Positions 1 to 64,000 of a stretch of 64,000 nucleotides of DNA are shown piece by piece. The notes beneath the pieces are model-generated. The model had not been told where the DNA came from. It saw nothing but the letters and a program-made list of their open reading frames with translations, and ran no database searches. Every line of letters begins with the position of its first letter. Position 1 is the stretch's first letter. Made by a program: the position numbers and the translations under genes. The stretch is from Arcobacter nitrofigilis DSM 7299 (GTDB taxonomy: Bacteria; Campylobacterota; Campylobacteria; Campylobacterales; Arcobacteraceae). The stretch is from positions 620,001 through 684,000 of the forward strand of contig NC_014166.1 of assembly GCF_000092245.1 (NCBI RefSeq). Direction: 5' to 3'.

Positions 1-2343
1 TATAATATAATTGATCCTTCTAACTATGATTTAGCCACTTTTAGTCTTAATTTATTTGCCCTAAAAAGTACAGTAGATAAGAATCCAGAAGAAATAAGAA
101 AATTTATTGATGCTACAGATAAAGGTTGGGAATATGCCTTTGCACATAAAAAAGAGGTTGTTGATATTATTTATAACAAATACTCAAAACTAAAATCAAA
201 AGATGCACTGCTATTTGAAGCAAATGAAGTTGAAAAGCTGATGATGCCAAATATATATGCAATAGGTAGTATTAGAAATGAATTTATAGGAATCATACTT
301 AAAAAATTAGTAAATTCTAATTTAAATAAAAATATTACGGTTAAAGATATCGTATTTAAAAGAAACTATTATAAAAAGAGTGATATCTTAAGTACGAAAA
401 ATAGAGAGTATTTACAAAATAAAAAGAAAATCAATGTTTGTATTGACCCTAATTGGATGCCTTTAGAAAAAATACAAAATGGTAGATATGTTGGCATAAG
501 TAGAGAATACATGGATTATTTTCAAAGTATATTACATGTGCCGATTACTTTAGTACCTACAAATAGTTGGAGTAAGAGTTTAGAAAAATTGAAAGAAAAA
601 AAGTGCGATATCCTTTCCCTTGCCATGGATACGAAAGATAAAGAAAGATATATTAATTTTACAAAACCATATATTTCTTCAAATTTTGTTATTGTCACAA
701 AAAGTGATCAATTATTTGTTCCTGATGTAAAAAAAATCATAGGAAAAAGAAAATTAGCAGTAGTGAAAAATTATGCTATCACTGATATTTTAAAAGAAAA
801 ATATAATTCCAATAATATTATCGAAGTAAATTCAATTGATGAGGGCTTAGAAAAAGTACTCTCAGGTGAGGTTTATGGATATATTGATTGTTTATCTGTT
901 GTTGGATATAAAATTCAAAAAGAGTATACAAGTGAACTAAAGATTGTAGGAAAATTTGATGAAGCTTTAAATTTAAGTATTGGAGTTCGTAAAGATGATT
1001 TGGAGCTATTGGAGATTTTTAATAAATTAATAGAAAACTTTCCAGAAGATAAAAAACAAGAAATTCTAAACAAATGGGTAAATATAAAGTTTGATAAGGG
1101 TATTGATTATTCTTTATTATGGAAAGTAATTATTGGATTTTTAGTAATAATACTTCTACTTAGTTATAGACAAAAAGAGTTGATTAACAAAAATAAAAAA
1201 ATAGAAGAGCAAAAAAATAGATTAAGAGAGAGTAATAATCAATTTAAAAGAATACAAAAAGAGTTGAAACAAACTTTAAAAAGTTTTGAAATGCTTATCA
1301 GTTCAACTATGGATTCGATTTTTGTAATTGAAAAAAATATTTGCATTGATATAAATGAAAATGCTATAGCACTCTTGGGATATAAAGAAAAAAAAGAGTT
1401 AATAGGAAAAAACATTTTAAACTATCTTGAAAATAGTTCAAGAAGAGAGGTTATAAAAAATTTATATATAAAAGACGAACCCTTTGAAATAAATATAAGA
1501 GACAAAGATAATAATATAATTCCTTCTTTAATAAAAGTAAAAACAACTACTTCTGAAGGGAAATCTGTTTATGTTATAAGTTTAATTGACTTAAGAGAAA
1601 TAAAAGAAAAAGAGATGCTATTTTTCAAACAATCAAAAATGGCAGCAATGGGTGAGATGATTGGAAATATTGCACATCAATGGAGACAGCCATTGAGTGT
1701 GATTAGTGCAGTATCTACAGGATTAAAACTAAAACTTATGGTAGGTAAATATGATGAAGAAGATATTATCTCTTCATTGGATAGTATGAATGAATCAGCA
1801 CAATACTTGTCTCAAACGATTGATGATTTTAGAAATTTTTATAAATCAGATAAAGAAAAAACTTGGGTCACATCAAATTTTATCATTGATAAAAATAAAA
1901 ATCTAATAATTAGTACTTTAAAAGATAATGGAATTACCTTAGTTGTAAATAATAAGTGTGAAAATTTAGAGATAGATACCTATCTTAATGAACTGATTCA
2001 AGCAACTGTCAATATATTCAATAATGCAAAAGATGCCTTAAATTTAAATAATCAAAATAAAAATAAATTTATATTTTTTGATGTTTTTCAAGAAGATAAA
2101 TATTTAGTTTTATCAATAAAAGATAATGCTGGTGGAATTCCAAAGGATATAATTGATAAAGTTTTTGAGCCATACTTTACCACAAAACATAAAAGTAATG
2201 GCACAGGTATTGGCTTATACATGACCCACCAAATTATTGAAAATCATATTAACGGAAAAATCGAACTTAGAAATGAAAAGTATGAATGGGAAAATAAAAC
2301 ATATAAAGGTGCTAATTTCCTCATTTATTTGCCTATTCTTTAA
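1..2343 (+). CDS. Hybrid periplasmic-sensing histidine kinase (5' end outside window)
   Basis: The reading frame is open from base 1, so the N-terminus lies upstream. The first ~110 residues resemble the end of an NMT1/THI5-like binding domain. A second solute-binding (SBP_bac_3-type) domain follows at about nt 430-1090, beginning near IDPNWMPLE. One membrane segment lies at nt 1111-1164, then a coiled linker, a PAS domain (about nt 1295-1600) and the kinase core. The phospho-acceptor His is the CAT at 1675 inside a GNIAHQWRQPL box, the variant common in Campylobacterota. An N box (NIFNNAKDAL) and G boxes (DNAGGIP, GTGIGL) are intact. Two tandem binding domains in one sensor are unusual. The ligand cannot be read; NMT1 relatives bind thiamine precursors or sulfonates and SBP_3 relatives bind amino acids. 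No response regulator is adjacent downstream. Confidence 0.85.
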   Translation, partial: YNIIDPSNYDLATFSLNLFALKSTVDKNPEEIRKFIDATDKGWEYAFAHKKEVVDIIYNKYSKLKSKDALLFEANEVEKLMMPNIYAIGSIRNEFIGIILKKLVNSNLNKNITVKDIVFKRNYYKKSDILSTKNREYLQNKKKINVCIDPNWMPLEKIQNGRYVGISREYMDYFQSILHVPITLVPTNSWSKSLEKLKEKKCDILSLAMDTKDKERYINFTKPYISSNFVIVTKSDQLFVPDVKKIIGKRKLAVVKNYAITDILKEKYNSNNIIEVNSIDEGLEKVLSGEVYGYIDCLSVVGYKIQKEYTSELKIVGKFDEALNLSIGVRKDDLELLEIFNKLIENFPEDKKQEILNKWVNIKFDKGIDYSLLWKVIIGFLVIILLLSYRQKELINKNKKIEEQKNRLRESNNQFKRIQKELKQTLKSFEMLISSTMDSIFVIEKNICIDINENAIALLGYKEKKELIGKNILNYLENSSRREVIKNLYIKDEPFEINIRDKDNNIIPSLIKVKTTTSEGKSVYVISLIDLREIKEKEMLFFKQSKMAAMGEMIGNIAHQWRQPLSVISAVSTGLKLKLMVGKYDEEDIISSLDSMNESAQYLSQTIDDFRNFYKSDKEKTWVTSNFIIDKNKNLIISTLKDNGITLVVNNKCENLEIDTYLNELIQATVNIFNNAKDALNLNNQNKNKFIFFDVFQEDKYLVLSIKDNAGGIPKDIIDKVFEPYFTTKHKSNGTGIGLYMTHQIIENHINGKIELRNEKYEWENKTYKGANFLIYLPIL

Positions 2344-2362
2344 AGTTTTAATTATATTTAGC

Positions 2363-2368
2363 TATAAT
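2363..2368 (+). promoter_or_regulatory. -10 element TATAAT in front of aroK
   Basis: A perfect TATAAT ends only 8 nt before the aroK ATG. A start site 6-8 nt further on would fall at or within a base or two of the start codon. No Shine-Dalgarno sequence is visible between them, so the aroK transcript may be leaderless. The -35 region is weak. Confidence 0.5.
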
Positions 2369-2376
2369 CGCAAGTT

Positions 2377-2889
2377 ATGAATAAAAACAATATTATACTA
2401 ATCGGTTTTATGGGTGTAGGTAAGGGTACCATTGCACGAGCTTTGTTTAAATCTAGTGGTAGATTTTCTATTGATACAGATGACTTAATAGAGAGTATCA
2501 CAAAAAAGAAAATTAAAACAATTTTCAAAGATGAGGGTGAACCTTATTTTAGAGAGCTAGAAAAACAATGTGCCTTATGGTTGGAAAAATCAATTACAAA
2601 CACTGTTATATCTACAGGTGGTGGATTTTATAGACAAGAAAATATTAAAAATATTGGGAAAGTTGTCTATTTAAAATCATCTTTTGAAGGTATTTTAAAA
2701 AGAATTAATGATGCTCCAAATGCAAAACAAAAACTAGATAAAAGACCACTTCTTAAAAATCTTGATGAAGCAAAAAAACTTTATGAGACAAGAATTAAAG
2801 AGTATGAAAAAATATCTGATGTAATAGTAAATGTGGAAGCTAGAGATATGGAAGATATTCTTAAAGAACTAATAAGTAAGTGTGAATGA
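2377..2889 (+). CDS. aroK: Shikimate kinase
   Basis: This cytoplasmic enzyme phosphorylates shikimate to shikimate 3-phosphate in the chorismate pathway. At 170 aa it has the usual family length. The Walker A loop GFMGVGKGT sits at residues 10-18. The shikimate-binding Asp is in DTDD near residue 34, the Arg is in PYFRELE, and the glycine triplet is in STGGGF near residue 80. KRPLL near the C-terminus fits the LID/adenine region. The ATG lies just behind a TATAAT box with no clear ribosome binding site. It heads a closely spaced run with hisD (7 nt gap). Confidence 0.93.
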   Translation: MNKNNIILIGFMGVGKGTIARALFKSSGRFSIDTDDLIESITKKKIKTIFKDEGEPYFRELEKQCALWLEKSITNTVISTGGGFYRQENIKNIGKVVYLKSSFEGILKRINDAPNAKQKLDKRPLLKNLDEAKKLYETRIKEYEKISDVIVNVEARDMEDILKELISKCE

Positions 2890-2896
2890 GGAATAA

Positions 2897-4189
2897 ATGA
2901 AAATAATAAATACTACAGATTCAAATTTTAAAGAAGAGTTTGAAAATATTTTAGCAAGAGCAAAAACAGATATTAAAGGTGTTTCTGCAATAGTTACAAA
3001 TATTATTGATGAGATTGTTGAAAAGGGAAATGGTGCCATTAAAGAGCATATTTTAAAATTTGACAAATGGGAAGTAAAGCAAGATAGTGATTTGGAAATA
3101 TCAGTTGAGCAGATGAAAAAAGCTTATGAAAATATTGATGAAAAATTAAAAAAATCACTTCATATAGCATATGACAGAATAAAAACTTACCATGAAAAAC
3201 AACTTCCAAAATCTTGGATTGATTTTGAAAAAAATGGAAGTATCTTAGGACAAAAAGTAAGTGCAGTTGATAGAGCAGGACTTTATATCCCTGGTGGAAA
3301 AGCTGCTTATCCAAGTAGCTTACTTATGAATGCAATCCCAGCAATTGTTGCAGGTGTTGAAGAGATAGTTGTATGTACTCCAACTCCAAATGATGAAATT
3401 AATGAACTTCTTCTTGCAGCATGTCATATCTGTGGAATCAAAAAAGCCTTTAAAGTAGGAGGTGCTAGTGCTATTGCTGCTATGGCTTACGGAACGCAAA
3501 CTATTCCTAAAGTAGATGTTATAACTGGACCTGGAAATATATTTGTTGCAACTGCTAAAAAGTTAGTTTTTGGGGAAGTAAATATTGATATGATAGCAGG
3601 TCCTAGTGAGATTGGAATCCTAAGTGATGCAAGTGCAAACCCTAGATTTTTAGCTATTGATTTACTTTCACAAGCAGAACATGATGAAATGGCAAGTTCT
3701 ATTATGATAACAACATGTGATAAAGTAGCAGAGCTTACTTCAATAGAAGTTGATAGATTTTTAGAAACTTTAAGTAGACGTGAAATAGCAAAAAAATCTA
3801 TTGATGATAGGGGTGCTATAATTATTGCTTCAGATATGCAAGAGGCTATAAAACTTATGAATGAAATAGCACCAGAACATTTAGAAATTATGACAAACAA
3901 TGCCTTTGAACTACTTCCAAAAATCAAACATGCAGGAGCTATTTTCTTAGGTAAAAATACACCTGAACCAATAGGTGATTATATTGCAGGTCCAAATCAT
4001 ACACTTCCTACTGGAAGTACAGCTAAGTTTTATAGTCCATTAAATGTGGAAAACTTTTTGAAAAAATCTTCAATAATAAGTTTTTCACAAGAAGCGATTG
4101 ATGAACTTGGCGAAGCTTGTGCCTTACTTGCTGATACTGAAGGTTTAACAGCCCATGCAAAATCTGTAAGAGTGAGATTAGAAAAATAA
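2897..4189 (+). CDS. hisD: Histidinol dehydrogenase
   Basis: The enzyme carries out the last two NAD-dependent oxidations of histidine biosynthesis, from L-histidinol to L-histidine. The 430-aa length matches the family. Recognisable segments are the N-terminal substrate region RAGLYIPGGKAAYPSS, the TGPGN nucleotide-binding turn, the catalytic and zinc region SQAEHDE, PEHLE, and the C-terminal GPNHTLPTG. An AGGAATAA ribosome site precedes the ATG. No other his genes are nearby, so the pathway is scattered, as is usual in this phylum. The next gene starts 1 nt after the stop. Confidence 0.95.
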   Translation: MKIINTTDSNFKEEFENILARAKTDIKGVSAIVTNIIDEIVEKGNGAIKEHILKFDKWEVKQDSDLEISVEQMKKAYENIDEKLKKSLHIAYDRIKTYHEKQLPKSWIDFEKNGSILGQKVSAVDRAGLYIPGGKAAYPSSLLMNAIPAIVAGVEEIVVCTPTPNDEINELLLAACHICGIKKAFKVGGASAIAAMAYGTQTIPKVDVITGPGNIFVATAKKLVFGEVNIDMIAGPSEIGILSDASANPRFLAIDLLSQAEHDEMASSIMITTCDKVAELTSIEVDRFLETLSRREIAKKSIDDRGAIIIASDMQEAIKLMNEIAPEHLEIMTNNAFELLPKIKHAGAIFLGKNTPEPIGDYIAGPNHTLPTGSTAKFYSPLNVENFLKKSSIISFSQEAIDELGEACALLADTEGLTAHAKSVRVRLEK

Positions 4190-4190
4190 T

Positions 4191-4460
4191 ATGGATGATA
4201 TTCTATTTGGAACTCCTAAATCAAAATTTTTAGATGTGCTTAGACATGCATCAAGTGAAATAGTAGATGATGAGATAGATAAAATATTGGAAAAATATGC
4301 AGCGATGGAATTACTTTTATCAAAAGATAAGGGTGAGAACTATGATGTAAATGAAGATATAAACTCTTTTGTTTTAGAAAACCTAGATGAGGTCTCTAAA
4401 GTAAAAGATGATTTATATATTGAGTTTACTGGTGAAATTATTTGTAGATTAGATTCGTAA
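4191..4460 (+). CDS. DUF2018-family small helical protein
   Basis: This 89-aa acidic protein is predicted to be almost entirely helical, with no signal peptide or membrane segment. It resembles the DUF2018 family, whose Helicobacter pylori member HP0242 has a solved all-alpha structure and also lies close to a polyprenyl synthase, hemA and proS. That shared neighbourhood is my main support. The function is unknown. The ATG overlaps no neighbour but begins 1 nt after the hisD stop, suggesting translational coupling. Confidence 0.7.
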   Translation: MDDILFGTPKSKFLDVLRHASSEIVDDEIDKILEKYAAMELLLSKDKGENYDVNEDINSFVLENLDEVSKVKDDLYIEFTGEIICRLDS

Positions 4461-4471
4461 GGTATTTATTA

Positions 4472-5368
4472 GTGGAAGAGTTAAAAATAGTAAAAGATAG
4501 AATTTTAGAGTTTGTAAAAGAGTGTGATGATGAAAAAAGTATAGAGCTTTTTGGACATCTAGCAACTGGAAAGATGTTACGGTCTAAATTGATACTAAAA
4601 ATAGCTGGGATTAATGAAGAGTCAATAAAACTATGTGCAATAGTTGAGATGATTCATGCGGCATCACTTTTACATGATGATGTTATCGATGAAGCTACTA
4701 CAAGGAGAGGAAGCCCCTCTGTAAATGCTTTATATGATGCAAAAACTGCAATTATGTTTGGAGATGTTTTATACTCTAAAGCCTTTACTGAACTTTCTCA
4801 AATGAATAAAAAAGTAGCTTATAATATCTCAAGTGCTGTTACAAAACTAAGTATTGGTGAGATGATGGATATCGATTTAACCCAAACTTTTAATACTGAT
4901 TATAATTTGTACCTTGATATGATTTATAAGAAGACTGCTTCACTAATAGAAGCAAGTGCTGCAAGTGCTGCTATTTTAGCAAATAAAGATGAAGAAAAAT
5001 ATGCACTTTATGGAAAAAATCTTGGTCTTGCTTTCCAAATGATTGATGATATTTTAGATATTACACAAGATGCACAAACTTTAGGAAAACCAGCAATGTT
5101 TGATTTTGTTGAAGGGAAAGCTACAATTCCATATTTGTTATTGCATCAAAGATTAGATGATAAGACAAAATTAGAATCTCTTTTCAAAAAAGAGTTAAAT
5201 GAAGAAGAAGCTCTTTGGATAAAACAACAAATGGAGCGAACAGATTCCTTAAATGATGCAATTGCACAGGCAAAAGCTTTAGGGCGAGAGGCGATTATGA
5301 TTTTAGAAGATGAAAATTCTGAAGGATTGATTAAAATAATGAAAGAAATGATAGAAAGAGAGTTTTAG
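4472..5368 (+). CDS. ispB: Long-chain polyprenyl diphosphate synthase (octaprenyl type)
   Basis: This trans-prenyltransferase would lengthen farnesyl diphosphate to the side chain used for menaquinone. At 298 aa it has the first aspartate-rich motif HDDVIDEATTRRG, a DDxxD spacing typical of long-chain enzymes, and the second motif DDILD. The start is GTG at 4472. Product chain length cannot be read from sequence; the family name is used because a separate short-chain synthase with the two-residue insert lies at 57402-58262. It sits 3 nt upstream of hemA, as in H. pylori. Confidence 0.85.
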   Translation: MEELKIVKDRILEFVKECDDEKSIELFGHLATGKMLRSKLILKIAGINEESIKLCAIVEMIHAASLLHDDVIDEATTRRGSPSVNALYDAKTAIMFGDVLYSKAFTELSQMNKKVAYNISSAVTKLSIGEMMDIDLTQTFNTDYNLYLDMIYKKTASLIEASAASAAILANKDEEKYALYGKNLGLAFQMIDDILDITQDAQTLGKPAMFDFVEGKATIPYLLLHQRLDDKTKLESLFKKELNEEEALWIKQQMERTDSLNDAIAQAKALGREAIMILEDENSEGLIKIMKEMIEREF

Positions 5369-5371
5369 GAT

Positions 5372-6667
5372 ATGAGTTATTTAAGTATCTCTTTTACACA
5401 CAAAAATACAGATATACAAACAAGAGAAAAGATTGCTTTTTCAAATGAAAGTTCAGTAGAGACTTTTTTAAAAAGTGTAAAAGCAGATGATTCAATTGAT
5501 GAGGTTGTACTATTATCTACATGTAATAGAGTAGAAATTATGACTACCTCTTCAAATATAAAACAATCAACAAACAAGATTTTTGACACCTTAGCCAAAT
5601 ATTCTGGTTTGGATTTTGATAATTTAATAGAAATTGCAGATATATATGATAATACTGGTGCTATTCATCATCTATTTTCTGTAGCATCTGCTTTGGATTC
5701 ACTTGTTATTGGTGAAACACAAATTGTTGGACAATTAAAAGATTCATTTAGATTAGCTTTATCAAAAGGATATTGTGGAAAAGATATATCAAAAGCTATG
5801 AATTATGCTTTTAAATGTGCAGCTAATGTTAGAAATGAAACAAGCTTAGGTACAGGTTCAGTATCAGTGGCTTCTACTGCAGTTTCAAAAGCAAAAGATA
5901 TTATTCAAAATACACAAGGTGTGAAAGCTTTAGTTATTGGTGCAGGTGAAATGAGTGAACTTACTATGAAGCATTTAAATAAAGCTGGATTTGATATTGT
6001 TTTAATTAGTAGAGATATTAAAAAAGCTAAGATGTTAGTGGATACTTTTGATTTTGAAGTTGATGTTCAAGCTTATGAAAATTTAGAAAAATATTTAAAT
6101 GAAGTTCCTGTTATGGTTACAGCAACTTCAGCTCCATACCCAATAATAAAAGAAGATATGGTAAAACCATGTACTTTCAACAGATATTGGTTTGATATAG
6201 CATTACCTAGAGATATAGAAGAGTTTGAAAGTCCAAATTTACAAATTTATGCTGTAGATGATTTACAAGACATTGTAAATTCTAATATGATACTTCGAGC
6301 AGAACAAGCAAAAAGAGCATATATGATTGTAAATCAAGAATCTGAAAAATTTTTCAAATGGTTAAAATCACTTGAAGTAGAACCAGTAGTAAAACATCTA
6401 TATAAAAGAGCTGATAATGTAATTGAAAAGAAATTAGAAAATGCTATAAAAAAAGGGTTTATTAAATCTGAAGATGAAGAAAATATAAAAAAACTTTGTC
6501 AAACAGTTTTAAATGAGTTTTTACATGAACCAACAACAAGATTAAAAAAGATCTCAAAAGATGTGGAATGTGATATTATTTTAGGAACAGTACAATCTGT
6601 TTTTGGATTAGAAGGTGGTTCAAACTCTATTAAAAAATGTGATCACGCAATAAAATTTAATTATTAG
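5372..6667 (+). CDS. hemA: Glutamyl-tRNA reductase
   Basis: The enzyme reduces glutamyl-tRNA to glutamate-1-semialdehyde with NADPH, the first step of C5 tetrapyrrole synthesis. The protein is 431 aa. The catalytic Cys lies in STCNRVEI near residue 51, the signature GETQIVGQ follows, and the Rossmann NADPH loop is VIGAGEMS near residue 190. The C-terminal helical dimerisation region is complete. An AGGAT ribosome site overlaps the end of the upstream synthase gene. Its position between the prenyl synthase and proS is a conserved epsilonproteobacterial arrangement. Confidence 0.95.
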   Translation: MSYLSISFTHKNTDIQTREKIAFSNESSVETFLKSVKADDSIDEVVLLSTCNRVEIMTTSSNIKQSTNKIFDTLAKYSGLDFDNLIEIADIYDNTGAIHHLFSVASALDSLVIGETQIVGQLKDSFRLALSKGYCGKDISKAMNYAFKCAANVRNETSLGTGSVSVASTAVSKAKDIIQNTQGVKALVIGAGEMSELTMKHLNKAGFDIVLISRDIKKAKMLVDTFDFEVDVQAYENLEKYLNEVPVMVTATSAPYPIIKEDMVKPCTFNRYWFDIALPRDIEEFESPNLQIYAVDDLQDIVNSNMILRAEQAKRAYMIVNQESEKFFKWLKSLEVEPVVKHLYKRADNVIEKKLENAIKKGFIKSEDEENIKKLCQTVLNEFLHEPTTRLKKISKDVECDIILGTVQSVFGLEGGSNSIKKCDHAIKFNY

Positions 6668-6677
6668 GAATATGTTA

Positions 6678-8396
6678 ATGAAATTTTCTCAAATGTTTAT
6701 GCCAACTACAAAAGAGACACCAAATGATGCAACTTTAGCATCTCATCAATATTTGATAAGGGGTGGTTTTATAACTCAAACTGGTTCTGGTTTATATAAT
6801 TTTTTACCCCTTGGAAAAATCGTATTGGATAAAATAAGAGCTGTTGTAAAAGAAGAGATGGATAATACAGGTGCAAATGAACTTTTAATGAGTTTTGTTA
6901 CACCCCTAGAGCTTTGGGAACAATCTGGTCGAGCAAGTGTTATGGGTCCTGAATTACTAAAATTCAAAGATAGAAAAGGTGCAGGATTTGTACTAAGCCC
7001 AACAAATGAAGAGACTGTAGTTGATATTGTAAAAAATAGAATCACATCATATAAAGATTTACCAATAAACTTATATCACATAAATACAAAATTTAGAGAT
7101 GAAGCAAGACCTAGATTTGGACTTATGAGAGGTAGAGAATTTTTGATGAAAGATGCTTACTCTTTCCATGCGACACATGAAGATTTAGTAAGAGAATTTC
7201 ATGTTATGGAAGATGCATACAAAAAGATTTATGAAAGACTAGGTTTAGAGTATAGAGTTGTTGCTGCTGATAGTGGTGCTATTGGTGGAAGTGGTTCTAA
7301 AGAGTTTATGGTATTAGCAAACTCTGGAGAAGATACTATTGTTGTATGTGAAGATTGTGAATATGGGGCAAATATTGAAGCTGCTGTAAGAGCAAAAAAA
7401 GAGACTAAAAATTGGTATGATTTAACTTCTGAAAATGTAAAAATGGAAAAAGTACTAACAGAAGGTATGAAAACAATAGAAGATGTTTCAAATTTTCTAA
7501 GTACTCCAACTGCCCAATCAATAAAAGCAGTTATCAAAAAAGCAATTTATAAAGATACAGAAGAAGTGGTAGTTTTCTTTGTAAGGGGAAATGATGAACT
7601 AGAAGAGACAAAAGCAGCAAATGCAGTTGATGCCTTAGAATTAATTGATGCAAATGAAGAAGATATTTTAAATGCCTCTTTAGTTGCAGGATTTTGTGGA
7701 CCATTTAATTTACCTAAAAATTTAACTTATGTAATTGATAATGAATTAAAAGATGAAGTTGGTTTAGTTTGTGGTGCTAATGAAGTTGATTATCACTTTA
7801 CAGGAACAGACTTGACAACTCTAAAAGATGCAAAATATTTTGACTTGATTGTTGTTCAAGAAGGAGATACTTGTTCTTGTTGTGGTGGAAAACTAATTCA
7901 CACAAAAGGAATAGAAGCTGGACATATTTTTCAACTTGGAACAAAATATTCAAGTGCTATGGATGCTACATTTTTAGATAACAATGGAAAAGCACAACCT
8001 TTTATTATGGGTTGTTATGGAATTGGAGTTTCAAGATTAGTAGCAGCTGTAATTGAGCAAAACCATGATGATAAAGGTTGTATTTGGACTAAAGAGACTG
8101 CACCTTTTATGGTTGATGTAATAGTTTCAAATGCAAAAAAAGAAGAAGAGTTAAATGCTGGTAAAAAGATTTACAATGATCTTAAAATAGCAGGTATCTC
8201 TACAATCTTAGATGATAGAGTAAATGCTAGATTTGGATTTAAAATGAGTGATTTTGAACTTATTGGATTTCCTTATGCTGTAGTTGTTGGTAAAAAATTG
8301 CCAGAAGGTATAGTTGAAATTGTTAATAGAAAAACTTTAGAAAAAGAAGAAGTATCGTTAGACGAAGTTGTAAACAAATTAAAAAAACTAAAATAA
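6678..8396 (+). CDS. proS: Prolyl-tRNA synthetase
   Basis: This class II synthetase charges tRNA-Pro. It is of the bacterial long type, with a YbaK-like editing domain inserted at about residues 220-400 between class II motifs 2 and 3. Visible segments include TQTGSGLYNFLPLG, the motif 2 region FRDEARPRFGLMRGREF and the motif 3 region GCYGIGVSRLVAAV. I place the start at the second ATG (6678), because the AGGA at 6666-6669 is 8 nt before it but only 2 nt before the ATG at 6672. The protein is then about 572 aa, normal for the family. Confidence 0.94.
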   Translation: MKFSQMFMPTTKETPNDATLASHQYLIRGGFITQTGSGLYNFLPLGKIVLDKIRAVVKEEMDNTGANELLMSFVTPLELWEQSGRASVMGPELLKFKDRKGAGFVLSPTNEETVVDIVKNRITSYKDLPINLYHINTKFRDEARPRFGLMRGREFLMKDAYSFHATHEDLVREFHVMEDAYKKIYERLGLEYRVVAADSGAIGGSGSKEFMVLANSGEDTIVVCEDCEYGANIEAAVRAKKETKNWYDLTSENVKMEKVLTEGMKTIEDVSNFLSTPTAQSIKAVIKKAIYKDTEEVVVFFVRGNDELEETKAANAVDALELIDANEEDILNASLVAGFCGPFNLPKNLTYVIDNELKDEVGLVCGANEVDYHFTGTDLTTLKDAKYFDLIVVQEGDTCSCCGGKLIHTKGIEAGHIFQLGTKYSSAMDATFLDNNGKAQPFIMGCYGIGVSRLVAAVIEQNHDDKGCIWTKETAPFMVDVIVSNAKKEEELNAGKKIYNDLKIAGISTILDDRVNARFGFKMSDFELIGFPYAVVVGKKLPEGIVEIVNRKTLEKEEVSLDEVVNKLKKLK

Positions 8397-8405
8397 GGGG
8401 TAAAA

Positions 8406-9221
8406 ATGGGAAGTAGTATTGAAACAGTTTCAGATATGATTGGCTTATACTCATTAAATATTGCTATGGCAATTTTAATATTTGTAGTTGGTAAATGGTT
8501 GGCAAGAAAGCTAACAGATGTTGTTGCAAAAATATTAAGAAAAAATCCAAAACTTGATGTGACATTGGTAAACTTTTTTGATGATATTATTTATTATGTA
8601 TTACTTGTAGTTGTTGTGTTAACAGCATTGCAACAAATTGGAGTTGAGTCAACATCATTTTTAGCTATTATTGGAGCAGCAGGTCTTGCTGTTGGTTTAG
8701 CACTTAAAGATTCATTATCAAACTTTGCTTCTGGTGTTATGATTATATTTTTCAAACCTTTTAGAATAGGTGATTATGTAACTGCTGGTGGAGTAAGTGG
8801 AACTATTACTGAAGTACATCTATTCAATACAGAGTTTACAACACCTGATAACCAAAGAGTTTTAGTGCCAAATGGTGCAATTACTGCAGGAAGTATAACA
8901 AATGTAAATGCACACCCTAAAAGAAGAGTTGACTTAGTTATCGGTGTTGGTTATGGTGATAATTTAAAAATAGTAAAAGATATTATTACAAAAATAATTG
9001 AATCAAATGATAAAGTTCTAAAAGATGAAGCAATCACAGTTGCTGTTTCAGAATTAGGTGATTCATCAGTAAATTTTGTAGTTCGAGCTTGGGTTAATAC
9101 CCCTGATTTTTGGGCTGTAAAATGGGCTTTAATTGAAGAGATTAAAAACACATTTGACAAAGAAGGAATCTCTATTCCTTTCCCTCAAAGAGATGTGCAT
9201 ATTATCAACGAAAAAAACTAG
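8406..9221 (+). CDS. mscS: Small-conductance mechanosensitive channel (MscS family)
   Basis: This inner-membrane channel opens under hypo-osmotic stress. The 271-aa protein has three membrane helices, near residues 15-32, 60-78 and 85-118. The third, pore-lining helix is rich in Gly and Ala (AIIGAAGLAVGLALKDSL), the MscS hallmark. The beta domain follows with FKPFRIGDYV and VPNGAI motifs. The AAGGGG site before ATG 8406 is strong. The 3' end overlaps the next gene by 29 nt. Confidence 0.93.
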   Translation: MGSSIETVSDMIGLYSLNIAMAILIFVVGKWLARKLTDVVAKILRKNPKLDVTLVNFFDDIIYYVLLVVVVLTALQQIGVESTSFLAIIGAAGLAVGLALKDSLSNFASGVMIIFFKPFRIGDYVTAGGVSGTITEVHLFNTEFTTPDNQRVLVPNGAITAGSITNVNAHPKRRVDLVIGVGYGDNLKIVKDIITKIIESNDKVLKDEAITVAVSELGDSSVNFVVRAWVNTPDFWAVKWALIEEIKNTFDKEGISIPFPQRDVHIINEKN

Positions 9222-10596
9222 TATCAAGTTACCCAATACTCTAACTAAGATACTAAAACTTTTACAAGAAAAAGGTGCTAAACCTATTCTTGTAGGAGGA
9301 TGTGTTAGAGACCACTTTTTAAACTTAGAAATAAAAGATTATGACATAGAAGTTTTTCATATAGAAGATTTCGAAACCCTCACAAAATATTTAGAACAAT
9401 TTGGAAAAGTAAAACTTGTAGGAAAATCATATGGAGTGCTAAAACTTTCAGTTGATAAGCAAGAGTATGATTTCGCTCTGCCAAGAGTTGAAAAGAAAAT
9501 TGCAAAAGGTCATAAAGGCTTTGAAGTCATAAGTAATAGTTATCTAAGCTTTAAAGAAGCAGCTATTAGGCGAGATTTTACAATAAATGCCCTTGGATAT
9601 GATTTTATAAATGAAGAGATTTTAGACCCTTTTGGTGGATTAGAAGATTTAGAGAATAAAACCTTACGGCATATAGATGATAATAGCTTTATTGAAGATC
9701 CTTTAAGGGTTTATAGAGCAGTACAATTTGCTTCAAGATTTGATTTTACATTAGATGAAAAGAGTTTTGATTTATGTAAAAAAATGGTTTCAAATAATGA
9801 TTTAGAAGAGTTGGCAAATGAGCGTATTTTTGAAGAGTTAAAAAAACTCTTTTTAAAATCAACTAAACCTTCAGTTGGATTTGAGCTTTTAAAAGAGTTG
9901 GGAATTTTAAAATATTATCCAGAATTAAAAGCACTAATTGGCTGTGAGCAAGAGCCAGAGTATCATCCTGAAGGTGACGTTTGGATTCATACTTTGATGT
10001 GCTTAGATGAAATGGCAAAAATAAAAACAAATGATGAGTATAAAGATTTAGTTTTGTTTTTTGCAATACTTTGTCATGATTTTGGAAAACCTTTATGTAC
10101 AAAAGTAATAGATGGAAAAATAACTTCACATAAACATGAGTCTTTGGGAATAGAACCTACAGTATCATTTTTAGAAAAATTAACAAATGACAAAAAACTC
10201 ATAGCTGATATTCTTCCCTTAGTTAAATATCACCTTTCTCCTTTTCAATTATATTTACACAATAGTAGTGATAAAGCAGTAAAAAGATTAGCTTTAAAAG
10301 TTGATATTGAAATGCTTTGTTTAGTTTGTCTAGCTGATTGTCTAGGAAGAACAATTGAAGATAAATGTAAATGCCATGAAGCTATCTCTTGGTTAAAAAA
10401 CAAAGCTTCGCAATTAGAAGTTACAAATAGTGGACCAAAAGCTATTGTTATGGGAAAAGATTTGATAACTTTAGGTTTTACCCCAGGAGTTCTATTTAAA
10501 GAGATTTTAGACTATGCTTTTGACTTACAACTAGATGAAGATTTACCAAAAGATTTAATAATAGAAAAAATAAAAGAGAAATATATCAAGGGGTGA
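9193..10596 (+). CDS. cca: CCA-adding / poly(A) polymerase family nucleotidyltransferase with HD domain
   Basis: This enzyme would build or repair the 3' CCA end of tRNAs. The N-terminal class II nucleotidyltransferase domain carries GGCVRD and the metal-binding DYDIEVF. RRDFTINALGYD, a signature of the CCA/PAP family, follows, then an HD phosphohydrolase domain with CHDFGKP near residue 300. I chose the ATG at 9193, giving 467 aa. Longer in-frame openings run into the mscS coding region and add sequence unlike the family. CCA addition versus polyadenylation cannot be settled by eye, but no second such gene is in the window. Confidence 0.82.
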   Translation: MCILSTKKTSIKLPNTLTKILKLLQEKGAKPILVGGCVRDHFLNLEIKDYDIEVFHIEDFETLTKYLEQFGKVKLVGKSYGVLKLSVDKQEYDFALPRVEKKIAKGHKGFEVISNSYLSFKEAAIRRDFTINALGYDFINEEILDPFGGLEDLENKTLRHIDDNSFIEDPLRVYRAVQFASRFDFTLDEKSFDLCKKMVSNNDLEELANERIFEELKKLFLKSTKPSVGFELLKELGILKYYPELKALIGCEQEPEYHPEGDVWIHTLMCLDEMAKIKTNDEYKDLVLFFAILCHDFGKPLCTKVIDGKITSHKHESLGIEPTVSFLEKLTNDKKLIADILPLVKYHLSPFQLYLHNSSDKAVKRLALKVDIEMLCLVCLADCLGRTIEDKCKCHEAISWLKNKASQLEVTNSGPKAIVMGKDLITLGFTPGVLFKEILDYAFDLQLDEDLPKDLIIEKIKEKYIKG

Positions 10597-11815
10597 TGAT
10601 ATAATTTTCACTTCCATTTATCTCATGATAGATATTAACTCCATATATTTTTGAATAGAGTCTTAACAAAAGTTTTTGCAAGCTTGGTTCAATAGATGGG
10701 GTAAACCAAGCATTATTTGATATGGCAATAATATTTTTTGTATTTCCTAGGTTTTTATATAACTCTTCACTTGTAGCCTCATAGCAAATAGCATTTCTAA
10801 AAGAGATATTTTTGATTCTATAATCTGTTGGTGCACTAGCTTTTGTATAATCTTTCGCTCCATTATAAAATATCTTATTTATAAAATCTCTAAATATTTT
10901 AGGTAAAGGAATCTCTTCTCCAAAAGGAACTAAAACAACTTTTGAGGCTATTTTTAAATTTCCAGCTTTGAAAATATAAGTTGAGTTTTTATATTCTCCA
11001 TCTTTATAATATAAAGAACCAGCTATAATTGTGATTTTATGTGATTTTTCCAATAAATTTTGTAGTATAAATTCTTGTTTATTTAATACAAAAGGAAAAG
11101 TAGTTTCAGGTAATACAACTACATCTTTGTGCTCTTTTATTGCCTTATTTATTTGTTTGAAGTTCTCATCAACAACGGTTGCTAAATTTTTTCTATCCCA
11201 TTTATAATCTTGATTAAAATAAAAATTTGCTAAAGAAATATCAATATCACTTAAAGGTGTTGGCTTTGGATTTATGTGTATAAAGGAAATAGCAATTATA
11301 CATATTGTATAAATAAGAACTCTTTTTTTTACTAAAAATATTGTAGATAAGATTATAAGTCCTAGAACTATTTTATTGGCTTCAAAATAACTATCTAAAA
11401 GTAAAATATCGGGTTTGAACCAGTTAAAACCAAAAGGGTTAAAAAAAGCCAAAGCAAAAAATAAAATGGCTCTTAAATATATATTGTCTTTTATAGAAAT
11501 TAAAAGAAAAAGTAAAGCATATACAAGAGCAAAAAATAAAATCACAAGAGGAATTAAATAACTTAAATCATAATATCTAAATGAAAAGCTCACCCAATAA
11601 AACCATAAAATCCCAACAAAAAAACCACTATAAAAAAGTGAAATTCTATCTATTTTTAGAATAAAATATAAAGAAAGAAGTAAACAAATTGTATTGATTA
11701 TCTTGATTTCAAATCCAAAATATGCTAAATATATAGGAGTTGAGAACAATAAAGCTGTAATCAAGCCTTTTATTATATTGATTTTGTTAAAATACACGCG
11801 TTTTAGGAAAAACAT
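10586..11815 (-). CDS. lnt: Apolipoprotein N-acyltransferase (short form)
   Basis: Lnt adds the third acyl chain to the N-terminal Cys of lipoproteins in the inner membrane. At 409 aa it is shorter than the E. coli enzyme (512 aa). It has about six or more hydrophobic N-terminal segments and then a nitrilase-like domain. The catalytic triad is visible as Glu in VVLPETTFPF, Lys in ASKVVLVPFG and Cys in NAICYEAT. Its 3' end overlaps the convergent cca gene by 11 nt. It is divergent from yajC-secDF, an arrangement also found in Campylobacter. The start could be a later Met, since the first residues are poorly constrained. Confidence 0.85.
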   Translation of the reverse strand: MFFLKRVYFNKINIIKGLITALLFSTPIYLAYFGFEIKIINTICLLLSLYFILKIDRISLFYSGFFVGILWFYWVSFSFRYYDLSYLIPLVILFFALVYALLFLLISIKDNIYLRAILFFALAFFNPFGFNWFKPDILLLDSYFEANKIVLGLIILSTIFLVKKRVLIYTICIIAISFIHINPKPTPLSDIDISLANFYFNQDYKWDRKNLATVVDENFKQINKAIKEHKDVVVLPETTFPFVLNKQEFILQNLLEKSHKITIIAGSLYYKDGEYKNSTYIFKAGNLKIASKVVLVPFGEEIPLPKIFRDFINKIFYNGAKDYTKASAPTDYRIKNISFRNAICYEATSEELYKNLGNTKNIIAISNNAWFTPSIEPSLQKLLLRLYSKIYGVNIYHEINGSENYIITP

Positions 11816-11840
11816 ATCAAACCATTATAAAGGAAGTACC

Positions 11841-12110
11841 ATGGGTCAAAGCGGTGACTTAATAAGTTCATTATTACCTCTTGTTGCATTATTTGCAATA
11901 TTCTACTTTTTAATTATTAGACCACAACAAAAGCAAGCTAAACAGCATAAGCAAATGATTGCGGATTTGAAAAAAGGTGACAAGATTGTAACAAATGGTG
12001 GCTTAATCGTTGAAATTTCAAAAGTTGAAGAGACTTCTTTAACTGTAAAAAATGTAGATGGTTCAGAAATGAAATTAGCAAGAGACTTCGTAGCAAGAAT
12101 TGCTGAATAA
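11841..12110 (+). CDS. yajC: Preprotein translocase subunit YajC
   Basis: YajC is a small single-span inner-membrane partner of SecDF. The 89-aa protein has one N-terminal helix (residues ~12-32) ending in the family motif IIRPQQKQAKQHKQM, then a small basic domain with GDKIVTNGGL. The ATG at 11841 is preceded by AAAGGAAG. The frame is open upstream to 11694, but those codons run into the lnt 5' region and are unlikely to be used. A perfect 14-bp stem separates it from secD. Confidence 0.94.
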   Translation: MGQSGDLISSLLPLVALFAIFYFLIIRPQQKQAKQHKQMIADLKKGDKIVTNGGLIVEISKVEETSLTVKNVDGSEMKLARDFVARIAE

Positions 12111-12114
12111 AAAA

Positions 12115-12144
12115 TAAGACATGTAAAACTTTTTACATGTCTTA
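12115..12144. repeat. Perfect 30-nt hairpin between yajC and secD
   Basis: The two 14-nt arms TAAGACATGTAAAA and TTTTACATGTCTTA are perfectly complementary around a 2-nt centre. On the plus strand no T-run follows. On the minus strand the stem is followed by a run of six T residues (the A-run at 12109-12114). It may attenuate the yajC-secD message, stabilise a 3' end, or terminate antisense transcription. Confidence 0.75.
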
Positions 12145-12185
12145 CCACTTACCTTTATAAACAACTTACTATTTAAGGATAAAGA

Positions 12186-13754
12186 TTGAAAATCTTAAAT
12201 TATAGACTTATCATATTTATATTAAGCATTATTTTTGGTGTCGCATTTTCTATGCCATCATTTCTCCAAACCAATTCTGGTAAAAAAATCTCATTAGGAC
12301 TTGACTTACAAGGTGGACTTCATCTTTTATTAGGTGTAAAAACTCAAGAAGCAGTAGTATCTAAAATCAAATCAATAGCAGCAACAGTAAAGTATTATAC
12401 TGATGATGAAGAGATATTGATAGAGGATTTATCAATAAATCCAGATAGTGTTACCTTTACTGTACTTGATCCAGATGAAGTTAAAAGAGTCGATGATATG
12501 CTTAAAAAAATCAAAGGTTTAGTTATTTCAAAAAGTCAAGACAATAACTATGAATTAACTTTAACTCCTCAAGAGATTGCACTTACAAAAGACCAAGCTG
12601 TTTCACAAGCTGTTGAGACTATTCGAAATAGACTTGACCAATTTGGTTTAGCTGAACCTACAGTTATTAGACAAGGTAAAACTGATATTGTGGTTGAACT
12701 TCCAGGAATAAAAACTCAAGCAGATGAACAAGCAGCAAGAGAACTTATCTCAAAACCAGCTAACTTAGAACTTATGGCTGTGGATGAAGATAGAGCTGAT
12801 CAAGTTTATACTATGAGTGGTTCTGAAGCTTCACAATATGGAGATATTATTTTAGAAGATGCAAAAGATCCTGCTAAAAAATATCTTGTAAAAGAAATAC
12901 CGATTTTAAATGGAAGTCAAGTAACAGATGCACAAGTTGCTTTTGATAAATCAAATCAAGCAATCATTAACTTTACACTTAATTCTATTGGTGCAAAAGT
13001 TTTTGGTGACTTTACAGCAAAAAGTGTTGGAAAAAGACTTGCTATTGTTTTAGATGGTAAAGTTTATTCTGCACCAAATATTAGAGAAAGAATTGGTGGT
13101 GGAAGCGGACAAATTTCTGGTGGATTTAGTGTTGTTGAAGCTGGAAATGTAGCAATTGCACTTAGAAGTGGAGCCTTACCTGCTTCTGTTGAGTTATTAG
13201 AAAAAAGAAGTGTTGGACCATCTTTAGGAGCTGATTCTATTAAAGCATCTATGATAGCACTTATTGCTGGATTTGCTTTAGTTGTAGTGTTTATGATTGT
13301 TTATTATGGTATGGCAGGTGTTATTGCAAATGTTGCACTTGTGACTAATATTTTTATAATCATAGCTATTATGGCGATGTTTGGAGCGACCTTAACCCTA
13401 CCTGGAATGGCAGGTATTGTATTAACAGTAGGTATGGCTGTTGATGCCAATGTTATTATCACAGAGAGAATAAAAGAGTTACTTCGAAATAAAGTATCTA
13501 TTACAAAAGCTGTAGAAGATGGATATTCAAATGCAATGAGAGCAATCTTAGATGCAAATGTTACAACCTTACTTGTATCAGTTATCCTTTATGTTTATGG
13601 AACAGGACCTATTAAAGGGTTTGCTATTACTATTTCTATTGGTATCTTAGCATCTATGTTAACAGCTATTTTAGGTACACATGGTATCTATGAGTCTTTA
13701 TTACCTAAGATGAATAGAGAGAAAAATTTAAGAAAATGGTTTGGGATGAAATAA
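12186..13754 (+). CDS. secD: Protein translocase subunit SecD
   Basis: SecD uses the proton gradient to help pull exported proteins across the membrane with SecF. The 522-aa protein has an N-terminal helix, the conserved GLDLQGGLHLLL segment near residue 40, a large periplasmic domain and five C-terminal membrane helices carrying the MAGIVLTVGMAVDANVIITERI motif. The start is TTG at 12186 with AAGGATAAAGA in front. The stop overlaps the secF start by one base (TAATG), so the two are translationally coupled. Confidence 0.95.
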   Translation: MKILNYRLIIFILSIIFGVAFSMPSFLQTNSGKKISLGLDLQGGLHLLLGVKTQEAVVSKIKSIAATVKYYTDDEEILIEDLSINPDSVTFTVLDPDEVKRVDDMLKKIKGLVISKSQDNNYELTLTPQEIALTKDQAVSQAVETIRNRLDQFGLAEPTVIRQGKTDIVVELPGIKTQADEQAARELISKPANLELMAVDEDRADQVYTMSGSEASQYGDIILEDAKDPAKKYLVKEIPILNGSQVTDAQVAFDKSNQAIINFTLNSIGAKVFGDFTAKSVGKRLAIVLDGKVYSAPNIRERIGGGSGQISGGFSVVEAGNVAIALRSGALPASVELLEKRSVGPSLGADSIKASMIALIAGFALVVVFMIVYYGMAGVIANVALVTNIFIIIAIMAMFGATLTLPGMAGIVLTVGMAVDANVIITERIKELLRNKVSITKAVEDGYSNAMRAILDANVTTLLVSVILYVYGTGPIKGFAITISIGILASMLTAILGTHGIYESLLPKMNREKNLRKWFGMK

Positions 13755-14725
13755 TGGAATTTTTTAAAGGCGATAAAATATATAATTTTATGGGTAAGAG
13801 ATTACCATTTTTAGGTTTTTCTACTATTTTAGTTGTGACTTCAATCGTATTACTTCTTACAAAAGGTGTTAATTTTGGTATTGATTTTGCTGGTGGAACT
13901 TTAGTTCAAGTAAAATACGAAAAAGCTGCTCCAATTGATAAAATTAGAGATATTTTAAATAAAACAAAAGAGTACAAAAACTCTTCAATCACAAAATTTG
14001 GTAGCGATGATGAAATTATTATAAGAGTAACAACATCTACAAATAGTGTATCAAGTGATTTAAGTGATGAGATTAGAAATGTACTAAAAGGTACTGGAAA
14101 CTTTGAAATAAGAAGAGTTGATATAGTAGGACCTAAAGTTGGTGGTGAATTGAGAGAAAAAGGATTGATGGCATTTGTTCTGTCATTAATTGTGATTATG
14201 ATTTATGTATCCTTTAGATTTGAGTGGAGATTTGCCCTTGCTTCTATTTTGGCTTTAGTTCATGATGTTACTATTGCTTTAGGGGCAGTTAGTCTGTTTG
14301 GGATAGAAGTTAATCTTGATATTTTAGCAGCTGTTCTTACCTTATTGGGTTATTCATTAAATGATACGATTATTGTATTTGATAGAATTAGAGAGGGTGT
14401 TCAAACTTCAAAAGAGAGTGACCTTTCAAAAGTTGTAAATGAGTCTGTTTCAAGAACATTATCAAGAACTACTCTTACTTCATTGACAACATTCTTTGTT
14501 GTTGCGACTTTATATTTCTTTGGTGGAGAGATTATCAATGGTTTTGCCTTTACTTTATTAGTGGGTATTATTGTAGGTACTTATTCATCTATCTTTATCG
14601 CAGCTTCATTTTTAGTTCAATTAAAATTCTCTATTGAAGATTTTAGAACTAAAGAAGTTGAGAAGATTAAGAAACAAAAAGAGAAAGAGAAGATGAGGGC
14701 GATGTTTGAGCAAGGAACCGTATAA
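13754..14725 (+). CDS. secF: Protein translocase subunit SecF
   Basis: SecF partners SecD in the SecDF complex. The protein has six membrane helices, the signature GVNFGIDFAGGTLVQVKY near residue 37 and the SecF motif YSLNDTIIVFDRIRE. I chose ATG 13754, which overlaps the secD stop as TAATG and has GGGAT upstream, giving 323 aa. An ATG at 13736 would add six residues. The TAA stop lies inside the left arm of a 146-nt palindrome, so that element supplies the end of the gene. Confidence 0.95.
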   Translation: MEFFKGDKIYNFMGKRLPFLGFSTILVVTSIVLLLTKGVNFGIDFAGGTLVQVKYEKAAPIDKIRDILNKTKEYKNSSITKFGSDDEIIIRVTTSTNSVSSDLSDEIRNVLKGTGNFEIRRVDIVGPKVGGELREKGLMAFVLSLIVIMIYVSFRFEWRFALASILALVHDVTIALGAVSLFGIEVNLDILAAVLTLLGYSLNDTIIVFDRIREGVQTSKESDLSKVVNESVSRTLSRTTLTSLTTFFVVATLYFFGGEIINGFAFTLLVGIIVGTYSSIFIAASFLVQLKFSIEDFRTKEVEKIKKQKEKEKMRAMFEQGTV

Positions 14726-14866
14726 GAGTTATCTTTACATCATCTTTTAAATTTATTGAGCGTTGGAAATTTATTTTCAATGCTCATGTACTAATTGTAC
14801 ACTCCGCTTGAAAATAAACTTCCGCCTCCACTAAATTCAAAATCTAATATAAATATAACTCTTATA
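14721..14866. repeat. 146-nt imperfect palindrome downstream of secF
   Basis: The ends are perfect 12-nt inverted repeats (TATAAGAGTTAT and ATAACTCTTATA). The remaining arms match imperfectly over about 70 nt each, with the best inner match at TTTATTTTCAA. The centre is GTAC-TAATT-GTAC at 14788-14800. The arms are nearly equal in length, so the whole element folds on itself. It fills most of the secF-14927 gap and contains no ORF. It could be a small non-autonomous (MITE- or REP-like) element or a long 3'-UTR hairpin. Copy number in the genome would decide. Confidence 0.8.
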
Positions 14867-14926
14867 AGAAATAGAAATGTATAATGTAATTAAATAATAA
14901 AATATATATATCACTAATGGAGAATT

Positions 14927-16492
14927 ATGAATTGGAGAGACTATAGATTAATTAAAAAAGAATCTGAAGATAAATATTTTTGTAAATTTTGCCAGTGTAA
15001 TTTTAATGATGCTGAATATAAAATAACCAATGATAAAAATAAATGTATTTTTCATTGTGATAAACTTACTTGGATAACAAAAGATGATCCTAAAGATAAT
15101 GATTATAATTTATCTACAGAAATAGTATATTTTTTGAATGAAAAGAAAATCATTTTCTTTTGGAATAAATTTAAAGAGTTAGTTGAAGAAGAAATTAATC
15201 TATCTGAAGACGAATTATATTCAAGATTTTCAGATTTTATATTTCCTGAATTGGAGGAAAGTATATTTAGGGATTATTCATTTAAAAGTGATTTAGTATT
15301 TAATAAAAATTGTAGTTTTGAAGGTAATATAAATTTTTTCAAAACTATATTTAATGGAAAAGTTTATTTTGATAATTGTAAAATTAAAGGAAATATTAGT
15401 TTTGGAAAATCTATTTTTAAAGATAGATTTATTTTTAATAATATGAAAGAAATAAAAAAAGTTTGCTTACGCTTTGCAGAATTTGAAAAAAAAGTAGAAT
15501 TTAAAGAATCAGCTTGTAAAGAAATTGATTTAGAAAATACAGTATTTAAATCATTATGTGATTTTTATAAAAGTAAGTTTACAAAAGTAAATTTTGCAAG
15601 AACAGATTTCGAAAAGGTTTCAGTTTTTAGTGAAACCGAGTTTAATTGTGATGTTGACTTTAAATATACAAAGTTTTTAGGTAAAACAATTTTTAGGGAT
15701 ACAGTGATTAGTGGAAAACTTAATTTAAGAGATACTATTTTTGATGCAGAAGCAAATTTTCTTGATATAACCTCAATTAAGAGAAAGCAAAATGAAGAAA
15801 AGCAATTTATTGATGAACCCACGGATATAAAAGTTGCTAATAGAGAAACTGCAAGGGTAATTAAAAACTTTTATGATAATTCAAATAATATTATTGAAGC
15901 AAATCGTTTTTATAAATTAGAAATGAATGCAAGATTAGATGAATTTAATGATATGAAATTTAGTGATTACAGAATATTCGAGAAATTAGTTTTCTTAGTT
16001 CATTGGATAAGTTCGAATCATTCTCAGAATTGGTTACTCTCTCTTTTTTGGATTATAAATTTAACATATTTGTATTCTTATGTGTTAATCCAAGATTTTT
16101 TATTAGAATGCAAAACTTCTAATACTGAAATTTGTACTGAATATTATAATTTAATTCATATGATACATCCAGCTTTTTCTAATTATTTATTATATGTAAG
16201 TGCAGCTCTTACAATGATTGCTATACCATCATTGATTATGTGGATAAGTGAAGAGGGAAAGAGAAAAACTTTTCATTCAATGTTAGTTTTAATGTTAGTT
16301 AATAGTTACGTACTATATGCATATATTTCTTATGATTATAAACTAAAGTTTTTTTCAAATACAATTAATCCTTTTTCAATAATGATGGGAAATCAACATT
16401 TAATATTTTTAACTTTATTTTATAAAGTAGTAATTGCCTATTTAACTTATCAGCTTATTATTTCAATAAGACAAAACACAAGACGGAAGTGA
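14927..16492 (+). CDS. Pentapeptide-repeat protein with N-terminal Cys cluster and C-terminal four-TM module
   Basis: The 521-aa protein has three parts. Residues 19-44 hold Cys19, Cys22, Cys24, Cys40, His43 and Cys44, a plausible zinc-binding knuckle. Residues ~115-278 show degenerate pentapeptide repeats with Phe or Leu at the centre of each five-residue step (for example VNFARTDFEKVSVFSETEF), expected to fold as a right-handed square beta helix. Residues ~360-521 hold four hydrophobic segments ending in YLTYQLIISIRQ. No potassium-channel selectivity filter (TxGYGD) is present. The region is even more AT-rich than its neighbours, and the gene lies between secF and the leuS operon, which adjoin in the gene order I recall for Campylobacter, so acquisition is likely. 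The function is unknown. Confidence 0.75.
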   Translation: MNWRDYRLIKKESEDKYFCKFCQCNFNDAEYKITNDKNKCIFHCDKLTWITKDDPKDNDYNLSTEIVYFLNEKKIIFFWNKFKELVEEEINLSEDELYSRFSDFIFPELEESIFRDYSFKSDLVFNKNCSFEGNINFFKTIFNGKVYFDNCKIKGNISFGKSIFKDRFIFNNMKEIKKVCLRFAEFEKKVEFKESACKEIDLENTVFKSLCDFYKSKFTKVNFARTDFEKVSVFSETEFNCDVDFKYTKFLGKTIFRDTVISGKLNLRDTIFDAEANFLDITSIKRKQNEEKQFIDEPTDIKVANRETARVIKNFYDNSNNIIEANRFYKLEMNARLDEFNDMKFSDYRIFEKLVFLVHWISSNHSQNWLLSLFWIINLTYLYSYVLIQDFLLECKTSNTEICTEYYNLIHMIHPAFSNYLLYVSAALTMIAIPSLIMWISEEGKRKTFHSMLVLMLVNSYVLYAYISYDYKLKFFSNTINPFSIMMGNQHLIFLTLFYKVVIAYLTYQLIISIRQNTRRK

Positions 16493-16498
16493 TTTATA

Positions 16499-16515
16499 GT
16501 ATTAATTATTAATAC
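16499..16515. terminator. Short AT-rich palindrome after the pentapeptide gene
   Basis: GTATTAAT and ATTAATAC pair perfectly around one T just after the stop at 16492. The stem is nearly all A-T and no clear T-run follows, so it is at best a weak terminator. Confidence 0.35.
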
Positions 16516-16607
16516 AAACTGATAAGTTTATTACTATTTTAATATAATATTTAAATATAAGAGTATAGAATATAACATAAAAAATTTATACAATATTGGA
16601 AAAGTAC

Positions 16608-17066
16608 ATGAGCATTAGAACTACTTTTGATAAGATAACTTCGAACAACTCTGAGAGTTGGAGTTTAGCGTTATTTTGGATAGTTATATTCGAGATACTT
16701 GCAACTATGATTGAATACTCTTTTGTACATCAAACACCAGATATTATGATGCATATTCCAGATGGAATTTATTCTGAGATAATTATTGGATTGATAGTTA
16801 CTGTATATATTTGGTTGTGTATGTATAATCTTGTATTTTGGGATAAGACATCTATTTTATATCTTATTTTATTTGGATTTATTGGAGTTTATTTGATTAC
16901 TACCCATGATTTTGTTTTTGATTTATTTATAAAAAACATAAATATATTTAGATTGATTCAAAGTGATACGGGAATAAATTTGATTATTCAATTATTTTTC
17001 AAGATAATAATTTTCTATTTGATATACCAACTTATCAAATCTCTTCGAACTACAAAAACTTTATAA
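16608..17066 (+). CDS. Stand-alone four-TM protein, paralogue of the preceding protein's C-terminus
   Basis: The 152-aa protein has four hydrophobic helices and nothing else. It lines up with residues ~360-521 of the gene just upstream. SNNSESWSLALFWIV here matches SNHSQNWLLSLFWII there, and KIIIFYLIYQLIKSLR matches KVVIAYLTYQLIISIR at the end. It lacks the Cys cluster and pentapeptide repeats. I use ATG 16608, which has GGAAAAG about 7 nt upstream; a TTG at 16596 would add four residues. The arrangement suggests duplication of a membrane module, one copy fused to a pentapeptide domain. The function is unknown. Confidence 0.7.
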   Translation: MSIRTTFDKITSNNSESWSLALFWIVIFEILATMIEYSFVHQTPDIMMHIPDGIYSEIIIGLIVTVYIWLCMYNLVFWDKTSILYLILFGFIGVYLITTHDFVFDLFIKNINIFRLIQSDTGINLIIQLFFKIIIFYLIYQLIKSLRTTKTL

Positions 17067-17069
17067 ATT

Positions 17070-17092
17070 ATAGTTCTAATTTTTAGAACTAT
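17070..17092 (+). terminator. Hairpin ending the accessory island
   Basis: ATAGTTCTAA and TTAGAACTAT form a perfect 10-bp stem with a TTT loop, 3 nt after the stop of the four-TM gene. A T-run (CTTTTTT) lies about 8 nt beyond the stem. It would separate the island from the promoter at 17124. Confidence 0.55.
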
Positions 17093-17123
17093 ATAAAGAG
17101 CTTTTTTATCATACTTTAGCTAT

Positions 17124-17129
17124 TATAAT
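17124..17129 (+). promoter_or_regulatory. -10 element TATAAT for the DUF6394-leuS operon
   Basis: A perfect TATAAT lies 31 nt before the ATG at 17160, with an AAAAGGATAA ribosome site between. The -35 region is T-rich without a clear TTGACA, as is common in this phylum. It gives the downstream operon its own promoter after the inserted island. Confidence 0.5.
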
Positions 17130-17159
17130 TGCTTTTAGAAATACTTTAAAAGGATAATC

Positions 17160-17504
17160 ATGGATTGGGGTAAAGTAACCTATATATTCTTTTCACTAAT
17201 GTCTTTAACTACAACGGCAGGGTTTTTATATGAACCAAACTCTTTAGCACTATTTTTAGCAGCTGGGGTTAATGTAATATCTACTATTTTAAAATTAGGT
17301 GTTAGAAACTTATTATCTGCAGAATTACTTGCAAGTTCTTTAGTTGCTGATTTACACTTGATACCTGCGTTTATGGTTCTTACTTTTATGGGTGATGAAA
17401 GATTGGCTATAGCTCTTGCTATTGGAGCAATTGTTGCAAATATATTCTCAATAGCCTTAGCACTAATAGAAAGTGCAAAAAGTCAGGAAAAGGATGAGTT
17501 TTAA
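17160..17504 (+). CDS. DUF6394-like four-TM membrane protein
   Basis: The 114-aa protein is mostly hydrophobic, with about four helices and short charged loops (residues ~5-25, 27-45, 52-75 and 80-105). It resembles the Campylobacterota-restricted family I know as DUF6394, of unknown function. A strong AAAAGGATAATC site precedes the ATG. The stop overlaps the leuS start by one base (TAATG), so translation is coupled to leuS. No enzymatic motif is visible. Confidence 0.65.
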
Positions 17505-19969
17505 TGGAGTATAATCCACAAGAGATAGAAAAAAAATGGCAAAACTATTGGTTAGAAAACAATAGCTTTGAACCAAGTGATGATACAAAAAAAGATAAAA
17601 AATATATTTTAAGTATGTTTCCATACCCAAGTGGTAGGATACATATGGGACATGTTAGAAATTATTGTTTAGGTGATGCATTTGCTAGATTTTTTAGAAA
17701 ATCAAATTTCAATGTATTACATCCAATTGGTTGGGATAGTTTTGGAATGCCAGCTGAAAATGCTGCTATTAAGCACAAACTTCATCCTAAAAAATGGACT
17801 TATGAAAACATAGATTACATGAGAAAAGAGCTTCATGGTTTAGGTTTAAGTTTCTCAAAAAACAGAGAATTTGCTACTAGTGATGAACTTTATACAAGAT
17901 GGGAACAAGAATTTATTATCAAGATGTTTGAAGAGGGACTTTTATACAAAAAATCAACAACAGTAAACTGGTGTCCTCATGATTTAACTGTTTTAGCTAA
18001 TGAGCAATTAGAAGAGGGGTGTTGTTGGAGATGTGGTACTCCTGTTGAGCAAAAAGAGATGCCAGGGTATTATGTGGCAATTACAAAATTTGCTCAAGAA
18101 TTACTTGATGATTTAAAAGATCTAGAAGGGTCATGGCCATCACAAGTTCTTACTATGCAAGAGAACTGGATAGGAAGAAGTGAAGGTTTAGAGTTTAGTT
18201 TTGAACTTACAAAAGATGCAAGATATAAATTAAATAAAAATTTTGCTTCATTTGATGTATTTACAACTAGACCTGATACTATTTATGGGGTTTCATATAC
18301 AGCACTTTCACCAGAACATCCAATAGTAAAATATTTACTAGAAAATGAATTATTAGATGAAAATAAACTAAATAAAATAAAAGCTATGCAAAAAGTAAGT
18401 GAAAGAGATAGGGCAACTATGCCTAAAGAAGGTGTTTCTTTAGAATTAGATGTTCTTCATCCATTAACTGGAAAAACAATTCCAGTATGGGTTGCAAACT
18501 TTGTATTGGTATCTTATGGAAGTGGTGCAGTTATGGCAGTACCTGCCCATGACCAAAGGGATTTTGAATTTGCACAAGAGTATGACTTACCAATTGAGCA
18601 AGTAATTGTTGGAAAAGAGGGTGTTATCTCAAATATGAGAGAAGCTTATACTGAACCTGGAACGCTTATTAATTCAGAAGGTTTTACAAACTTAGATAAT
18701 AAAAAAGCACAAAAAGCAATAATTTATCATTTTGAACAAAACTCTTTTGGAACAAAAAAAATTAATTATAAACTAAGAGATTGGGGAGTTTCAAGACAAA
18801 GATATTGGGGAGCACCGATTCCATTTATCCATTGTGATTCTTGTGGTTTAGTTCCTGAAAAAATTGAAAATCTTCCAGTTGCCTTACCAGAAGATGTTGA
18901 GATTACAGGTGAGGGAAATCCCCTTGATAATCACCCAACATGGAAACATACAACTTGTCCAAAATGTGGTAAACCAGCACTAAGAGAGACAGATACTCTT
19001 GATACTTTTGTTCAATCATCTTGGTACTTTTTAAGATATGCAACAAATAATAAAAAATGGAATAGTGTAGGTATTTCAAAAGAAGATAGTGATTATTGGA
19101 TGGATGTTGACCAATATATTGGTGGGATTGAACATGCTATTTTACATCTTCTTTATTCTAGATTTTTCACAAAAGCTTTAAATAAACTAGGGTATACAAA
19201 CTCTAAAGAGCCATTTAAAAAACTTCTTACTCAAGGTATGGTTTTAAAAGATGGGGCAAAAATGTCAAAATCTAAAGGAAATGTTGTAGATCCTGATAAG
19301 ATTGTTGAAAAGTATGGAGCTGATACAGCTAGATTGTTTATGCTTTTTGCTGCGCCTCCTACTAAAGAGCTTGATTGGAATGATAGTGCTGTTGATGGGG
19401 CATTTAAATTTATCAAAAGGTTTACAGCAAAAGTTGAAATGGCTGAGGGTATTTCAATTGAAGATATAAATTCAATTGACCATGATTCTTTAAGTAAAGA
19501 AGAAAAAGAAACTAGAAAAAAAGTTTATGAAGCTTTACAAAAATCAAATGAAGTATTTTCTAAAACTTATGCTTTCAATACTTTAATTGCAGCTTCAATG
19601 GAAGCGCTGAATGCTTTAAATACACAAGACAATAAAACAGTTTGGGCAGAAGGATATTATATTTTAACAAATATTTTAGAGCCTATTATTCCTCACTTAT
19701 GTTGGGAATTATCAAATGAGTTATTTGAATTAAAAAATTTCAATAATGATATAAAAGTAAAAGAAGAGGTTTTTGTATCCGATACTATACCAATAGCTAT
19801 TACCATAAATGGTAAGAAAAGAGCAGAGATAGAAGTTGCTCCAAATGCTTCAAAAGAAGAAGTTTTAGCAATAGCTAAAGAAGCTTCTTCAAAATGGATA
19901 GATGGAAAAGAAATAATAAAAGAAATAGTTGTTCCAAATAAATTGGTAAACTTAGTAATTAAGGGATAA
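17504..19969 (+). CDS. leuS: Leucyl-tRNA synthetase
   Basis: This class I synthetase charges tRNA-Leu. The 821-aa length is normal. The HIGH-type motif appears as [10 protein letters not shown] near residue 45 and KMSKS as AKMSKSKGN near residue 587. A CP1 editing domain lies between them, with TTRPDTIYG and the Asp-containing [10 protein letters not shown]. Zinc-type Cys pairs are present (CPKCG). It is coupled to the upstream small membrane protein and followed 2 nt later by lptE. Confidence 0.96.
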
Positions 19970-19971
19970 TT

Positions 19972-20502
19972 ATGAGATTAAAATCAATTGTATTAGCAGT
20001 TTTGATTGGGCTTGTATTTGTAGCTTGTGGTTATAAACCAGGTTCATATTATGCAAAAAAAGAGATTCAAGGAAAAGTATTTGTTGACCTAAAAGTTAAT
20101 ATAGAAGATCCTAAAAACTCAGTATTAATAAAAGATGCTATGAATGAATTATTAGTTCATAAATTAGATGCAAAATTAGTGAATAAGAAAGAACTAGCTG
20201 ATACAATTGTTGTAGTAAGATTAAACTCTACTAGCTTTGCTACTTTACAATATGATACTGATGGTTATTCTAAACTATATAAAGCAACATCAAGTATAAA
20301 TGTTCAATATAATAATGTAAAACAAAAGTTAAGAAGAAATTTTAATGTTTCTGGTACTTATGATTTTTCTATTGATAGTGGTGGAACGATTTCTGATAGT
20401 AAAAGATTTGAAGCAATTAAGGCTGCAACTTCAAAAGCTTTAGATGAAGTTATTTCAAAAATAGCAATATTATCATTTAAAAAACCTGACCTTGAAGATT
20501 AA
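19972..20502 (+). CDS. lptE: LPS-assembly lipoprotein LptE
   Basis: LptE plugs the LptD barrel and helps insert lipopolysaccharide into the outer membrane. The 176-aa protein starts with a lipoprotein signal peptide ending in LVFVACG, so Cys at about residue 19 would be lipidated. The body is mixed alpha/beta with family-like YKPGSYYAKK after the Cys. Sequence conservation in this family is low, and the leuS-lptE-folC order supports the call. The 3' end overlaps folC by 11 nt. Confidence 0.78.
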   Translation: MRLKSIVLAVLIGLVFVACGYKPGSYYAKKEIQGKVFVDLKVNIEDPKNSVLIKDAMNELLVHKLDAKLVNKKELADTIVVVRLNSTSFATLQYDTDGYSKLYKATSSINVQYNNVKQKLRRNFNVSGTYDFSIDSGGTISDSKRFEAIKAATSKALDEVISKIAILSFKKPDLED

Positions 20503-21661
20503 TTTTAAAGAAATACCTTTAAAAGAGTTTTTAGAATATAAAACTATGTACTATGATAAAATAGATTTTACCATAGTACAAAACTCTTTTGAGCTTTTAA
20601 AACAAGAGATAAAAATACCTTTTATTATCCACATTGTTGGGACAAATGGTAAAGGTACTACAGGAAGATTTTTAGCAAAATATTTATCAAGTATTGGCAA
20701 AGATGTTCTACACTATAGCTCTCCCCATATAACAAAGTTTAATGAAAGAATTTGGATAAATGATTTTGATGTAAGTGATTCACTTCTTGATGAGGCCCAT
20801 AAATTTTTACAAAAGATTTTAGATACACCTTTACTTGAAAAATTAACATATTTCGAATACACAACACTTTTATCATTTTATTTAAGTTCTAATCGAGATT
20901 ATCTCATCTTAGAAGCTGGACTTGGGGGAGAATTTGATGCCACAAATGTTGCTACAAATGACCTCTCTCTTATTACTACAATTGACTTAGATCATCAATC
21001 TTTTCTTGGAAATAGTATAAAAGAGATTTCTTTAACAAAAATGCGAGCTTGTGATAAGGTTATGATTGTAGGTTCTCAAATACATGAAGAAGTTTATTTG
21101 CATGCAAAAATTATTGAAGAAGAGAGAAATATAAAGTTACTAAGCCTTGATGATTTTAAAATTGATGTAAGTAGTTTAAAAAACTTTTTTCCTAAATACC
21201 TATTAAAAAACATCTCTTTAGTTATTGCTACATTAAAATATTTAAACATTGATGTTGATATTAAGAAATTTGAGAATATGAAATTAAATGGTAGGTGTGA
21301 GAAATATAAAAATAATATTACTTTGGATGTAGGACATAATCCTCTTGCAGCAAGAAGTATTTTAGAAGAGTTTAAAAATAAAAAAATTAATTTAATTTAT
21401 AATAGTTATGCAGATAAAGATTATGAAAAAGTTTTACAAATATTAAAACCTATAATAAAAAAGTTGTATATACTACCTTTGGATGATAAAAGAGTAGTAA
21501 AAAAGAGTGATTTAATGATTGTTTGTGCTAATTTGAATATAATAACAGATGTATTTAAAAATGAGATAATCCAAGATGAAGAGTACTTAGTCTTTGGGTC
21601 ATTTTTAGTAATTGAAAAATTTTTGAAGATTGAGAAAAGTTTAGATGAAGATATTAAATAA
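20492..21661 (+). CDS. folC: Folylpolyglutamate / dihydrofolate synthase
   Basis: FolC adds glutamate to dihydropteroate and to folates. The 389-aa protein has the Mur-ligase P-loop VGTNGKGTTGRFL near residue 50, the family motif LEAGLGGEFDATNV near residue 146 and LDVGHNPLAA near residue 277. The proposed start is TTG at 20492, inside the end of lptE. No strong ribosome site is visible, so the start is uncertain. The 3' end overlaps the M23 peptidase gene by 17 nt. Confidence 0.9.
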   Translation: MKINFKEIPLKEFLEYKTMYYDKIDFTIVQNSFELLKQEIKIPFIIHIVGTNGKGTTGRFLAKYLSSIGKDVLHYSSPHITKFNERIWINDFDVSDSLLDEAHKFLQKILDTPLLEKLTYFEYTTLLSFYLSSNRDYLILEAGLGGEFDATNVATNDLSLITTIDLDHQSFLGNSIKEISLTKMRACDKVMIVGSQIHEEVYLHAKIIEEERNIKLLSLDDFKIDVSSLKNFFPKYLLKNISLVIATLKYLNIDVDIKKFENMKLNGRCEKYKNNITLDVGHNPLAARSILEEFKNKKINLIYNSYADKDYEKVLQILKPIIKKLYILPLDDKRVVKKSDLMIVCANLNIITDVFKNEIIQDEEYLVFGSFLVIEKFLKIEKSLDEDIK

Positions 21662-22559
21662 TAGATTAGTAATTACAGTTTCCGATGTAAATAGTACTAA
21701 GTCTTACAATATCCATCAACTTTTTAAAAAAATAATTTTTATTGCGATTATAGTTGCCTTTGTTGTGATTGCTGGTTCTTTTTGGTTTATTTCTTTTTTA
21801 TCAAATGAAATTAGTGATTTCAAAGGTAAAAAAGAGAAAGAAATTGCACTATTAACAGAAAAAGAGAAAAAACTTCAAGCCCAGAATCTTTTTTATTCTA
21901 TGAAAATTAAGGGTAAAGTTAAAGATATTGAAGAACTTAGTAGTAAGTTAGATAGTATAGAAGAAATTGTTGGTTTAAATAGAGATTCAAATGAACAAAT
22001 AGCAATTACAAAGGCAACTTTAACTAAAATAACACCAGCTCAAAAAATGTATATGTTATCAACTATTCCAAATGGTGCTCCTTTACAAAGAATTAGTGTA
22101 TCAGCTAATTTTGGATATCGTATTCACCCTGTAACCCATGAAAAGAAATTTCATAGGGGAATTGATTTAAGAGCACATCTTAAAACTTCAGTTTTTGCAA
22201 CAGCAGATGGAGTTGTAAGATATGTTCAGCCAAGAAATACAGGAGACTATGGAAGAGTTATAATTCTTGCTCATAATTTTGGATTTGAAACAGTGTATGC
22301 ACATTTAAGTGCCACTAAAGTAAAACTTGGTGATGTAATTAAAAAAAATCAGGTCATAGGTATGACAGGAAACTCAGGAAGAAGTACAGGTCCACATTTG
22401 CATTATGAAGTAAGATATGCAAGTATGGTTTTAAATCCTAGAGATTTCATAGATTGGAACTTAAAAAAGTTTAATTCAATATTTAGTAAACAAAGGAGAG
22501 TACAGTGGGAGTATTTGGTAAATCTGATAAAAGAACAACAGAAGCTGGAGCAACTATAA
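21645..22559 (+). CDS. M23-family peptidoglycan endopeptidase (Csd-like)
   Basis: The 304-aa protein has an N-terminal membrane anchor (residues ~25-50), a coiled-coil stretch (residues ~55-110) and a C-terminal LytM domain. The zinc ligands are in FHRGIDL (HxxxD) and HLHYE (HxH), with GNSGRSTGPH between. It would cleave peptidoglycan cross-links. It overlaps a bactofilin gene by 55 nt. Helicobacter csd1-ccmA shows the same pairing, which controls cell curvature, so a cell-shape role is inferred. Which Csd or Pgp paralogue it matches cannot be settled here. Confidence 0.88.
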   Translation: MKILNNRLVITVSDVNSTKSYNIHQLFKKIIFIAIIVAFVVIAGSFWFISFLSNEISDFKGKKEKEIALLTEKEKKLQAQNLFYSMKIKGKVKDIEELSSKLDSIEEIVGLNRDSNEQIAITKATLTKITPAQKMYMLSTIPNGAPLQRISVSANFGYRIHPVTHEKKFHRGIDLRAHLKTSVFATADGVVRYVQPRNTGDYGRVIILAHNFGFETVYAHLSATKVKLGDVIKKNQVIGMTGNSGRSTGPHLHYEVRYASMVLNPRDFIDWNLKKFNSIFSKQRRVQWEYLVNLIKEQQKLEQL

Positions 22560-22963
22560 TTGCTAAAGGAACTTGCATCATAGGTGGAATTTCTACTCAA
22601 GGTACAGTTCATATAGATGGAAAATTTGAGGGTGTAATACTTGAAGCTGATGCAATTTCAATTGGGAAAACTGGCGAAGTAATCGGAGATATTAAAGCAA
22701 ATCATGTAGTTGTAAGTGGTTTTTTTGATGGTAAGATTGATTGTAATGTTATGCAAGTTTTAGCAGCTGGAAAAGTTATCGGTGATTTTACATATAATGA
22801 TTTGATTATTGAAGAAGACGCTAAGTTTGAGGGAAGAGTTATTAGAAAAAATTCTGAACTAAAAAGTAGATATAATGAAATAGAAAATAGAATTGGTGGT
22901 TTTGTATCAACAAAAGAAGAAGATCTTTCATATGAAAAACCAAGTACAGAAAAGATTAAATAA
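22505..22963 (+). CDS. ccmA: Bactofilin (CcmA-like)
   Basis: Bactofilins polymerise into filaments that position cell-wall enzymes. The 152-aa protein has a central beta-helical core (residues ~15-115) with repeating GxVxG-type turns such as GTVHIDGKFEG and GEVIGDIKANHVVVSG. Charged tails flank the core. The start is GTG at 22505 with AAAGGAGAG upstream. It lies largely out of frame inside the end of the M23 gene, so the two are coupled. Its own 3' end overlaps the helicase gene by 32 nt. Confidence 0.88.
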   Translation: MGVFGKSDKRTTEAGATIIAKGTCIIGGISTQGTVHIDGKFEGVILEADAISIGKTGEVIGDIKANHVVVSGFFDGKIDCNVMQVLAAGKVIGDFTYNDLIIEEDAKFEGRVIRKNSELKSRYNEIENRIGGFVSTKEEDLSYEKPSTEKIK

Positions 22964-25052
22964 GCTCTACGAAGACAAACTAAATATTGAAAAAGAGATA
23001 GCTCTACTAGAAAAAGAACTAAATAAAAAAGAGTTAAACAAAGATGAAAAGATAGAGATATTTAGAACTTTGTTTATTTCTCGAGCAGATGTATATTTGA
23101 AAAAATGGATTAGCAAAGACTCCTCAAAAGAGTCTTATTTTCCTGTTACTAAAACTTTCCAAGGAAGTGATTACTTACCCCTTCTAAATAATGATATTGA
23201 ACAGCATTTAAGAGGACAAGTTCAACTTGCAACTTATAATATTTCCATAAGTAATAAATGTAAATATGGTGTTTTAAAAATCTCAAAAAATGATATTTCA
23301 AAATTACAAACAATCTTACAAGATTTAAATTTAATAGGCAATTATCAGTTTGATTCTTATAATGATGTTTTGGTTTGGTTTTTTTATGAAGAGAATATCC
23401 AAGCACGTGATACAAAAGAGTTTTTGCAAAATATAATCAAAAGTGCAAATATAAGTGCAAAAATATATCCAAATCTAGACTTTGTCAATAGTTCAAACTT
23501 TGGTTCATATCTTGAATTACCTTTGCATTTAAAATTAAGACAGAGTAATAAAACTGTTTTTTTTGATTGTAATAATTTAACTCCTTACGAAGATCAATGG
23601 GATTATTTAAAAAATGTGAAAAAAATATCTAAAAATGTAGTACTGAAAATAGCAAAATCAAATGAACAAAAGCCTCTTCAAAGTTGGGAAAATCAAAAAC
23701 AAAATGCGGTTGAATATCCAAATTTTGCCTTAGATATTACAATCTATGATTATGTGTATATTAAAAGTAAAAACTTATCAAAATCTTTTTTAAATGAATT
23801 GAAAAATTTAGCAGTTTTTGATAACCCTCAAATAAAGATTTTATTGAGTTTACGAAAACCACTTTTTAATACTCCAAAACAGATAAAGAATTATGAAGAA
23901 GATGAAACTTATTTAAAACTTCCAAGGGGAGTTTTAGGTTTTGTAATAAAAATTTTAAAACAAAATGGCGTTAAATATCTACTTGATGATAAAAGAGTAG
24001 AAAATAAACAAGAGTATCCAAAAGTAAAATATGAGCTAAGGGATGATCAAAATTTAGCAATATCAAAAGTGATTAAGAAAGATTTTTCAATTTGTGTTGC
24101 TCCCCCTGGTTTTGGTAAAACTTTAATTGGTGCTAAAATGATAGAGTTAAGAGGGGTAAATACTTTAATAATAGTAAATAAAAATATGCTTTTAGACCAA
24201 TGGATTCAAAGATTTGTTGATTATTTTGGAATGGATAAAAAGGATATAGGCTTTTTAGGTAAAAGCAAAAATAAACTAACTGGAAAACTTGATATTGCTA
24301 CTATGCAAAGTTTAAAAAACCAACCAGAAATTATAAAAGAGTACTCTTTTGTAATAGTTGATGAGTGTCATCATATTCCAGCTATTACGTTTGAATTGAT
24401 AATAAAACTCTTTTGTGGTAAATATGTTTTAGGTCTTAGTGCAACACCTAATAGAAAAGATGGATTAGAACCAATTCTTTTTCAACAATTAGGACAAATC
24501 TCATATGAATACAAAAAGAAAAGAACACTAACTCATAGAATAAAAGTTATAAATACTGATTTTAAGAGTCAAGCAGATAATTATGCTCAATTAATCAATG
24601 AAATTACAATAGATAAAAGTAGAAATGAGTTGATTATTAATGAAGTGAAACAGTATATTGATAGGAAGATTCTTATACTAACAGATAGAATTGAACACAT
24701 AAATATTTTAGAAGAATTATTAATTAAAAATAATTTAAAATATGTTAGTATACATGGAAGTTTAAGTAAAAAAGAACAACAAGAAAATTTAGAACAAATA
24801 GAAAACAGCAATTTAATTCTTGCTACAACTTCTTATTTTGGGGAAGGTATAGATTTCCCTCATCTAAATACAATTATTTTTGTAACACCAATTTCTTATT
24901 ATGGAAGATTGGTACAATACCTAGGTAGAATAGGTCGAGATGGACAAGAGTGTTTAGCAATTGACTTGCTTGACTCAAAAAATGCAATGTTAAATTCAAC
25001 CTTTAAAAAAAGGCTTGAAGGCTATAAACAGATGCATTATAAAATTTATTAG
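22932..25052 (+). CDS. SF2 helicase with N-terminal degenerate TOTE-type primase domain
   Basis: The protein is about 706 aa from ATG 22932, which overlaps the bactofilin gene. Residues ~75-225 follow the layout of the archaeo-eukaryotic primase domain of TOTE conflict systems: LPLLNNDIEQHLRGQ, a central strand pair, SYLELPLHLKLRQ and FFDCNNLTPYEDQWDYLK. The expected catalytic acidic strand after the HLxG segment reads GVLKISKND, and the later His-bearing strand reads DVLVWFFY, so the active-site residues seem lost. Residues ~365-706 are a full helicase: Walker A APPGFGKT, DECHH, GLSATPNR, GEGIDFPHLNT and QYLGRIGRDG. No nuclease domain is visible. The role is unknown; DNA repair or defence is possible. 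Confidence 0.75.
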   Translation: MKNQVQKRLNKLYEDKLNIEKEIALLEKELNKKELNKDEKIEIFRTLFISRADVYLKKWISKDSSKESYFPVTKTFQGSDYLPLLNNDIEQHLRGQVQLATYNISISNKCKYGVLKISKNDISKLQTILQDLNLIGNYQFDSYNDVLVWFFYEENIQARDTKEFLQNIIKSANISAKIYPNLDFVNSSNFGSYLELPLHLKLRQSNKTVFFDCNNLTPYEDQWDYLKNVKKISKNVVLKIAKSNEQKPLQSWENQKQNAVEYPNFALDITIYDYVYIKSKNLSKSFLNELKNLAVFDNPQIKILLSLRKPLFNTPKQIKNYEEDETYLKLPRGVLGFVIKILKQNGVKYLLDDKRVENKQEYPKVKYELRDDQNLAISKVIKKDFSICVAPPGFGKTLIGAKMIELRGVNTLIIVNKNMLLDQWIQRFVDYFGMDKKDIGFLGKSKNKLTGKLDIATMQSLKNQPEIIKEYSFVIVDECHHIPAITFELIIKLFCGKYVLGLSATPNRKDGLEPILFQQLGQISYEYKKKRTLTHRIKVINTDFKSQADNYAQLINEITIDKSRNELIINEVKQYIDRKILILTDRIEHINILEELLIKNNLKYVSIHGSLSKKEQQENLEQIENSNLILATTSYFGEGIDFPHLNTIIFVTPISYYGRLVQYLGRIGRDGQECLAIDLLDSKNAMLNSTFKKRLEGYKQMHYKIY

Positions 25053-25059
25053 GATTTAT

Positions 25060-26688
25060 ATGTTAGGAATAATTGTATCTACAATTTTTATTGCAATATT
25101 TGTAAACTTATTATTAAAAAAATTCCAATTGCCAACTATTATTGGATATATATTTACAGGTACAATCATAGCTTATTTGTTTGGTTTACATGAAGCAGCA
25201 GTTAATAACCATGATCTAAAAGAAATAGCAGAGTTTGGTGTAGTATTTTTAATGTTTACAATTGGATTAGAGTTTTCAGTAAATGCACTAATTAGGATGA
25301 AAAGAGAAGTTTTTTTTACAGGAACTTTACAAATAATTATTACAACTTTGATTGTTGTTCTTATCTCTTTTTATATTTTAAATTTTGATTTTCAAACTTC
25401 TATGATAATAGGAACTGCTTTATCTTTATCTTCAACAGCCATTGTTTTAAAAACATATAATGAAACCAGAGATATCAAAAAAAGACATGGACAAAGGGTT
25501 TTAGGAATTTTGATTATGCAAGATATTGCAGTAATTCCAATACTTTTAATGATATCAATTTTTACAACAAACTCTGAAAATAGTGTTTTATACATAGTTT
25601 TACAAACAACTATTGCAGCAGTTATTCTAATAGGAATATTATATTTAAGTGGTAAGTATCTGCTTGAACCATTTTTAACCCATGTTAGTGAAACAAATTC
25701 AGAAGAACTTTTTGTGGGATCTGTTTTATTAATAGCAATTGGGGCTTCATATATGGCTCATTATTTTGGGTTTTCTTACTCTCTTGGAGCTTTTATTGCT
25801 GGTATGATGATTTCAGAGACAAAGTTCAAACATCAAGTAGAATCAGATCTTATTCCATTTAGAAATTTATTATTAGGGGTATTCTTTGTAACTGTTGGTA
25901 TGCAAATAAATTTTGAAATAATTTATTTACATTTATTTACAATACTACTTTTATTACCTATTTTGATGGTTTTAAAATATTGCATAATTTATTTAATAGT
26001 TAGAATTGATGATACCAAAAGAGTAGCTTTTAAAACAGCTTTTTCACTAATACAAATAGGTGAGTTCTCCCTCGCAATATTAGAGTTAGCAAGAAGTGCA
26101 AACTTGCTAAATGCAACTCACACCCAAATTTTAATTGTAACTATTGTTTTATCAATGATTTTAACACCAATTGCACTTAAAAATTTATCAAAAATTGCTA
26201 GTTCTTTATTGCCAGATGATATTATGGATACAACTAATACCTTAGCTGTTGATAAAGACTTAAAAGGGCATGTGGTAGTTCTTGGGTATGGACACTTGGG
26301 ACAAGAGATTGTACGGGAGTTAAAAGAGCTTAATAATGATTATATTATCATCGAAAATAAAATTCTTTTTTATAAAATGGGAAAAGATGATAATGAACCA
26401 ATTATTTTTGGAAATGCAGCACATAAACATATTTTAGAATCTGTGAATATTAAAACTTCTTGTGCAGTTATAGTAGCCATTGATAATCCAGAACAATTGA
26501 GAATTGTTTGTGAAAGTATTAATGAGTTGACAAAAAATACTAAAACAATAGTAAAAATCACAAAAACAGAAGATATGAAAAATCTAGAAGGTTTACACTT
26601 AGAACATATAATTGTGGATGATCAAGTAGTCGCAAAAGCTTTAGTTGACGAAACTAGAGTTTGCAGTATTGATTTTTCACATAAATAA
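25060..26688 (+). CDS. Kef-type cation:proton antiporter with RCK domain
   Basis: The 542-aa inner-membrane protein has about 12 helices of the CPA2 Na+/H+ exchanger fold (residues ~1-390), then a TrkA-N/RCK nucleotide-binding domain with VLGYGHLGQEIV near residue 406. The membrane part contains the CPA2 features LMFTIGLEFS and YSLGAFIAGMMISET. It would exchange K+ or Na+ for protons. I chose ATG 25060, which has AGGA 5 nt upstream; the open frame extends back into the helicase gene. Ion selectivity is not readable. A hairpin overlaps its stop codon. Confidence 0.86.
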   Translation: MLGIIVSTIFIAIFVNLLLKKFQLPTIIGYIFTGTIIAYLFGLHEAAVNNHDLKEIAEFGVVFLMFTIGLEFSVNALIRMKREVFFTGTLQIIITTLIVVLISFYILNFDFQTSMIIGTALSLSSTAIVLKTYNETRDIKKRHGQRVLGILIMQDIAVIPILLMISIFTTNSENSVLYIVLQTTIAAVILIGILYLSGKYLLEPFLTHVSETNSEELFVGSVLLIAIGASYMAHYFGFSYSLGAFIAGMMISETKFKHQVESDLIPFRNLLLGVFFVTVGMQINFEIIYLHLFTILLLLPILMVLKYCIIYLIVRIDDTKRVAFKTAFSLIQIGEFSLAILELARSANLLNATHTQILIVTIVLSMILTPIALKNLSKIASSLLPDDIMDTTNTLAVDKDLKGHVVVLGYGHLGQEIVRELKELNNDYIIIENKILFYKMGKDDNEPIIFGNAAHKHILESVNIKTSCAVIVAIDNPEQLRIVCESINELTKNTKTIVKITKTEDMKNLEGLHLEHIIVDDQVVAKALVDETRVCSIDFSHK

Positions 26689-26711
26689 GATACTTTTTAA
26701 GTATCTTATTT
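26683..26711. terminator. Bidirectional terminator shared by convergent genes
   Basis: AAATAAGATACTT and AAGTATCTTATTT form a perfect 13-bp stem with a TTT loop. The A and T tracts at the two ends make it work in both directions. It contains the stop codons of both the antiporter (26686-26688) and the acyltransferase (26706-26708), so the two genes share one compact terminator. Confidence 0.8.
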
Positions 26712-28412
26712 CATATATCTAGATTTTTGTTTATCTTTTACTTTATTAATTTCAACTACAATCAGACCATCTACGCAGTTTGAAAAATCAGGGTCAACAT
26801 TAAAACCTTGAAAGTTTACTCCACCTTCTTCACATAGTTCAGAGTATTGTTTATATAGTGTTGGAACAGCAATTCCCATATTTGAAAGGGCTGTTTTAAG
26901 TATTTTAAAATCAGTTTTTTTGTCATTTAATTCAAACATAGCTTTTAATGATATTAAATCAATAGAGTACTGATAAGGAATTTTTGATTCTAATAGATTT
27001 TTTTCACTTGAATAATAGTGTGAATAATAAAATACAAGCATATCTTTTGCAATTTTAGGCAAAGAAGCTGAAATAGAAACAGGACCATACATATATTTTA
27101 TTTGTGGATATGTTTTTAAATATGCTCCAATCCCATACCAAAGATAATCTAAAGCTCGACTACCCCAATATTTTGGTTGAACAAAACTACGTCCTAGTTC
27201 AATTGAGTCATTTAAATAAGGAAGAAATTCATCTTTATATTCAAATAAAGTACTTGAATAAAATCCAGAAATTCCTAAATTATTATTTATAAATTCACCA
27301 TTTCCAATTCTATAAGAACCAACTATTTCTAAAGCTTCTCTATCCCATAAGATAATGTGTTCATAATAAATATCATATTTATCAGTATCTCTTTTTTTGT
27401 TTATTCCTTCACCTACACTTCTAAAAGATAACTCCCTAAGCCTTCCAAGCTCTTTTAAGACAATTGAATCATCTGTATAGTTATATAAATAAATTATTTT
27501 ACCATCTGCAGTTTCCCCAATAATTTTTGAACTTTTTAATTCATTCATAATATCTTGTCTTTTTTCAGGGTGAGCAATTGCTTTTTGAGTTACAAAAAAA
27601 GACTTTTTCCCTTTTTTTAAAGCATAAAGATGTTTTTTATAAAGGGTTAAGAGATATCTTTTATTAATACCTTTTGGCATAATATTTTCATTTGGAATAA
27701 TTTCACCAATTTTTATACTTATTTTTTTTGATTTTTTCTTAAACATTTCATGTGATAAAAGCAGAGTTGAAAATGTCTTATTTAATATAGAAATTGTGTA
27801 AAATATTTTAGAATTTTTACCATCAACTAAGATTGGTAAAATTGGTGCATTACAATGTTGGGCAAAACTCAAAAAACCTTTACTCCACATAGGATCTTTT
27901 ATTCCTTTTGGCGTTGCTCGGCTAACTTCTCCTGCTGGGAAGATTATGATTGCTTCATCATTATTTAGTGCATCATAGATAGCTTTTATATCTTTTTTAC
28001 TTTGTCTTCTTTTATAATTATCTATTGGGACAAATAAAGAACTAAGTGCTTCTATTCCTGCTAAAAAATCATTTGCAACAATCTTTACATCTTTTCTAAC
28101 TTTTCCTACAAGTTTTAATAAACATAAAGCATCCAATCCACCTAAGGGATGATTTGCTATGATTACTACTTTTCCAGAACTTGGTATATTTTGTATGTCA
28201 TTACTAGAAACAGTATAGTCAAAATCAAAATTATCTAAAACTGCATCTACAAATTCAAAACCTTTTTTATGTGCATTTGTTTGTAAAAACTCATTGATTG
28301 AGTCTTCATGTACTACTTTTTTCGCAAGTGAAATTAAAGATTTATTTATAAAAGATGACTCTAAATCAAGTTTTGGAAATTTTTTCTTTATCTCTTTTTC
28401 TACATTAACCAT
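26706..28412 (-). CDS. Two-domain acyltransferase, ornithine-lipid synthase OlsF-like
   Basis: The 568-aa protein joins two acyltransferases. Residues ~60-270 are a PlsC-like lysophospholipid acyltransferase of the hemolysin-linked type, with the NHPLGGLD catalytic box and FPAGEVSR. Residues ~310-540 are a GNAT-like N-acyltransferase with ELGRSFVQPKYW, as in OlsB. The same pairing in the bifunctional OlsF of other bacteria makes ornithine lipids by N- then O-acylation, so that product is inferred here. No signal peptide is seen; it would act at the inner membrane face. Another amino acid could be the lipid head. Confidence 0.72.
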   Translation of the reverse strand: MVNVEKEIKKKFPKLDLESSFINKSLISLAKKVVHEDSINEFLQTNAHKKGFEFVDAVLDNFDFDYTVSSNDIQNIPSSGKVVIIANHPLGGLDALCLLKLVGKVRKDVKIVANDFLAGIEALSSLFVPIDNYKRRQSKKDIKAIYDALNNDEAIIIFPAGEVSRATPKGIKDPMWSKGFLSFAQHCNAPILPILVDGKNSKIFYTISILNKTFSTLLLSHEMFKKKSKKISIKIGEIIPNENIMPKGINKRYLLTLYKKHLYALKKGKKSFFVTQKAIAHPEKRQDIMNELKSSKIIGETADGKIIYLYNYTDDSIVLKELGRLRELSFRSVGEGINKKRDTDKYDIYYEHIILWDREALEIVGSYRIGNGEFINNNLGISGFYSSTLFEYKDEFLPYLNDSIELGRSFVQPKYWGSRALDYLWYGIGAYLKTYPQIKYMYGPVSISASLPKIAKDMLVFYYSHYYSSEKNLLESKIPYQYSIDLISLKAMFELNDKKTDFKILKTALSNMGIAVPTLYKQYSELCEEGGVNFQGFNVDPDFSNCVDGLIVVEINKVKDKQKSRYMK

Positions 28413-28533
28413 TTGTGTCCTTTTGTTATTTGATATTTTATATTTAATTGATTACATGATGGTTACTCTTTTTTTTCTTTTTTCCTTTGTTATATTATGG
28501 TAAACTCCACAAAAAAAGTTAAAGGAGAAGTTT

Positions 28534-29241
28534 TTGAACAAATCATTAGTTACAAATTTACTATCTTTATTGGTAGTTGTTTTAGGTTTTGTTTTAAAAC
28601 AAGATATGCTTTTTATGGTAGGGCTTTTTGCCCTAAGTGGAGCTATAACAAATGCCCTTGCAATTCATATGCTTTTTGAAAAAGTTCCTTTTTTATATGG
28701 TTCTGGTGTTGTTGAAAATAGATTTGAAGAGTTCAAAAAAGGAATCCATTCTTTAATAATGGAACAATTCTTTACAAAAGAAAATTTGCAAAAATTTTTT
28801 GAAGAAGAGCTTACTTCGAAAAAATCAAATTTTGACTTATCTCCAATATTAGAAAAAACAGATTTTACACCAGCTTTTGACTCATTAAAACAAGCAGTTT
28901 TAGAGTCACCATTTGGAAATATGTTAGGTATGTTTGGTGGAGAAGCTGCATTAGAGCCATTAAAAGAACCTTTTGTTGGGAAACTAAAAGGTGCCATTGT
29001 TACTATTTCAAAGAATGAATCTTTTCAAAACTCTTTACATGAGAGCTTAGGTTCATCAAATATAAGTGATGATATTTATGAAAAGGTTAGCTTAATAGTA
29101 AATAGTAGACTAGAAGAATTAACTCCTGTGATGGTTAAAGAAATTGTTCAAAAGATGATAAAAGAACACCTTGGCTGGTTAGTTGTTTGGGGTGGAGTTT
29201 TTGGTGGACTTATTGGTTTTTTTTCAACTTTAATAAAGTAG
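28534..29241 (+). CDS. DUF445-family membrane protein
   Basis: The 235-aa protein has two hydrophobic N-terminal helices (residues ~5-50) with the motif GAITNALAIHMLFEKVP, typical of DUF445/YheB-like proteins. A helical middle and a final membrane helix (LGWLVVWGGVFGGLIGFFSTL) follow. The start is TTG with the strong site AAAGGAGAAG immediately upstream. A TATATT at 28491-28496 is a possible -10. Both termini anchor in the membrane. The function of the family is not established. Confidence 0.75.
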   Translation: MNKSLVTNLLSLLVVVLGFVLKQDMLFMVGLFALSGAITNALAIHMLFEKVPFLYGSGVVENRFEEFKKGIHSLIMEQFFTKENLQKFFEEELTSKKSNFDLSPILEKTDFTPAFDSLKQAVLESPFGNMLGMFGGEAALEPLKEPFVGKLKGAIVTISKNESFQNSLHESLGSSNISDDIYEKVSLIVNSRLEELTPVMVKEIVQKMIKEHLGWLVVWGGVFGGLIGFFSTLIK

Positions 29242-29253
29242 TTTTTATGTAAA

Positions 29254-29285
29254 GTGAATAACACTTTTTGATAAGTGTTATTCAC
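29254..29285. terminator. Hairpin between convergent DUF445 and chemoreceptor genes
   Basis: GTGAATAACACTT and AAGTGTTATTCAC form a perfect 13-bp stem with a 6-nt loop, lying between the two converging stops. T-rich sequence follows on the minus strand but is weak on the plus strand. It is probably a bidirectional terminator. Confidence 0.6.
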
Positions 29286-29316
29286 ATAAGCTTACTGCAA
29301 AAATTTAGAATAAATA

Positions 29317-31584
29317 TTAACCTAAATTTTTACCATCAAAATTATTTTTACTTACTCCTATAACAACATTGTCAGATATCTCTTTAGTTTTCTTTGCAAT
29401 ATCATTTGTTTCCTCTGCAATAGCTGCATTTTCTTGTGTAACTTTATCTAGCATATTAACTGCATCTGCAATTTGTTGTATTCCTAAGTTTTGTTCATTT
29501 GCCGCTGCTGCAACATCGTTAATTAATTTGCTAGTTTCTATAATTCTATTTTCTAAAGTAGTAAATCCTTCAATCATATTAGAACTAATATTTTTACCAT
29601 TATTAGCTTTTTCTGTAGCAGTTTCAACTAAACTTTTTATATCTTTTGCAACTTCTGCACTTCTTGAAGCTAAGTTTCTCACTTCTTGTGCAACAACTGC
29701 AAAACCTTTTCCAGCTTCTCCTGCAGTTGCAGCTTCAACAGCTGCATTTAGAGATAAGATATTTGTTTGAAATGCTATTTGATCAATCATAGTTATAGCT
29801 TCACTTATATTTAGAACTGTATTATTTATATCATCCATAGAAGTTGCTGTATCAGTTGCTAATTGTTTACCTGTAGTAGCTGAATCTTTTGTTTCATTTG
29901 ATATAGAATGCATTTCTTGTGCTTTAATATTTGTTTGTTCAATATTACTTGTAATCTCTTCAATTGAAGCTGCTGTCTCTTCTAATGACGCAGCTTGTTT
30001 AGTTGCATTGCTACTAATTGTTCTAACACTATTTGATAGATTATCAGCACTTTCTTTTAACGAAACACCATCTTCTTGACTATCTTGTAGCATTTTTGTA
30101 ATCATTTCATTCATGTGAATGATTTCTTTACCTATTTTACCAGAATCAGCTCCAAGCTTCATAGTAAAATCTCTATTTGAATAACTCTCTAGGGTATGAA
30201 TAATATTATTTATATCTTTACCAACTTGGTGTTCCAATTGTTCTAACATATGATTTAAAATCTCTTTTAATTCATTTAATGAATCAGTAGAAGTTACTTT
30301 TGTTACTCTACTATCAAATTTACCTTCAGTAATGGTATTTGCAATACCTTTAACATCTTCAATTAGAGCCATATCTTGTTGTGTAGCTGTTTTTATATTT
30401 TTTACATTTTCATTAATAGAGTGAGCCATTCTTCCAAATTCGCATGTTGTATTTATATCAATCTCTTCTGTTGCAGATTTTTTTGTATTTAAGAATTCAA
30501 AAAAACTTTCCAAGCCAGATGATATTTTTTTAAGATAAATATTTAATTGTTTAACTGAAAGTAGAATAATTATTGCAATTACAATTAAACTTATTATTGA
30601 AGATATGATAGATACATTTCTAATAAAATTAGCATTTGCAAGGTATTCTTCTTTTGGTGCAGATATAACAAAAGTCCAATTTGTACCCGTATCTTTCAAA
30701 CTAAATGGTTGAGAATAATAAATTGATGATTGACCAGTAATCAATGAATCTTTAAAGAAAAAATAAGATTCTCCTTTTTTACTTTTTTCAAGCATATTTG
30801 CATAATCTTTATCATTTTTTACAATATCAAGCATTTTCTTATTTTGAAATTCTTTTTTTGGATGCCCTACTATTATGCCATTATTGTCAACAATAATCCC
30901 ATATCCATTTTTATATAATTTAATACGAGAAGCTAAGTTAGCTAAACCCTTTAAGAGAAAATCAATTCCAGCAGAACCAATAAATTCACCATCTTTATAC
31001 ATAGGAACAGAAACTGTTACAACTAATTGGTCAACACCATTAATTTTCCAAAAGTAAGGTTTTGTTATAAAAGTTTTACCAGCTTCTTTAGCTCCTTTAA
31101 TCCATCCTATTTTTTCATCATAAGGGGTACCTGGAGCAACTGATATTCCATTTTTAGATTTTGCAACAAAGGGATGAAAAATTCCAAGTTTATTATATGC
31201 ACTTCCCTCTTGTGGATTTTCTACTTTTGCTGTTAATTTTTCACCATATTTAGGACTATACCAAATACTATTAATAGTGTCATTTTCATTTAAAATAGAC
31301 TTTTCTAAAGAAATCATTTCCTCTGGATTTATTTGTGCATTGTTAACTGCTGCTGCTTGTATTCTAGCGGCAAATACTTGTGCAACAGAAATTGCGTTAT
31401 CGAGTTCCCCTTTAATTTCAATTGCATTTTTTGAAGCAAATGTTTTTCTAAATGTTTCTGCATCTTCTTGCGCAGCCTTGTAAGAATAATTTACAATGAC
31501 TATTGAAGAAAGAGATACAACAACAAAAACAGTTCCAAGTATTTTCAGTAGAAGTTTTTTCCCAAAACTAGATTTTTTTTCCAT
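29317..31584 (-). CDS. Methyl-accepting chemotaxis protein with dCache domain
   Basis: The 755-aa transmembrane receptor would feed the CheA/CheW pathway. An N-terminal helix (residues ~12-30) is followed by a double Cache periplasmic sensor (residues ~35-320) with VSVPMYKDGEFIGSAGIDF and a second lobe starting YGIIVDNNGIIVGHP. A second membrane helix lies near residue 330. The signalling domain carries the conserved hairpin QTNILSLNAAVEAATAGEAG and VVAQEVRNLASRS. Cache receptors often bind amino or organic acids, but the ligand is unknown. AAAAGGAATTTCTT precedes the ATG. No CheW-binding pentapeptide tail is seen. Confidence 0.9.
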   Translation of the reverse strand: MEKKSSFGKKLLLKILGTVFVVVSLSSIVIVNYSYKAAQEDAETFRKTFASKNAIEIKGELDNAISVAQVFAARIQAAAVNNAQINPEEMISLEKSILNENDTINSIWYSPKYGEKLTAKVENPQEGSAYNKLGIFHPFVAKSKNGISVAPGTPYDEKIGWIKGAKEAGKTFITKPYFWKINGVDQLVVTVSVPMYKDGEFIGSAGIDFLLKGLANLASRIKLYKNGYGIIVDNNGIIVGHPKKEFQNKKMLDIVKNDKDYANMLEKSKKGESYFFFKDSLITGQSSIYYSQPFSLKDTGTNWTFVISAPKEEYLANANFIRNVSIISSIISLIVIAIIILLSVKQLNIYLKKISSGLESFFEFLNTKKSATEEIDINTTCEFGRMAHSINENVKNIKTATQQDMALIEDVKGIANTITEGKFDSRVTKVTSTDSLNELKEILNHMLEQLEHQVGKDINNIIHTLESYSNRDFTMKLGADSGKIGKEIIHMNEMITKMLQDSQEDGVSLKESADNLSNSVRTISSNATKQAASLEETAASIEEITSNIEQTNIKAQEMHSISNETKDSATTGKQLATDTATSMDDINNTVLNISEAITMIDQIAFQTNILSLNAAVEAATAGEAGKGFAVVAQEVRNLASRSAEVAKDIKSLVETATEKANNGKNISSNMIEGFTTLENRIIETSKLINDVAAAANEQNLGIQQIADAVNMLDKVTQENAAIAEETNDIAKKTKEISDNVVIGVSKNNFDGKNLG

Positions 31585-31793
31585 AAGAAATTCCTTTTAA
31601 TTAGTTAGCATAATAAATACAAAAAACTTGAATACAAATATCATTATAGTTAAAGTTTTAAAAAATAATTATAAAAAGAAATTTTTTTCTTTTATTTTTC
31701 CAATTTTCTAAATCTCAAATTAATGCTTATTTAAATACAATACTTTTTTAAAAATGATATAAACTATCATGTAGTAGTACCTTAGGAGATAAA

Positions 31794-32090
31794 TTGGAAA
31801 ATATTGAATTAGTAGTTATATTAGATGTAGAAAATTTAAAAGATAAAGAAAAGTTTGAAAAGCACTTAAAAAAAGAAGGATTTAATATTGTTCCAGAAGA
31901 AGAATTTGTTTATACTGGCATTTCAAGTACAACAACCTTTTCTACAAAAGCATATATTTTAGAAGTATTTAAAAAAGGTTTACAAAAAACTGAATTTGAT
32001 TCTTGTAATATGGTTTTTTTACTTAATGAAACTCCTTATCCTCCATACATTTATGATAAAACAACAAATGATTTTGAAGAGGTTAAATAG
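31794..32090 (+). CDS. Small conserved-looking protein translated with mfd
   Basis: The 98-aa protein starts with TTG at 31794 behind a strong TTAGGAG site and ends 2 nt before mfd. The pattern of strands and helices (ELVVILDV, helix, NIVPEEEFVYTG, helix, NMVFLLNE) suggests a ferredoxin-like alpha/beta fold. There are no catalytic motifs, signal peptide or membrane segment. I do not recognise the family. Tight coupling suggests it is made with Mfd, though it may only share the transcript. Confidence 0.6.
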   Translation: MENIELVVILDVENLKDKEKFEKHLKKEGFNIVPEEEFVYTGISSTTTFSTKAYILEVFKKGLQKTEFDSCNMVFLLNETPYPPYIYDKTTNDFEEVK

Positions 32091-32092
32091 TA

Positions 32093-35062
32093 TTGAATAG
32101 CCTATTTGAATTTTTTAAAGAGAAAAATGATTGTAAACTTCTAATAGTAAGTGATGATAAAGAGGCACAAGAAGCCTTTGATGTATTATCTTATAATCAA
32201 AAAAAACCCTTTGTATTAGCTGATTTTAGAGCAAATTTTGGAGATGATTTACTCTCTTTTTCAGAAGAGTTACAAAATATAACTAAAACTTTAAATGAGT
32301 TTTATTCTTATAAAAAAGAGAATAAAGTTCTAGTTGTACCTTTACGAACAGCTTCATATAAAATGCCTGTAGAGAAGTGCTTTGACTCTTTTAAAATAGA
32401 GTTTGCTTCAACTATTGATTTGGATAAATTAAAAGATAAACTTTATAATTGGGGATACTATTTTGTAGATATTGTGACAAGTGAGGGAGAAGTATCTCTT
32501 CGAGGGGATATACTTGATATTTGTCCTTTGGGAGCTAGCAAAGGTTTTAGAGTAAGTCTGTTTGATGATGAGGTTGAAAGTATTAGAGAGTTTGATATTG
32601 AAGATCAAAAATCAGCAAAAGAAGAGATAGACTCTTTTAGTATTACTCCTGCTTTTTTGGCTTTAAATGAAGATGAGATAGATAGAATAAATGAAGAGTT
32701 AGAGAGTGTTGAAAGTGATGCTTTTATAAAAGATATACACTCTTTAGGATTTTGGTATTTGGATGATTTGGGAGAGTATTTACCTTCTAAGTTTAATTCA
32801 TATATTACTTATAATGCCCTTGATGAACTTGATGAAGCATATATCTTTGAATCAAAAAGAATAGATAAAGAGAAGTTTTTAACTCTTCCAAAGATTCCAA
32901 AAGCAAAAAAATACCAAATAATAAATCCAGCAAATGTAAAAGAGTTTTTAACTTTTCATGATGGCAAAAAACATACTATCATTTCAACAACTGAAGCCAA
33001 GGTAAAAAGTTTTGATTTAGACTTAGCTGACAAAAAAATAAAATATATTTTTGAACCATATATTATAAATCTTGTAAGTGACGATGAGGTAATTATTTCT
33101 TTAAATAAAGAGATAAAGAAAAAAAGAAAAAAGAAAATTAAACTAGTTCTCGATGAACTTCTTGTAAATGATTTTGTTGTGCACGAACAACATGGTATTG
33201 GACAATACAAAGGAATAGAACCTGTTGTTGTAATGGGAGCAAAAAGAGACTTTGTAATAGTTGCATATGCAAATGAAGATAAACTTTTAATACCAGTTGA
33301 AAATATTGATCTCATAGATAGATATGTGGCAGATGGTAGTTCTTATGCTGTTGTTGACACTTTAGGTAAAGGAAGTTTTGCCAAACTAAAAGATAAAGTA
33401 AAAGATAGACTTTTTGCCATTGCAAATGATATTATAAAATTAGCAGCTGCACGTGAACTTGTAAATGGTATAAAAATAAATTGTGATAAAAAAATATTAA
33501 AAGATTTTAGCACTAGTGCCGGTTTTGATTATACTAAAGATCAAAAAAGAAGTATAAATGAGCTATTTGATGATTTAAGTAGTGGAAAAGTGATGGATAG
33601 ATTGCTTTCTGGTGATGTTGGTTTTGGCAAAACTGAAGTTGCGATGAATGCACTTTTGGCTGTTATTTTAGATGGACATCAAGCTCTTTTTGTATGTCCT
33701 ACTACTTTGTTGGCTTCTCAACATTTTCATAGTATGAAAAAAAGGTTTGATGAGTATGGCATAAGAATGGCTCAACTTGATGGAAAAACAACTGCAAAAG
33801 AAAAAACCTATGTGAAAAAAGCACTAGAAAGTGGAGATATAGATTTAGTAGTTGGAACTCACTCTTTACTTGATATTAAAACAAAAGATTTAGCCTTGGT
33901 TATAATTGACGAAGAGCATAAATTTGGTGTAAAACAAAAAGAAAAATTAAAAGAACTAAGAGAAGATGTTCATATTTTCTCAATGAGTGCAACTCCAATT
34001 CCAAGAACTCTAAATTTAGCCCTATCGAAACTAAAAGGTATGAGTTCTCTTTTGACTCCTCCAACTGAGAGATTAGGAGTAAGAACTTATGTTAAAGAGT
34101 TTGAAGAAAAACTAATCAAAGAGATAGTTTTAAGGGAAAAAAGAAGAGGTGGACAACTTTTTTATGTGCATAATAATATCGCTTCTATGGAAGCAAAAAA
34201 AGCAGATATTCAAGAGATTTTACCAAATATAAAAATTGAGATGATTCACTCTAAAATTACTCAAGTAAAAGCAGAAAAATTAATCGAAGATTTCAATGAT
34301 GGGAAATTTGATATATTACTTGCTACTTCAATAGTAGAATCAGGACTTCATCTACCAAATGCAAACTCAATGATAATTGATGGTGCAGATAGATTTGGAA
34401 TAGCAGATTTACATCAACTTCGAGGACGAGTAGGGCGAGGTCATAAAGAAGGTTTTTGTTATTTTATAGTTGAAGATAAGAAAAAAATTACAAGTGATGC
34501 TATCAAAAGATTACTTGCATTAGAGTCGAATTCTTACCTAGGAAGTGGAACAGCCTTAGCCCACCAAGACTTAGAAATAAGAGGTGGTGGAAATATTATA
34601 GGTGAAGCTCAAAGTGGACATATCAAACAAATAGGATATGGTTTATATCTAAAAATGTTAGAAGATACACTTGCTATTTTAAGTGGTGAATCAAAAGAAG
34701 AGAGTCAAGTAGTAGATATAAAACTTGCTATTTCCGCTTTTATTTCAAATGATTATATTGTTGAAGATAGAGTAAGGTTAGAACTTTATAGACGGCTTGG
34801 AAAAGCAAAATCAAAAGAAGCTATTTATGAAATTGAAGAAGAGATGGAAGATAGATTTGGTAAGCCAGATATTCCAACAAAACAGTTCTTAGAACTTATT
34901 ATGATAAAAGTTTTAGCTTTACAAAAAGAGATAAAAACAGTATCAAGTTATGAGATGAATGTAACTTTTACAAAAAATGATGATATAAAAGAGACAATAA
35001 AATCACCAAGTAAAGATGATGATGATATTATTGCTACAACATTAAAGTACTTACGAAAATAA
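32093..35062 (+). CDS. mfd: Transcription-repair coupling factor
   Basis: Mfd removes RNA polymerase stalled at lesions and recruits UvrA. The 989-aa protein is shorter than the E. coli form (1148 aa). Order: a UvrB-like N-terminal region, a CarD-like polymerase-binding domain with VVHEQHGIGQYKGIEPV near residue 365, the helicase motor with GDVGFGKTEVA near residue 505, DEEHKFGV and SMSATPIPRTL, the translocation region RGRVGRG, and a reduced C-terminal TRCF domain. The start is TTG at 32093, directly after the small upstream gene. In Campylobacter mfd also lies near this gene cluster. Confidence 0.94.
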   Translation: MNSLFEFFKEKNDCKLLIVSDDKEAQEAFDVLSYNQKKPFVLADFRANFGDDLLSFSEELQNITKTLNEFYSYKKENKVLVVPLRTASYKMPVEKCFDSFKIEFASTIDLDKLKDKLYNWGYYFVDIVTSEGEVSLRGDILDICPLGASKGFRVSLFDDEVESIREFDIEDQKSAKEEIDSFSITPAFLALNEDEIDRINEELESVESDAFIKDIHSLGFWYLDDLGEYLPSKFNSYITYNALDELDEAYIFESKRIDKEKFLTLPKIPKAKKYQIINPANVKEFLTFHDGKKHTIISTTEAKVKSFDLDLADKKIKYIFEPYIINLVSDDEVIISLNKEIKKKRKKKIKLVLDELLVNDFVVHEQHGIGQYKGIEPVVVMGAKRDFVIVAYANEDKLLIPVENIDLIDRYVADGSSYAVVDTLGKGSFAKLKDKVKDRLFAIANDIIKLAAARELVNGIKINCDKKILKDFSTSAGFDYTKDQKRSINELFDDLSSGKVMDRLLSGDVGFGKTEVAMNALLAVILDGHQALFVCPTTLLASQHFHSMKKRFDEYGIRMAQLDGKTTAKEKTYVKKALESGDIDLVVGTHSLLDIKTKDLALVIIDEEHKFGVKQKEKLKELREDVHIFSMSATPIPRTLNLALSKLKGMSSLLTPPTERLGVRTYVKEFEEKLIKEIVLREKRRGGQLFYVHNNIASMEAKKADIQEILPNIKIEMIHSKITQVKAEKLIEDFNDGKFDILLATSIVESGLHLPNANSMIIDGADRFGIADLHQLRGRVGRGHKEGFCYFIVEDKKKITSDAIKRLLALESNSYLGSGTALAHQDLEIRGGGNIIGEAQSGHIKQIGYGLYLKMLEDTLAILSGESKEESQVVDIKLAISAFISNDYIVEDRVRLELYRRLGKAKSKEAIYEIEEEMEDRFGKPDIPTKQFLELIMIKVLALQKEIKTVSSYEMNVTFTKNDDIKETIKSPSKDDDDIIATTLKYLRK

Positions 35063-35164
35063 ATCTACAATTTTATAATCATTCTAATAGTTATATTTTA
35101 CAATAATGAACAGTTTCGAATATTTTATGATAAAGGAAATGGAATAAATGAAAATCTTAGTTTT

Positions 35165-37279
35165 TTAATTACTTACACATACTCTGTTTTTACCACTCTC
35201 TTTTGCTTTATAGAGTGCTTCATCTGCTAATTTATAAACAGTATCAATACTTTCTAGTTCTTTTCCTTTTTTAACAACTAATCCAAGTGAAGTAGTTAAA
35301 TAAGGGCTTGCTTCATTTGCTTTGTGTTCGATTTTTAATGCTTCAATTTCTTTTCTAATTGACTCTGCATACATTAAAGAATCTTCTTCATTTTTGTAAG
35401 AGAAAAGAATTCCAAACTCTTCTCCTCCTAATCTAAATGCAAAATCACTAGCTCTTGCAGTATGTTTAATTAATATTTGTGAAACTTTTATAAGGGTCTC
35501 ATCTCCTTTATGGTGTCCATAATTATCATTATATAATTTAAAGAAATCAATATCTAACATTATAAAAGCTAGATAATAGTTATTTCGTTTTGCTCTATTT
35601 ATCTCTTCTTCTATTTTTGTATTAAAGTATCTTCTATTATAAGTTTGGGTTAATTCATCAGTTATTGAAAGATATTCAACTCTTTTTTTATCAGTTATAT
35701 CTTGTCTAATTGCGGTATAACCTTTTATTTTACCTTTATTAAAGATTGGATAAATGGTTGCTTTTACCCAATATGTTTCTCCTTCTTTATTTCTATTTTT
35801 TAATTCACCCTCCCAACTTTTACCATTTAGGAGAGCTCTCCACATCTGTTTATAAGTCTCTTTTGGCATATCAGGGTGGCGAACTATATTATGTGATTTA
35901 CCTATTAATTCTTTTTCTGTATATCCTGATATTTTACAAAATGAATCATTTGCGCTTTGTATTTTACCTTTGGCATCTGTAGTTGATATGATTACATTTT
36001 TATTAATAATTTCTAAAAGATCTCGAACTGTTTTTTCTGCTTTGTTTCTAAGTTTCAATGTTTTGTTTAGTTTTTTTGCAATGGTTCTAAACTCTATAAA
36101 AGTAAACTTATTTAAATTTATTTTTTTCAAATCTGAAGAAGCCGAATTAAAAAGTGAAATTAAATTTATTATATTTGATTCGATAAAAGAGGTTATTTTT
36201 TTAGATACAAAATAAATAAGAATAAATAAAAAAACAAATATTAGAAGAATAATACTCGATTTTACAATAATCACATTTTTTAATTGATTTTGTTTTTTTA
36301 ATAATTCATTATCAAGTTCATCCATATATGAACCTGTACCAATAATCCATTTCCATTTTGGATACTCTTTTACAAAAGCTAGCTTTTTATATTTTTTAGT
36401 AGAGTTCAATTTATTAAATTTATAAAAGAAAAATCCACCATCAGGATTTTTTATTGCCTCTAGTTGCTTTTGAAACAGTGATTCATCAGGATATTTCAAG
36501 GGTGGAATTGCTCTTTTACCATCATGAATCAAGGCCTTTTTATCTAAAGAGTTAATAAAAAAATATCCTTCTCTTCCATATCTAATTGAGGCAATATAAT
36601 CTACTACTTCAATTTTAGTCTCCCTAGTAAGATTATCAATATAAAATCCCATCCCTATATGCCAATTATATGGTTCAAATAGTTTGATAAAAGATAATTT
36701 ATCATAAGCTTTATTACTTTTAGTATTTGGTTTTATAAAGTAGTTGTCTATGAACCCCTCTTTTTTATTTAGTGCTATATTACTCTGCTTTTGAATAAAA
36801 TAAGTACCTTTTTCATCTTTCAGATTCCAAATGTTTTTGTTACTATTTAAATAGGAATTTGTATTAAAAAGTATTGCTCTACCTTCATTTGAGTTAATAA
36901 AAAAGTATGTGTCTTTTTCATAGGTAATATTTTGCAATGTAGTAATTATTAAGTATTGAATCTCTTTTTCTGTTTTTATATTTTTGTTTTTATTATATAT
37001 TTTGTAAGCAATTGAATAAGCATCATTTACTCTATTTCGTAATTTTTCTTTTGCCTTTATAATAATATTATTTTCATTATAAGATATATAGTTATATATC
37101 TTATTTACTTCACGTTTAAGGTCAGCTTTTCTTTGTTTTGTGAAATCTTTTTTTATTTGATCTGCTTCATCTAAAAAATTATTATATTCAAAAAGTGTGT
37201 TAATTATAAATGCTAAAAATGTTGATATAATTGCTGTAAAAAAGATAGCTTTTAATATTAAATTAGATAATTTCATCAC
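35165..37279 (-). CDS. Cache-PAS-GGDEF diguanylate cyclase
   Basis: The 704-aa membrane protein would make cyclic di-GMP. An N-terminal helix leads to a double Cache_2-type periplasmic domain, each lobe with a Y-F-F-I-N-S signature (DTYFFINS and REGYFFINS). A second helix lies near residue 340. A PAS domain of the Aer type follows (SHNIVRHPDMPKETYKQMW), then GGDEF. The active site reads GGEEF near residue 615, a functional variant. The inhibitory I-site RASD lies 5 residues upstream, so product inhibition is likely. No EAL domain is present. Neither Cache ligand can be inferred. Confidence 0.9.
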   Translation of the reverse strand: MMKLSNLILKAIFFTAIISTFLAFIINTLFEYNNFLDEADQIKKDFTKQRKADLKREVNKIYNYISYNENNIIIKAKEKLRNRVNDAYSIAYKIYNKNKNIKTEKEIQYLIITTLQNITYEKDTYFFINSNEGRAILFNTNSYLNSNKNIWNLKDEKGTYFIQKQSNIALNKKEGFIDNYFIKPNTKSNKAYDKLSFIKLFEPYNWHIGMGFYIDNLTRETKIEVVDYIASIRYGREGYFFINSLDKKALIHDGKRAIPPLKYPDESLFQKQLEAIKNPDGGFFFYKFNKLNSTKKYKKLAFVKEYPKWKWIIGTGSYMDELDNELLKKQNQLKNVIIVKSSIILLIFVFLFILIYFVSKKITSFIESNIINLISLFNSASSDLKKINLNKFTFIEFRTIAKKLNKTLKLRNKAEKTVRDLLEIINKNVIISTTDAKGKIQSANDSFCKISGYTEKELIGKSHNIVRHPDMPKETYKQMWRALLNGKSWEGELKNRNKEGETYWVKATIYPIFNKGKIKGYTAIRQDITDKKRVEYLSITDELTQTYNRRYFNTKIEEEINRAKRNNYYLAFIMLDIDFFKLYNDNYGHHKGDETLIKVSQILIKHTARASDFAFRLGGEEFGILFSYKNEEDSLMYAESIRKEIEALKIEHKANEASPYLTTSLGLVVKKGKELESIDTVYKLADEALYKAKESGKNRVCVSN

Positions 37280-37494
37280 AATACTTTTATTTTTTATATT
37301 ATTATATTATAAAATAGGTATTAAGGGCATAAAATTAACAATTCTGTGTTAAAGCAGATAATATTTTGTTTTTTTTAGTACTATGTTTATTCTATAATTA
37401 TAAGTTGAAGTAATAATATTATTTATAATAAATTAATATTTAAGTTGTATACTTCCAAAATATTAATAAGTAAAAATTATTAAAAAGTTATAAA

Positions 37495-37704
37495 ATGTAC
37501 AAATATTTAAAAATTTTCAATTTCTATATTGATGGCTTTAAAAACCTTACTGTAGGTAAAACTCTATGGAAGATCATAATTATAAAAATAATTTTAATTG
37601 TAACTCTTCTAAATTTTTATATTTATGATAAATCAATAAATAGTGAATATAAAACTACCAAAGAAAAAATAAATTTTGTATATAAAAATATTACAAAGGA
37701 TTAA
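37495..37704 (+). CDS. DUF4492 small membrane protein of the cyd operon
   Basis: The 69-aa protein has one hydrophobic helix (WKIIIIKIILIVTLLNFYIY) flanked by basic residues. It resembles DUF4492, which I know as a small protein directly upstream of cydA in Campylobacter and Helicobacter relatives. The stop is 2 nt before the cydA ATG, so the genes are co-translated. A role in assembling or stabilising the bd oxidase is inferred from position only. The 215 bp upstream are very AT-rich with no operator I can name. Confidence 0.72.
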   Translation: MYKYLKIFNFYIDGFKNLTVGKTLWKIIIIKIILIVTLLNFYIYDKSINSEYKTTKEKINFVYKNITKD

Positions 37705-37706
37705 AT

Positions 37707-39233
37707 ATGGAAGCACATTTAGTAGATTGGTCTAGAGCTCAATTTGCATTAACTGCTATTTATCATTGGCTTTTTGTTCCTTTAACTTTGGGATTAGGAT
37801 TTATAATAGCTTTTATGGAAACTATTTATGTAAAAACTGGCGATGAATTTTGGAAAAAAACAACAAAGTTTTGGATGGGATTATTTGCTATAAATTTTGC
37901 TATAGGAGTTGCAACTGGTCTTATAATGGAGTTCGAGTTTGGAACTAATTGGGCAAATTATTCGTGGTTTGTTGGAGATATTTTCGGAGCTCCTTTAGCA
38001 ATAGAGGGACTTTTGGCATTTTTTATGGAGTCAACTTTTTTTGCTGTTATGTTTTTTGGTTGGGATAAGGTAAGTAAAAAATTCCATCTTATTTCAACTT
38101 GGCTTGTAGCAATTGGTTCGAACCTAAGTGCCTTGTGGATTTTAGTAGCAAATGGTTGGATGCAATATCCAACTGGTGTAAAATTTAACCCAGACACAGT
38201 TAGAAATGAGATGTATAACTTTTGGGATGTTATTTTATCTCCAGTTGCTGTAACAAAATTCTTGCATACAATTTCAAGTGGATACATTATGGCTTCTTTA
38301 TTTGTTGTGGGAGTTTCTGCTTGGTTTTTGTTGAAAAAAAGAGAAATTAAATTTGCAAAAAAATCAATGATAGTTGGTGCTACTTTTGGATTAATCACTT
38401 CAATATTTATTTTACTAACAGGAGATGAGTCTGCCCATCAAGTTGCACTAAAACAACCTGTAAAACTAGCTGCTATGGAAGGTTTATATGAAGGTAAAGT
38501 TAAAGCTGGAATAACAGGTATTGGTATTTTAAATCCAAAGAAAAATTTAACCAATGATGAAGATAGTTATTTATTTGAAATCAATGCTCCTTATGCCCTT
38601 TCTTTTTTGGCTTTTCATGATATAGATTCTTTTGTTCCTGGTTTAAAAGATTTGGTTTATGGAAATGATAAATATGGTATCGAATCTGTTAAGTCAAAAA
38701 TGCTAAAAGGAAAAATTGCAATTGATGCCCTAAAAGAGTACAAAGAAGCAAAAAAAAGTGGTGACATGGTAAGTCAGCTAACAAATAGGTCTATTTTAGA
38801 AAAAAATATGAAATACTTTGGATATGGACACTTGAAAAAACCAGAGGATGTTGTTCCTCCTGTTGCAATTACATTTTACTCTTTTCATACAATGGTAGCT
38901 CTTGGAACATGGTTTTTCCTTCTTTTTGTTTTGATTTTATTTTTTAGTATAAAAAGAGAGATATCAAAATATAAACTTCTTTTAATATCTTCAATAGCCT
39001 CTATTCCTTTAGGATATATTGCAAGTGAAGCAGGCTGGATAGTTGCTGAAGTTGGTAGACAACCTTGGGCTATACAAGATTTGATGCCAGTTGGAATTGC
39101 TGTTACTGATATCTCATCTACAAGTGTACAAGCAACCTTTTTTCTATTTGCTGTTTTATTTACATTGCTTCTTGTAGCTGAGATAAAGATTATGCTTAAA
39201 CAAATATCTCTTGGTTTTGAGGGAGGACATTAA
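37707..39233 (+). CDS. cydA: Cytochrome bd quinol oxidase subunit I
   Basis: CydA oxidises quinol and carries all three hemes of the bd oxidase, a high-affinity terminal oxidase. The 508-aa protein has about nine helices. The heme d/b595 axial His is His20 in IYHWLF, the b558 ligands are His in KFLHTISSGY and Met in FHTMVALG. The proton-channel acids appear in APLAIEGLLAFFMES, and GRQPW is present near the end. The quinol-binding loop is extended. A strong AAAGGA site precedes the ATG. It is part of DUF4492-cydA-cydB. Confidence 0.95.
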   Translation: MEAHLVDWSRAQFALTAIYHWLFVPLTLGLGFIIAFMETIYVKTGDEFWKKTTKFWMGLFAINFAIGVATGLIMEFEFGTNWANYSWFVGDIFGAPLAIEGLLAFFMESTFFAVMFFGWDKVSKKFHLISTWLVAIGSNLSALWILVANGWMQYPTGVKFNPDTVRNEMYNFWDVILSPVAVTKFLHTISSGYIMASLFVVGVSAWFLLKKREIKFAKKSMIVGATFGLITSIFILLTGDESAHQVALKQPVKLAAMEGLYEGKVKAGITGIGILNPKKNLTNDEDSYLFEINAPYALSFLAFHDIDSFVPGLKDLVYGNDKYGIESVKSKMLKGKIAIDALKEYKEAKKSGDMVSQLTNRSILEKNMKYFGYGHLKKPEDVVPPVAITFYSFHTMVALGTWFFLLFVLILFFSIKREISKYKLLLISSIASIPLGYIASEAGWIVAEVGRQPWAIQDLMPVGIAVTDISSTSVQATFFLFAVLFTLLLVAEIKIMLKQISLGFEGGH

Positions 39234-39234
39234 T

Positions 39235-40368
39235 ATGTTTGAAAATCTTACTTTACTTCAATTACAACAATATTGGTGGATAATAATTTCACTTTTAGGT
39301 GGTTTATTTGCTTTTATTATGTTTGTTCAAGGTGGTCAAACACTATTGGGAAGATTATCAAAGGGTGATGAGACGTTAAAAACTATGCTTATAAATTCTC
39401 TTGGTAGAAAATGGGAATTGGGCTTTACTACCTTAGTACTTTTTGGGGGAGCACTTTTTGCTGCTTTTCCTTTATTTTATTCTACAAGTTTTGGTGGAGC
39501 GTATTGGGTATGGATGGCAATTTTATTTTGTTTTATTATTCAAGCGGTAAGTTATGAATTTAGAAAAAAAGCTAATAATTTTTTAGGCCAAAAAGTTTAT
39601 GAGTTGTTCCTTTTTATAAATGGAAGTGTAGGTGTGATTTTATTAGGAATTGCAATAGCTACTTTTTTTTCTGGTTCAAGCTTTAGTGTGGATACAAATA
39701 ATTTCTCACATTGGCATGGCTCATATAGAGGATTAGAAGCTGCAAGTAGTATATTTAATCTATCTTTAGGTTTTGCACTATTTTTTCTAGTGAGAATTTC
39801 AGGAGCCTTATATTTTATAAATAATATTGATAATGAAACCATAAAAGAAAGAGCAATAAGAAGTATAAAAATTGATATGCTTATTTTTCTATTTTTCTTT
39901 TTGATTTTCTTATATTTACTTTTGAGTAAAAGTGGTTTTGCTTATGATAATAATGGATTGGTATATTATCAAGAGTACAAATATTTATATAATTTTGTAG
40001 AGATGCCAATAGTTTTAGGAATGTTCTTAATAGGTTTGTTGATGGTTATAATTGCAGTTTTTATGACCATTCATTTTAATAAAACTTGTTGTATCAAAAC
40101 AGCAGGTGTTGGTATTGTATTAACTGTAATGGCTTTGTTTTTAAATGTTGGGTTAAATGGAACTTCATATTATCCTTCAACTTTTGATATTCAAAGTTCA
40201 TTGACTATTCAAAATAGTTCAGGAAGTCATTATACTTTGACTACTATGTCTTATGTTTCACTAATTGTTCCTTTTGTTTTGGCATATATTACTTATGCTT
40301 GGTATCAAATGGATAAAGTGAAAATAACTAAAGATGAGATGGAAGATTCTCACACTCATAAATATTAG
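39235..40368 (+). CDS. cydB: Cytochrome bd quinol oxidase subunit II
   Basis: CydB is the structural partner of CydA and has about eight to nine helices over 377 aa. The start LQQYWWIIISLLGG and the GGQTLLGRL segment match the family, as does YEFRKKANN. I chose ATG 39235, just after the cydA stop and behind GAGGGAGG. An upstream in-frame ATG lies within cydA and is unlikely. Two tiny membrane ORFs follow within 110 nt. Confidence 0.93.
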   Translation: MFENLTLLQLQQYWWIIISLLGGLFAFIMFVQGGQTLLGRLSKGDETLKTMLINSLGRKWELGFTTLVLFGGALFAAFPLFYSTSFGGAYWVWMAILFCFIIQAVSYEFRKKANNFLGQKVYELFLFINGSVGVILLGIAIATFFSGSSFSVDTNNFSHWHGSYRGLEAASSIFNLSLGFALFFLVRISGALYFINNIDNETIKERAIRSIKIDMLIFLFFFLIFLYLLLSKSGFAYDNNGLVYYQEYKYLYNFVEMPIVLGMFLIGLLMVIIAVFMTIHFNKTCCIKTAGVGIVLTVMALFLNVGLNGTSYYPSTFDIQSSLTIQNSSGSHYTLTTMSYVSLIVPFVLAYITYAWYQMDKVKITKDEMEDSHTHKY

Positions 40369-40376
40369 GAGCTAAA

Positions 40377-40472
40377 ATGGAATATTTAAGTTCAATTGTT
40401 TGGCTTATTTCATGGCCTTTGGTGATATATATTTCTTATAAATTAATAGAATGGAACATAAAGAAAATTTAA
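40377..40472 (+). CDS. CydX-like 31-aa single-helix protein
   Basis: ATG at 40377 follows a clean TAGGAGCTAAA ribosome site 8 nt after cydB. The 31-residue product has one hydrophobic helix (WLISWPLVIYISYKLI) and a basic C-terminus. Size, position after cydB and single-helix design match the CydX/CbdX subunits of bd oxidases in other bacteria, although the sequence itself does not clearly match E. coli CydX. A subunit role is inferred. Confidence 0.62.
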   Translation: MEYLSSIVWLISWPLVIYISYKLIEWNIKKI

Positions 40473-40473
40473 T

Positions 40474-40608
40474 ATGATTAAATTGATGAAAAGAACTTTT
40501 ATCTATTTCTTTTTTTTTATGCTTTTTGTAAATTTAGCACAGAATATATATAAATATTATTATAACAAGGATAATAAAAATGATTACATTTCCACTAAAA
40601 ACAAATAA
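40474..40608 (+). CDS. Second tiny membrane ORF after cydB
   Basis: This 44-codon frame begins 1 nt after the CydX-like stop and ends inside the next gene (29-nt overlap). The product is basic with one hydrophobic stretch (IYFFFFMLFVNLA). There is no strong ribosome site, so it would depend on coupling. It may be a real small membrane protein or a chance AT-rich frame. Confidence 0.35.
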   Translation: MIKLMKRTFIYFFFFMLFVNLAQNIYKYYYNKDNKNDYISTKNK

Positions 40609-41035
40609 AGAAAATGCAGCGGTATCACCCCTGTTTGGTAAAGCAAAATATTTTGCTTTTTTTGATGGCAAAAATTTAAGTATTGAGGCAAATCCATACG
40701 AAAGAGGTTCAAAACTTATTAATTGGTTTAATGAAAAAGGTGTAGATACAATAGTAATAAAAGAGATGGGTGCTAAACCTTTTGAAGCTATTTCTAAAAC
40801 AGCTATAAAAGTATTGTATGCAGGTAATGATAGAGTTACTACAAATGAGGTATTAGAAAACTATACTACTAATAGCTTAAAAGAGTTATCAATAGATGAA
40901 CTTCAAAAAATAGTTAAAGAGCACAAAGGAGATAAAAGTTCTTCTTGTCATTCACATTCACATGAAGGTGAAACTAAAAAGAGTTGTCATAAAAAAATGG
41001 TAGCTCAAAATCCATATGTTTTTTTAAATAAATAG
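40580..41035 (+). CDS. NifX/NifB-type Fe-Mo cofactor-binding-fold protein with His/Cys tail
   Basis: The 151-aa protein has the dinitrogenase iron-molybdenum cofactor (Di-Nase) ribonuclease-H-like fold at residues ~1-110 (PLKTNKENAAVSPLFGKAKYFAFF near the start and the later TIVIKEMGAKPFEA). The tail holds a metal-ligand cluster: SCHSHSHEG and KSCHKK. No nif genes are in the window, so this is probably one of the stand-alone members. Metal or Fe-S handling is inferred from the tail and from the neighbouring bd oxidase. AAGGATAATAAA precedes the ATG. Confidence 0.75.
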   Translation: MITFPLKTNKENAAVSPLFGKAKYFAFFDGKNLSIEANPYERGSKLINWFNEKGVDTIVIKEMGAKPFEAISKTAIKVLYAGNDRVTTNEVLENYTTNSLKELSIDELQKIVKEHKGDKSSSCHSHSHEGETKKSCHKKMVAQNPYVFLNK

Positions 41036-41066
41036 TACAAAGCTTCTAGCTTTGTACTAAATTTTT
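41033..41066. terminator. Bidirectional terminator between the NifX-like and fumarase genes
   Basis: TAGTACAAAGCT and AGCTTTGTACTA pair perfectly over 12 bp with a 3-nt loop, followed by ATTTTT. The stem begins with the stop codon of the NifX-like gene. A-rich sequence on the other side lets it also end the minus-strand fumarase transcript. Confidence 0.78.
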
Positions 41067-42555
41067 AGATAGTTCTCCACTTAGCAGGCCCAGTAGTATG
41101 AATAGAAACACCTTCAGTATCAACAGCTACAGTAACAGGCATGTCTTTAACCTCAAACTCATAGATAGCTTCCATACCAAGTTCTTCAAATGCTAATACT
41201 TTTGCTGATTTAATTGATTGTGAAATCAAATAAGCAGCTCCACCAGTAGCAATTAAGTACATTGATTTATACTCTTTGATTAAATCAATTGTTGGTTGTT
41301 TTCTTTCAGCTTTTCCAATCATTCCCATGATTCCTATTTCCATCATGTCTTTAGTAAATTTATCCATTCTTGTAGATGTTGTTGGTCCCGCTGGTCCTAC
41401 TGCTTCATCTCTTACAGGATCAACTGGTCCAACATAATAAATAAATCTATCTTCTAATTTAACTCCATTAGGAAGATCTTTTCCAGCATTTTTATATTCA
41501 ACTATTTTTTTATGTGCTGCATCTCTTGCAGTTAAAATTTTCCCTGAAAGTAAAAGTGTATCTCCTGATTTAAATTGAGATAAATTCTCTTTTGTTAAAT
41601 CTTCTATATTTACTCTTTTAATTGTATCCATTGGTAATTCAATATCTGGCCATAAATCTAAATCTGGTTTATTAAATATTGCTGGTCCATTACCTTTTAG
41701 TTTAAAGTGAATATGTCTTGTTGCTGCACAGTTTGGAATCATAGCAACAGGAAGTGATGCTGCATGACATGGGTAATCTAATATTTTAACATCAAGTACA
41801 GTTGTAATTCCACCAAGACCTTGAGCTCCAATTCCTACTTTATTAATATCTTCATATAATTTAAGTCTTAATTCTTCTAGGGCATTTTTTGGACCCCTTG
41901 CTTTAAGTTCATGTATATCAACATGACTCATTAAAGACTCTTTTGCTAAAAGCATAGATTTCTCAGGATTTCCTCCAATTCCAATTCCTAATATTCCAGG
42001 AGGACACCATCCAGCTCCCATATTTCTAACATTTTCCATAACCCAATCATAAATACTATCACTTGGGTTTAATACAGCAAATTTAGATTTGTTTTCACTT
42101 CCTCCACCTTTTGCTGCAACTGTAATATCTATCTCATCTGAATTATCTACACTTACATGAATAACTGCTGGTGTATTGTTTTTTGTATTTACTCTTTTTC
42201 CAGCAGGATCTGCAACTACTGAATATCTTAAAGTGTTATCTGGATCTGTATACCCTTTTGCAACACCTTCATTTAATAAATCAACTAACTCTTTTTTAAT
42301 ATCTAAAGGAGCATTTAATCCAACCTTTACAAAGATATTAACACTTCCTGTATCTTGACATAAAGGTCTATGACCCATTGCACACATTTTTGAATTAATT
42401 AATATTTGTCCAATTGCATTTTTTGCAGCTTCACCTTTTTCTACATTATAAGCTTCTACCATCCCTTTTACAAAATCTTCTGGATGATAAAATGATATAT
42501 ATTGACATGCATCTGCTATACTCTCGATTATATCTTCTTCGGTTATTTTTTTCAT
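41065..42555 (-). CDS. fumA: Class I (Fe-S) fumarate hydratase
   Basis: The enzyme interconverts fumarate and malate using an oxygen-sensitive [4Fe-4S] cluster. The 496-aa single chain contains both alpha and beta regions. Likely cluster Cys residues are Cys66 in RPLCQDTGS, the Cys in GAGWCPPGILG and the Cys in IPNCAATRH. The C-terminal half has GPAGPTTSTRM and IATGGAAYL, typical of class I enzymes. It is transcribed alone on the minus strand, with AAAGG upstream of the ATG. Tartrate dehydratase is a relative but is normally two subunits. Confidence 0.9.
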   Translation of the reverse strand: MKKITEEDIIESIADACQYISFYHPEDFVKGMVEAYNVEKGEAAKNAIGQILINSKMCAMGHRPLCQDTGSVNIFVKVGLNAPLDIKKELVDLLNEGVAKGYTDPDNTLRYSVVADPAGKRVNTKNNTPAVIHVSVDNSDEIDITVAAKGGGSENKSKFAVLNPSDSIYDWVMENVRNMGAGWCPPGILGIGIGGNPEKSMLLAKESLMSHVDIHELKARGPKNALEELRLKLYEDINKVGIGAQGLGGITTVLDVKILDYPCHAASLPVAMIPNCAATRHIHFKLKGNGPAIFNKPDLDLWPDIELPMDTIKRVNIEDLTKENLSQFKSGDTLLLSGKILTARDAAHKKIVEYKNAGKDLPNGVKLEDRFIYYVGPVDPVRDEAVGPAGPTTSTRMDKFTKDMMEIGIMGMIGKAERKQPTIDLIKEYKSMYLIATGGAAYLISQSIKSAKVLAFEELGMEAIYEFEVKDMPVTVAVDTEGVSIHTTGPAKWRTI

Positions 42556-42630
42556 AATTAGATACCTTTATAATTAAATTACGTAAGTATAACTAATTAA
42601 AGTTTATTAAGCTTAGTTTTTTTTGATCTT

Positions 42631-42652
42631 AAAATCATATGAAAATCATATG
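42631..42652. promoter_or_regulatory. 11-bp tandem repeat upstream of the two-component operon
   Basis: AAAATCATATG occurs twice in exact tandem (period 11, one helical turn). OmpR-family regulators bind such direct repeats, and this one lies about 100 bp upstream of an operon encoding an OmpR-type regulator. Autoregulation is inferred. The inverted repeat TTAACT-TTG-AGTTAA follows at 42672-42686. Confidence 0.5.
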
Positions 42653-42729
42653 AATATTTTTGTAACACATATTAACTTTGAGTTAACATTTTATTTAGAA
42701 ATGGTTATATCTCTCTGACACAATTGTAA

Positions 42730-42735
42730 TATAAT
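42730..42735 (+). promoter_or_regulatory. -10 element TATAAT for the two-component operon
   Basis: A perfect TATAAT lies 16 nt before the ATG at 42752, with AAGGAGG between. No clear -35 is seen at 16-18 nt upstream, consistent with an activated promoter. Confidence 0.5.
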
Positions 42736-42751
42736 AATTAAGGAGGTGTAG

Positions 42752-43042
42752 ATGAAAAGAATACTTATAACTGTAGTATTATTAAGTAGTTTAGTATCAA
42801 CATTCTTATTTGCAGTGGATATAAAAAAAGATAGCGGTGATTTAAAAAACAGCCAAAATCTTAGGATAGAATCTTATTCAAAAGCATTTAAAGATGGAAA
42901 ATTTGATAAAAATAAATATATCGGCATATCTTTGAATAACTATAAAAATATGGTAGAATATGAAGCTTCTTTAACAGAAAAGATTTATAATATTTTAACA
43001 GATAAACAAAAAAAACAATTAAAAGAGATGCTTGATTCATAA
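42752..43042 (+). CDS. Small secreted CpxP/Spy-like protein
   Basis: The 96-aa protein has a signal peptide (basic MKR, hydrophobic core, cleavage near FLFA-VD), so it is periplasmic. The remainder is helical and charged and ends in LTDKQKKQLKEML, similar to the LT-x-EQ-x-x-x-L element of CpxP/Spy proteins. It precedes a response regulator and a sensor kinase, the order seen for cpxP-cpxRA, so it may modulate the kinase. The AAGGAGG site is very strong. Family membership is not certain. Confidence 0.6.
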   Translation: MKRILITVVLLSSLVSTFLFAVDIKKDSGDLKNSQNLRIESYSKAFKDGKFDKNKYIGISLNNYKNMVEYEASLTEKIYNILTDKQKKQLKEMLDS

Positions 43043-43052
43043 AGGTTTTAAA

Positions 43053-43730
43053 ATGATAAATATAGCAATGGTAGAAGATGATGCAGAATTAGCAGAAGTT
43101 CTTACTGAATATTTAAGTAAATTTAATATAAAAGTGACAAACTATGAAGAACCTTTTTTGGCTCTTAGTAGTTTAAAAATAAACAAATTTGATTTGATAA
43201 TTTTAGATTTAACTCTCCCTGGAATGGATGGATTAGATGTTTGTAAGCAAATAATTACAAATCATGATATTCCAATTATTATTTCAAGTGCTAGAAGTGA
43301 TATAACTGATAAAGTTACTGCTTTACAATTAGGTGCAGATGATTATTTACCAAAACCATACGACCCAAGAGAGTTAGAAGTAAGAATAAAGACTATTTTA
43401 CGAAGATACAATATAAGTACTAAAATTGAAGAGAAACCAACAAAAGTTTTTATTTTTGATGAAGAGAAAAAAGAGATAAGAAAAAATGGTAAATTTATTA
43501 GACTAACAGCTGCTGAATATGAAGTATTGTCTTTATTGATTAAAAGAGAAGGATTTATTGTCTCAAGGGATGATATCTTTGAAAATAGTGATTTATTAAA
43601 TAGTGATTATGACAATATTGGTTCACTTGCAGTTATTATAAACAGAATAAGACATAAAATAGAAGCAAATCCCAAAACACCAAATTATTTGCATACAATA
43701 AGAGGAATGGGATATAAATTTTTACAATGA
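43053..43730 (+). CDS. OmpR-family response regulator (ArsR/CpxR-like)
   Basis: The 225-aa protein has a receiver domain with the acidic pair EDD near residue 8, the phosphorylated Asp in LDLTLPGMDG near residue 50 and Lys in PKPYDPRE near residue 100. A winged-helix DNA-binding domain follows (residues ~130-225) with LTAAEYEVL and a TIRGMGYKF end. I chose ATG 43053 behind AAAGG; the open frame starts earlier inside the upstream gene. The stop overlaps the kinase start (ATGA). Confidence 0.9.
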   Translation: MINIAMVEDDAELAEVLTEYLSKFNIKVTNYEEPFLALSSLKINKFDLIILDLTLPGMDGLDVCKQIITNHDIPIIISSARSDITDKVTALQLGADDYLPKPYDPRELEVRIKTILRRYNISTKIEEKPTKVFIFDEEKKEIRKNGKFIRLTAAEYEVLSLLIKREGFIVSRDDIFENSDLLNSDYDNIGSLAVIINRIRHKIEANPKTPNYLHTIRGMGYKFLQ

Positions 43731-44974
43731 AAAAAGAGTCAATATTTTTTACAGTAACAATTAGTTTTGTTATCTCAATATTTTTAGTAATAGCTAGTTT
43801 TATAATATTAGTACTTCATACCCAAGATGATAAAGAAAAACATCTTTCAAAAAAGTATTTACCAGTAGCTAAGATGGTACTAGAACAACAAAGAACAAAT
43901 GGATTGACTAAATTTTTTGTTGAATCTTTGTCTAATATGGATATGGAATTTATAAATGATATTGGTAAAATGAATGCCGTTTTATATAATCCCCAAACAA
44001 AAGTAGCATTAGAGAGAAGATATAGAACAATTTTAGTTAGAGTTTTAGATTTACATGGTGATAGTTATTTGTTTATAAAAAGTGATGGCTTAGAAATAAT
44101 GTTTAAAGATAGTGACTATAAACATGTAAATCCATTGATATATCTAATAGTAGTTTTTGCAGTGTTATTTATAGCAATTATTTTATCTTTTATTACAACT
44201 TGGAAAAGACTATATCCAATAAAACTTTTAAAAGATAAAGTAATAACTTTAGGGGAAGAGGATTTTGATTTTGAGTATGATACAAATGATTCTGATGAAG
44301 TTTCCCAATTAGCAATTGAGTTTAAAAATACCGCAAAAAAATTAAAAAATATAAAAGAATCAAGAAATGTATTTATAAGAAATATAATGCATGAACTAAA
44401 AACTCCAATTACAAAAGGTAAGTTTCTAAGTGAATTGGAAAATAGTGATGAAAATGCTGAAAAGATGAGAAGAGTATTTACTAGATTAGAGTCTTTAATT
44501 AATGAGTTTACTCAAATCGAAGAGCTTATTTCCTCTACAAAAAATATTGTAAAAAATAACTATTTTTTAGATGATATTATAGATAATGCTACAGATATGC
44601 TTATGCTAGAAGATGATGTAATTATCTCTAAATACGAAAATAAAAAATTAAATGTAAATTTTAAACTTTTTTGTTTGGCTGTAAAAAATCTGATTGATAA
44701 TGCAATAAAATATTCAGATGATAGAAAAGTAACTATAAAAACAAATAATCAAGATGAAATAATATTTGAAAATAGTGGTGAAGGATTGAAATATCCCCTT
44801 GAAAAATACTTTGAACCATTTTTTGCAAATGAAAGTAAAAGTAAAAATAGTTTTGGACTTGGTTTATATATAGTAAACTCTATACTAAAAGCAAATAATT
44901 GCATACTTAAATATGAATATAAAGATGAAATAAATATTTTTAAAATAGCTAAAAGTGAACAAAAGGATAAATAA
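43727..44974 (+). CDS. ArsS-type sensor histidine kinase
   Basis: The 415-aa protein has two membrane helices (residues ~8-28 and ~143-163) around a short periplasmic domain, a HAMP-like linker, then the dimerisation box NIMHELKTPITKGK with the phospho-acceptor His, NLIDNAIKYSD and SFGLGLYIV. The MHELKTPITKGK sequence is typical of the ArsS group, which in H. pylori responds to acid. The stimulus here is unknown. It is coupled to the regulator by an ATGA overlap and abuts the flavoprotein gene. Confidence 0.9.
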   Translation: MKKESIFFTVTISFVISIFLVIASFIILVLHTQDDKEKHLSKKYLPVAKMVLEQQRTNGLTKFFVESLSNMDMEFINDIGKMNAVLYNPQTKVALERRYRTILVRVLDLHGDSYLFIKSDGLEIMFKDSDYKHVNPLIYLIVVFAVLFIAIILSFITTWKRLYPIKLLKDKVITLGEEDFDFEYDTNDSDEVSQLAIEFKNTAKKLKNIKESRNVFIRNIMHELKTPITKGKFLSELENSDENAEKMRRVFTRLESLINEFTQIEELISSTKNIVKNNYFLDDIIDNATDMLMLEDDVIISKYENKKLNVNFKLFCLAVKNLIDNAIKYSDDRKVTIKTNNQDEIIFENSGEGLKYPLEKYFEPFFANESKSKNSFGLGLYIVNSILKANNCILKYEYKDEINIFKIAKSEQKDK

Positions 44975-46110
44975 TATTTGATATTGCAATTATAGGTGCA
45001 GGTGCTAGTGGATTGATGTTTGCAACACACTTAAAAAATGATAATGTTTGTTTAATAGATAGTAATGCAAAAGTTGGTGCAAAAATAAAAGTATCCGGTG
45101 GAGCAAAGTGTAATATTACAAATAATAAGGTAAGTGCTAATAATTACCTAGGTGAGAATAATTTTGTAACTTCAATTTTAAAAGAGTTTTCAAATGAGGA
45201 TTTAATAAGATTTTTAAAAAAGCAAAATTTAAACTTCAAACTCAATGAAAAGATTGTAAAAGGAACTTTTTTTTGTAACACCTCCCAAGATGTTATTGAT
45301 ATGTTTTTAAAACTTATAAAGAATAAAAGAATTTTTTTAAATACGACAGTATTAGATGTAGAGTATGAAAACTTCTATAAAATAAAAACAAATAATAAAA
45401 CAATAGAAGCAAAAAAATTAGTAATAGCAAGTGGAGGTTTGAGTTATCAAAGCTTAGGAGCTAGTTCTATTGCTTTTGATATCGCAAAATCTTTTAATCA
45501 TAAAGTAAGTCCTTTAAATCCTGCCCTTGTGGGCTTTACTGTTCAAAAAGACCAATTTTGGTTTAAAGAATTAAGTGGTATTTCTATGTTTGTAAAAGCA
45601 AGTGTTGAGAACAAAAGTTTTGAAGGAAATATTCTTTTTGCCCATAAAGGAATAACTGGACCTGTGATTTTAAATAGTTCTTTATATTGGAAAAAAGGAA
45701 AGATGAGTATAGACTTTTTGCCAAATAAAACTTTTAAATCCTTTTTAAAAGGTAATAAAAATATCTCCTCAAGTTTTAACTTGCCCAAAAGATTTATGCA
45801 AGAGTTTTTAAAATCAGTTCAAATAAATGATAAAGCAATTAGTAGTTTGACAAAAGAAGAATTAAATAAATTAGAAGTTTTAAAAAACTATGAATTCGCA
45901 CCTGCTGGGAACTTTGGATATACAAAAGCAGAAGTTACAAAAGGTGGAGTAGAAGTTGAGCAAATAGATGTAAAAACTATGGAAAGTAAGCTTCAAAAAG
46001 ATTTATACTTTATAGGTGAAGCTTTGGATGTAACAGGCGAACTTGGAGGTTTTAATTTTCAGTTTGCTTTTTCTTCTGCTTATGTATGTGCAAAAGAGCT
46101 AAATAAATAG
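44974..46110 (+). CDS. BaiN/HI0933-type flavoprotein with apparent AUA start
   Basis: The protein would bind FAD and act as an NAD(P)-linked oxidoreductase of unknown substrate. The dinucleotide-binding motif IAIIGAGASGLMFA begins right after the kinase stop. In this frame a TAA lies at 44968, and the only codons before FDIAIIGAGASG are two ATA triplets. The first standard starts (TTG 45010, ATG 45013) lie after the GAGASG motif and would destroy the FAD site. I therefore place the start at ATA 44974, which overlaps the kinase stop as TAATA and has AAAAGGATAA in front. CNITNN, GGLSYQ and the C-terminal GEALDVTGELGGFN match the family. Length would be 378 aa. Confidence 0.8.
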   Translation: MFDIAIIGAGASGLMFATHLKNDNVCLIDSNAKVGAKIKVSGGAKCNITNNKVSANNYLGENNFVTSILKEFSNEDLIRFLKKQNLNFKLNEKIVKGTFFCNTSQDVIDMFLKLIKNKRIFLNTTVLDVEYENFYKIKTNNKTIEAKKLVIASGGLSYQSLGASSIAFDIAKSFNHKVSPLNPALVGFTVQKDQFWFKELSGISMFVKASVENKSFEGNILFAHKGITGPVILNSSLYWKKGKMSIDFLPNKTFKSFLKGNKNISSSFNLPKRFMQEFLKSVQINDKAISSLTKEELNKLEVLKNYEFAPAGNFGYTKAEVTKGGVEVEQIDVKTMESKLQKDLYFIGEALDVTGELGGFNFQFAFSSAYVCAKELNK

Positions 46111-46112
46111 AT

Positions 46113-46922
46113 TTATAAAGCTCTTTTTTTGTTTATTTTTAACATTAAACTTAGTATAAATAAAATCAACGAAACTACTACAATAGTAGCACCACTTGGT
46201 AAAGATATATAAAATGAGACAAAAAGCCCAACTATTACAGCTAAAACTGCAAAAGATACTGCTAATAAACAAGTTATAAAAAAACTTTTTTCAAATTGCA
46301 TTGCAGAAATTACTGGCATTATCATTAAGGCACCTATTAATAATACTCCAATAATTTTTATGGATAATCCAACTGTAATTGCCACAAGTGAAACTAACAT
46401 ATAATTTAAAAAACTTACATTTATTCCAGAGGCTTTTGCAACTTCTTCATCAAATGCCACAAAAAGTAGTTTTTGATAATTATTGATAATGAAAAGAGCA
46501 GATAAAACTCCAAATATACAAATTGTCCAAATATCTTCTTTTGAAACGGCAACAATTGAACCAAAAAGATAACTAAATAAAGCTACATTAAAAGAGTTTG
46601 AAATTGAAACTATAATAATTGCAAGTGCAAGGGCTGAAGATAAAAATATTGATAAAATAGAATCAGAATATATATTATGGTTTTTTCTTAGGTATTCTAT
46701 AAAAAGTGAAGCTAAAAGAGCTATTATAATTGCACTAAATGTTGTTGAGATTGAAAATAAAAAACCAAGTGCAACACCAAGTAGGGAAATATGAGCTAAA
46801 GAATCAGATAACATAGAGTATCTTCTTACAACTACAAAAGTACCTAAAGTAGGTGCTAAAATTGCTATAAAAATACCTGCTACAAAAGCTCGTATCATAA
46901 AAGCGTATTCAAAAATTTCCAT
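46113..46922 (-). CDS. znuB: Metal ABC transporter permease (ZnuB family)
   Basis: The permease forms the channel of a zinc or manganese importer. The 269-aa protein has about eight helices and the family motif GTFVVVRRYSMLSDSLAH near residue 30. I chose the ATG at 46922 with AAGGAAAT upstream, rather than an ATG at 46946 inside znuC. It is the last gene of znuA-znuC-znuB, read on the minus strand. Zinc is favoured over manganese because of the substrate-binding protein, but this is not decisive. Confidence 0.88.
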   Translation of the reverse strand: MEIFEYAFMIRAFVAGIFIAILAPTLGTFVVVRRYSMLSDSLAHISLLGVALGFLFSISTTFSAIIIALLASLFIEYLRKNHNIYSDSILSIFLSSALALAIIIVSISNSFNVALFSYLFGSIVAVSKEDIWTICIFGVLSALFIINNYQKLLFVAFDEEVAKASGINVSFLNYMLVSLVAITVGLSIKIIGVLLIGALMIMPVISAMQFEKSFFITCLLAVSFAVLAVIVGLFVSFYISLPSGATIVVVSLILFILSLMLKINKKRAL

Positions 46923-46930
46923 ATATTTCC

Positions 46931-47680
46931 TTAGTGATGATGACAAACAATATTAGTGTCAATGCCATATAATTTACTCATTTGTTTATTATTTATTATT
47001 TCATGTGGAGTATGGCAGGATAGAAGAGTTTGGTTAATACATAAAACTCTTTTTATATCATTTACAATCACTCCTAAATCGTGTGTAACAAAAAGTATTG
47101 TGATATTATCTTCTTTATTTAATTTTTTTAATATTTCATAGAATTTTGCTTGAGAATTGGTATCTACACCCGTATTTGGTTCGTCAAGTATTAATAGTTC
47201 TGGATTACTTATAAGTGCTCTAGCTATCATTACTCTTTGTCTTTGACCACCTGAAAGTTCAGAGATTCTTCTATTTCTTAAATCGGTGATTTCAATTTTT
47301 TCCATAATAGATTCAATTTTTTTATAATCATTTTTTGATATTTTTGAAAACAAAGAAGTTTTATAAGCCAATCCAAGATTAATCACCTCTTGTACAGTAA
47401 TAGGGAAACTATTGTCAATTAAAGTTGCTCGTTGTGGCACATATCCAATTTTATAATATTGTTTGAATAAAGATTGTTTGGTATTAAATAATTTAATATC
47501 TGCAACATTAGGACTTATTAGTCCTAATATTATTTTCATTAGGGTGCTTTTGCCACCACCATTAGGACCAATAATGGCAGCATATTCACCCCTTAATATT
47601 TCAAAAGATATATCTTGAAGAATATCTTTATATCTTAGATTTTTTATATCAATTATGATGTCAGAGAATTTTATTGACAA
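46931..47680 (-). CDS. znuC: Metal ABC transporter ATPase (ZnuC family)
   Basis: The 249-aa ATPase has Walker A GPNGGGKSTL near residue 37, signature LSGGQRQR near residue 143, Walker B LLILDEP and the switch His in VTHD. It energises the importer. The start is TTG at 47680, overlapping the 3' end of znuA by 10 nt. The protein ends in CHHH, a possible metal-sensing or metal-binding tail, unusual for the family. It overlaps the upstream limit of znuB. Confidence 0.9.
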   Translation of the reverse strand: MSIKFSDIIIDIKNLRYKDILQDISFEILRGEYAAIIGPNGGGKSTLMKIILGLISPNVADIKLFNTKQSLFKQYYKIGYVPQRATLIDNSFPITVQEVINLGLAYKTSLFSKISKNDYKKIESIMEKIEITDLRNRRISELSGGQRQRVMIARALISNPELLILDEPNTGVDTNSQAKFYEILKKLNKEDNITILFVTHDLGVIVNDIKRVLCINQTLLSCHTPHEIINNKQMSKLYGIDTNIVCHHH

Positions 47681-48540
47681 TTCATTGCATCCTTCAATTT
47701 AGCTAAGTTTTCTGTCATGATAGTAACAAAACCAACATTTTCTTCATTTTGTTTTTCTGTTATATTTTCAACAGGGCTTAGTTCATCTGTTTTAACATTT
47801 GCTTCATCAGCAATTGTTTTTGCGATTTTATCACTTGCAAACTCTTCAAAAAATACTGTATGAATATTTTCTTTTTTTACTATTTTAATAAGTTCGGCAA
47901 TTTGTTTAGCTGATGGTTCTTCATCAGGTGACATACCAGAAATAGAATATTGTGTTATTCCATAATCGTTTGCTAAATACCCAAAAGCATCGTGATTTAC
48001 AATAACTTTTTTATTTTTGCAAGTTTTTAATGTCTGATATTTAGTTTGTAAAGCAGTTATTTCTTTAAGATAAGCATCTGAATTTTTTTCATAACTTTTT
48101 TTATTTGCTGGGTCTTTTTTGATTAAAAGTGATTCAACATTTTTTATCATTTTGATATAGTTATCAAAACTTAACCAATAATGAGGATCATAAACTTTAC
48201 CATCTTCAAACTCTTTGTGGGCTACTAGTTTTACATGTTTGCTCATATCAAATGTTTTATCAGCTATTTCCATTGATTTTACTACTTTTGTACTCCAAGG
48301 TTCCATAACTTTACCACTAGTTATAAATAAATCACTTTTTGATAAAAGTGCCATACTTTTTGGATTTGGTTCAAAGTCATGGGGCTCTGTTCCAAATGGA
48401 ATTAAATTATTTAGAACAACATTTTTCCCACCAACTTCTTTAACTACACTATATAATGGATATATAGTTGTTGTAACTGTTAATTTAGCAAACAAAACTG
48501 ACGATGCTAATATACTTAATACTAAAATTTTCTTAAACAT
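47671..48540 (-). CDS. znuA: Metal-binding ABC substrate-binding protein (ZnuA family)
   Basis: This periplasmic protein captures the metal for the importer. The 289-aa precursor has a signal peptide cleaved near LFA-KL. The metal ligands expected for the cluster A-I family are visible as His in TEPHDFEPN (near residue 57), His in DPHYWLS, His in VNHDAFGYL and an acidic residue later. No His-rich loop of the E. coli ZnuA type is seen. AAAGGAAAAG precedes the ATG. Two palindromes upstream suggest metal-dependent repression. Confidence 0.88.
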   Translation of the reverse strand: MFKKILVLSILASSVLFAKLTVTTTIYPLYSVVKEVGGKNVVLNNLIPFGTEPHDFEPNPKSMALLSKSDLFITSGKVMEPWSTKVVKSMEIADKTFDMSKHVKLVAHKEFEDGKVYDPHYWLSFDNYIKMIKNVESLLIKKDPANKKSYEKNSDAYLKEITALQTKYQTLKTCKNKKVIVNHDAFGYLANDYGITQYSISGMSPDEEPSAKQIAELIKIVKKENIHTVFFEEFASDKIAKTIADEANVKTDELSPVENITEKQNEENVGFVTIMTENLAKLKDAMNCQ

Positions 48541-48554
48541 TCTTTTCCTTTATG

Positions 48555-48571
48555 ATGCAACTGAGTTGCAT
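48555..48571. promoter_or_regulatory. Proximal palindromic operator of the znu operon
   Basis: ATGCAACT and AGTTGCAT form a perfect 8-1-8 dyad, 15 bp upstream of the znuA ATG and just downstream of the predicted start site. A near-identical dyad lies 50 bp away (centre to centre). A Fur-superfamily metal sensor such as Zur is the likely ligand, by inference. Confidence 0.7.
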
Positions 48572-48582
48572 TTGATTTTGGA

Positions 48583-48588
48583 ATCATA
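48583..48588 (-). promoter_or_regulatory. -10 element TATGAT for znuA
   Basis: TATGAT on the minus strand lies between the two dyads. TTGCAT, 16 bp upstream and inside the distal dyad, can serve as -35. Both promoter flanks are thus covered by operators. Confidence 0.5.
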
Positions 48589-48604
48589 CATCCGAATTTC
48601 TTAA

Positions 48605-48621
48605 ATGCAACTTAGTTGCAA
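48605..48621. promoter_or_regulatory. Distal palindromic operator of the znu operon
   Basis: ATGCAACT-T-AGTTGCAA repeats the proximal dyad with one arm mismatch. It overlaps the probable -35 of znuA. It could also affect the small plus-strand gene at 48701. Confidence 0.68.
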
Positions 48622-48700
48622 AAGAAAATTAAATTTTATTTTTAACTATTTACATTAGAATAATTAGATACTTTTATAAATATAAAACTAAGGGATAAAG

Positions 48701-48859
48701 ATGTGTTTAGTAATATCATTACTATCTTTTGCCATTGCATATAATTTTTATGACTCAAAAAACTTAATGCCAACAATCATAAGTTTTACAATTGGGATAT
48801 TTTTTCTTTTGCTTATGATTCGAAATATAAAAAATGAAAGAAGTAAAAGAAAAAACTAA
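48701..48859 (+). CDS. Small two-helix membrane protein
   Basis: ATG 48701 follows the strong site AAGGGATAAAG. The 52-aa product has two hydrophobic helices (LVISLLSFAIAYNF and ISFTIGIFFLLLMI) and a very basic end (ERSKRKN). The family is not recognised. It lies between the znu operators and a phosphoesterase gene read in the same direction 45 nt later, so it may be co-transcribed with that gene or respond to the same metal regulator. Confidence 0.55.
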   Translation: MCLVISLLSFAIAYNFYDSKNLMPTIISFTIGIFFLLLMIRNIKNERSKRKN

Positions 48860-48904
48860 CTCTTTTATTGATACAATCCAATTAGATAAATTAAGGGAAA
48901 TAAT

Positions 48905-49717
48905 TTGAAAATAGCATTTATTGGTGATATAGTTGGTAGACCAGGAAGAAAAATAATAGAACAAAATTTAAAAAAACTAAGAGCAAAATATGAAATAGAT
49001 TTTGTAATTGCAAATGGTGAAAATGCAAGTCATGGTTTTGGACTAACAGTTAAAAATGCCAATGAACTATTTAAAGTGGGAGTTGATTTAATTACAGGAG
49101 GGAATCACTCTTTTGATAAAAAACAAGAGATGATAAATCTAGTAACAACTCAAAATGTACTTAGACCAGCAAACTTTCCTGAAGCAATGCCAGGTGTTGG
49201 ACATATGGTATTTGATGTTGCTGGTGAAAAACTTGCAGTTATAAATTTAATGGGAAATTTTGCAATGCCAATTTGTGATAATCCTTTCAATAAAGCAACA
49301 GAAATTATGGAAGAACTCGAAGAACAAAATATCAAAAATATTTTTATAGATTTTCATGGTGAGGCTACAAGTGAAAAAAGAGTCATGGCTATGATGTTTA
49401 ATGGAAAAGTGAGTGGTATTTGTGGAACTCACACTCATGTGGGAACTGATGATTTACAAATAGTTGATGGAACTACATATTTAAGTGATATTGGATTAAC
49501 TGGTTGCAGAGACAATGTCATAGGAATGGATGCAAAAAATCCAATAGATAAAGCAACAACTGGTTTAGGTGGGCATTTTACTATTTCAAGCTCATGCAAA
49601 TCTATTTTACAAGTTCTTGTAATGGATTTAGAAGATGGTAAATCAAAAGATGCTTTTAAAATAAAAATATTATGTGATAAAGATGAAGAGATAATTACAA
49701 AGGCATTTTTTGAATAG
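48905..49717 (+). CDS. YmdB-like metallophosphoesterase (TIGR00282 family)
   Basis: The 270-aa protein has the calcineurin-like metal sites: GDIVGRPGR at the start, NGENASHGFG, TGGNHSFDK, and GTHTHVGTDD near residue 178. Bacillus YmdB, a relative, hydrolyses 2',3'-cyclic nucleotides such as cAMP isomers. The start is TTG at 48905 with AAGGGAAATAAT upstream. The usual GNHxWD motif reads GNHSFD. The 3' end overlaps the glycosylase gene by 8 nt. Confidence 0.88.
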   Translation: MKIAFIGDIVGRPGRKIIEQNLKKLRAKYEIDFVIANGENASHGFGLTVKNANELFKVGVDLITGGNHSFDKKQEMINLVTTQNVLRPANFPEAMPGVGHMVFDVAGEKLAVINLMGNFAMPICDNPFNKATEIMEELEEQNIKNIFIDFHGEATSEKRVMAMMFNGKVSGICGTHTHVGTDDLQIVDGTTYLSDIGLTGCRDNVIGMDAKNPIDKATTGLGGHFTISSSCKSILQVLVMDLEDGKSKDAFKIKILCDKDEEIITKAFFE

Positions 49718-50351
49718 TATTTTAAACTCATTTGATTTATATATTTTTTTAAATGAAAAAAATTTAATAGATTCAAAGTATAAATACTGGTGGCCAACAA
49801 ACAGTGATTTTGAAGTTTTTATAGGCGCAATTTTAACTCAAAATACAAAATGGACAAATGTAGAAAAGTCCTTAGAAAACCTAAGAAAACTACAACTTTT
49901 TGATTTAGAAAAACTTTCAACAGTTGATACAGATGTTTTAATATCTGCAATTACTCCAAGTGGTTTTAAAAATCAGAAGTCAGTAAGAATCAAAAAAATA
50001 TGTGAAAATATACTTGAAGAGTTTGGAGATTTTGAAACTTTTAAACAAAATGTATGTAGAGATTGGTTACTTTCTCAAAAGGGAATTGGGGCAGAAACTT
50101 GTGATGCAATTTTGTGTTATGCTTGTCATAAAGAAGAGATGGTTGTTGATTCTTACACCAATAGACTAGTCAAAACTTTTGGATATGAGTTTGAAAGTTA
50201 TGATGATCTTAAAGCTTGGTTAGAATATGGAATTAATGAAAATTTCGATAAAATTGAATCGCTTTATGATTATGATATTTCATTAAACATGATATATTGT
50301 AGATTTCATGGCAAAATTGTAGAATTCATGAAAAATCAAAAAAAGTCTTAA
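49710..50351 (+). CDS. magIII: 3-methyladenine DNA glycosylase of the MagIII type
   Basis: The 213-aa helix-hairpin-helix glycosylase would remove alkylated bases such as 3-methyladenine. Visible are FIGAILTQNTKW near residue 35, the hairpin LLSQKGIGAETCDAIL near residue 117 and the catalytic Asp in VVDSYTNR near residue 147. The endonuclease III iron-sulfur cysteines are missing, as in H. pylori MagIII. The start is TTG at 49710, with AAAGG upstream inside the previous gene. Confidence 0.85.
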   Translation: MNSILNSFDLYIFLNEKNLIDSKYKYWWPTNSDFEVFIGAILTQNTKWTNVEKSLENLRKLQLFDLEKLSTVDTDVLISAITPSGFKNQKSVRIKKICENILEEFGDFETFKQNVCRDWLLSQKGIGAETCDAILCYACHKEEMVVDSYTNRLVKTFGYEFESYDDLKAWLEYGINENFDKIESLYDYDISLNMIYCRFHGKIVEFMKNQKKS

Positions 50352-50364
50352 AGGATTTATAAAA

Positions 50365-51153
50365 ATGATTATTATTCCTCAAACTAAAGGTGGCGTTGGA
50401 AAATCAACAGTTGCTATGCAAGTAATAGCTCCATATTTATATAAAAAGCATGGAAAAAAGATTACTTACATAGAAATTGATGATGAGAATAATGATAGTC
50501 AATCATTTACAACAACTCAAATAGTAAATAAAAGAATGTTAAGAACAAACAAAGTAAGTGATTTGGATGAGCTTATTTTAATGGATGATAATCATGAAAT
50601 AATTATAGATGTTGGTGGAAATAAGACTTCATCATTAGTTTTAGAAGAGATTAAAAAAGTGGGTTCTTTTGGGAATTTGAAATGGATTATTCCTTTAGGT
50701 GATGGTGAGCTTGATGGAAAAAATGCAATTGCAACTATGAAAAAAATAAGAAAAATAGAACAAAGTCCTGATGAAAATATTATATTTGCCTTAAATCGTG
50801 CAATATCTATGGAAAAAGATTATGTGGAAGAACAATTTATAAATTTCTTTGGACATAAATATTTAGCTTCAAATACGGTAATGTATGATTTTATGAAGGA
50901 CCCAAAATACTTTACAGTTAAAAATGATAAAGTAATTACTATGAGCAGATACCTAGGTAGTACAGTTTGGGAAATGGCACATAATAATACTGATTTTAGG
51001 GAAAAAGCTTTAAAAGCCAAAGAAGCTGGTGATGTTGCAAGTGCAAAAAAATATATATTTTTTAGAAGAGTACAATCTGAAGCACAAGATTATGTTTTAA
51101 ATGTATTAAATCCAATCTTTAAAGACTTGGATAAATGGTTAGAAAAAAAATAA
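50365..51153 (+). CDS. ParA-like P-loop ATPase
   Basis: The 262-aa protein begins with the deviant Walker A motif KGGVGKSTVA (residues 8-17) of the ParA/MinD family. The Asp-rich stretch IEIDDENND follows, and IIDVGGNKTS near residue 75 fits switch II. No helix-turn-helix or parB neighbour is present. The C-terminal half is unlike standard ParA. The next gene, 1 nt away, encodes a coiled-coil protein with a membrane anchor, so the ATPase may position or load something at the membrane. The cargo is unknown. AAAGGATTTATAAAA precedes the ATG. Confidence 0.78.
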   Translation: MIIIPQTKGGVGKSTVAMQVIAPYLYKKHGKKITYIEIDDENNDSQSFTTTQIVNKRMLRTNKVSDLDELILMDDNHEIIIDVGGNKTSSLVLEEIKKVGSFGNLKWIIPLGDGELDGKNAIATMKKIRKIEQSPDENIIFALNRAISMEKDYVEEQFINFFGHKYLASNTVMYDFMKDPKYFTVKNDKVITMSRYLGSTVWEMAHNNTDFREKALKAKEAGDVASAKKYIFFRRVQSEAQDYVLNVLNPIFKDLDKWLEKK

Positions 51154-51154
51154 C

Positions 51155-51406
51155 ATGAGTGATATGAGTTTCAAACAAGCAAAAGAGCTTGTTGAAAAAT
51201 TAGAGTTAACAGAACTAACGCTTAAAAAATCAACTGATGATATAGATAAATCAAGTAAAAAATTTAATGAAGCTTTAAAAATGCAAGAGCATTTATTGAA
51301 ACTTATGCAAGTAAAAGACAAAAAATTAGATATTTTAAAACTCTTAGTGGTTTTAAATATTGGGTTTATTGGTGGTTTAGTTGTTGGAGTTTTTTTATTT
51401 AAATAA
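51155..51406 (+). CDS. Coiled-coil, tail-anchored partner of the ParA-like ATPase
   Basis: The 83-aa protein has a long amphipathic coiled coil (residues ~5-60, with many K, E and L residues) and one C-terminal membrane helix (VVLNIGFIGGLVVGVFLF). It begins 1 nt after the ATPase stop, so the two are almost certainly co-translated. I do not recognise the family. It probably tethers the ATPase to the inner membrane. Confidence 0.65.
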   Translation: MSDMSFKQAKELVEKLELTELTLKKSTDDIDKSSKKFNEALKMQEHLLKLMQVKDKKLDILKLLVVLNIGFIGGLVVGVFLFK

Positions 51407-51420
51407 TAGGAATATTTATA

Positions 51421-52131
51421 ATGGGTAAACAAGAAAAAATAGTATCAATGTTCAATGAAATAGCTGGAACTTATGATGTAGCAAATAGAGTTTTAAGTAT
51501 GGGTATTGATAAAACTTGGAGAAATAAAGCTTGTAATTTAGCTTTTTCTTTTTATGATAAAAACAAAATTGAGAAAATAATTGATGTGGCTTGTGGTACA
51601 GGAGATATGCTTACTACTTGGCAAAAAGTAGCAGATAAAAATGCAATAGAAATTCAAAATAGAGTTGGAGTAGATCCAAGTGTTGGAATGATGGATGTGG
51701 CAAGAATAAAACTACCAAATGTAGAGTTTATCGAAGCTGGTGCTGAATTACTTCCTTTTGATAGTGAAGTAGCTGATATAATTTCTATCTCTTATGGTAT
51801 TAGAAATGTTGTTAAAAGACAAGAGGCTTTCCATGAGTTTGCAAGAACGCTAAAAAAAGATGGACTTTTAGTTATTTTAGAGTTTACAAAAAATGAGAAA
51901 AACTCTCCACTTGATTATCTTACAGATTTTTATTTAAATAAAATTTTACCAACCTTAGGTGGAATTATTTCAAAAAATAAAGAAGCATATACTTACTTAC
52001 CAAACTCTATTGATGAGTTTTTGACTCAAGATAATTTATGTTTAGAGTTAAAAGAAGCAGGATTGGAACCTATTTATGTAAAAGGTTTTTCAATGAATAT
52101 TTCAACACTATTTATTGCAAGAAAGGTTTGA
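51421..52131 (+). CDS. ubiE: Demethylmenaquinone methyltransferase
   Basis: The enzyme methylates demethylmenaquinone with S-adenosylmethionine, the last step of menaquinone synthesis. The 236-aa protein has the SAM loop DVACGTGDM near residue 60, the UbiE signatures YDVANRVLSMGIDKTWR near the start and SISYGIRNV near residue 120. This organism's quinone is likely menaquinone, feeding the bd oxidase. An AGGAATATTTATA site precedes the ATG. Confidence 0.93.
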   Translation: MGKQEKIVSMFNEIAGTYDVANRVLSMGIDKTWRNKACNLAFSFYDKNKIEKIIDVACGTGDMLTTWQKVADKNAIEIQNRVGVDPSVGMMDVARIKLPNVEFIEAGAELLPFDSEVADIISISYGIRNVVKRQEAFHEFARTLKKDGLLVILEFTKNEKNSPLDYLTDFYLNKILPTLGGIISKNKEAYTYLPNSIDEFLTQDNLCLELKEAGLEPIYVKGFSMNISTLFIARKV

Positions 52132-52139
52132 TTTAACAT

Positions 52140-53327
52140 ATGAATCAAGCCATTAGTGTATCAACACTAAATAATCAAATCAAGTCTTTACTTGAAACTA
52201 CTTTTATAGGTGTATATGTTCAAGGGGAAATTTCTAACTTGACATATCACTCTTCAGGGCACATATATTTTTCAATAAAAGATGAAAATTCTACAATCTC
52301 CTGTGTAATGTTTAGGGGAAATGCTCAATATTTAAAGTTTAAATTAGAAGTAGGCATGAAAATTATAATCTCTGGAAGTATCACGGCATATATTCCAAGG
52401 GGAAATTATCAATTAATGTGCACAAAAATTGATCCAGATGGACAAGGCTCACTTGCCCTTGCTTTTGAGCAATTAAAAGAGAAACTTCAAAAAGAAGGGC
52501 TTTTTGATTTAAGTATTAAAAAAACTCTTCCAAAATATCCTAAAAATATTGCCTTAGTTACATCTCCAACAGGTGCTGCTATTGAAGATATGAAGAAAGT
52601 TGCACAAAATAGATGGCCTTTGATAAATCTTATTTTAATTCCTACTTTAGTTCAAGGAGAAGGTTCAAAATTTGATATAGTAAACTCTATAAAAAAAGCT
52701 GACAGCTTAAATTATGATGTGATAATTGTAGGACGAGGTGGTGGGAGTATTGAAGACCTTTGGGCTTTTAATGAAGAAGTAGTCGCAAGGGCTATTTATG
52801 AAGCAAGAACTCCAATAATATCAGCAGTTGGTCATGAAGTTGATTTTTTAATCTCTGATTTTGTAGCAGATGTTAGAGCTGCTACTCCTTCAAATGCTAT
52901 GGAAATAGCACTTCCTGATAAAAATGAACATCTTCAATATTTGGATAATTTGCAAGTTGAATTTGAAAATAGATTTAAAAGAGTTCTTTATAATAAAGAA
53001 CAAGTGTTATTAAACTATAGAAAGTATTTTGAGCAACACTCTTTGGACAAAAAGTTTTCATTTATTCAAAAAGAGATAGATTATTTAAAATCAAACTTTT
53101 CTAATACTTTATCTCAAATATTAAGACAAAAGCAAAATGAATTAAATTATCTGAAAAATGCCTATGAGTCAAATCATCCAGATAAAAAAATAAAAGATGG
53201 ATATGTTCAAATTTCAAAAAACAATCAAGTTATTAGTTTAGAAAATGTTCACGTTAATGAAGAAATAATATTAGAAAGTTCTAAATTGAAAGTTAGATGT
53301 AATATTTTAGATATTAAAAATATATAA
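52140..53327 (+). CDS. xseA: Exodeoxyribonuclease VII large subunit
   Basis: XseA is the catalytic chain of a single-strand exonuclease used in repair. The 395-aa protein has an N-terminal OB fold (VQGEISNLTYHSSGHIYFSIKD), the catalytic core with VTSPTGAAIEDM and RGGGSIEDLWAFNEE, and a coiled-coil C-terminus that normally binds XseB. No xseB gene is adjacent. AGGTTTGATTTAACAT precedes the ATG, overlapping the end of ubiE. Confidence 0.93.
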   Translation: MNQAISVSTLNNQIKSLLETTFIGVYVQGEISNLTYHSSGHIYFSIKDENSTISCVMFRGNAQYLKFKLEVGMKIIISGSITAYIPRGNYQLMCTKIDPDGQGSLALAFEQLKEKLQKEGLFDLSIKKTLPKYPKNIALVTSPTGAAIEDMKKVAQNRWPLINLILIPTLVQGEGSKFDIVNSIKKADSLNYDVIIVGRGGGSIEDLWAFNEEVVARAIYEARTPIISAVGHEVDFLISDFVADVRAATPSNAMEIALPDKNEHLQYLDNLQVEFENRFKRVLYNKEQVLLNYRKYFEQHSLDKKFSFIQKEIDYLKSNFSNTLSQILRQKQNELNYLKNAYESNHPDKKIKDGYVQISKNNQVISLENVHVNEEIILESSKLKVRCNILDIKNI

Positions 53328-53396
53328 AATTTAAGCTAAATATAGTAAAATATAATAAAAATGATAACACACCACTAATATAGGAGTTCAGTTCAT

Positions 53397-53879
53397 ATGG
53401 AAAATAAAGATAAAGACAATGCAGTAATTGATTACGCTAACACAAGTGAGTATATGAAGTTTGTATTAGGTTCTATGCAATACGCAATTGAGCTACCTAA
53501 AATCAGGGAAATTTTGACTTATCCAGAGATGATAACTGTTTTGCCAAATGTTCCTACATATATAAAAGGACTTATTAATTTAAGAGGTGAAGTTGTTCCT
53601 GTTGTGGATTTAAGAATTAAATTTAAAACTGGTGATATTGTAAATAATCAAAATACAGCTGTAATTGCTGTTGTAACAGAAGATAAAAGAATGATTGGTA
53701 TTGTTGTGGATAAAGTTGATGATGTTCAAAGACTTGATTTAACATCTTTATCTCCCGTGTCTGAAATAGGATCATCAATTCCAGCAAAATACTTAAAAGG
53801 TTTTGTTAGATTGCATAACAACGAAATGTTAGTAATTATGGATATTGAAACTGTTGTTAGTAAAGTAGAATTAGAGTAA
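53397..53879 (+). CDS. cheW: Chemotaxis coupling protein CheW
   Basis: CheW links receptors to CheA. The 160-aa protein has the tandem beta-barrel fold: FVLGSMQYAIELPKIREI, the receptor-binding loop with YIKGLINLRGEVVPVVDLR and the ending VDKVDDVQ. AGGAG lies 11 nt before the ATG. It begins a three-gene unit with two response regulators. No cheA is in the window. Confidence 0.92.
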   Translation: MENKDKDNAVIDYANTSEYMKFVLGSMQYAIELPKIREILTYPEMITVLPNVPTYIKGLINLRGEVVPVVDLRIKFKTGDIVNNQNTAVIAVVTEDKRMIGIVVDKVDDVQRLDLTSLSPVSEIGSSIPAKYLKGFVRLHNNEMLVIMDIETVVSKVELE

Positions 53880-53891
53880 AAAAGGTGACAG

Positions 53892-54296
53892 ATGTCAGAA
53901 AGTTTACAAGAAAGCATTAATAACTTAAAGAAATTTAGATTTCTTTTTGTAGAAGATGAAAAAGACTTATTAGATATTATTGCTGAGACCTTAAAAAAAT
54001 TAGAAGTAAACTTTCTATTGGCAAAAAATGGACAAGAAGCTTTAGAGGTTTTGAAAGAGCACTCTAATGAAGTGGATATAGTAGTAACTGATATTAGTAT
54101 GCCAATAATGAATGGCTTAGAGATGATTAAAGAAGCAGTAGTTTTATATCCTCACTTGAAAATTATTATTATGACAGCTCACACTGAATCTAAATATAAA
54201 ATTGAGGCTGCAAGTTATGGGGTAAATGATTATTTACTAAAACCATTTGATTTTATAAAATTTATTGAGTTGATTAACCAAACAAAGTTAAATTAG
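53892..54296 (+). CDS. Single-domain response regulator
   Basis: The 134-aa protein is a lone receiver. The phosphorylated Asp is in VVTDISMPIMNG near residue 62, the Thr in MTAHTES near residue 92 and the Lys in LLKPFDF near residue 117. Without an output domain it acts by protein contact, as CheY does. It lies between cheW and a REC-PAS protein, so a chemotaxis or phosphorelay role is likely. Whether it is the main CheY cannot be told. Confidence 0.88.
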   Translation: MSESLQESINNLKKFRFLFVEDEKDLLDIIAETLKKLEVNFLLAKNGQEALEVLKEHSNEVDIVVTDISMPIMNGLEMIKEAVVLYPHLKIIIMTAHTESKYKIEAASYGVNDYLLKPFDFIKFIELINQTKLN

Positions 54297-55664
54297 ATGT
54301 CTTTAGATAAGACTTTATTAAAAGAGATTTCTATTTTATATGTAGAAGATGATGATGTCATGAGAACAGAATTAGCTTCTTTACTTACAAACTTTTTTGC
54401 TCAAGTTTTTTGCGCTAGCAATGGAACTGAAGGCTTAGAAAAATTTAAAAAAAATCATAAAAAAATCGATCTTATAATTAGTGATATTAATATGCCAAAG
54501 ATGTCTGGTATTGATATGATAAAAGAAATTAGGAAAACAGATAAAGATGTGGGTGTGATATTTTCAACTGCATACTCAGATAAAGAATTTTTGATTGATT
54601 CTATTAAATTAAAAGTAGTTAATTATATTGTAAAACCAATTGATATAAGAGCATTATTGGAATCTATTAGTGAGTTTACAGAACATTTATCAGCTAAAAA
54701 AATCATAAAAACTAAAAATAAAGAGCTCTCTTTATATAAAGAAGCAATTGATGTAAACACTATAGTAATAAAAACAGATGTTCAAATGAATATAACTTAT
54801 GTTAATTCTCATTTCTGTGAAATTTCAGGTTTTTCAAAAACTGAACTTATTGGAAAAGAGTTTTCAAGTTTAAAATATCATGATGTGGATATAAAAGTTT
54901 ATAATAATATGTTTGCAAAAGTTTTAGATAATAAAATGTGGAAAGGAAAATTAAAACAAATTACAAAAGATAATAATATTTTAATTTTAGACTCTTCTAT
55001 AATCCCTTCCCATGATGAAGATGGTAATATAAATGGCTCAATGATTATTCAAAGAGACATAACACAAGATGTAAAAAAGCAAAGAGAAGTTGAAGTTGCT
55101 TTAATGAAAGAGAAGAGTGATATTTTTATAAAAACAAAAGAGACTTTTGCCAAAAACAGTGTTCAAATAAACGAACTTGAAAATCAAGTTAAACAGCTTT
55201 TTGAAGAGTTGAATAAAGTTGAATTAGATAAGGATAAGTATTTAAAACTTTTAGATAAATATAAAGATGATATTAAAATTTTGACATCAAAAGTTAATAA
55301 ATATGAAAAAAATGAGATAAGCAATATAAAAGGTATTGATATTTTAAAAATTCAAAAAGATAATGCAAATTTAAAAATTGAAATTAAAAGATTAAGAGAT
55401 AATATGGAAAATCTTATAATAAACTCTCAGAAAAAAGTAAACCAATTAAGAAATGCTTCAAAATTAGAAGTTGAACATTTAGAAAAAGAACTAGAGAAAG
55501 TTAAATCTACATCAGGTTCTACAGATACTAAAATATTATTAGAAAAGTTAAAATATTGGGAAGAAAAAGCTAAAGAAGAGAGAGGGAAAATTGAGGATTT
55601 AGAGAAAAGAGTTATGAATTTTGCTGATTCAAAAACTCTTTCAAAAATTTTTAGTGGAAAATAA
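54297..55664 (+). CDS. REC-PAS-coiled-coil protein without an output enzyme
   Basis: The 455-aa protein begins immediately after the previous stop. The receiver domain (residues ~8-130) has the Asp in IISDINMPKMSG and the Lys in YIVKPIDI. A PAS domain follows (residues ~150-265) with NITYVNSHFCEISGFSKTELIGKEF. The C-terminal ~190 residues are charged coiled coil with no kinase, GGDEF, EAL or DNA-binding motif. It may act as a scaffold downstream of chemotaxis signalling, by inference from the operon with cheW. Confidence 0.8.
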   Translation: MSLDKTLLKEISILYVEDDDVMRTELASLLTNFFAQVFCASNGTEGLEKFKKNHKKIDLIISDINMPKMSGIDMIKEIRKTDKDVGVIFSTAYSDKEFLIDSIKLKVVNYIVKPIDIRALLESISEFTEHLSAKKIIKTKNKELSLYKEAIDVNTIVIKTDVQMNITYVNSHFCEISGFSKTELIGKEFSSLKYHDVDIKVYNNMFAKVLDNKMWKGKLKQITKDNNILILDSSIIPSHDEDGNINGSMIIQRDITQDVKKQREVEVALMKEKSDIFIKTKETFAKNSVQINELENQVKQLFEELNKVELDKDKYLKLLDKYKDDIKILTSKVNKYEKNEISNIKGIDILKIQKDNANLKIEIKRLRDNMENLIINSQKKVNQLRNASKLEVEHLEKELEKVKSTSGSTDTKILLEKLKYWEEKAKEERGKIEDLEKRVMNFADSKTLSKIFSGK

Positions 55665-55669
55665 AAACT

Positions 55670-56197
55670 TTATTTTATCTCTAAAGAAATAATCTTTTGA
55701 TCTTCTAGTGGTTTATTTCCTTGGTATTGACCAGTTGTAGGAACATTTTCTAATTTTCTTACCACATCCATCCCTTTTTTTACATAGCCAAAAATTGTAT
55801 GTCTACCATTTAACCAATAAGTTGGAACAGTAGTTATGAAAAATTGACTTCCATTTGTATTTCGTCCAGAATTAGCCATAGCTAAAATTCCTGGCTTATC
55901 AAATACTGCATTTGGTGAAAATTCATCTTTAAATGGTTTTCCCCAAATAGATTCTCCACCTCGTCCTGTGCCTGTTGGATCTCCACCTTGAATCATAAAA
56001 CCTTTTATAATTCTATGAAAAATAAGATTATTGTAATACCCATTTTTTGCGTGAGTTGTAAAGTTCTCAACTGCAAGTGGAGCCATATCAGGTCTTAATT
56101 CAATTTCAATTGTACCTTGGGTTGTTTTTAAAACTGCTATAGGATTTGCAGCAAAAAGTGAAATAGCTAAAGTAGCTAAGATTAAGATTTTTTTCAT
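55670..56197 (-). CDS. ppiA: Periplasmic cyclophilin-type peptidyl-prolyl isomerase
   Basis: The enzyme speeds proline isomerisation during folding of exported proteins. The 175-aa precursor has a signal peptide (MKKILILATLAISLFA). The mature cyclophilin domain shows FHRIIKGFMIQGGDPTGTG, with the catalytic Arg and the Phe and Gln of the active site, and GSQFFITTVPTYWLNGRHTIFG. AAAGGTACAAA precedes the ATG. It converges on the REC-PAS gene; a weak AT-only stem lies at 55658-55676. Confidence 0.92.
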   Translation of the reverse strand: MKKILILATLAISLFAANPIAVLKTTQGTIEIELRPDMAPLAVENFTTHAKNGYYNNLIFHRIIKGFMIQGGDPTGTGRGGESIWGKPFKDEFSPNAVFDKPGILAMANSGRNTNGSQFFITTVPTYWLNGRHTIFGYVKKGMDVVRKLENVPTTGQYQGNKPLEDQKIISLEIK

Positions 56198-56329
56198 TTT
56201 GTACCTTTGTTTTTTTAGGAATAGAGTATATTATCTTAGCTTTTAAGATTGTATTAAAAAAATAGTTTTTAGAAGTCTTTAATATTTATTGGATAAAATT
56301 ACCAAAAACATGACAAAAAGGAAGAAAAA

Positions 56330-56692
56330 ATGGAAATGCCAGTTATCCCTCAACCAACATTTTATATGTTTAAATGTGAACAAAGTGCACCTCCTGGTAT
56401 GCCAAAACCTAGCTGTGTAACAGAAGATAATAGAGATTTGTATAACTATTTAGCACAAAAAATGATGGAAAAAGGTTTAATGGGACCTGTGCAAGCAATT
56501 AGAACTTCATGTCTTGGAAGATGTCAAATGGGTCCTGTACTTTTAGTAGAACCAGGACATACAATGTATTGCAAACTATCTAAGGAAAAAATAGATAAAA
56601 TTGTAGAAGAACATATAATAGGTGGAAGCCCTGTTCAAGAATTTATTATTCCAGAACAATTTTGGGGTGAACCTATTAATTTAACAAAATAA
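56330..56692 (+). CDS. Thioredoxin-like [2Fe-2S] ferredoxin
   Basis: The 120-aa protein has the four-Cys pattern of the thioredoxin-fold [2Fe-2S] ferredoxins: Cys in [15 protein letters not shown] in [10 protein letters not shown] and Cys in MYCKLSKE. It may carry electrons or hold a cluster; the partner is unknown. It heads the run ferredoxin-panD-ybaB-ispA. AAAGGAAGAAAA precedes the ATG. Confidence 0.82.
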
Positions 56693-56702
56693 AAGAGGAA
56701 TT

Positions 56703-57086
56703 ATGACAATTGATATGCTTTATAGCAAAATTCATAGAGCAACAGTAACTGACGCAAATTTGAATTATGTGGGCTCAATAACGATTGATGAAGAACTTAT
56801 GACTGCATCAAGTTTAAGGGTTGGACAAAAAGTAGAAATAGTAAATGTAAATAATGGTGAAAGATTTGCTACTTATGTTATTAAAGGTAAAGCTGGAAGT
56901 AAAGACATGTGTCTAAACGGAGCAGCAGCTAGAAAAGTAGAAATTGGCGATAAAATTATTGTTATTGCTTATGCTTCTTATAATGAAAAAGAATTAGAAA
57001 ATTATAAGCCAATTGTTGTGCTTGTAGATGAAAAAAATAATGTAACTACTATAACAAATGAATTAATTGGGAGTGACCATGTTTGA
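56703..57086 (+). CDS. panD: Aspartate 1-decarboxylase
   Basis: PanD makes beta-alanine for pantothenate and CoA. The 127-aa proenzyme self-cleaves at the Gly-Ser in [10 protein letters not shown] (near residue 25) to form the pyruvoyl group. Other family residues include the [20 protein letters not shown] stretch. AAAAGAGGAATT lies in front of the ATG. The 3' end overlaps ybaB by 8 nt. Confidence 0.95.
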
Positions 57087-57402
57087 TGGAATAGATTTAA
57101 GTAAACTTAATCTAAATGATATAATGGGTCAAGTTCAAAATATGAGTGAAAAAGCAAAAGAAGATAATGCTTCAAAAATCTTTACATCAAAAGCAGGTGG
57201 TGGAATGGTTGAGTTATCAATAAATGGAAATTCTGAAGTTATTGATTTACAAATTGATGATTCTTTACTTGAAGACAAAGACTCTTTACAAATTTTACTG
57301 ATTTCTGCTATGAATGATGTAATAAAACAATCAGATGAAAACAAAAAAATGATGGCTATGAACATGATGAGTGGTATGGGATCATTTGGTCAAAATAAAT
57401 AA
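57079..57402 (+). CDS. ybaB: YbaB/EbfC nucleoid-associated protein
   Basis: YbaB-family proteins bind DNA as dimers. The 107-aa protein has the family pattern: a helical N-terminus with [10 protein letters not shown], the strand [15 protein letters not shown] and a Met-rich C-terminal helix. I chose ATG 57079 behind GGGAG rather than the earlier in-frame TTG at 57067. It overlaps panD and its stop overlaps the ispA start (TAATG). No dnaX or recR neighbour is present. Confidence 0.9.
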
Positions 57403-58262
57403 TGAACAGACTTTTAGAAACTTTTGAAAACTACTTAAAATCTAATCTTCCAGTATCAAAAACTTTTCATCCTCATTTTGAAGATGCCTTAAGTTTAATG
57501 CTTGATGCTGGTGGAAAAAGATTTAGACCTATGCTTTTACTAAGTGTTGTGAACTCAAAGAACTCTCTTCTTATAAAGAGTGCTCTTCCTGTGGCTTTAG
57601 GTCTAGAGATGTTACACACTTACTCTTTAGTACATGATGACTTACCTGCTATGGATGATGCTACTTTACGAAGAGGATTTGAAACTTTACATAAAAAGTA
57701 TGATGAAGTAACTGCTATACTTGTAGGTGATGCTTTAAATACTGAAGCTTTTAATAAAATAGCAAATGCTCCACTATCTAGTGATGTTAAAATTGAGTGT
57801 ATAAAAGTATTATCAAGTGATGGTGGAATTGATGGAATGATTATTGGTCAAGCAATTGATTGTTTTTTTGAAAACCAAAAATTAGAACTCTCACAATTAG
57901 AATTTTTACATATTCACAAAACTGCAAAACTAATAGCAGGTAGCTTAAAAATGGGTGCAATTATTGCAAACTATGATTTAGCTATTCAAGAAAAGCTTTA
58001 TAATTTTGGAATTGATATTGGACTTTTATTTCAAATTCAAGATGATATTTTAGATGAAACACAAAGTTCTTTAGAAGCTGGAAAAACTACACATAATGAT
58101 GAAGCAAAAAACTCTTTTGTAAATTTACTTGGACTTGATGGTGCAATAAATGCTGCAAATGAACTTGCCTTAAAATGTGAAAATAGTTTAATTTCTTTGG
58201 ATAAAGATTTGTATGATTCCCTTAATAATCTATTAATAAAATATATAAATAGACATAAATAA
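57402..58262 (+). CDS. ispA: Farnesyl diphosphate synthase (short-chain)
   Basis: The enzyme condenses IPP with DMAPP and GPP to farnesyl diphosphate. The 286-aa protein has the first Asp-rich motif VHDDLPAMDDATLRRG, with the two-residue insert typical of bacterial short-chain synthases, and the second motif QDDILDE. Its product would feed the long-chain synthase at 4472-5368. Translation is coupled to ybaB. Confidence 0.92.
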   Translation: MNRLLETFENYLKSNLPVSKTFHPHFEDALSLMLDAGGKRFRPMLLLSVVNSKNSLLIKSALPVALGLEMLHTYSLVHDDLPAMDDATLRRGFETLHKKYDEVTAILVGDALNTEAFNKIANAPLSSDVKIECIKVLSSDGGIDGMIIGQAIDCFFENQKLELSQLEFLHIHKTAKLIAGSLKMGAIIANYDLAIQEKLYNFGIDIGLLFQIQDDILDETQSSLEAGKTTHNDEAKNSFVNLLGLDGAINAANELALKCENSLISLDKDLYDSLNNLLIKYINRHK

Positions 58263-58301
58263 AAATCTTTTAAAACTCTTAGTCATCTTTACTCAATTTA
58301 C

Positions 58302-58330
58302 TTGACAAAAATCAAAAATTTTATTACAAT
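58302..58330 (+). promoter_or_regulatory. Sigma70 promoter of groESL
   Basis: TTGACA (58302-58307) and TACAAT (58325-58330) are separated by exactly 17 bp. The CIRCE element begins directly after the -10, so HrcA binding would block transcription start. Confidence 0.85.
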
Positions 58331-58357
58331 TTAGCACTCAAAAAAATAGAGTGCTAA
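58331..58357. promoter_or_regulatory. CIRCE operator (HrcA-binding)
   Basis: TTAGCACTC, a 9-nt spacer and GAGTGCTAA form the exact consensus CIRCE inverted repeat. It lies between the promoter and the groES start, so groESL is expected to be repressed by HrcA and induced by heat. Confidence 0.95.
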
Positions 58358-58399
58358 AAATTCAAAAATTTATAAATAAACTTGACAGGAGAGTATATA

Positions 58400-60298
<1,899 letters not shown>

Positions 60299-60300
<2 letters not shown>

Positions 60301-60321
60301 AAATAGATTAAATCTATTTTT
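60299..60321 (+). terminator. Palindrome overlapping the groEL stop
   Basis: AAAAATAGATT and AATCTATTTTT form a perfect 11-bp stem around one A. It begins inside the TAA of groEL and its right arm ends in five T residues, so it can act as a terminator, although it is AT-rich and has almost no loop. Confidence 0.5.
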
Positions 60322-60385
60322 ATATTTCACTTTATATCAAAAGAGGTTATTTTTAATAATCTCTTCTTTTTCATCATATAAATAA

Positions 60386-60415
60386 AAAAAGGCTCTTCCT
60401 AGGAAGAGCCTTTTT
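60386..60415 (+). terminator. Strong rho-independent terminator of groESL
   Basis: AAGGCTCTTCCT and AGGAAGAGCCTT form a GC-rich 12-bp palindrome between A and T tracts. It works in both directions. The gap from 60301 to 60599 otherwise holds only the groEL palindrome and an unexplained 180 bp that can be read on the minus strand as a 27-codon open tail without a start (60471-60551). Confidence 0.88.
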
Positions 60416-60599
60416 AATTCTGATAGCTTACAAACTTTGTAAACTCAAGCTTTGGTAAAATAAAGCTTTTTAATTCTTAAAGATTAACAATAAATTTTGG
60501 TATAAATTCTACCACTGTAGAAGTCCTATCATCTAAACCTCCATATTGTTTTGGATAATGTAATTATACCCAAATGTAAACTTAAAGTAAAACTAAAAT

Positions 60600-61187
60600 C
60601 TATATATTATACTTTTTTAGATGAATTAAAGAGTCTAAATGCATTGTAATATAGGGATTAGATTCTTTTCCAATATATTTATAAAATTTTATATTATTGA
60701 TTGTAGTTACTAGTTCAAAATCATCAAAATTGTTAAAATCTTCAAGTTTTCTATGGGTATTTATATATCTTATTTGATAATCATCAAAAATATATGAGTC
60801 AAAAGAGGGTGAAACTTCTCCATTTTTTACAATTTCACTTCCATGTTCAGCAATTCCTGGACAATTAATATCATAATAAACTACATTGTCAATATTTGTA
60901 CTCAGAGGATAAGCTTTACAAACCGTTGGTCGATTTTCATAAATGGTACACTTAAAGTTTTCAATATATGGGCATAAACTTTTTCCATCACTTAAGAGTA
61001 TCGTAGCTTTTAAGTATCCCATATCTCCAAAAGTAAATAAAATAGGAAAATTTTTATACACGCTTTCAAAATCTTCAAGAATTATTTGACAGTAGACACT
61101 TCCTTTTCTTCCATCACAGCATCTAGCTTCACAAGTTTCGCAAGTAGAGAAAAAAATATCTTTGTCAACTTTTAAAAATGATTTGAT
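60600..61187 (-). CDS. YkgJ-family cysteine-cluster protein with apparent AUC start
   Basis: The protein has the UPF0153/YkgJ zinc-iron-chelating pattern: CETCEARCCDG near the N-terminus, CPYIENFKC and PTVCKAYPLS. Function is unproven; metal binding is expected. The only standard in-frame start is a TTG at 61220, but it has no ribosome site and lies within a likely promoter (minus-strand TACAAT at 61211-61216). AAGGAG lies 5 nt before an ATC at 61187, so I place the start there (195 aa). The longer form would be 206 aa. Confidence 0.78.
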   Translation of the reverse strand: MKSFLKVDKDIFFSTCETCEARCCDGRKGSVYCQIILEDFESVYKNFPILFTFGDMGYLKATILLSDGKSLCPYIENFKCTIYENRPTVCKAYPLSTNIDNVVYYDINCPGIAEHGSEIVKNGEVSPSFDSYIFDDYQIRYINTHRKLEDFNNFDDFELVTTINNIKFYKYIGKESNPYITMHLDSLIHLKKYNI

Positions 61188-61210
61188 ATTAACTCCTTGA
61201 AATAAAAAGA

Positions 61211-61216
61211 ATTGTA
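61211..61216 (-). promoter_or_regulatory. -10 element TACAAT for the YkgJ gene
   Basis: Read on the minus strand, TTTGATACAATTC contains a TACAAT. Transcription would begin near 61204, downstream of the TTG at 61220. This supports a start codon after the AAGGAG at 61194-61199. Confidence 0.45.
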
Positions 61217-61255
61217 TCAAAAAATACTAAAAGTAATATATCATGTATATTTTTG

Positions 61256-61261
61256 TACAAT
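61256..61261 (+). promoter_or_regulatory. -10 element TACAAT for glmS
   Basis: TTTTGTACAATATC lies 28 nt before the glmS ATG, divergent from the YkgJ promoter. The -35 is not obvious. No glmS ribozyme structure is recognised in the short leader. Confidence 0.5.
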
Positions 61262-61289
61262 ATCACTTTAAAATAAAAAAGGCTAATTT

Positions 61290-63089
61290 ATGTGTGGAAT
61301 TGTTGGTTACATTGGAAATAAAAAAACAGAAAATATTTTATTAGATGGCTTAAAAGAGCTTGAATACAGAGGTTATGATAGTGCAGGAATTGCCCTATTA
61401 AATAATGATAAGATAGAAGTATTTAAGGCCTTAGGAAAGTTAAAAAACTTAGAGCAAAAAGTAAAAACAAATCATACTTATCATTTAGGAATTGGACATA
61501 CTAGATGGGCAACACATGGGAAACCAACAGAACTAAATGCACACCCACATTTAGGTGAATATTCATATGTTGTACATAATGGAATTATTGAAAATTATAA
61601 AGAATTAAAAGAAGAGTTACAAGCTGCTGGTCATAAGTTTGTATCACAAACAGATACAGAAGTTATTGTTCATTTATTTGAATTTTATAATAATAAATTA
61701 AATGATTGTAAAACTTCTTTTCAAAATACAATAAAAAGATTAGAAGGTGCTTTCTCTATACTTTTGATTTCAAAATCTTGCCCAAATGATATATACTTTT
61801 TTAAACATGGTTCACCATTAATTATAGCGCGGGGAAATGAGAAAGAGGAAGTTTTATTCGCTTCTTCAGATGCACCATTAATAGGACTTGCAAATGAAGT
61901 TGTATATTTAGAAGATGGTTGTGGAGGAGTAGCAAGTGCAAAACGAATAGAATTTTTTGATGAAAAAAGAATTTTTTGGGGAGTCTTGCCAACTTCTAAA
62001 CAATTTGCACAAAAAGATGGATATAGATTTTTTATGGAAAAAGAGATTCATGAACAATGTGTAGTTACAAGTGATACTATGCTTGGGAGAATGTGTGATG
62101 AAAAGGTAGATTTTGAAGAGTTTGATTCTTCTATAATTGAAGGAATTGAAGAGATTAAAATCTGTGCTTGTGGTACATCTTTTCATGCAGGACTTACAGC
62201 TTCTTATCTTTTTGAAAGATTGGCAAAGGTTAGATGTAGTGTTGAAATTGCAAGCGAATTTAGATATAAAGAGCCTCTATTAAATAAAAATACACTTTTT
62301 ATAGTTATCTCTCAAAGTGGTGAAACAGCTGATACTTTAGAAGCCTTAAAAATGGCGAATAAAGAAGGTCTTAAATCAATTGTAGTTTGTAATGTTGATA
62401 ATTCATCTATGACAAGAATTGCAAATTATTCAGTTTTAACAAGAGCTGGTATTGAAAAAGGAGTTGCTTCAACAAAAGCATTTTCTACTCAAACAGTTGT
62501 TTTATGGATGATGGCACTTTATTTTGCACAATATAAAAATTCACTTAGTATTGAAGAAATGAATAGTGAATTAAAAGCTTTAAGAGAAGTTCCAAAATCG
62601 CTTAAAGTTCATGATTCTACCCATGAAAAAACAAAAAGATTATCAAAAAGATATCTTCATGGGCATGGATTCTTTTTTATAGGTAGGGATGTATTTTATC
62701 CATTGGCACTTGAAGGTGCTTTAAAATTAAAAGAGATATCTTATTTACATGCTGAAGGGTATCCAGCAGGTGAAATGAAACATGGGCCAATTGCTTTAGC
62801 AGATCCTGAACTTTTTACAATAGCTTTAATGCCTCAAAATTTGTTATATGACAAAATCAAATCAAATGTAGAAGAATTAAGTGCAAGGGATAGTACAATT
62901 TGCGCTATTTCTCCCCTTGATTTTGATTTAGCTGATGATTACATAAAAACAAATAAGTATGACCATTACATGCTAGAATTTTTTGAGATGTTAGTTGTTT
63001 TACAACTGTTCTCTATGGAAATTTCAGTGAGACTTGGCAATGATGTAGATATGCCAAGAAATTTAGCTAAGTCAGTAACTGTCGAGTAA
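61290..63089 (+). CDS. glmS: Glutamine-fructose-6-phosphate aminotransferase
   Basis: GlmS makes glucosamine-6-phosphate, the entry to UDP-GlcNAc for peptidoglycan and LPS. The 599-aa protein starts MCGIVGYIG, where Cys2 is the glutaminase nucleophile. The N-terminal domain has HTRWATHG and HNGIIENY. Two SIS isomerase domains follow, with CACGTSFHAGL, SQSGETADTLE and HAEGYPAGEMKHGPIAL. The C-terminus PRNLAKSVTVE is intact. AAAGGCTAATTT precedes the ATG. Confidence 0.96.
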   Translation: MCGIVGYIGNKKTENILLDGLKELEYRGYDSAGIALLNNDKIEVFKALGKLKNLEQKVKTNHTYHLGIGHTRWATHGKPTELNAHPHLGEYSYVVHNGIIENYKELKEELQAAGHKFVSQTDTEVIVHLFEFYNNKLNDCKTSFQNTIKRLEGAFSILLISKSCPNDIYFFKHGSPLIIARGNEKEEVLFASSDAPLIGLANEVVYLEDGCGGVASAKRIEFFDEKRIFWGVLPTSKQFAQKDGYRFFMEKEIHEQCVVTSDTMLGRMCDEKVDFEEFDSSIIEGIEEIKICACGTSFHAGLTASYLFERLAKVRCSVEIASEFRYKEPLLNKNTLFIVISQSGETADTLEALKMANKEGLKSIVVCNVDNSSMTRIANYSVLTRAGIEKGVASTKAFSTQTVVLWMMALYFAQYKNSLSIEEMNSELKALREVPKSLKVHDSTHEKTKRLSKRYLHGHGFFFIGRDVFYPLALEGALKLKEISYLHAEGYPAGEMKHGPIALADPELFTIALMPQNLLYDKIKSNVEELSARDSTICAISPLDFDLADDYIKTNKYDHYMLEFFEMLVVLQLFSMEISVRLGNDVDMPRNLAKSVTVE

Positions 63090-63220
63090 AAGGTTTTTTC
63101 TTAAAAATACTAATTACAATATAGTTTAAAGTTATAAAAGTAAATTTTGGATAAAATTCGTAACTTTTTATAAAAGTGTTCAAGCTTTTAATTTTATTTT
63201 TAATTTTAACTTTAATTAGT

Positions 63221-63356
63221 TGGAAAACGAAAATGGAAAACAAAAGAATGGAAAACGATACAAAGTGAAGTTTCGTTTACAATTGCGTAGCAATGCTAAA
63301 CAAAACTTTCTCTTGGTTGGAAAACAAAGGAATGGAAAACAAAGATGGAAAACAAA
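63221..63356 (+). repeat. Repeat-rich metK leader: two blocks of ATGGAAAAC-type repeats around a hairpin
   Basis: TGGAAAAC(A/G)A occurs six times: starting at 63221, 63234 and 63249, and again at 63317, 63333 and 63346. Each block begins TTGGAAAAC and contains ATGGAAAAC copies. Between the blocks AAGTTTCGTTTACAATTGC and GCAATGCTAAACAAAACTT form an imperfect hairpin (16 of 19 pairs, 63269-63309). Block one carries an 11-codon frame (63233-63268). The last copy of block two is the metK start. Tandem slippage and then block duplication of the start region would explain it. Confidence 0.75.
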
Positions 63357-64000
63357 ACAGAATATTTATTTACTAGTGAAGTAGTAAGCCCAGGTCACCC
63401 TGATAAGTGTGCAGATATTATAGCAGATACAATAGTTGATAAGTTGATTATCGGAGATAGCAAAAGTAGAGTTGCATCAGAGGTTTTTGTTGCAGGTAAA
63501 CATGTTGTTATTGGTGGAGAAGTTACTTCAGCTACAAATTTATCTGAACAAGATTATAAAGATTTAGTAATCGAAGCCTTAGCCAAAATTGGATATAATG
63601 GTCACCCTCATTTTACAAAAGAGGAGTGTTTACACCCTGATGATGTAAATGTACAAGTTTTATTAAATAGACAATCTCCTGATATAAATCAAGGTGTTGA
63701 TCAAGTTGATGGTGAAACTGGTGCTGGAGATCAAGGAATCATGTTTGGTTATGCAAATAGTGAAACAGCAAACTTTATGCCAAGTGCAATTACATATGCA
63801 AGAATGCTTATGGAAAAAGTTTATGCTTATGCTTTAGCTAATCCAGATGTTTTAGGTGTAGATATTAAAACACAAGTTACTGTTGATTATGAGACAAAAG
63901 AGAACTTTGAAAATTGTTTACCAAAACATATTCATACTATCGTTGTTTCAGCTCCTTGTGTATCTACTATGAACATAGATACAGTAAGAAAATTAATCTT
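63345..64000 (+). CDS. metK: S-adenosylmethionine synthetase (3' end outside window)
   Basis: MetK makes S-adenosylmethionine from methionine and ATP. The visible 218 residues begin MENKTEYLFTSEVVSPGHPDK, with the ATP-binding GHPDK, and include the family hexapeptide GAGDQGIMFGYA. The frame runs off the window. An alternative ATG at 63332 is out of frame and closes after 14 codons. The ribosome site may be the AAAGGA at 63327-63332 or an AAAG nearer the start. Confidence 0.93.
   Translation, partial: MENKTEYLFTSEVVSPGHPDKCADIIADTIVDKLIIGDSKSRVASEVFVAGKHVVIGGEVTSATNLSEQDYKDLVIEALAKIGYNGHPHFTKEECLHPDDVNVQVLLNRQSPDINQGVDQVDGETGAGDQGIMFGYANSETANFMPSAITYARMLMEKVYAYALANPDVLGVDIKTQVTVDYETKENFENCLPKHIHTIVVSAPCVSTMNIDTVRKLI

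Follow-up and report, generated by a model that had tools for sequence, protein, structure and literature searches.

A core SF2 helicase of Arcobacteraceae with a Prim-Pol-like domain lacking its active-site motifs

Gene, protein and genomic setting

The window, a 64,000-nucleotide stretch from Arcobacter nitrofigilis DSM 7299, carries on its forward strand an ORF encoding a 706-aa product (22932..25052, +, from the ATG to the end of the stop codon), in which a coiled coil, an AEP (Prim-Pol) domain of apparently dead type, an XPB-like DNA-binding domain and an SF2 helicase follow one another. Its start overlaps by 32 nt the upstream gene ccmA (bactofilin; 22505..22963, +), and just past its stop an ATG at 25060 opens a gene for a Na+/H+ (KefB-like) antiporter with TrkA_N (25060..26688, +); mfd lies about 7 kb downstream (32093..35062, +). 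The gene order leuS, lptE, folC-like, M23, ccmA, helicase, antiporter is common to the window and its relatives, and the helicase neighbors in the window are housekeeping genes. A Pfam scan of ten neighbors at 17504-35062, of which the folC-like one had no match at all, revealed no cas families and hence no cas adjacency of the kind that marks a CAPP (CRISPR-associated Prim-Pol), and no toxin-antitoxin neighbors occurred among the genes examined around the helicase. Promoter-like sites were no more numerous than in shuffled sequences, and terminator-like sites were slightly more so (4 vs 1.5). In the literature we found no paper on this gene, nor any on transposon essentiality in Arcobacter.

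An initial, sequence-only reading of the window had described the gene as tightly coupled to cell-shape genes in a core operon. The position holds, but a functional tie to cell shape is not supported: two copies (L088 and L097, in G028 and G006) follow folC with no M23 or ccmA hit in the interval, and several of the helicase-only copies are found at other loci. We also considered the helicase as a replacement for mfd in an ancestral slot after ccmA and rejected this, mfd being found in 87 of 88 good genomes of the family and in the window itself.

The protein begins with a helix or coiled coil (residues 2-30; 22935..23021, +; model helix H2-30) that is retained in orthologues devoid of the AEP domain (L022-L025). 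The AEP domain comprises an N-terminal subdomain (residues 39-104; 23046..23243, +), which includes the sequence HLRG, and a palm or catalytic part (residues 105-240; 23244..23651, +) that is eroded in sequence with its fold retained. The next region (residues 265-360; 23724..24011, +) aligns structurally with the DNA-binding portion at the N terminus of XPB and of UvsW, and two RecA-like helicase domains with intact motifs complete the chain (residues 361-706; 24012..25049, +). The Pfam AEP-TOTE family (PF22548) matches residues 39-238 (E=5.4e-50; 170.6 bits, the curated cut-off being 27), ResIII and Helicase_C cover residues 366-671, and the N-terminal part is called PrimPol by PADLOC and, independently, by NCBIfam. 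The primase-like domain followed by an SF2 helicase in one chain, the TOTE-type layout proposed from sequence, is thus borne out, being the domain order of CAPP-Helicase and TOTE proteins; the strength of the profile match also disposes of the possibility, raised at the outset, that no AEP similarity would be found. Both landmarks named in that reading are in the protein, HLRG at residues 92-95 (usually HLEG or HLQG in active homologues) and YEDQWDYLK at residues 219-227. What it had called a linker is indeed there, but in the whole-chain model it contains the XPB-like DNA-binding domain.

That model (pTM 0.54, so that the arrangement of domains is uncertain) has the XPB-Bax1-DNA complex and UvsW as the closest structures to its helicase part, residues 265-696 matching 6p4f_C at Z 27.2 and residues 265-527 matching 1rif_A at Z about 22.5. 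The helicase motifs APPGFGKT, VDECHH, LSATP, TTSYFGEGID and QYLGRIGR are intact, and Walker A, DExH, SAT and motifs V and VI, together with an N-terminal DNA-binding domain, place the protein among XPB-like SF2 translocases.

The AEP domain: active-site motifs and fold

The alignment combined the window protein, its Arcobacteraceae orthologues, and intact homologues drawn from Campylobacterota and from other phyla. All 44 intact homologues from outside the Arcobacteraceae core clade have the motif I DxD, the motif II SxSGxGxH and a DR ahead of LFPxQD. At the motif I position, where active copies read (I/V/F)DxD, the window protein has GVLKISKND (residues 113-121; 23268..23294, +), with K116 and S118 in place of the two Asp; at motif II, SGNGxHxWxFF of active copies is replaced by DVLVWFFY (residues 145-152; 23364..23387, +), with L147 in place of the His and one residue deleted from the nucleotide-binding loop. 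These are the strands that had been singled out from the sequence as those of the missing acidic and His residues, and the comparison with the 44 intact homologues upholds that assignment. In the motif III region (residues 172-184, ANISAKIYPNLDF; 23445..23483, +), the loop bearing this motif's Asp in active copies has been lost: a deletion located roughly between residues 172 and 174 shortens the segment corresponding to ...SYDRLFPNQD..., in which conservation suggests that the Asp of SYDR is the motif III residue. The three motifs by which the AEP or Prim-Pol superfamily is defined (PMC10345425), namely motif I hhhDhD/E, motif II sxH and motif III hD/E, are therefore all missing.

The orthologues bear out what had been expected of them, with the primase residues lost and the helicase retained. 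Among 62 Arcobacteraceae core copies, a set that includes some duplicate assemblies and leaves out one truncated intact protein (L104), none has the acidic pair at motif I and none the motif III Asp, the segment being deleted or replaced, and in all 62 the helicase motifs are intact. Since the loss is common to every core orthologue examined, it is not due to chance. Five of the 62 (L011, L017, L021, L133 and L158) are dead copies in which a His still occupies the motif II position and all the acids are gone.

The AEP domain was also modeled with AlphaFold (pLDDT 94), and the model superposes on the MsCAPP Prim-Pol of Marinitoga (7nqd_B) at Z 24.0, with an rmsd of 2.1 A over 193 residues. By predicted structure the domain thus has the Prim-Pol fold, an N-terminal alpha/beta part and an RRM-like palm, and the primase fold appears to have been retained although its metal- and nucleotide-binding residues have all been lost. 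The other outcome that the sequence-only reading had named as refuting, a model with the DxD and His preserved elsewhere in the fold, likewise did not occur, and no alternative for either was found at the active-site positions of the window protein. Compared with MsCAPP (PDB 7nqd, 7nqf, 7p9j), with which it shares the AEP fold at 24% identity, the window protein has none of the DxD, His and acidic motif III region that MsCAPP possesses.

We weighed whether the primase might be cryptically active through other acids, such as a Glu in place of the first Asp of motif I, or might have another nucleotidyl-transfer activity. A Glu does occupy the D1 position in 47 of the 62 orthologues, and the His persists in five, but the acidic pair is present in none, and the window protein combines Lys and Ser at motif I with a Leu where the His should be and with loss of the motif III loop. 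Replacement of the two motif I Asp in MpCAPP (D177A/D179A) abolished all activity (PMC8211822), and we regard cryptic catalysis as highly improbable.

Distribution, descent and selection

Of 88 good Arcobacteraceae genomes, 80 carry the gene. A tree was built from the helicase part with other phyla as the root. In it the dead and AEP-less copies all belong to a single clade (support 100/100); the catalytically intact Campylobacterota copies, themselves only weakly grouped (88/56), are its neighbors, and both lie within a larger Campylobacterota clade (100/100). On this topology the catalytic loss traces to a single event in the Arcobacteraceae ancestor. In one sublineage the AEP domain has been shortened or removed in frame, and because the shortened copies (L027-L029) and the AEP-less copies (L022-L024, L026) cluster together inside the dead clade (98/95), the domain was removed after its death. 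One AEP-less gene (L081, in G013) still lies 3' of ccmA, indicating removal in place.

Most sister families sampled have M23-ccmA or folC immediately ahead of mfd, with the helicase slot empty, which points to insertion of the helicase in the Arcobacteraceae line. From the same ccmA-mfd or folC-mfd adjacency, the block of antiporter, acyltransferase/GNAT, DUF445 and MCP genes would have been inserted with the helicase or later.

The intact Campylobacterota copies occupy different surroundings. Eight of them (L061, L064-L066, L113, L117, L119 and L126) are immediately preceded by AbiEi/AbiEii, RelB/YafQ or AAA_14/DUF4143 genes, which suggests a recurrent association; these toxin-antitoxin-type neighbors were identified by Pfam scan for L061, L113, L117 and L126, and by ORF sizes for the others. 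Related proteins are also encoded on plasmids (173 records, with 91 matching across most of the length). In four Aliarcobacter genomes the core copy is accompanied by a second one from the active clade. An intact-clade copy in an Aliarcobacter genome (L064, in G349:C2) is split into two frames, whereas that genome's core copy is whole. One genome (G008), whose core copy likewise has no AEP domain, carries a second helicase-only gene (L100 / L165, in G008:C6) whose identity to the active Campylobacterota clade is 61%.

The sequence-only reading had proposed a domesticated defence protein in which the helicase was kept and the primase site lost. Domestication is well supported, by the single vertical clade, its presence in 80 of the 88 genomes, the insertion between ccmA and mfd, and the intact relatives found beside toxin-antitoxin or AAA_14/DUF4143 genes and on plasmids; the ancestor in defence, for its part, is suggested by the family name and by those neighborhoods. 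Alternatively, the protein may be a defence protein still, its dead primase sensing foreign or phage DNA or replication intermediates on which the helicase then acts, and its core position reflecting fixed immunity. The family name does refer to conflict systems, and the active relatives do adjoin AbiE, RelB/YafQ or AAA_14/DUF4143 genes and reside on plasmids. Set against this are fixation in the family as a single clade, housekeeping neighbors with no partner effector adjacent, a slowly evolving helicase, and the second, active-clade copies that accompany the core copy in Aliarcobacter. We consider continued service in defence unlikely.

Selection on the dead domain was assessed from pairwise comparisons, in which its dN/dS ranged from 0.02 to 0.24, indicating purifying selection, though relaxed. 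The ratio dN(AEP)/dN(HEL) had a median of 1.9 among dead copies (18 pairs, not all phylogenetically independent) and of 1.05 among active copies (6 pairs; Mann-Whitney p 0.001). The relaxation is uneven along the domain: mean identity over residues 39-104 is 65% in dead and 66% in active copies, and in the palm it is 45-50% in dead copies vs 59-63% in active ones. Sequence comparisons thus show the gene to have been inherited vertically under purifying selection, and the pattern within the domain would be expected if binding, not catalysis, were the reason for its retention. These data also bear on the notion that the dead domain is decaying baggage, with selection acting on the helicase only. 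Evolution of the domain at about twice the helicase rate, relative to active copies, and its loss in one sublineage would fit; dN/dS far below 1 in every pair, intact frames across most of the family, and an N-terminal subdomain conserved as in active copies would not, making mere baggage an improbable account.

Relation to known systems and a possible role

Prim-Pols hold DNA through N-terminal motifs, with no need of metal (PMC10345425), and by analogy with these DNA-contact motifs the ligand of the conserved N-terminal subdomain may be DNA. We favor, as the probable reading, a DNA translocase of core genome maintenance that descends from a Prim-Pol-helicase of the TOTE/CAPP-Helicase type and is furnished with a non-catalytic pseudoprimase. 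Judged by fold and context, the XPB/UvsW-like motor would spend ATP on translocation along branched or forked DNA, or on its remodeling, our best guess being in replication or repair, and the pseudoprimase would, without catalysis, hold the template strand or provide a docking site for a partner. Such grip or docking in place of catalysis would account for a DNA-contacting N-terminal half that was kept while the catalytic palm drifted; one sublineage would later have become able to do without the domain. Counting against this explanation, conservation of the N-terminal subdomain may serve folding or protein contact instead of DNA binding, and the AEP domain is dispensable in the one lineage that lives without it. 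XPB-like motors are also employed in restriction and other defence, which tells against a role in genome maintenance.

More tentatively, and with somewhat less than even confidence, we suggest that the whole family runs core genome maintenance on a pseudoenzyme: a mobile conflict-system Prim-Pol would have lost catalysis once, been kept on an XPB-like motor as its clamp for the template strand, and been deleted afterward in one sublineage, with live, dead, shortened and absent stages all visible today. Domestication would then have left a graded record in living genomes, from intact copies beside toxin-antitoxin-type genes, through dead full-length copies in a core operon and shortened ones, to copies with the domain removed in frame, and the role of a Prim-Pol domain without catalysis becomes directly testable. 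The Arcobacteraceae, which include animal- and food-associated species, also gain a conserved helicase.

TOTE-type AEP-helicases (PF22548; CAPP_A "CAPP-Helicase" type, e.g., that of Neobacillus notoginsengisoli, PMC8211822) share with the window protein the order of coil, AEP domain, linker and SF2 helicase, the same Pfam domains and 30-44% identity over the length. The window protein differs from them in its destroyed active site and in being encoded by a core gene that is inherited vertically within a housekeeping operon, with no CRISPR or toxin-antitoxin neighbors among the genes examined. The archaeal XPB (XPBII-Bax1, PDB 6p4f) and T4 UvsW resemble it in the DNA-binding domain and two RecA domains (residues 264-700; Z 27.2 and about 22.6), whereas the window protein has an additional N-terminal pseudoprimase and no Bax1-like nuclease among the neighboring genes examined.

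A further AEP-fold protein, DUF1882 (HP0184, PDB 2atz), is widespread in Campylobacterota, although it was not found in this genome. Its crystal structure aligns with the AEP model of the window protein (Z 12.2, 151 residues), and its motif I is altered, reading IDYN; unlike the window protein, it stands alone, is about 180 aa long and keeps a motif II-like His. Weak AEP-TOTE matches in sister families, considered as split orthologues from the same operon, proved instead to be DUF1882 proteins at other loci. These ORFs of about 180 aa (L070-L079, e.g., L070:6656-7195) look like a second AEP-fold family.

Follow-up and report, generated by a model that had tools for sequence, protein, structure and literature searches.

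Results and Discussion

Twin Dyads at the Promoter of a Metal Importer Operon

The DNA analyzed here, referred to as the window, is a 64,000-nucleotide stretch of the Arcobacter nitrofigilis DSM 7299 genome (contig NC_014166.1, positions 620,001 to 684,000). It carries a znuABC-like operon with two short dyads upstream. The features of the locus, in window coordinates, are as follows.

46113..46946, minus strand: znuB-like permease (matches led by AztB, followed by ZnuB, neither reaching its cut-off)
46931..47680, minus strand: znuC-like ATPase (NCBIfam comparison)
47671..48540, minus strand: znuA-like metal-binding protein of an ABC importer (best NCBIfam hits AdcA, MntC, AztC and ZnuA, all below cut-offs)
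48556..48570, no strand: box 1, the downstream box, a dyad with the 15-bp core TGCAACTGAGTTGCA
48583..48588, minus strand: predicted znuA -10 hexamer TATGAT, the best -10 candidate, between the boxes
48600..48605, minus strand: TTTAAG, a -35-like element directly behind box 2, resembling the C. jejuni -35 region TTnAAGTnTT
48606..48620, no strand: box 2, the upstream box, a dyad with the 15-bp core TGCAACTTAGTTGCA, abutting the -35-like element of the znuA promoter

The best NCBIfam hits of the operon included zinc and manganese importers, those shown all falling below cut-off, and the manganese-binding proteins among the znuA hits count against a zinc reading. Upstream of the operon, positions 48555-48571 (ATGCAACTGAGTTGCAT) form a perfect 8-1-8 dyad. 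Positions 48605-48621 (ATGCAACTTAGTTGCAA) are the same as ATGCAACTGAGTTGCAT at 16 of 17 positions, with the outermost pair broken and the 15-bp core perfect. The two dyads are spaced 50 bp from centre to centre.

In the znuA direction, the order is box 2, TTTAAG (48605-48600), TATGAT (48588-48583), and box 1. Exactly 17 nt separate box 2 from the predicted -10 hexamer on its 3' side, and 12 nt separate the hexamer from box 1. Judging from this hexamer, box 1 would begin approximately 6 nt past the znuA transcript start. The layout therefore places box 2 against the -35-like element and box 1 on the predicted transcript start. The C. jejuni -35 region used for comparison is the one given in the accessible text of PMC3824568. 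The original prediction had described two almost identical 17-bp dyads, 50 bp apart, flanking the znuA -10; the 16/17 match and the perfect 15-bp cores bear out the first part of this description, and the position of the predicted TATGAT between the boxes bears out the second.

Motif Sites across the A. nitrofigilis Genome

The single contig of the genome (3,192,235 bp) was scanned with the 15-bp core TGCAACTNAGTTGCA. The exact core was found three times, compared to none for the reversed control and 0.007 expected from base composition alone. Allowing one mismatch raised the number genome-wide to only 5, against 0.36 predicted in the same way, and all 5 adjoin zinc-type genes. These sites are the window pair, a second pair at 852163 and 852209, and a single site at 1028782. 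The second pair, 46 bp apart, is located between the gene of a 121-aa Fur-family protein and a divergent second znuA, which has a His-rich loop. The single site has a hisI-ribA fusion operon on one side and a decayed pyrC on the other, and a weak partner with 3 mismatches lies 45 bp away, at 1028737; among the 3-mismatch sites, only this partner of an exact site was taken further.

Looser matching was less informative. At 3 mismatches, the pattern fell at 91 places and the reversed pattern at 42, the reversal being a control that alters the dinucleotide make-up. Shuffling the window only was a weak test, since two or more matches with at most 3 mismatches were present in 10 of 100 shuffles. 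The four 2-mismatch sites of the genome (L011-L014) all fall within reading frames that have no obvious connection to metals, and we discounted them as probably due to chance.

Spare Zinc-Enzyme Genes at the Third Site

The operon at the third site is headed by a gene fusion.

L004:3789-4691: HisI-RibA fusion, duplicating both enzymes; first gene of the boxed operon

Beyond this fusion, the operon includes dksA, an 84-aa treble-clef protein, an 88-aa frame, and DUF1826. Its hisI, ribA, and dksA are second copies, with separate genes elsewhere in the genome. HisI, PyrC, QueD, DksA paralogs, and DUF1826 are all named with the Zur regulons of other bacteria in the available part of PMC2770081, whose supplement list covers Bacilli, alpha-, beta-, and gammaproteobacteria, and Cyanobacteria. 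According to the same part, Zur-regulated DksA paralogs lack the zinc-finger cysteines. Unlike these paralogs, the DksA of the boxed operon keeps four cysteines, which counts against our reading.

A pyrC-like gene lies across the third box (L004:4848-5382, genome approximately 1028.85 kb) and by eye is frameshifted and shortened; a HipA-domain gene (L004:5362-6504) and a HipB-like frame stand right behind it. At the pyrC position, a same-genus relative carries an intact 337-aa dihydroorotase (L027:438-1451). The treble-clef protein (DUF2116, L004:3128-3382) scored above the cut-off in its own genome and below it in the one relative tested. It accompanies the box and hisI in several relatives (L091:2238-2531, L094:2597-2890, and L099:2221-2478) and is probably the product of a zinc-starvation gene.

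A Compact Fur-Family Protein as the Candidate Regulator

The genome encodes four Fur-family proteins. The candidate regulator is the one of 121 residues, encoded at 851.8 kb, outside the window, and only its gene has boxes in the promoter. None of the nine listed genome sites with at most 2 mismatches is at the other three genes. By best NCBIfam hit, the products of two of these genes lean to Helicobacter-type Fur and that of the third to PerR, all below cut-off. The 121-aa protein passed PF01475 (Fur family) with 60.3 bits against a cut-off of 23.1. It gave no hit at E 0.001 to NF008646, the NCBIfam model of E. coli-type Zur (cut-off 167 bits), and is therefore not filed as the equivalog of that model. 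Its best NCBIfam hits were PerR and Fur models, far below cut-off, and no Zur model was reached. Profile alignment with E. coli Zur gave a probability of 96.5 at 18% identity. In this alignment, a phenylalanine of the 121-aa protein stands opposite a cysteine that we take to be a ligand of E. coli Zur.

The structure was modeled with L166, an 83%-identical relative, as a monomer (pLDDT 88.2, pTM 0.77). The predicted winged helix and beta-rich dimerisation domain make up a Fur fold, and a Foldseek search with the model returned Fur, PerR, and Zur structures on top. The C-terminal dimerisation domain of the model has no helix of at least 4 residues. Two CxxC pairs (C86, C89, C117, and C120), a putative structural zinc site, show no variation among 35 close orthologues. 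The same holds for H81, H83, C94, and E66, which were considered for a regulatory zinc site like that of E. coli Zur; the phenylalanine noted above speaks against a full match to that site. We consider the 121-aa Fur-family protein likely to be the zinc repressor, Zur.

Conservation of the Box in Relatives

Co-occurrence of box and regulator was examined across the order, in 248 genomes, taking E at most 1e-26 as the limit for a close zur orthologue and at most 1 mismatch as that for a box. Of the 51 genomes that have such an orthologue, 46 contain at least one box, compared to 50 of the 197 others (Fisher p about 1e-17, uncorrected for relatedness). The reversed control matched in 12 of the 248 genomes. 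Within this sample, 19 of 22 genomes of the window's own family contained two to ten boxes. The 5 close-zur genomes of 51 that have no box at 1 mismatch count against the association. In the four boxless genomes viewed (L050, L051, L053, and L058, from G197, G224, G039, and G045), the close zur is not beside znuA, and the operator of these genomes may have changed.

No close zur is present in 50 of the boxed genomes; in 32 of these, the box adjoins a distant fur-like gene, a znuA, or a TonB-receptor gene. These calls were made mostly by eye, with seven fur-like proteins and two znuA confirmed and G012 called by coordinates. One more genome (G239) is cut off by a contig end. The other 17 have no zinc-gene promoter at the site viewed and look like chance; for G007, G099, G121, and G138, one of two or three sites was viewed. 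All eight distant box-linked fur-like proteins tested, seven from genomes without a close zur and one from a genome with it, passed the Pfam FUR cut-off.

The surroundings of zur were then compared between loci. For 30 zur loci, the A. nitrofigilis locus included, a box lies beside zur in 24 and a pair in 23. A larger set, sharing genomes with the first, was formed from the best 80 of 149 relatives minus L211, whose zur frame was not found by the script. The resulting 79 loci are named records of Arcobacteraceae, Sulfurospirillum, Sulfurovum, Sulfurimonas, and others. In the interval from 300 bp before the zur start to 20 bp after it, 59 of the 79 carry a box with at most 2 mismatches, and 44 have a box pair 40-53 bp apart, while the 20 loci with no upstream box count against the pattern. 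The remainder of the same loci (447,960 bp) contains 15 sites. When 200 scrambled dyads were run on the 79 upstream regions, a mean of 0.03 loci and a maximum of one were matched. In a phylum-wide search, the exact core was present in 21 of 121 genomes and its reverse in 1, all genomes from this order.

The original prediction had suggested that the dyads may define the motif of this lineage's metal sensor. It called for a genome scan near other metal genes and a fur- or zur-type regulator, and named absence of the motif from other metal-related promoters of relatives as the contrary outcome. The scan placed the motif at the second znuA, the Fur-family gene, and the spare zinc-enzyme genes. 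The relatives gave the opposite of absence, with boxes at zur/znuA, znuCB, TonB receptors, hisI, ribA, queD, and pyrC. These zinc-gene sites, in the genome and in its relatives, support the suggestion as far as sequence can. Further targets in relatives are a third znuA, QueD-like and DUF1007 proteins, a family-5 solute-binding protein, and porins. Five of five boxed TonB receptors tested were confirmed, and targets to which neither Pfam nor NCBIfam assigned a family were identified by eye.

Individual relatives showed variants of the arrangement. L077:1560-2960, from another family (f10), is a ZnuA with an inserted ZinT zinc-recruitment domain, both above the Pfam cut-off, and has an exact box. 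An exact box also precedes a family-5 solute-binding protein of the peptide/nickel/metallophore type (L103:1024-2562), which is possibly a zinc-metallophore importer. In family f15 (L111-L117 and L132-L139), a much diverged fur-like gene stands beside znuA and the box upstream is kept. A looser second match falls within the coding region of these loci, approximately 107-122 bp beyond the first, and may be only a coding by-product.

Fixed Promoter Layout at zur Loci

The promoter layout was examined in 42 twin pairs from named zur loci, which are related sequences, read away from zur. A znuA-like frame, recognised by a rough pattern, lies downstream in 38 of the 42. On this side, 41 of 42 pairs have TANNNT at a distance of exactly 17 nt from the upstream box, and 37 of 42 have WTWAAG immediately after that box. 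Read in the zur direction, the same 42 pairs had TANNNT at 17 nt in 6 and WTWAAG in 0. At other loci the layout was weak. A -10-like hexamer was present at offset 17 in 21 of 213 flanks and at offset 16 in 24, compared to 13.1 expected per offset after shuffling; offset 6 was higher, with 31. The box-to--10 layout is thus not general beyond zur loci. Box, spacing, promoter layout, conservation, and gene neighbourhoods can all be read directly from the DNA.

Comparison with Known Zur Systems

Zur of gammaproteobacteria, Bacilli, actinobacteria, and others likewise combines a Fur-family repressor gene with an inverted-repeat operator, and the known Zur regulons likewise have znuABC and spare zinc-enzyme genes as targets, according to the available sections of PMC2770081 and PMC6103462. 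The DNA code is different. The E. coli Zur consensus, TRWNAYRWTATAWYRTNWCA in the accessible part of PMC6103462, differs from TGCAACTNAGTTGCA and shows no resemblance to it, in agreement with the original prediction that the sequence is not the classical gammaproteobacterial Zur site. The regulator is 121 aa here and 171 aa in E. coli, the two being 18% identical by profile alignment. A short Fur-fold protein is also found in the marine cyanobacterial zinc sensor PDB 7ne9, the second-ranked Foldseek match (118-residue chain), which at 14% identity is likened to the present regulator by structure alone.

Promoters with two boxes are themselves not new: according to the available part of PMC6103462, S. 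coelicolor znuA and B. subtilis yciC each have a Zur box at the -35 region and another at the -10 region. The present arrangement differs from theirs in that the second box is found beyond the -10, where the transcript is predicted to start, and in the 17-nt distance of TANNNT from the first box, seen in 41 of 42 pairs. What differs from known Zur systems is the DNA code, the compact regulator, and the fixed layout.

Among the open-licence matches listed, none described, by title or abstract, a Zur or Zur box for Campylobacterales (Arcobacter, Sulfurospirillum, Sulfurimonas, and relatives). No epsilonproteobacterial Zur site was found in the accessible portions of the reviews PMC6103462 and PMC8000910, and no epsilonproteobacterial Zur motif in those of PMC3087516 or PMC4674564, the latter having a single mention, among its references. 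Searching the literature for the box half-site as literal text gave unrelated papers among the matches listed, as judged from the text available for them.

A Probable Lineage-Specific Zur Operator

The twin dyads are very probably the operator of a lineage-specific Zur, the 121-aa protein, which would repress znuABC when zinc is plentiful. Binding by this protein, zinc as its metal, and repression are what we infer. With plentiful zinc, a dimer of the compact 121-residue Fur-family protein would bind each TGCAACTNAGTTGCA box. The upstream box abuts TTTAAG and ends 17 nt before the predicted -10, the downstream box would cover the transcript start, and the two together would occlude the core promoter. 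When zinc falls, Zur would leave and znuABC would be made. The same Zur would control its own divergent promoter with the second znuA, as well as the operon of spare zinc-enzyme genes.

The boxes might instead bind the 121-aa protein as a sensor of manganese, nickel, or iron, making it a Mur-, Nur-, or Fur-like importer regulator. We regard this as unlikely. Manganese-importer models were also matched by znuA and znuC, the best NCBIfam hits of the regulator are PerR and Fur, and Mur and Nur have the same fold. However, the co-regulated genes are the spare zinc-enzyme set of Zur regulons, and the boxed znuA of one relative (L077) carries a ZinT domain. The genome also holds a better Fur match in a separate protein, L005, with 149.6 bits to the Helicobacter Fur model (below the cut-off of 200).

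It is more improbable still that a regulator from outside the Fur family binds the boxes and the neighbouring fur-like gene is a mere target. The box pattern alone does not name its binder, and five close-zur genomes are without a box at 1 mismatch, but in several families even remote Fur-family genes are preceded by the box, with 8 of 8 tested passing Pfam FUR. A 7-1-7 dyad with RNNNY half-sites, which are given for E. coli Zur in the part of PMC6103462 available, also suits Fur-family proteins. Chance or a coding by-product, with dyads of no regulatory role, was rejected: 10 of 100 window shuffles did hold two or more loose matches, but the rarity of the motif against its genome-wide expectation, the scrambled-dyad test (59 of 79 zur loci against a maximum of 1), and the fixed -10 distance at zur loci leave it next to no probability.

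Returning to the lineage-specific Zur, we tentatively extend the proposal to the whole order, in a form that may well prove too broad. The Campylobacterales could all have inherited a compact Zur from their ancestor, one without the usual dimerisation-domain helix and with its own code, TGCAACTNAGTTGCA. At zur-znuA, operators and core promoter would form one rigid unit (box, WTWAAG, N11, -10, box) clamped by two dimers, and several branches appear to have lost the regulator and the boxes together.

With the motif, the zinc regulon of Campylobacterales can be predicted by a one-line search of a genome. The motif also points to a regulator to which none of the NCBIfam models tried gives a name, and marks small uncharacterised proteins as candidate zinc-starvation genes. 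The fixed box-to--10 distance offers a system for asking how two repressor dimers would block one promoter.
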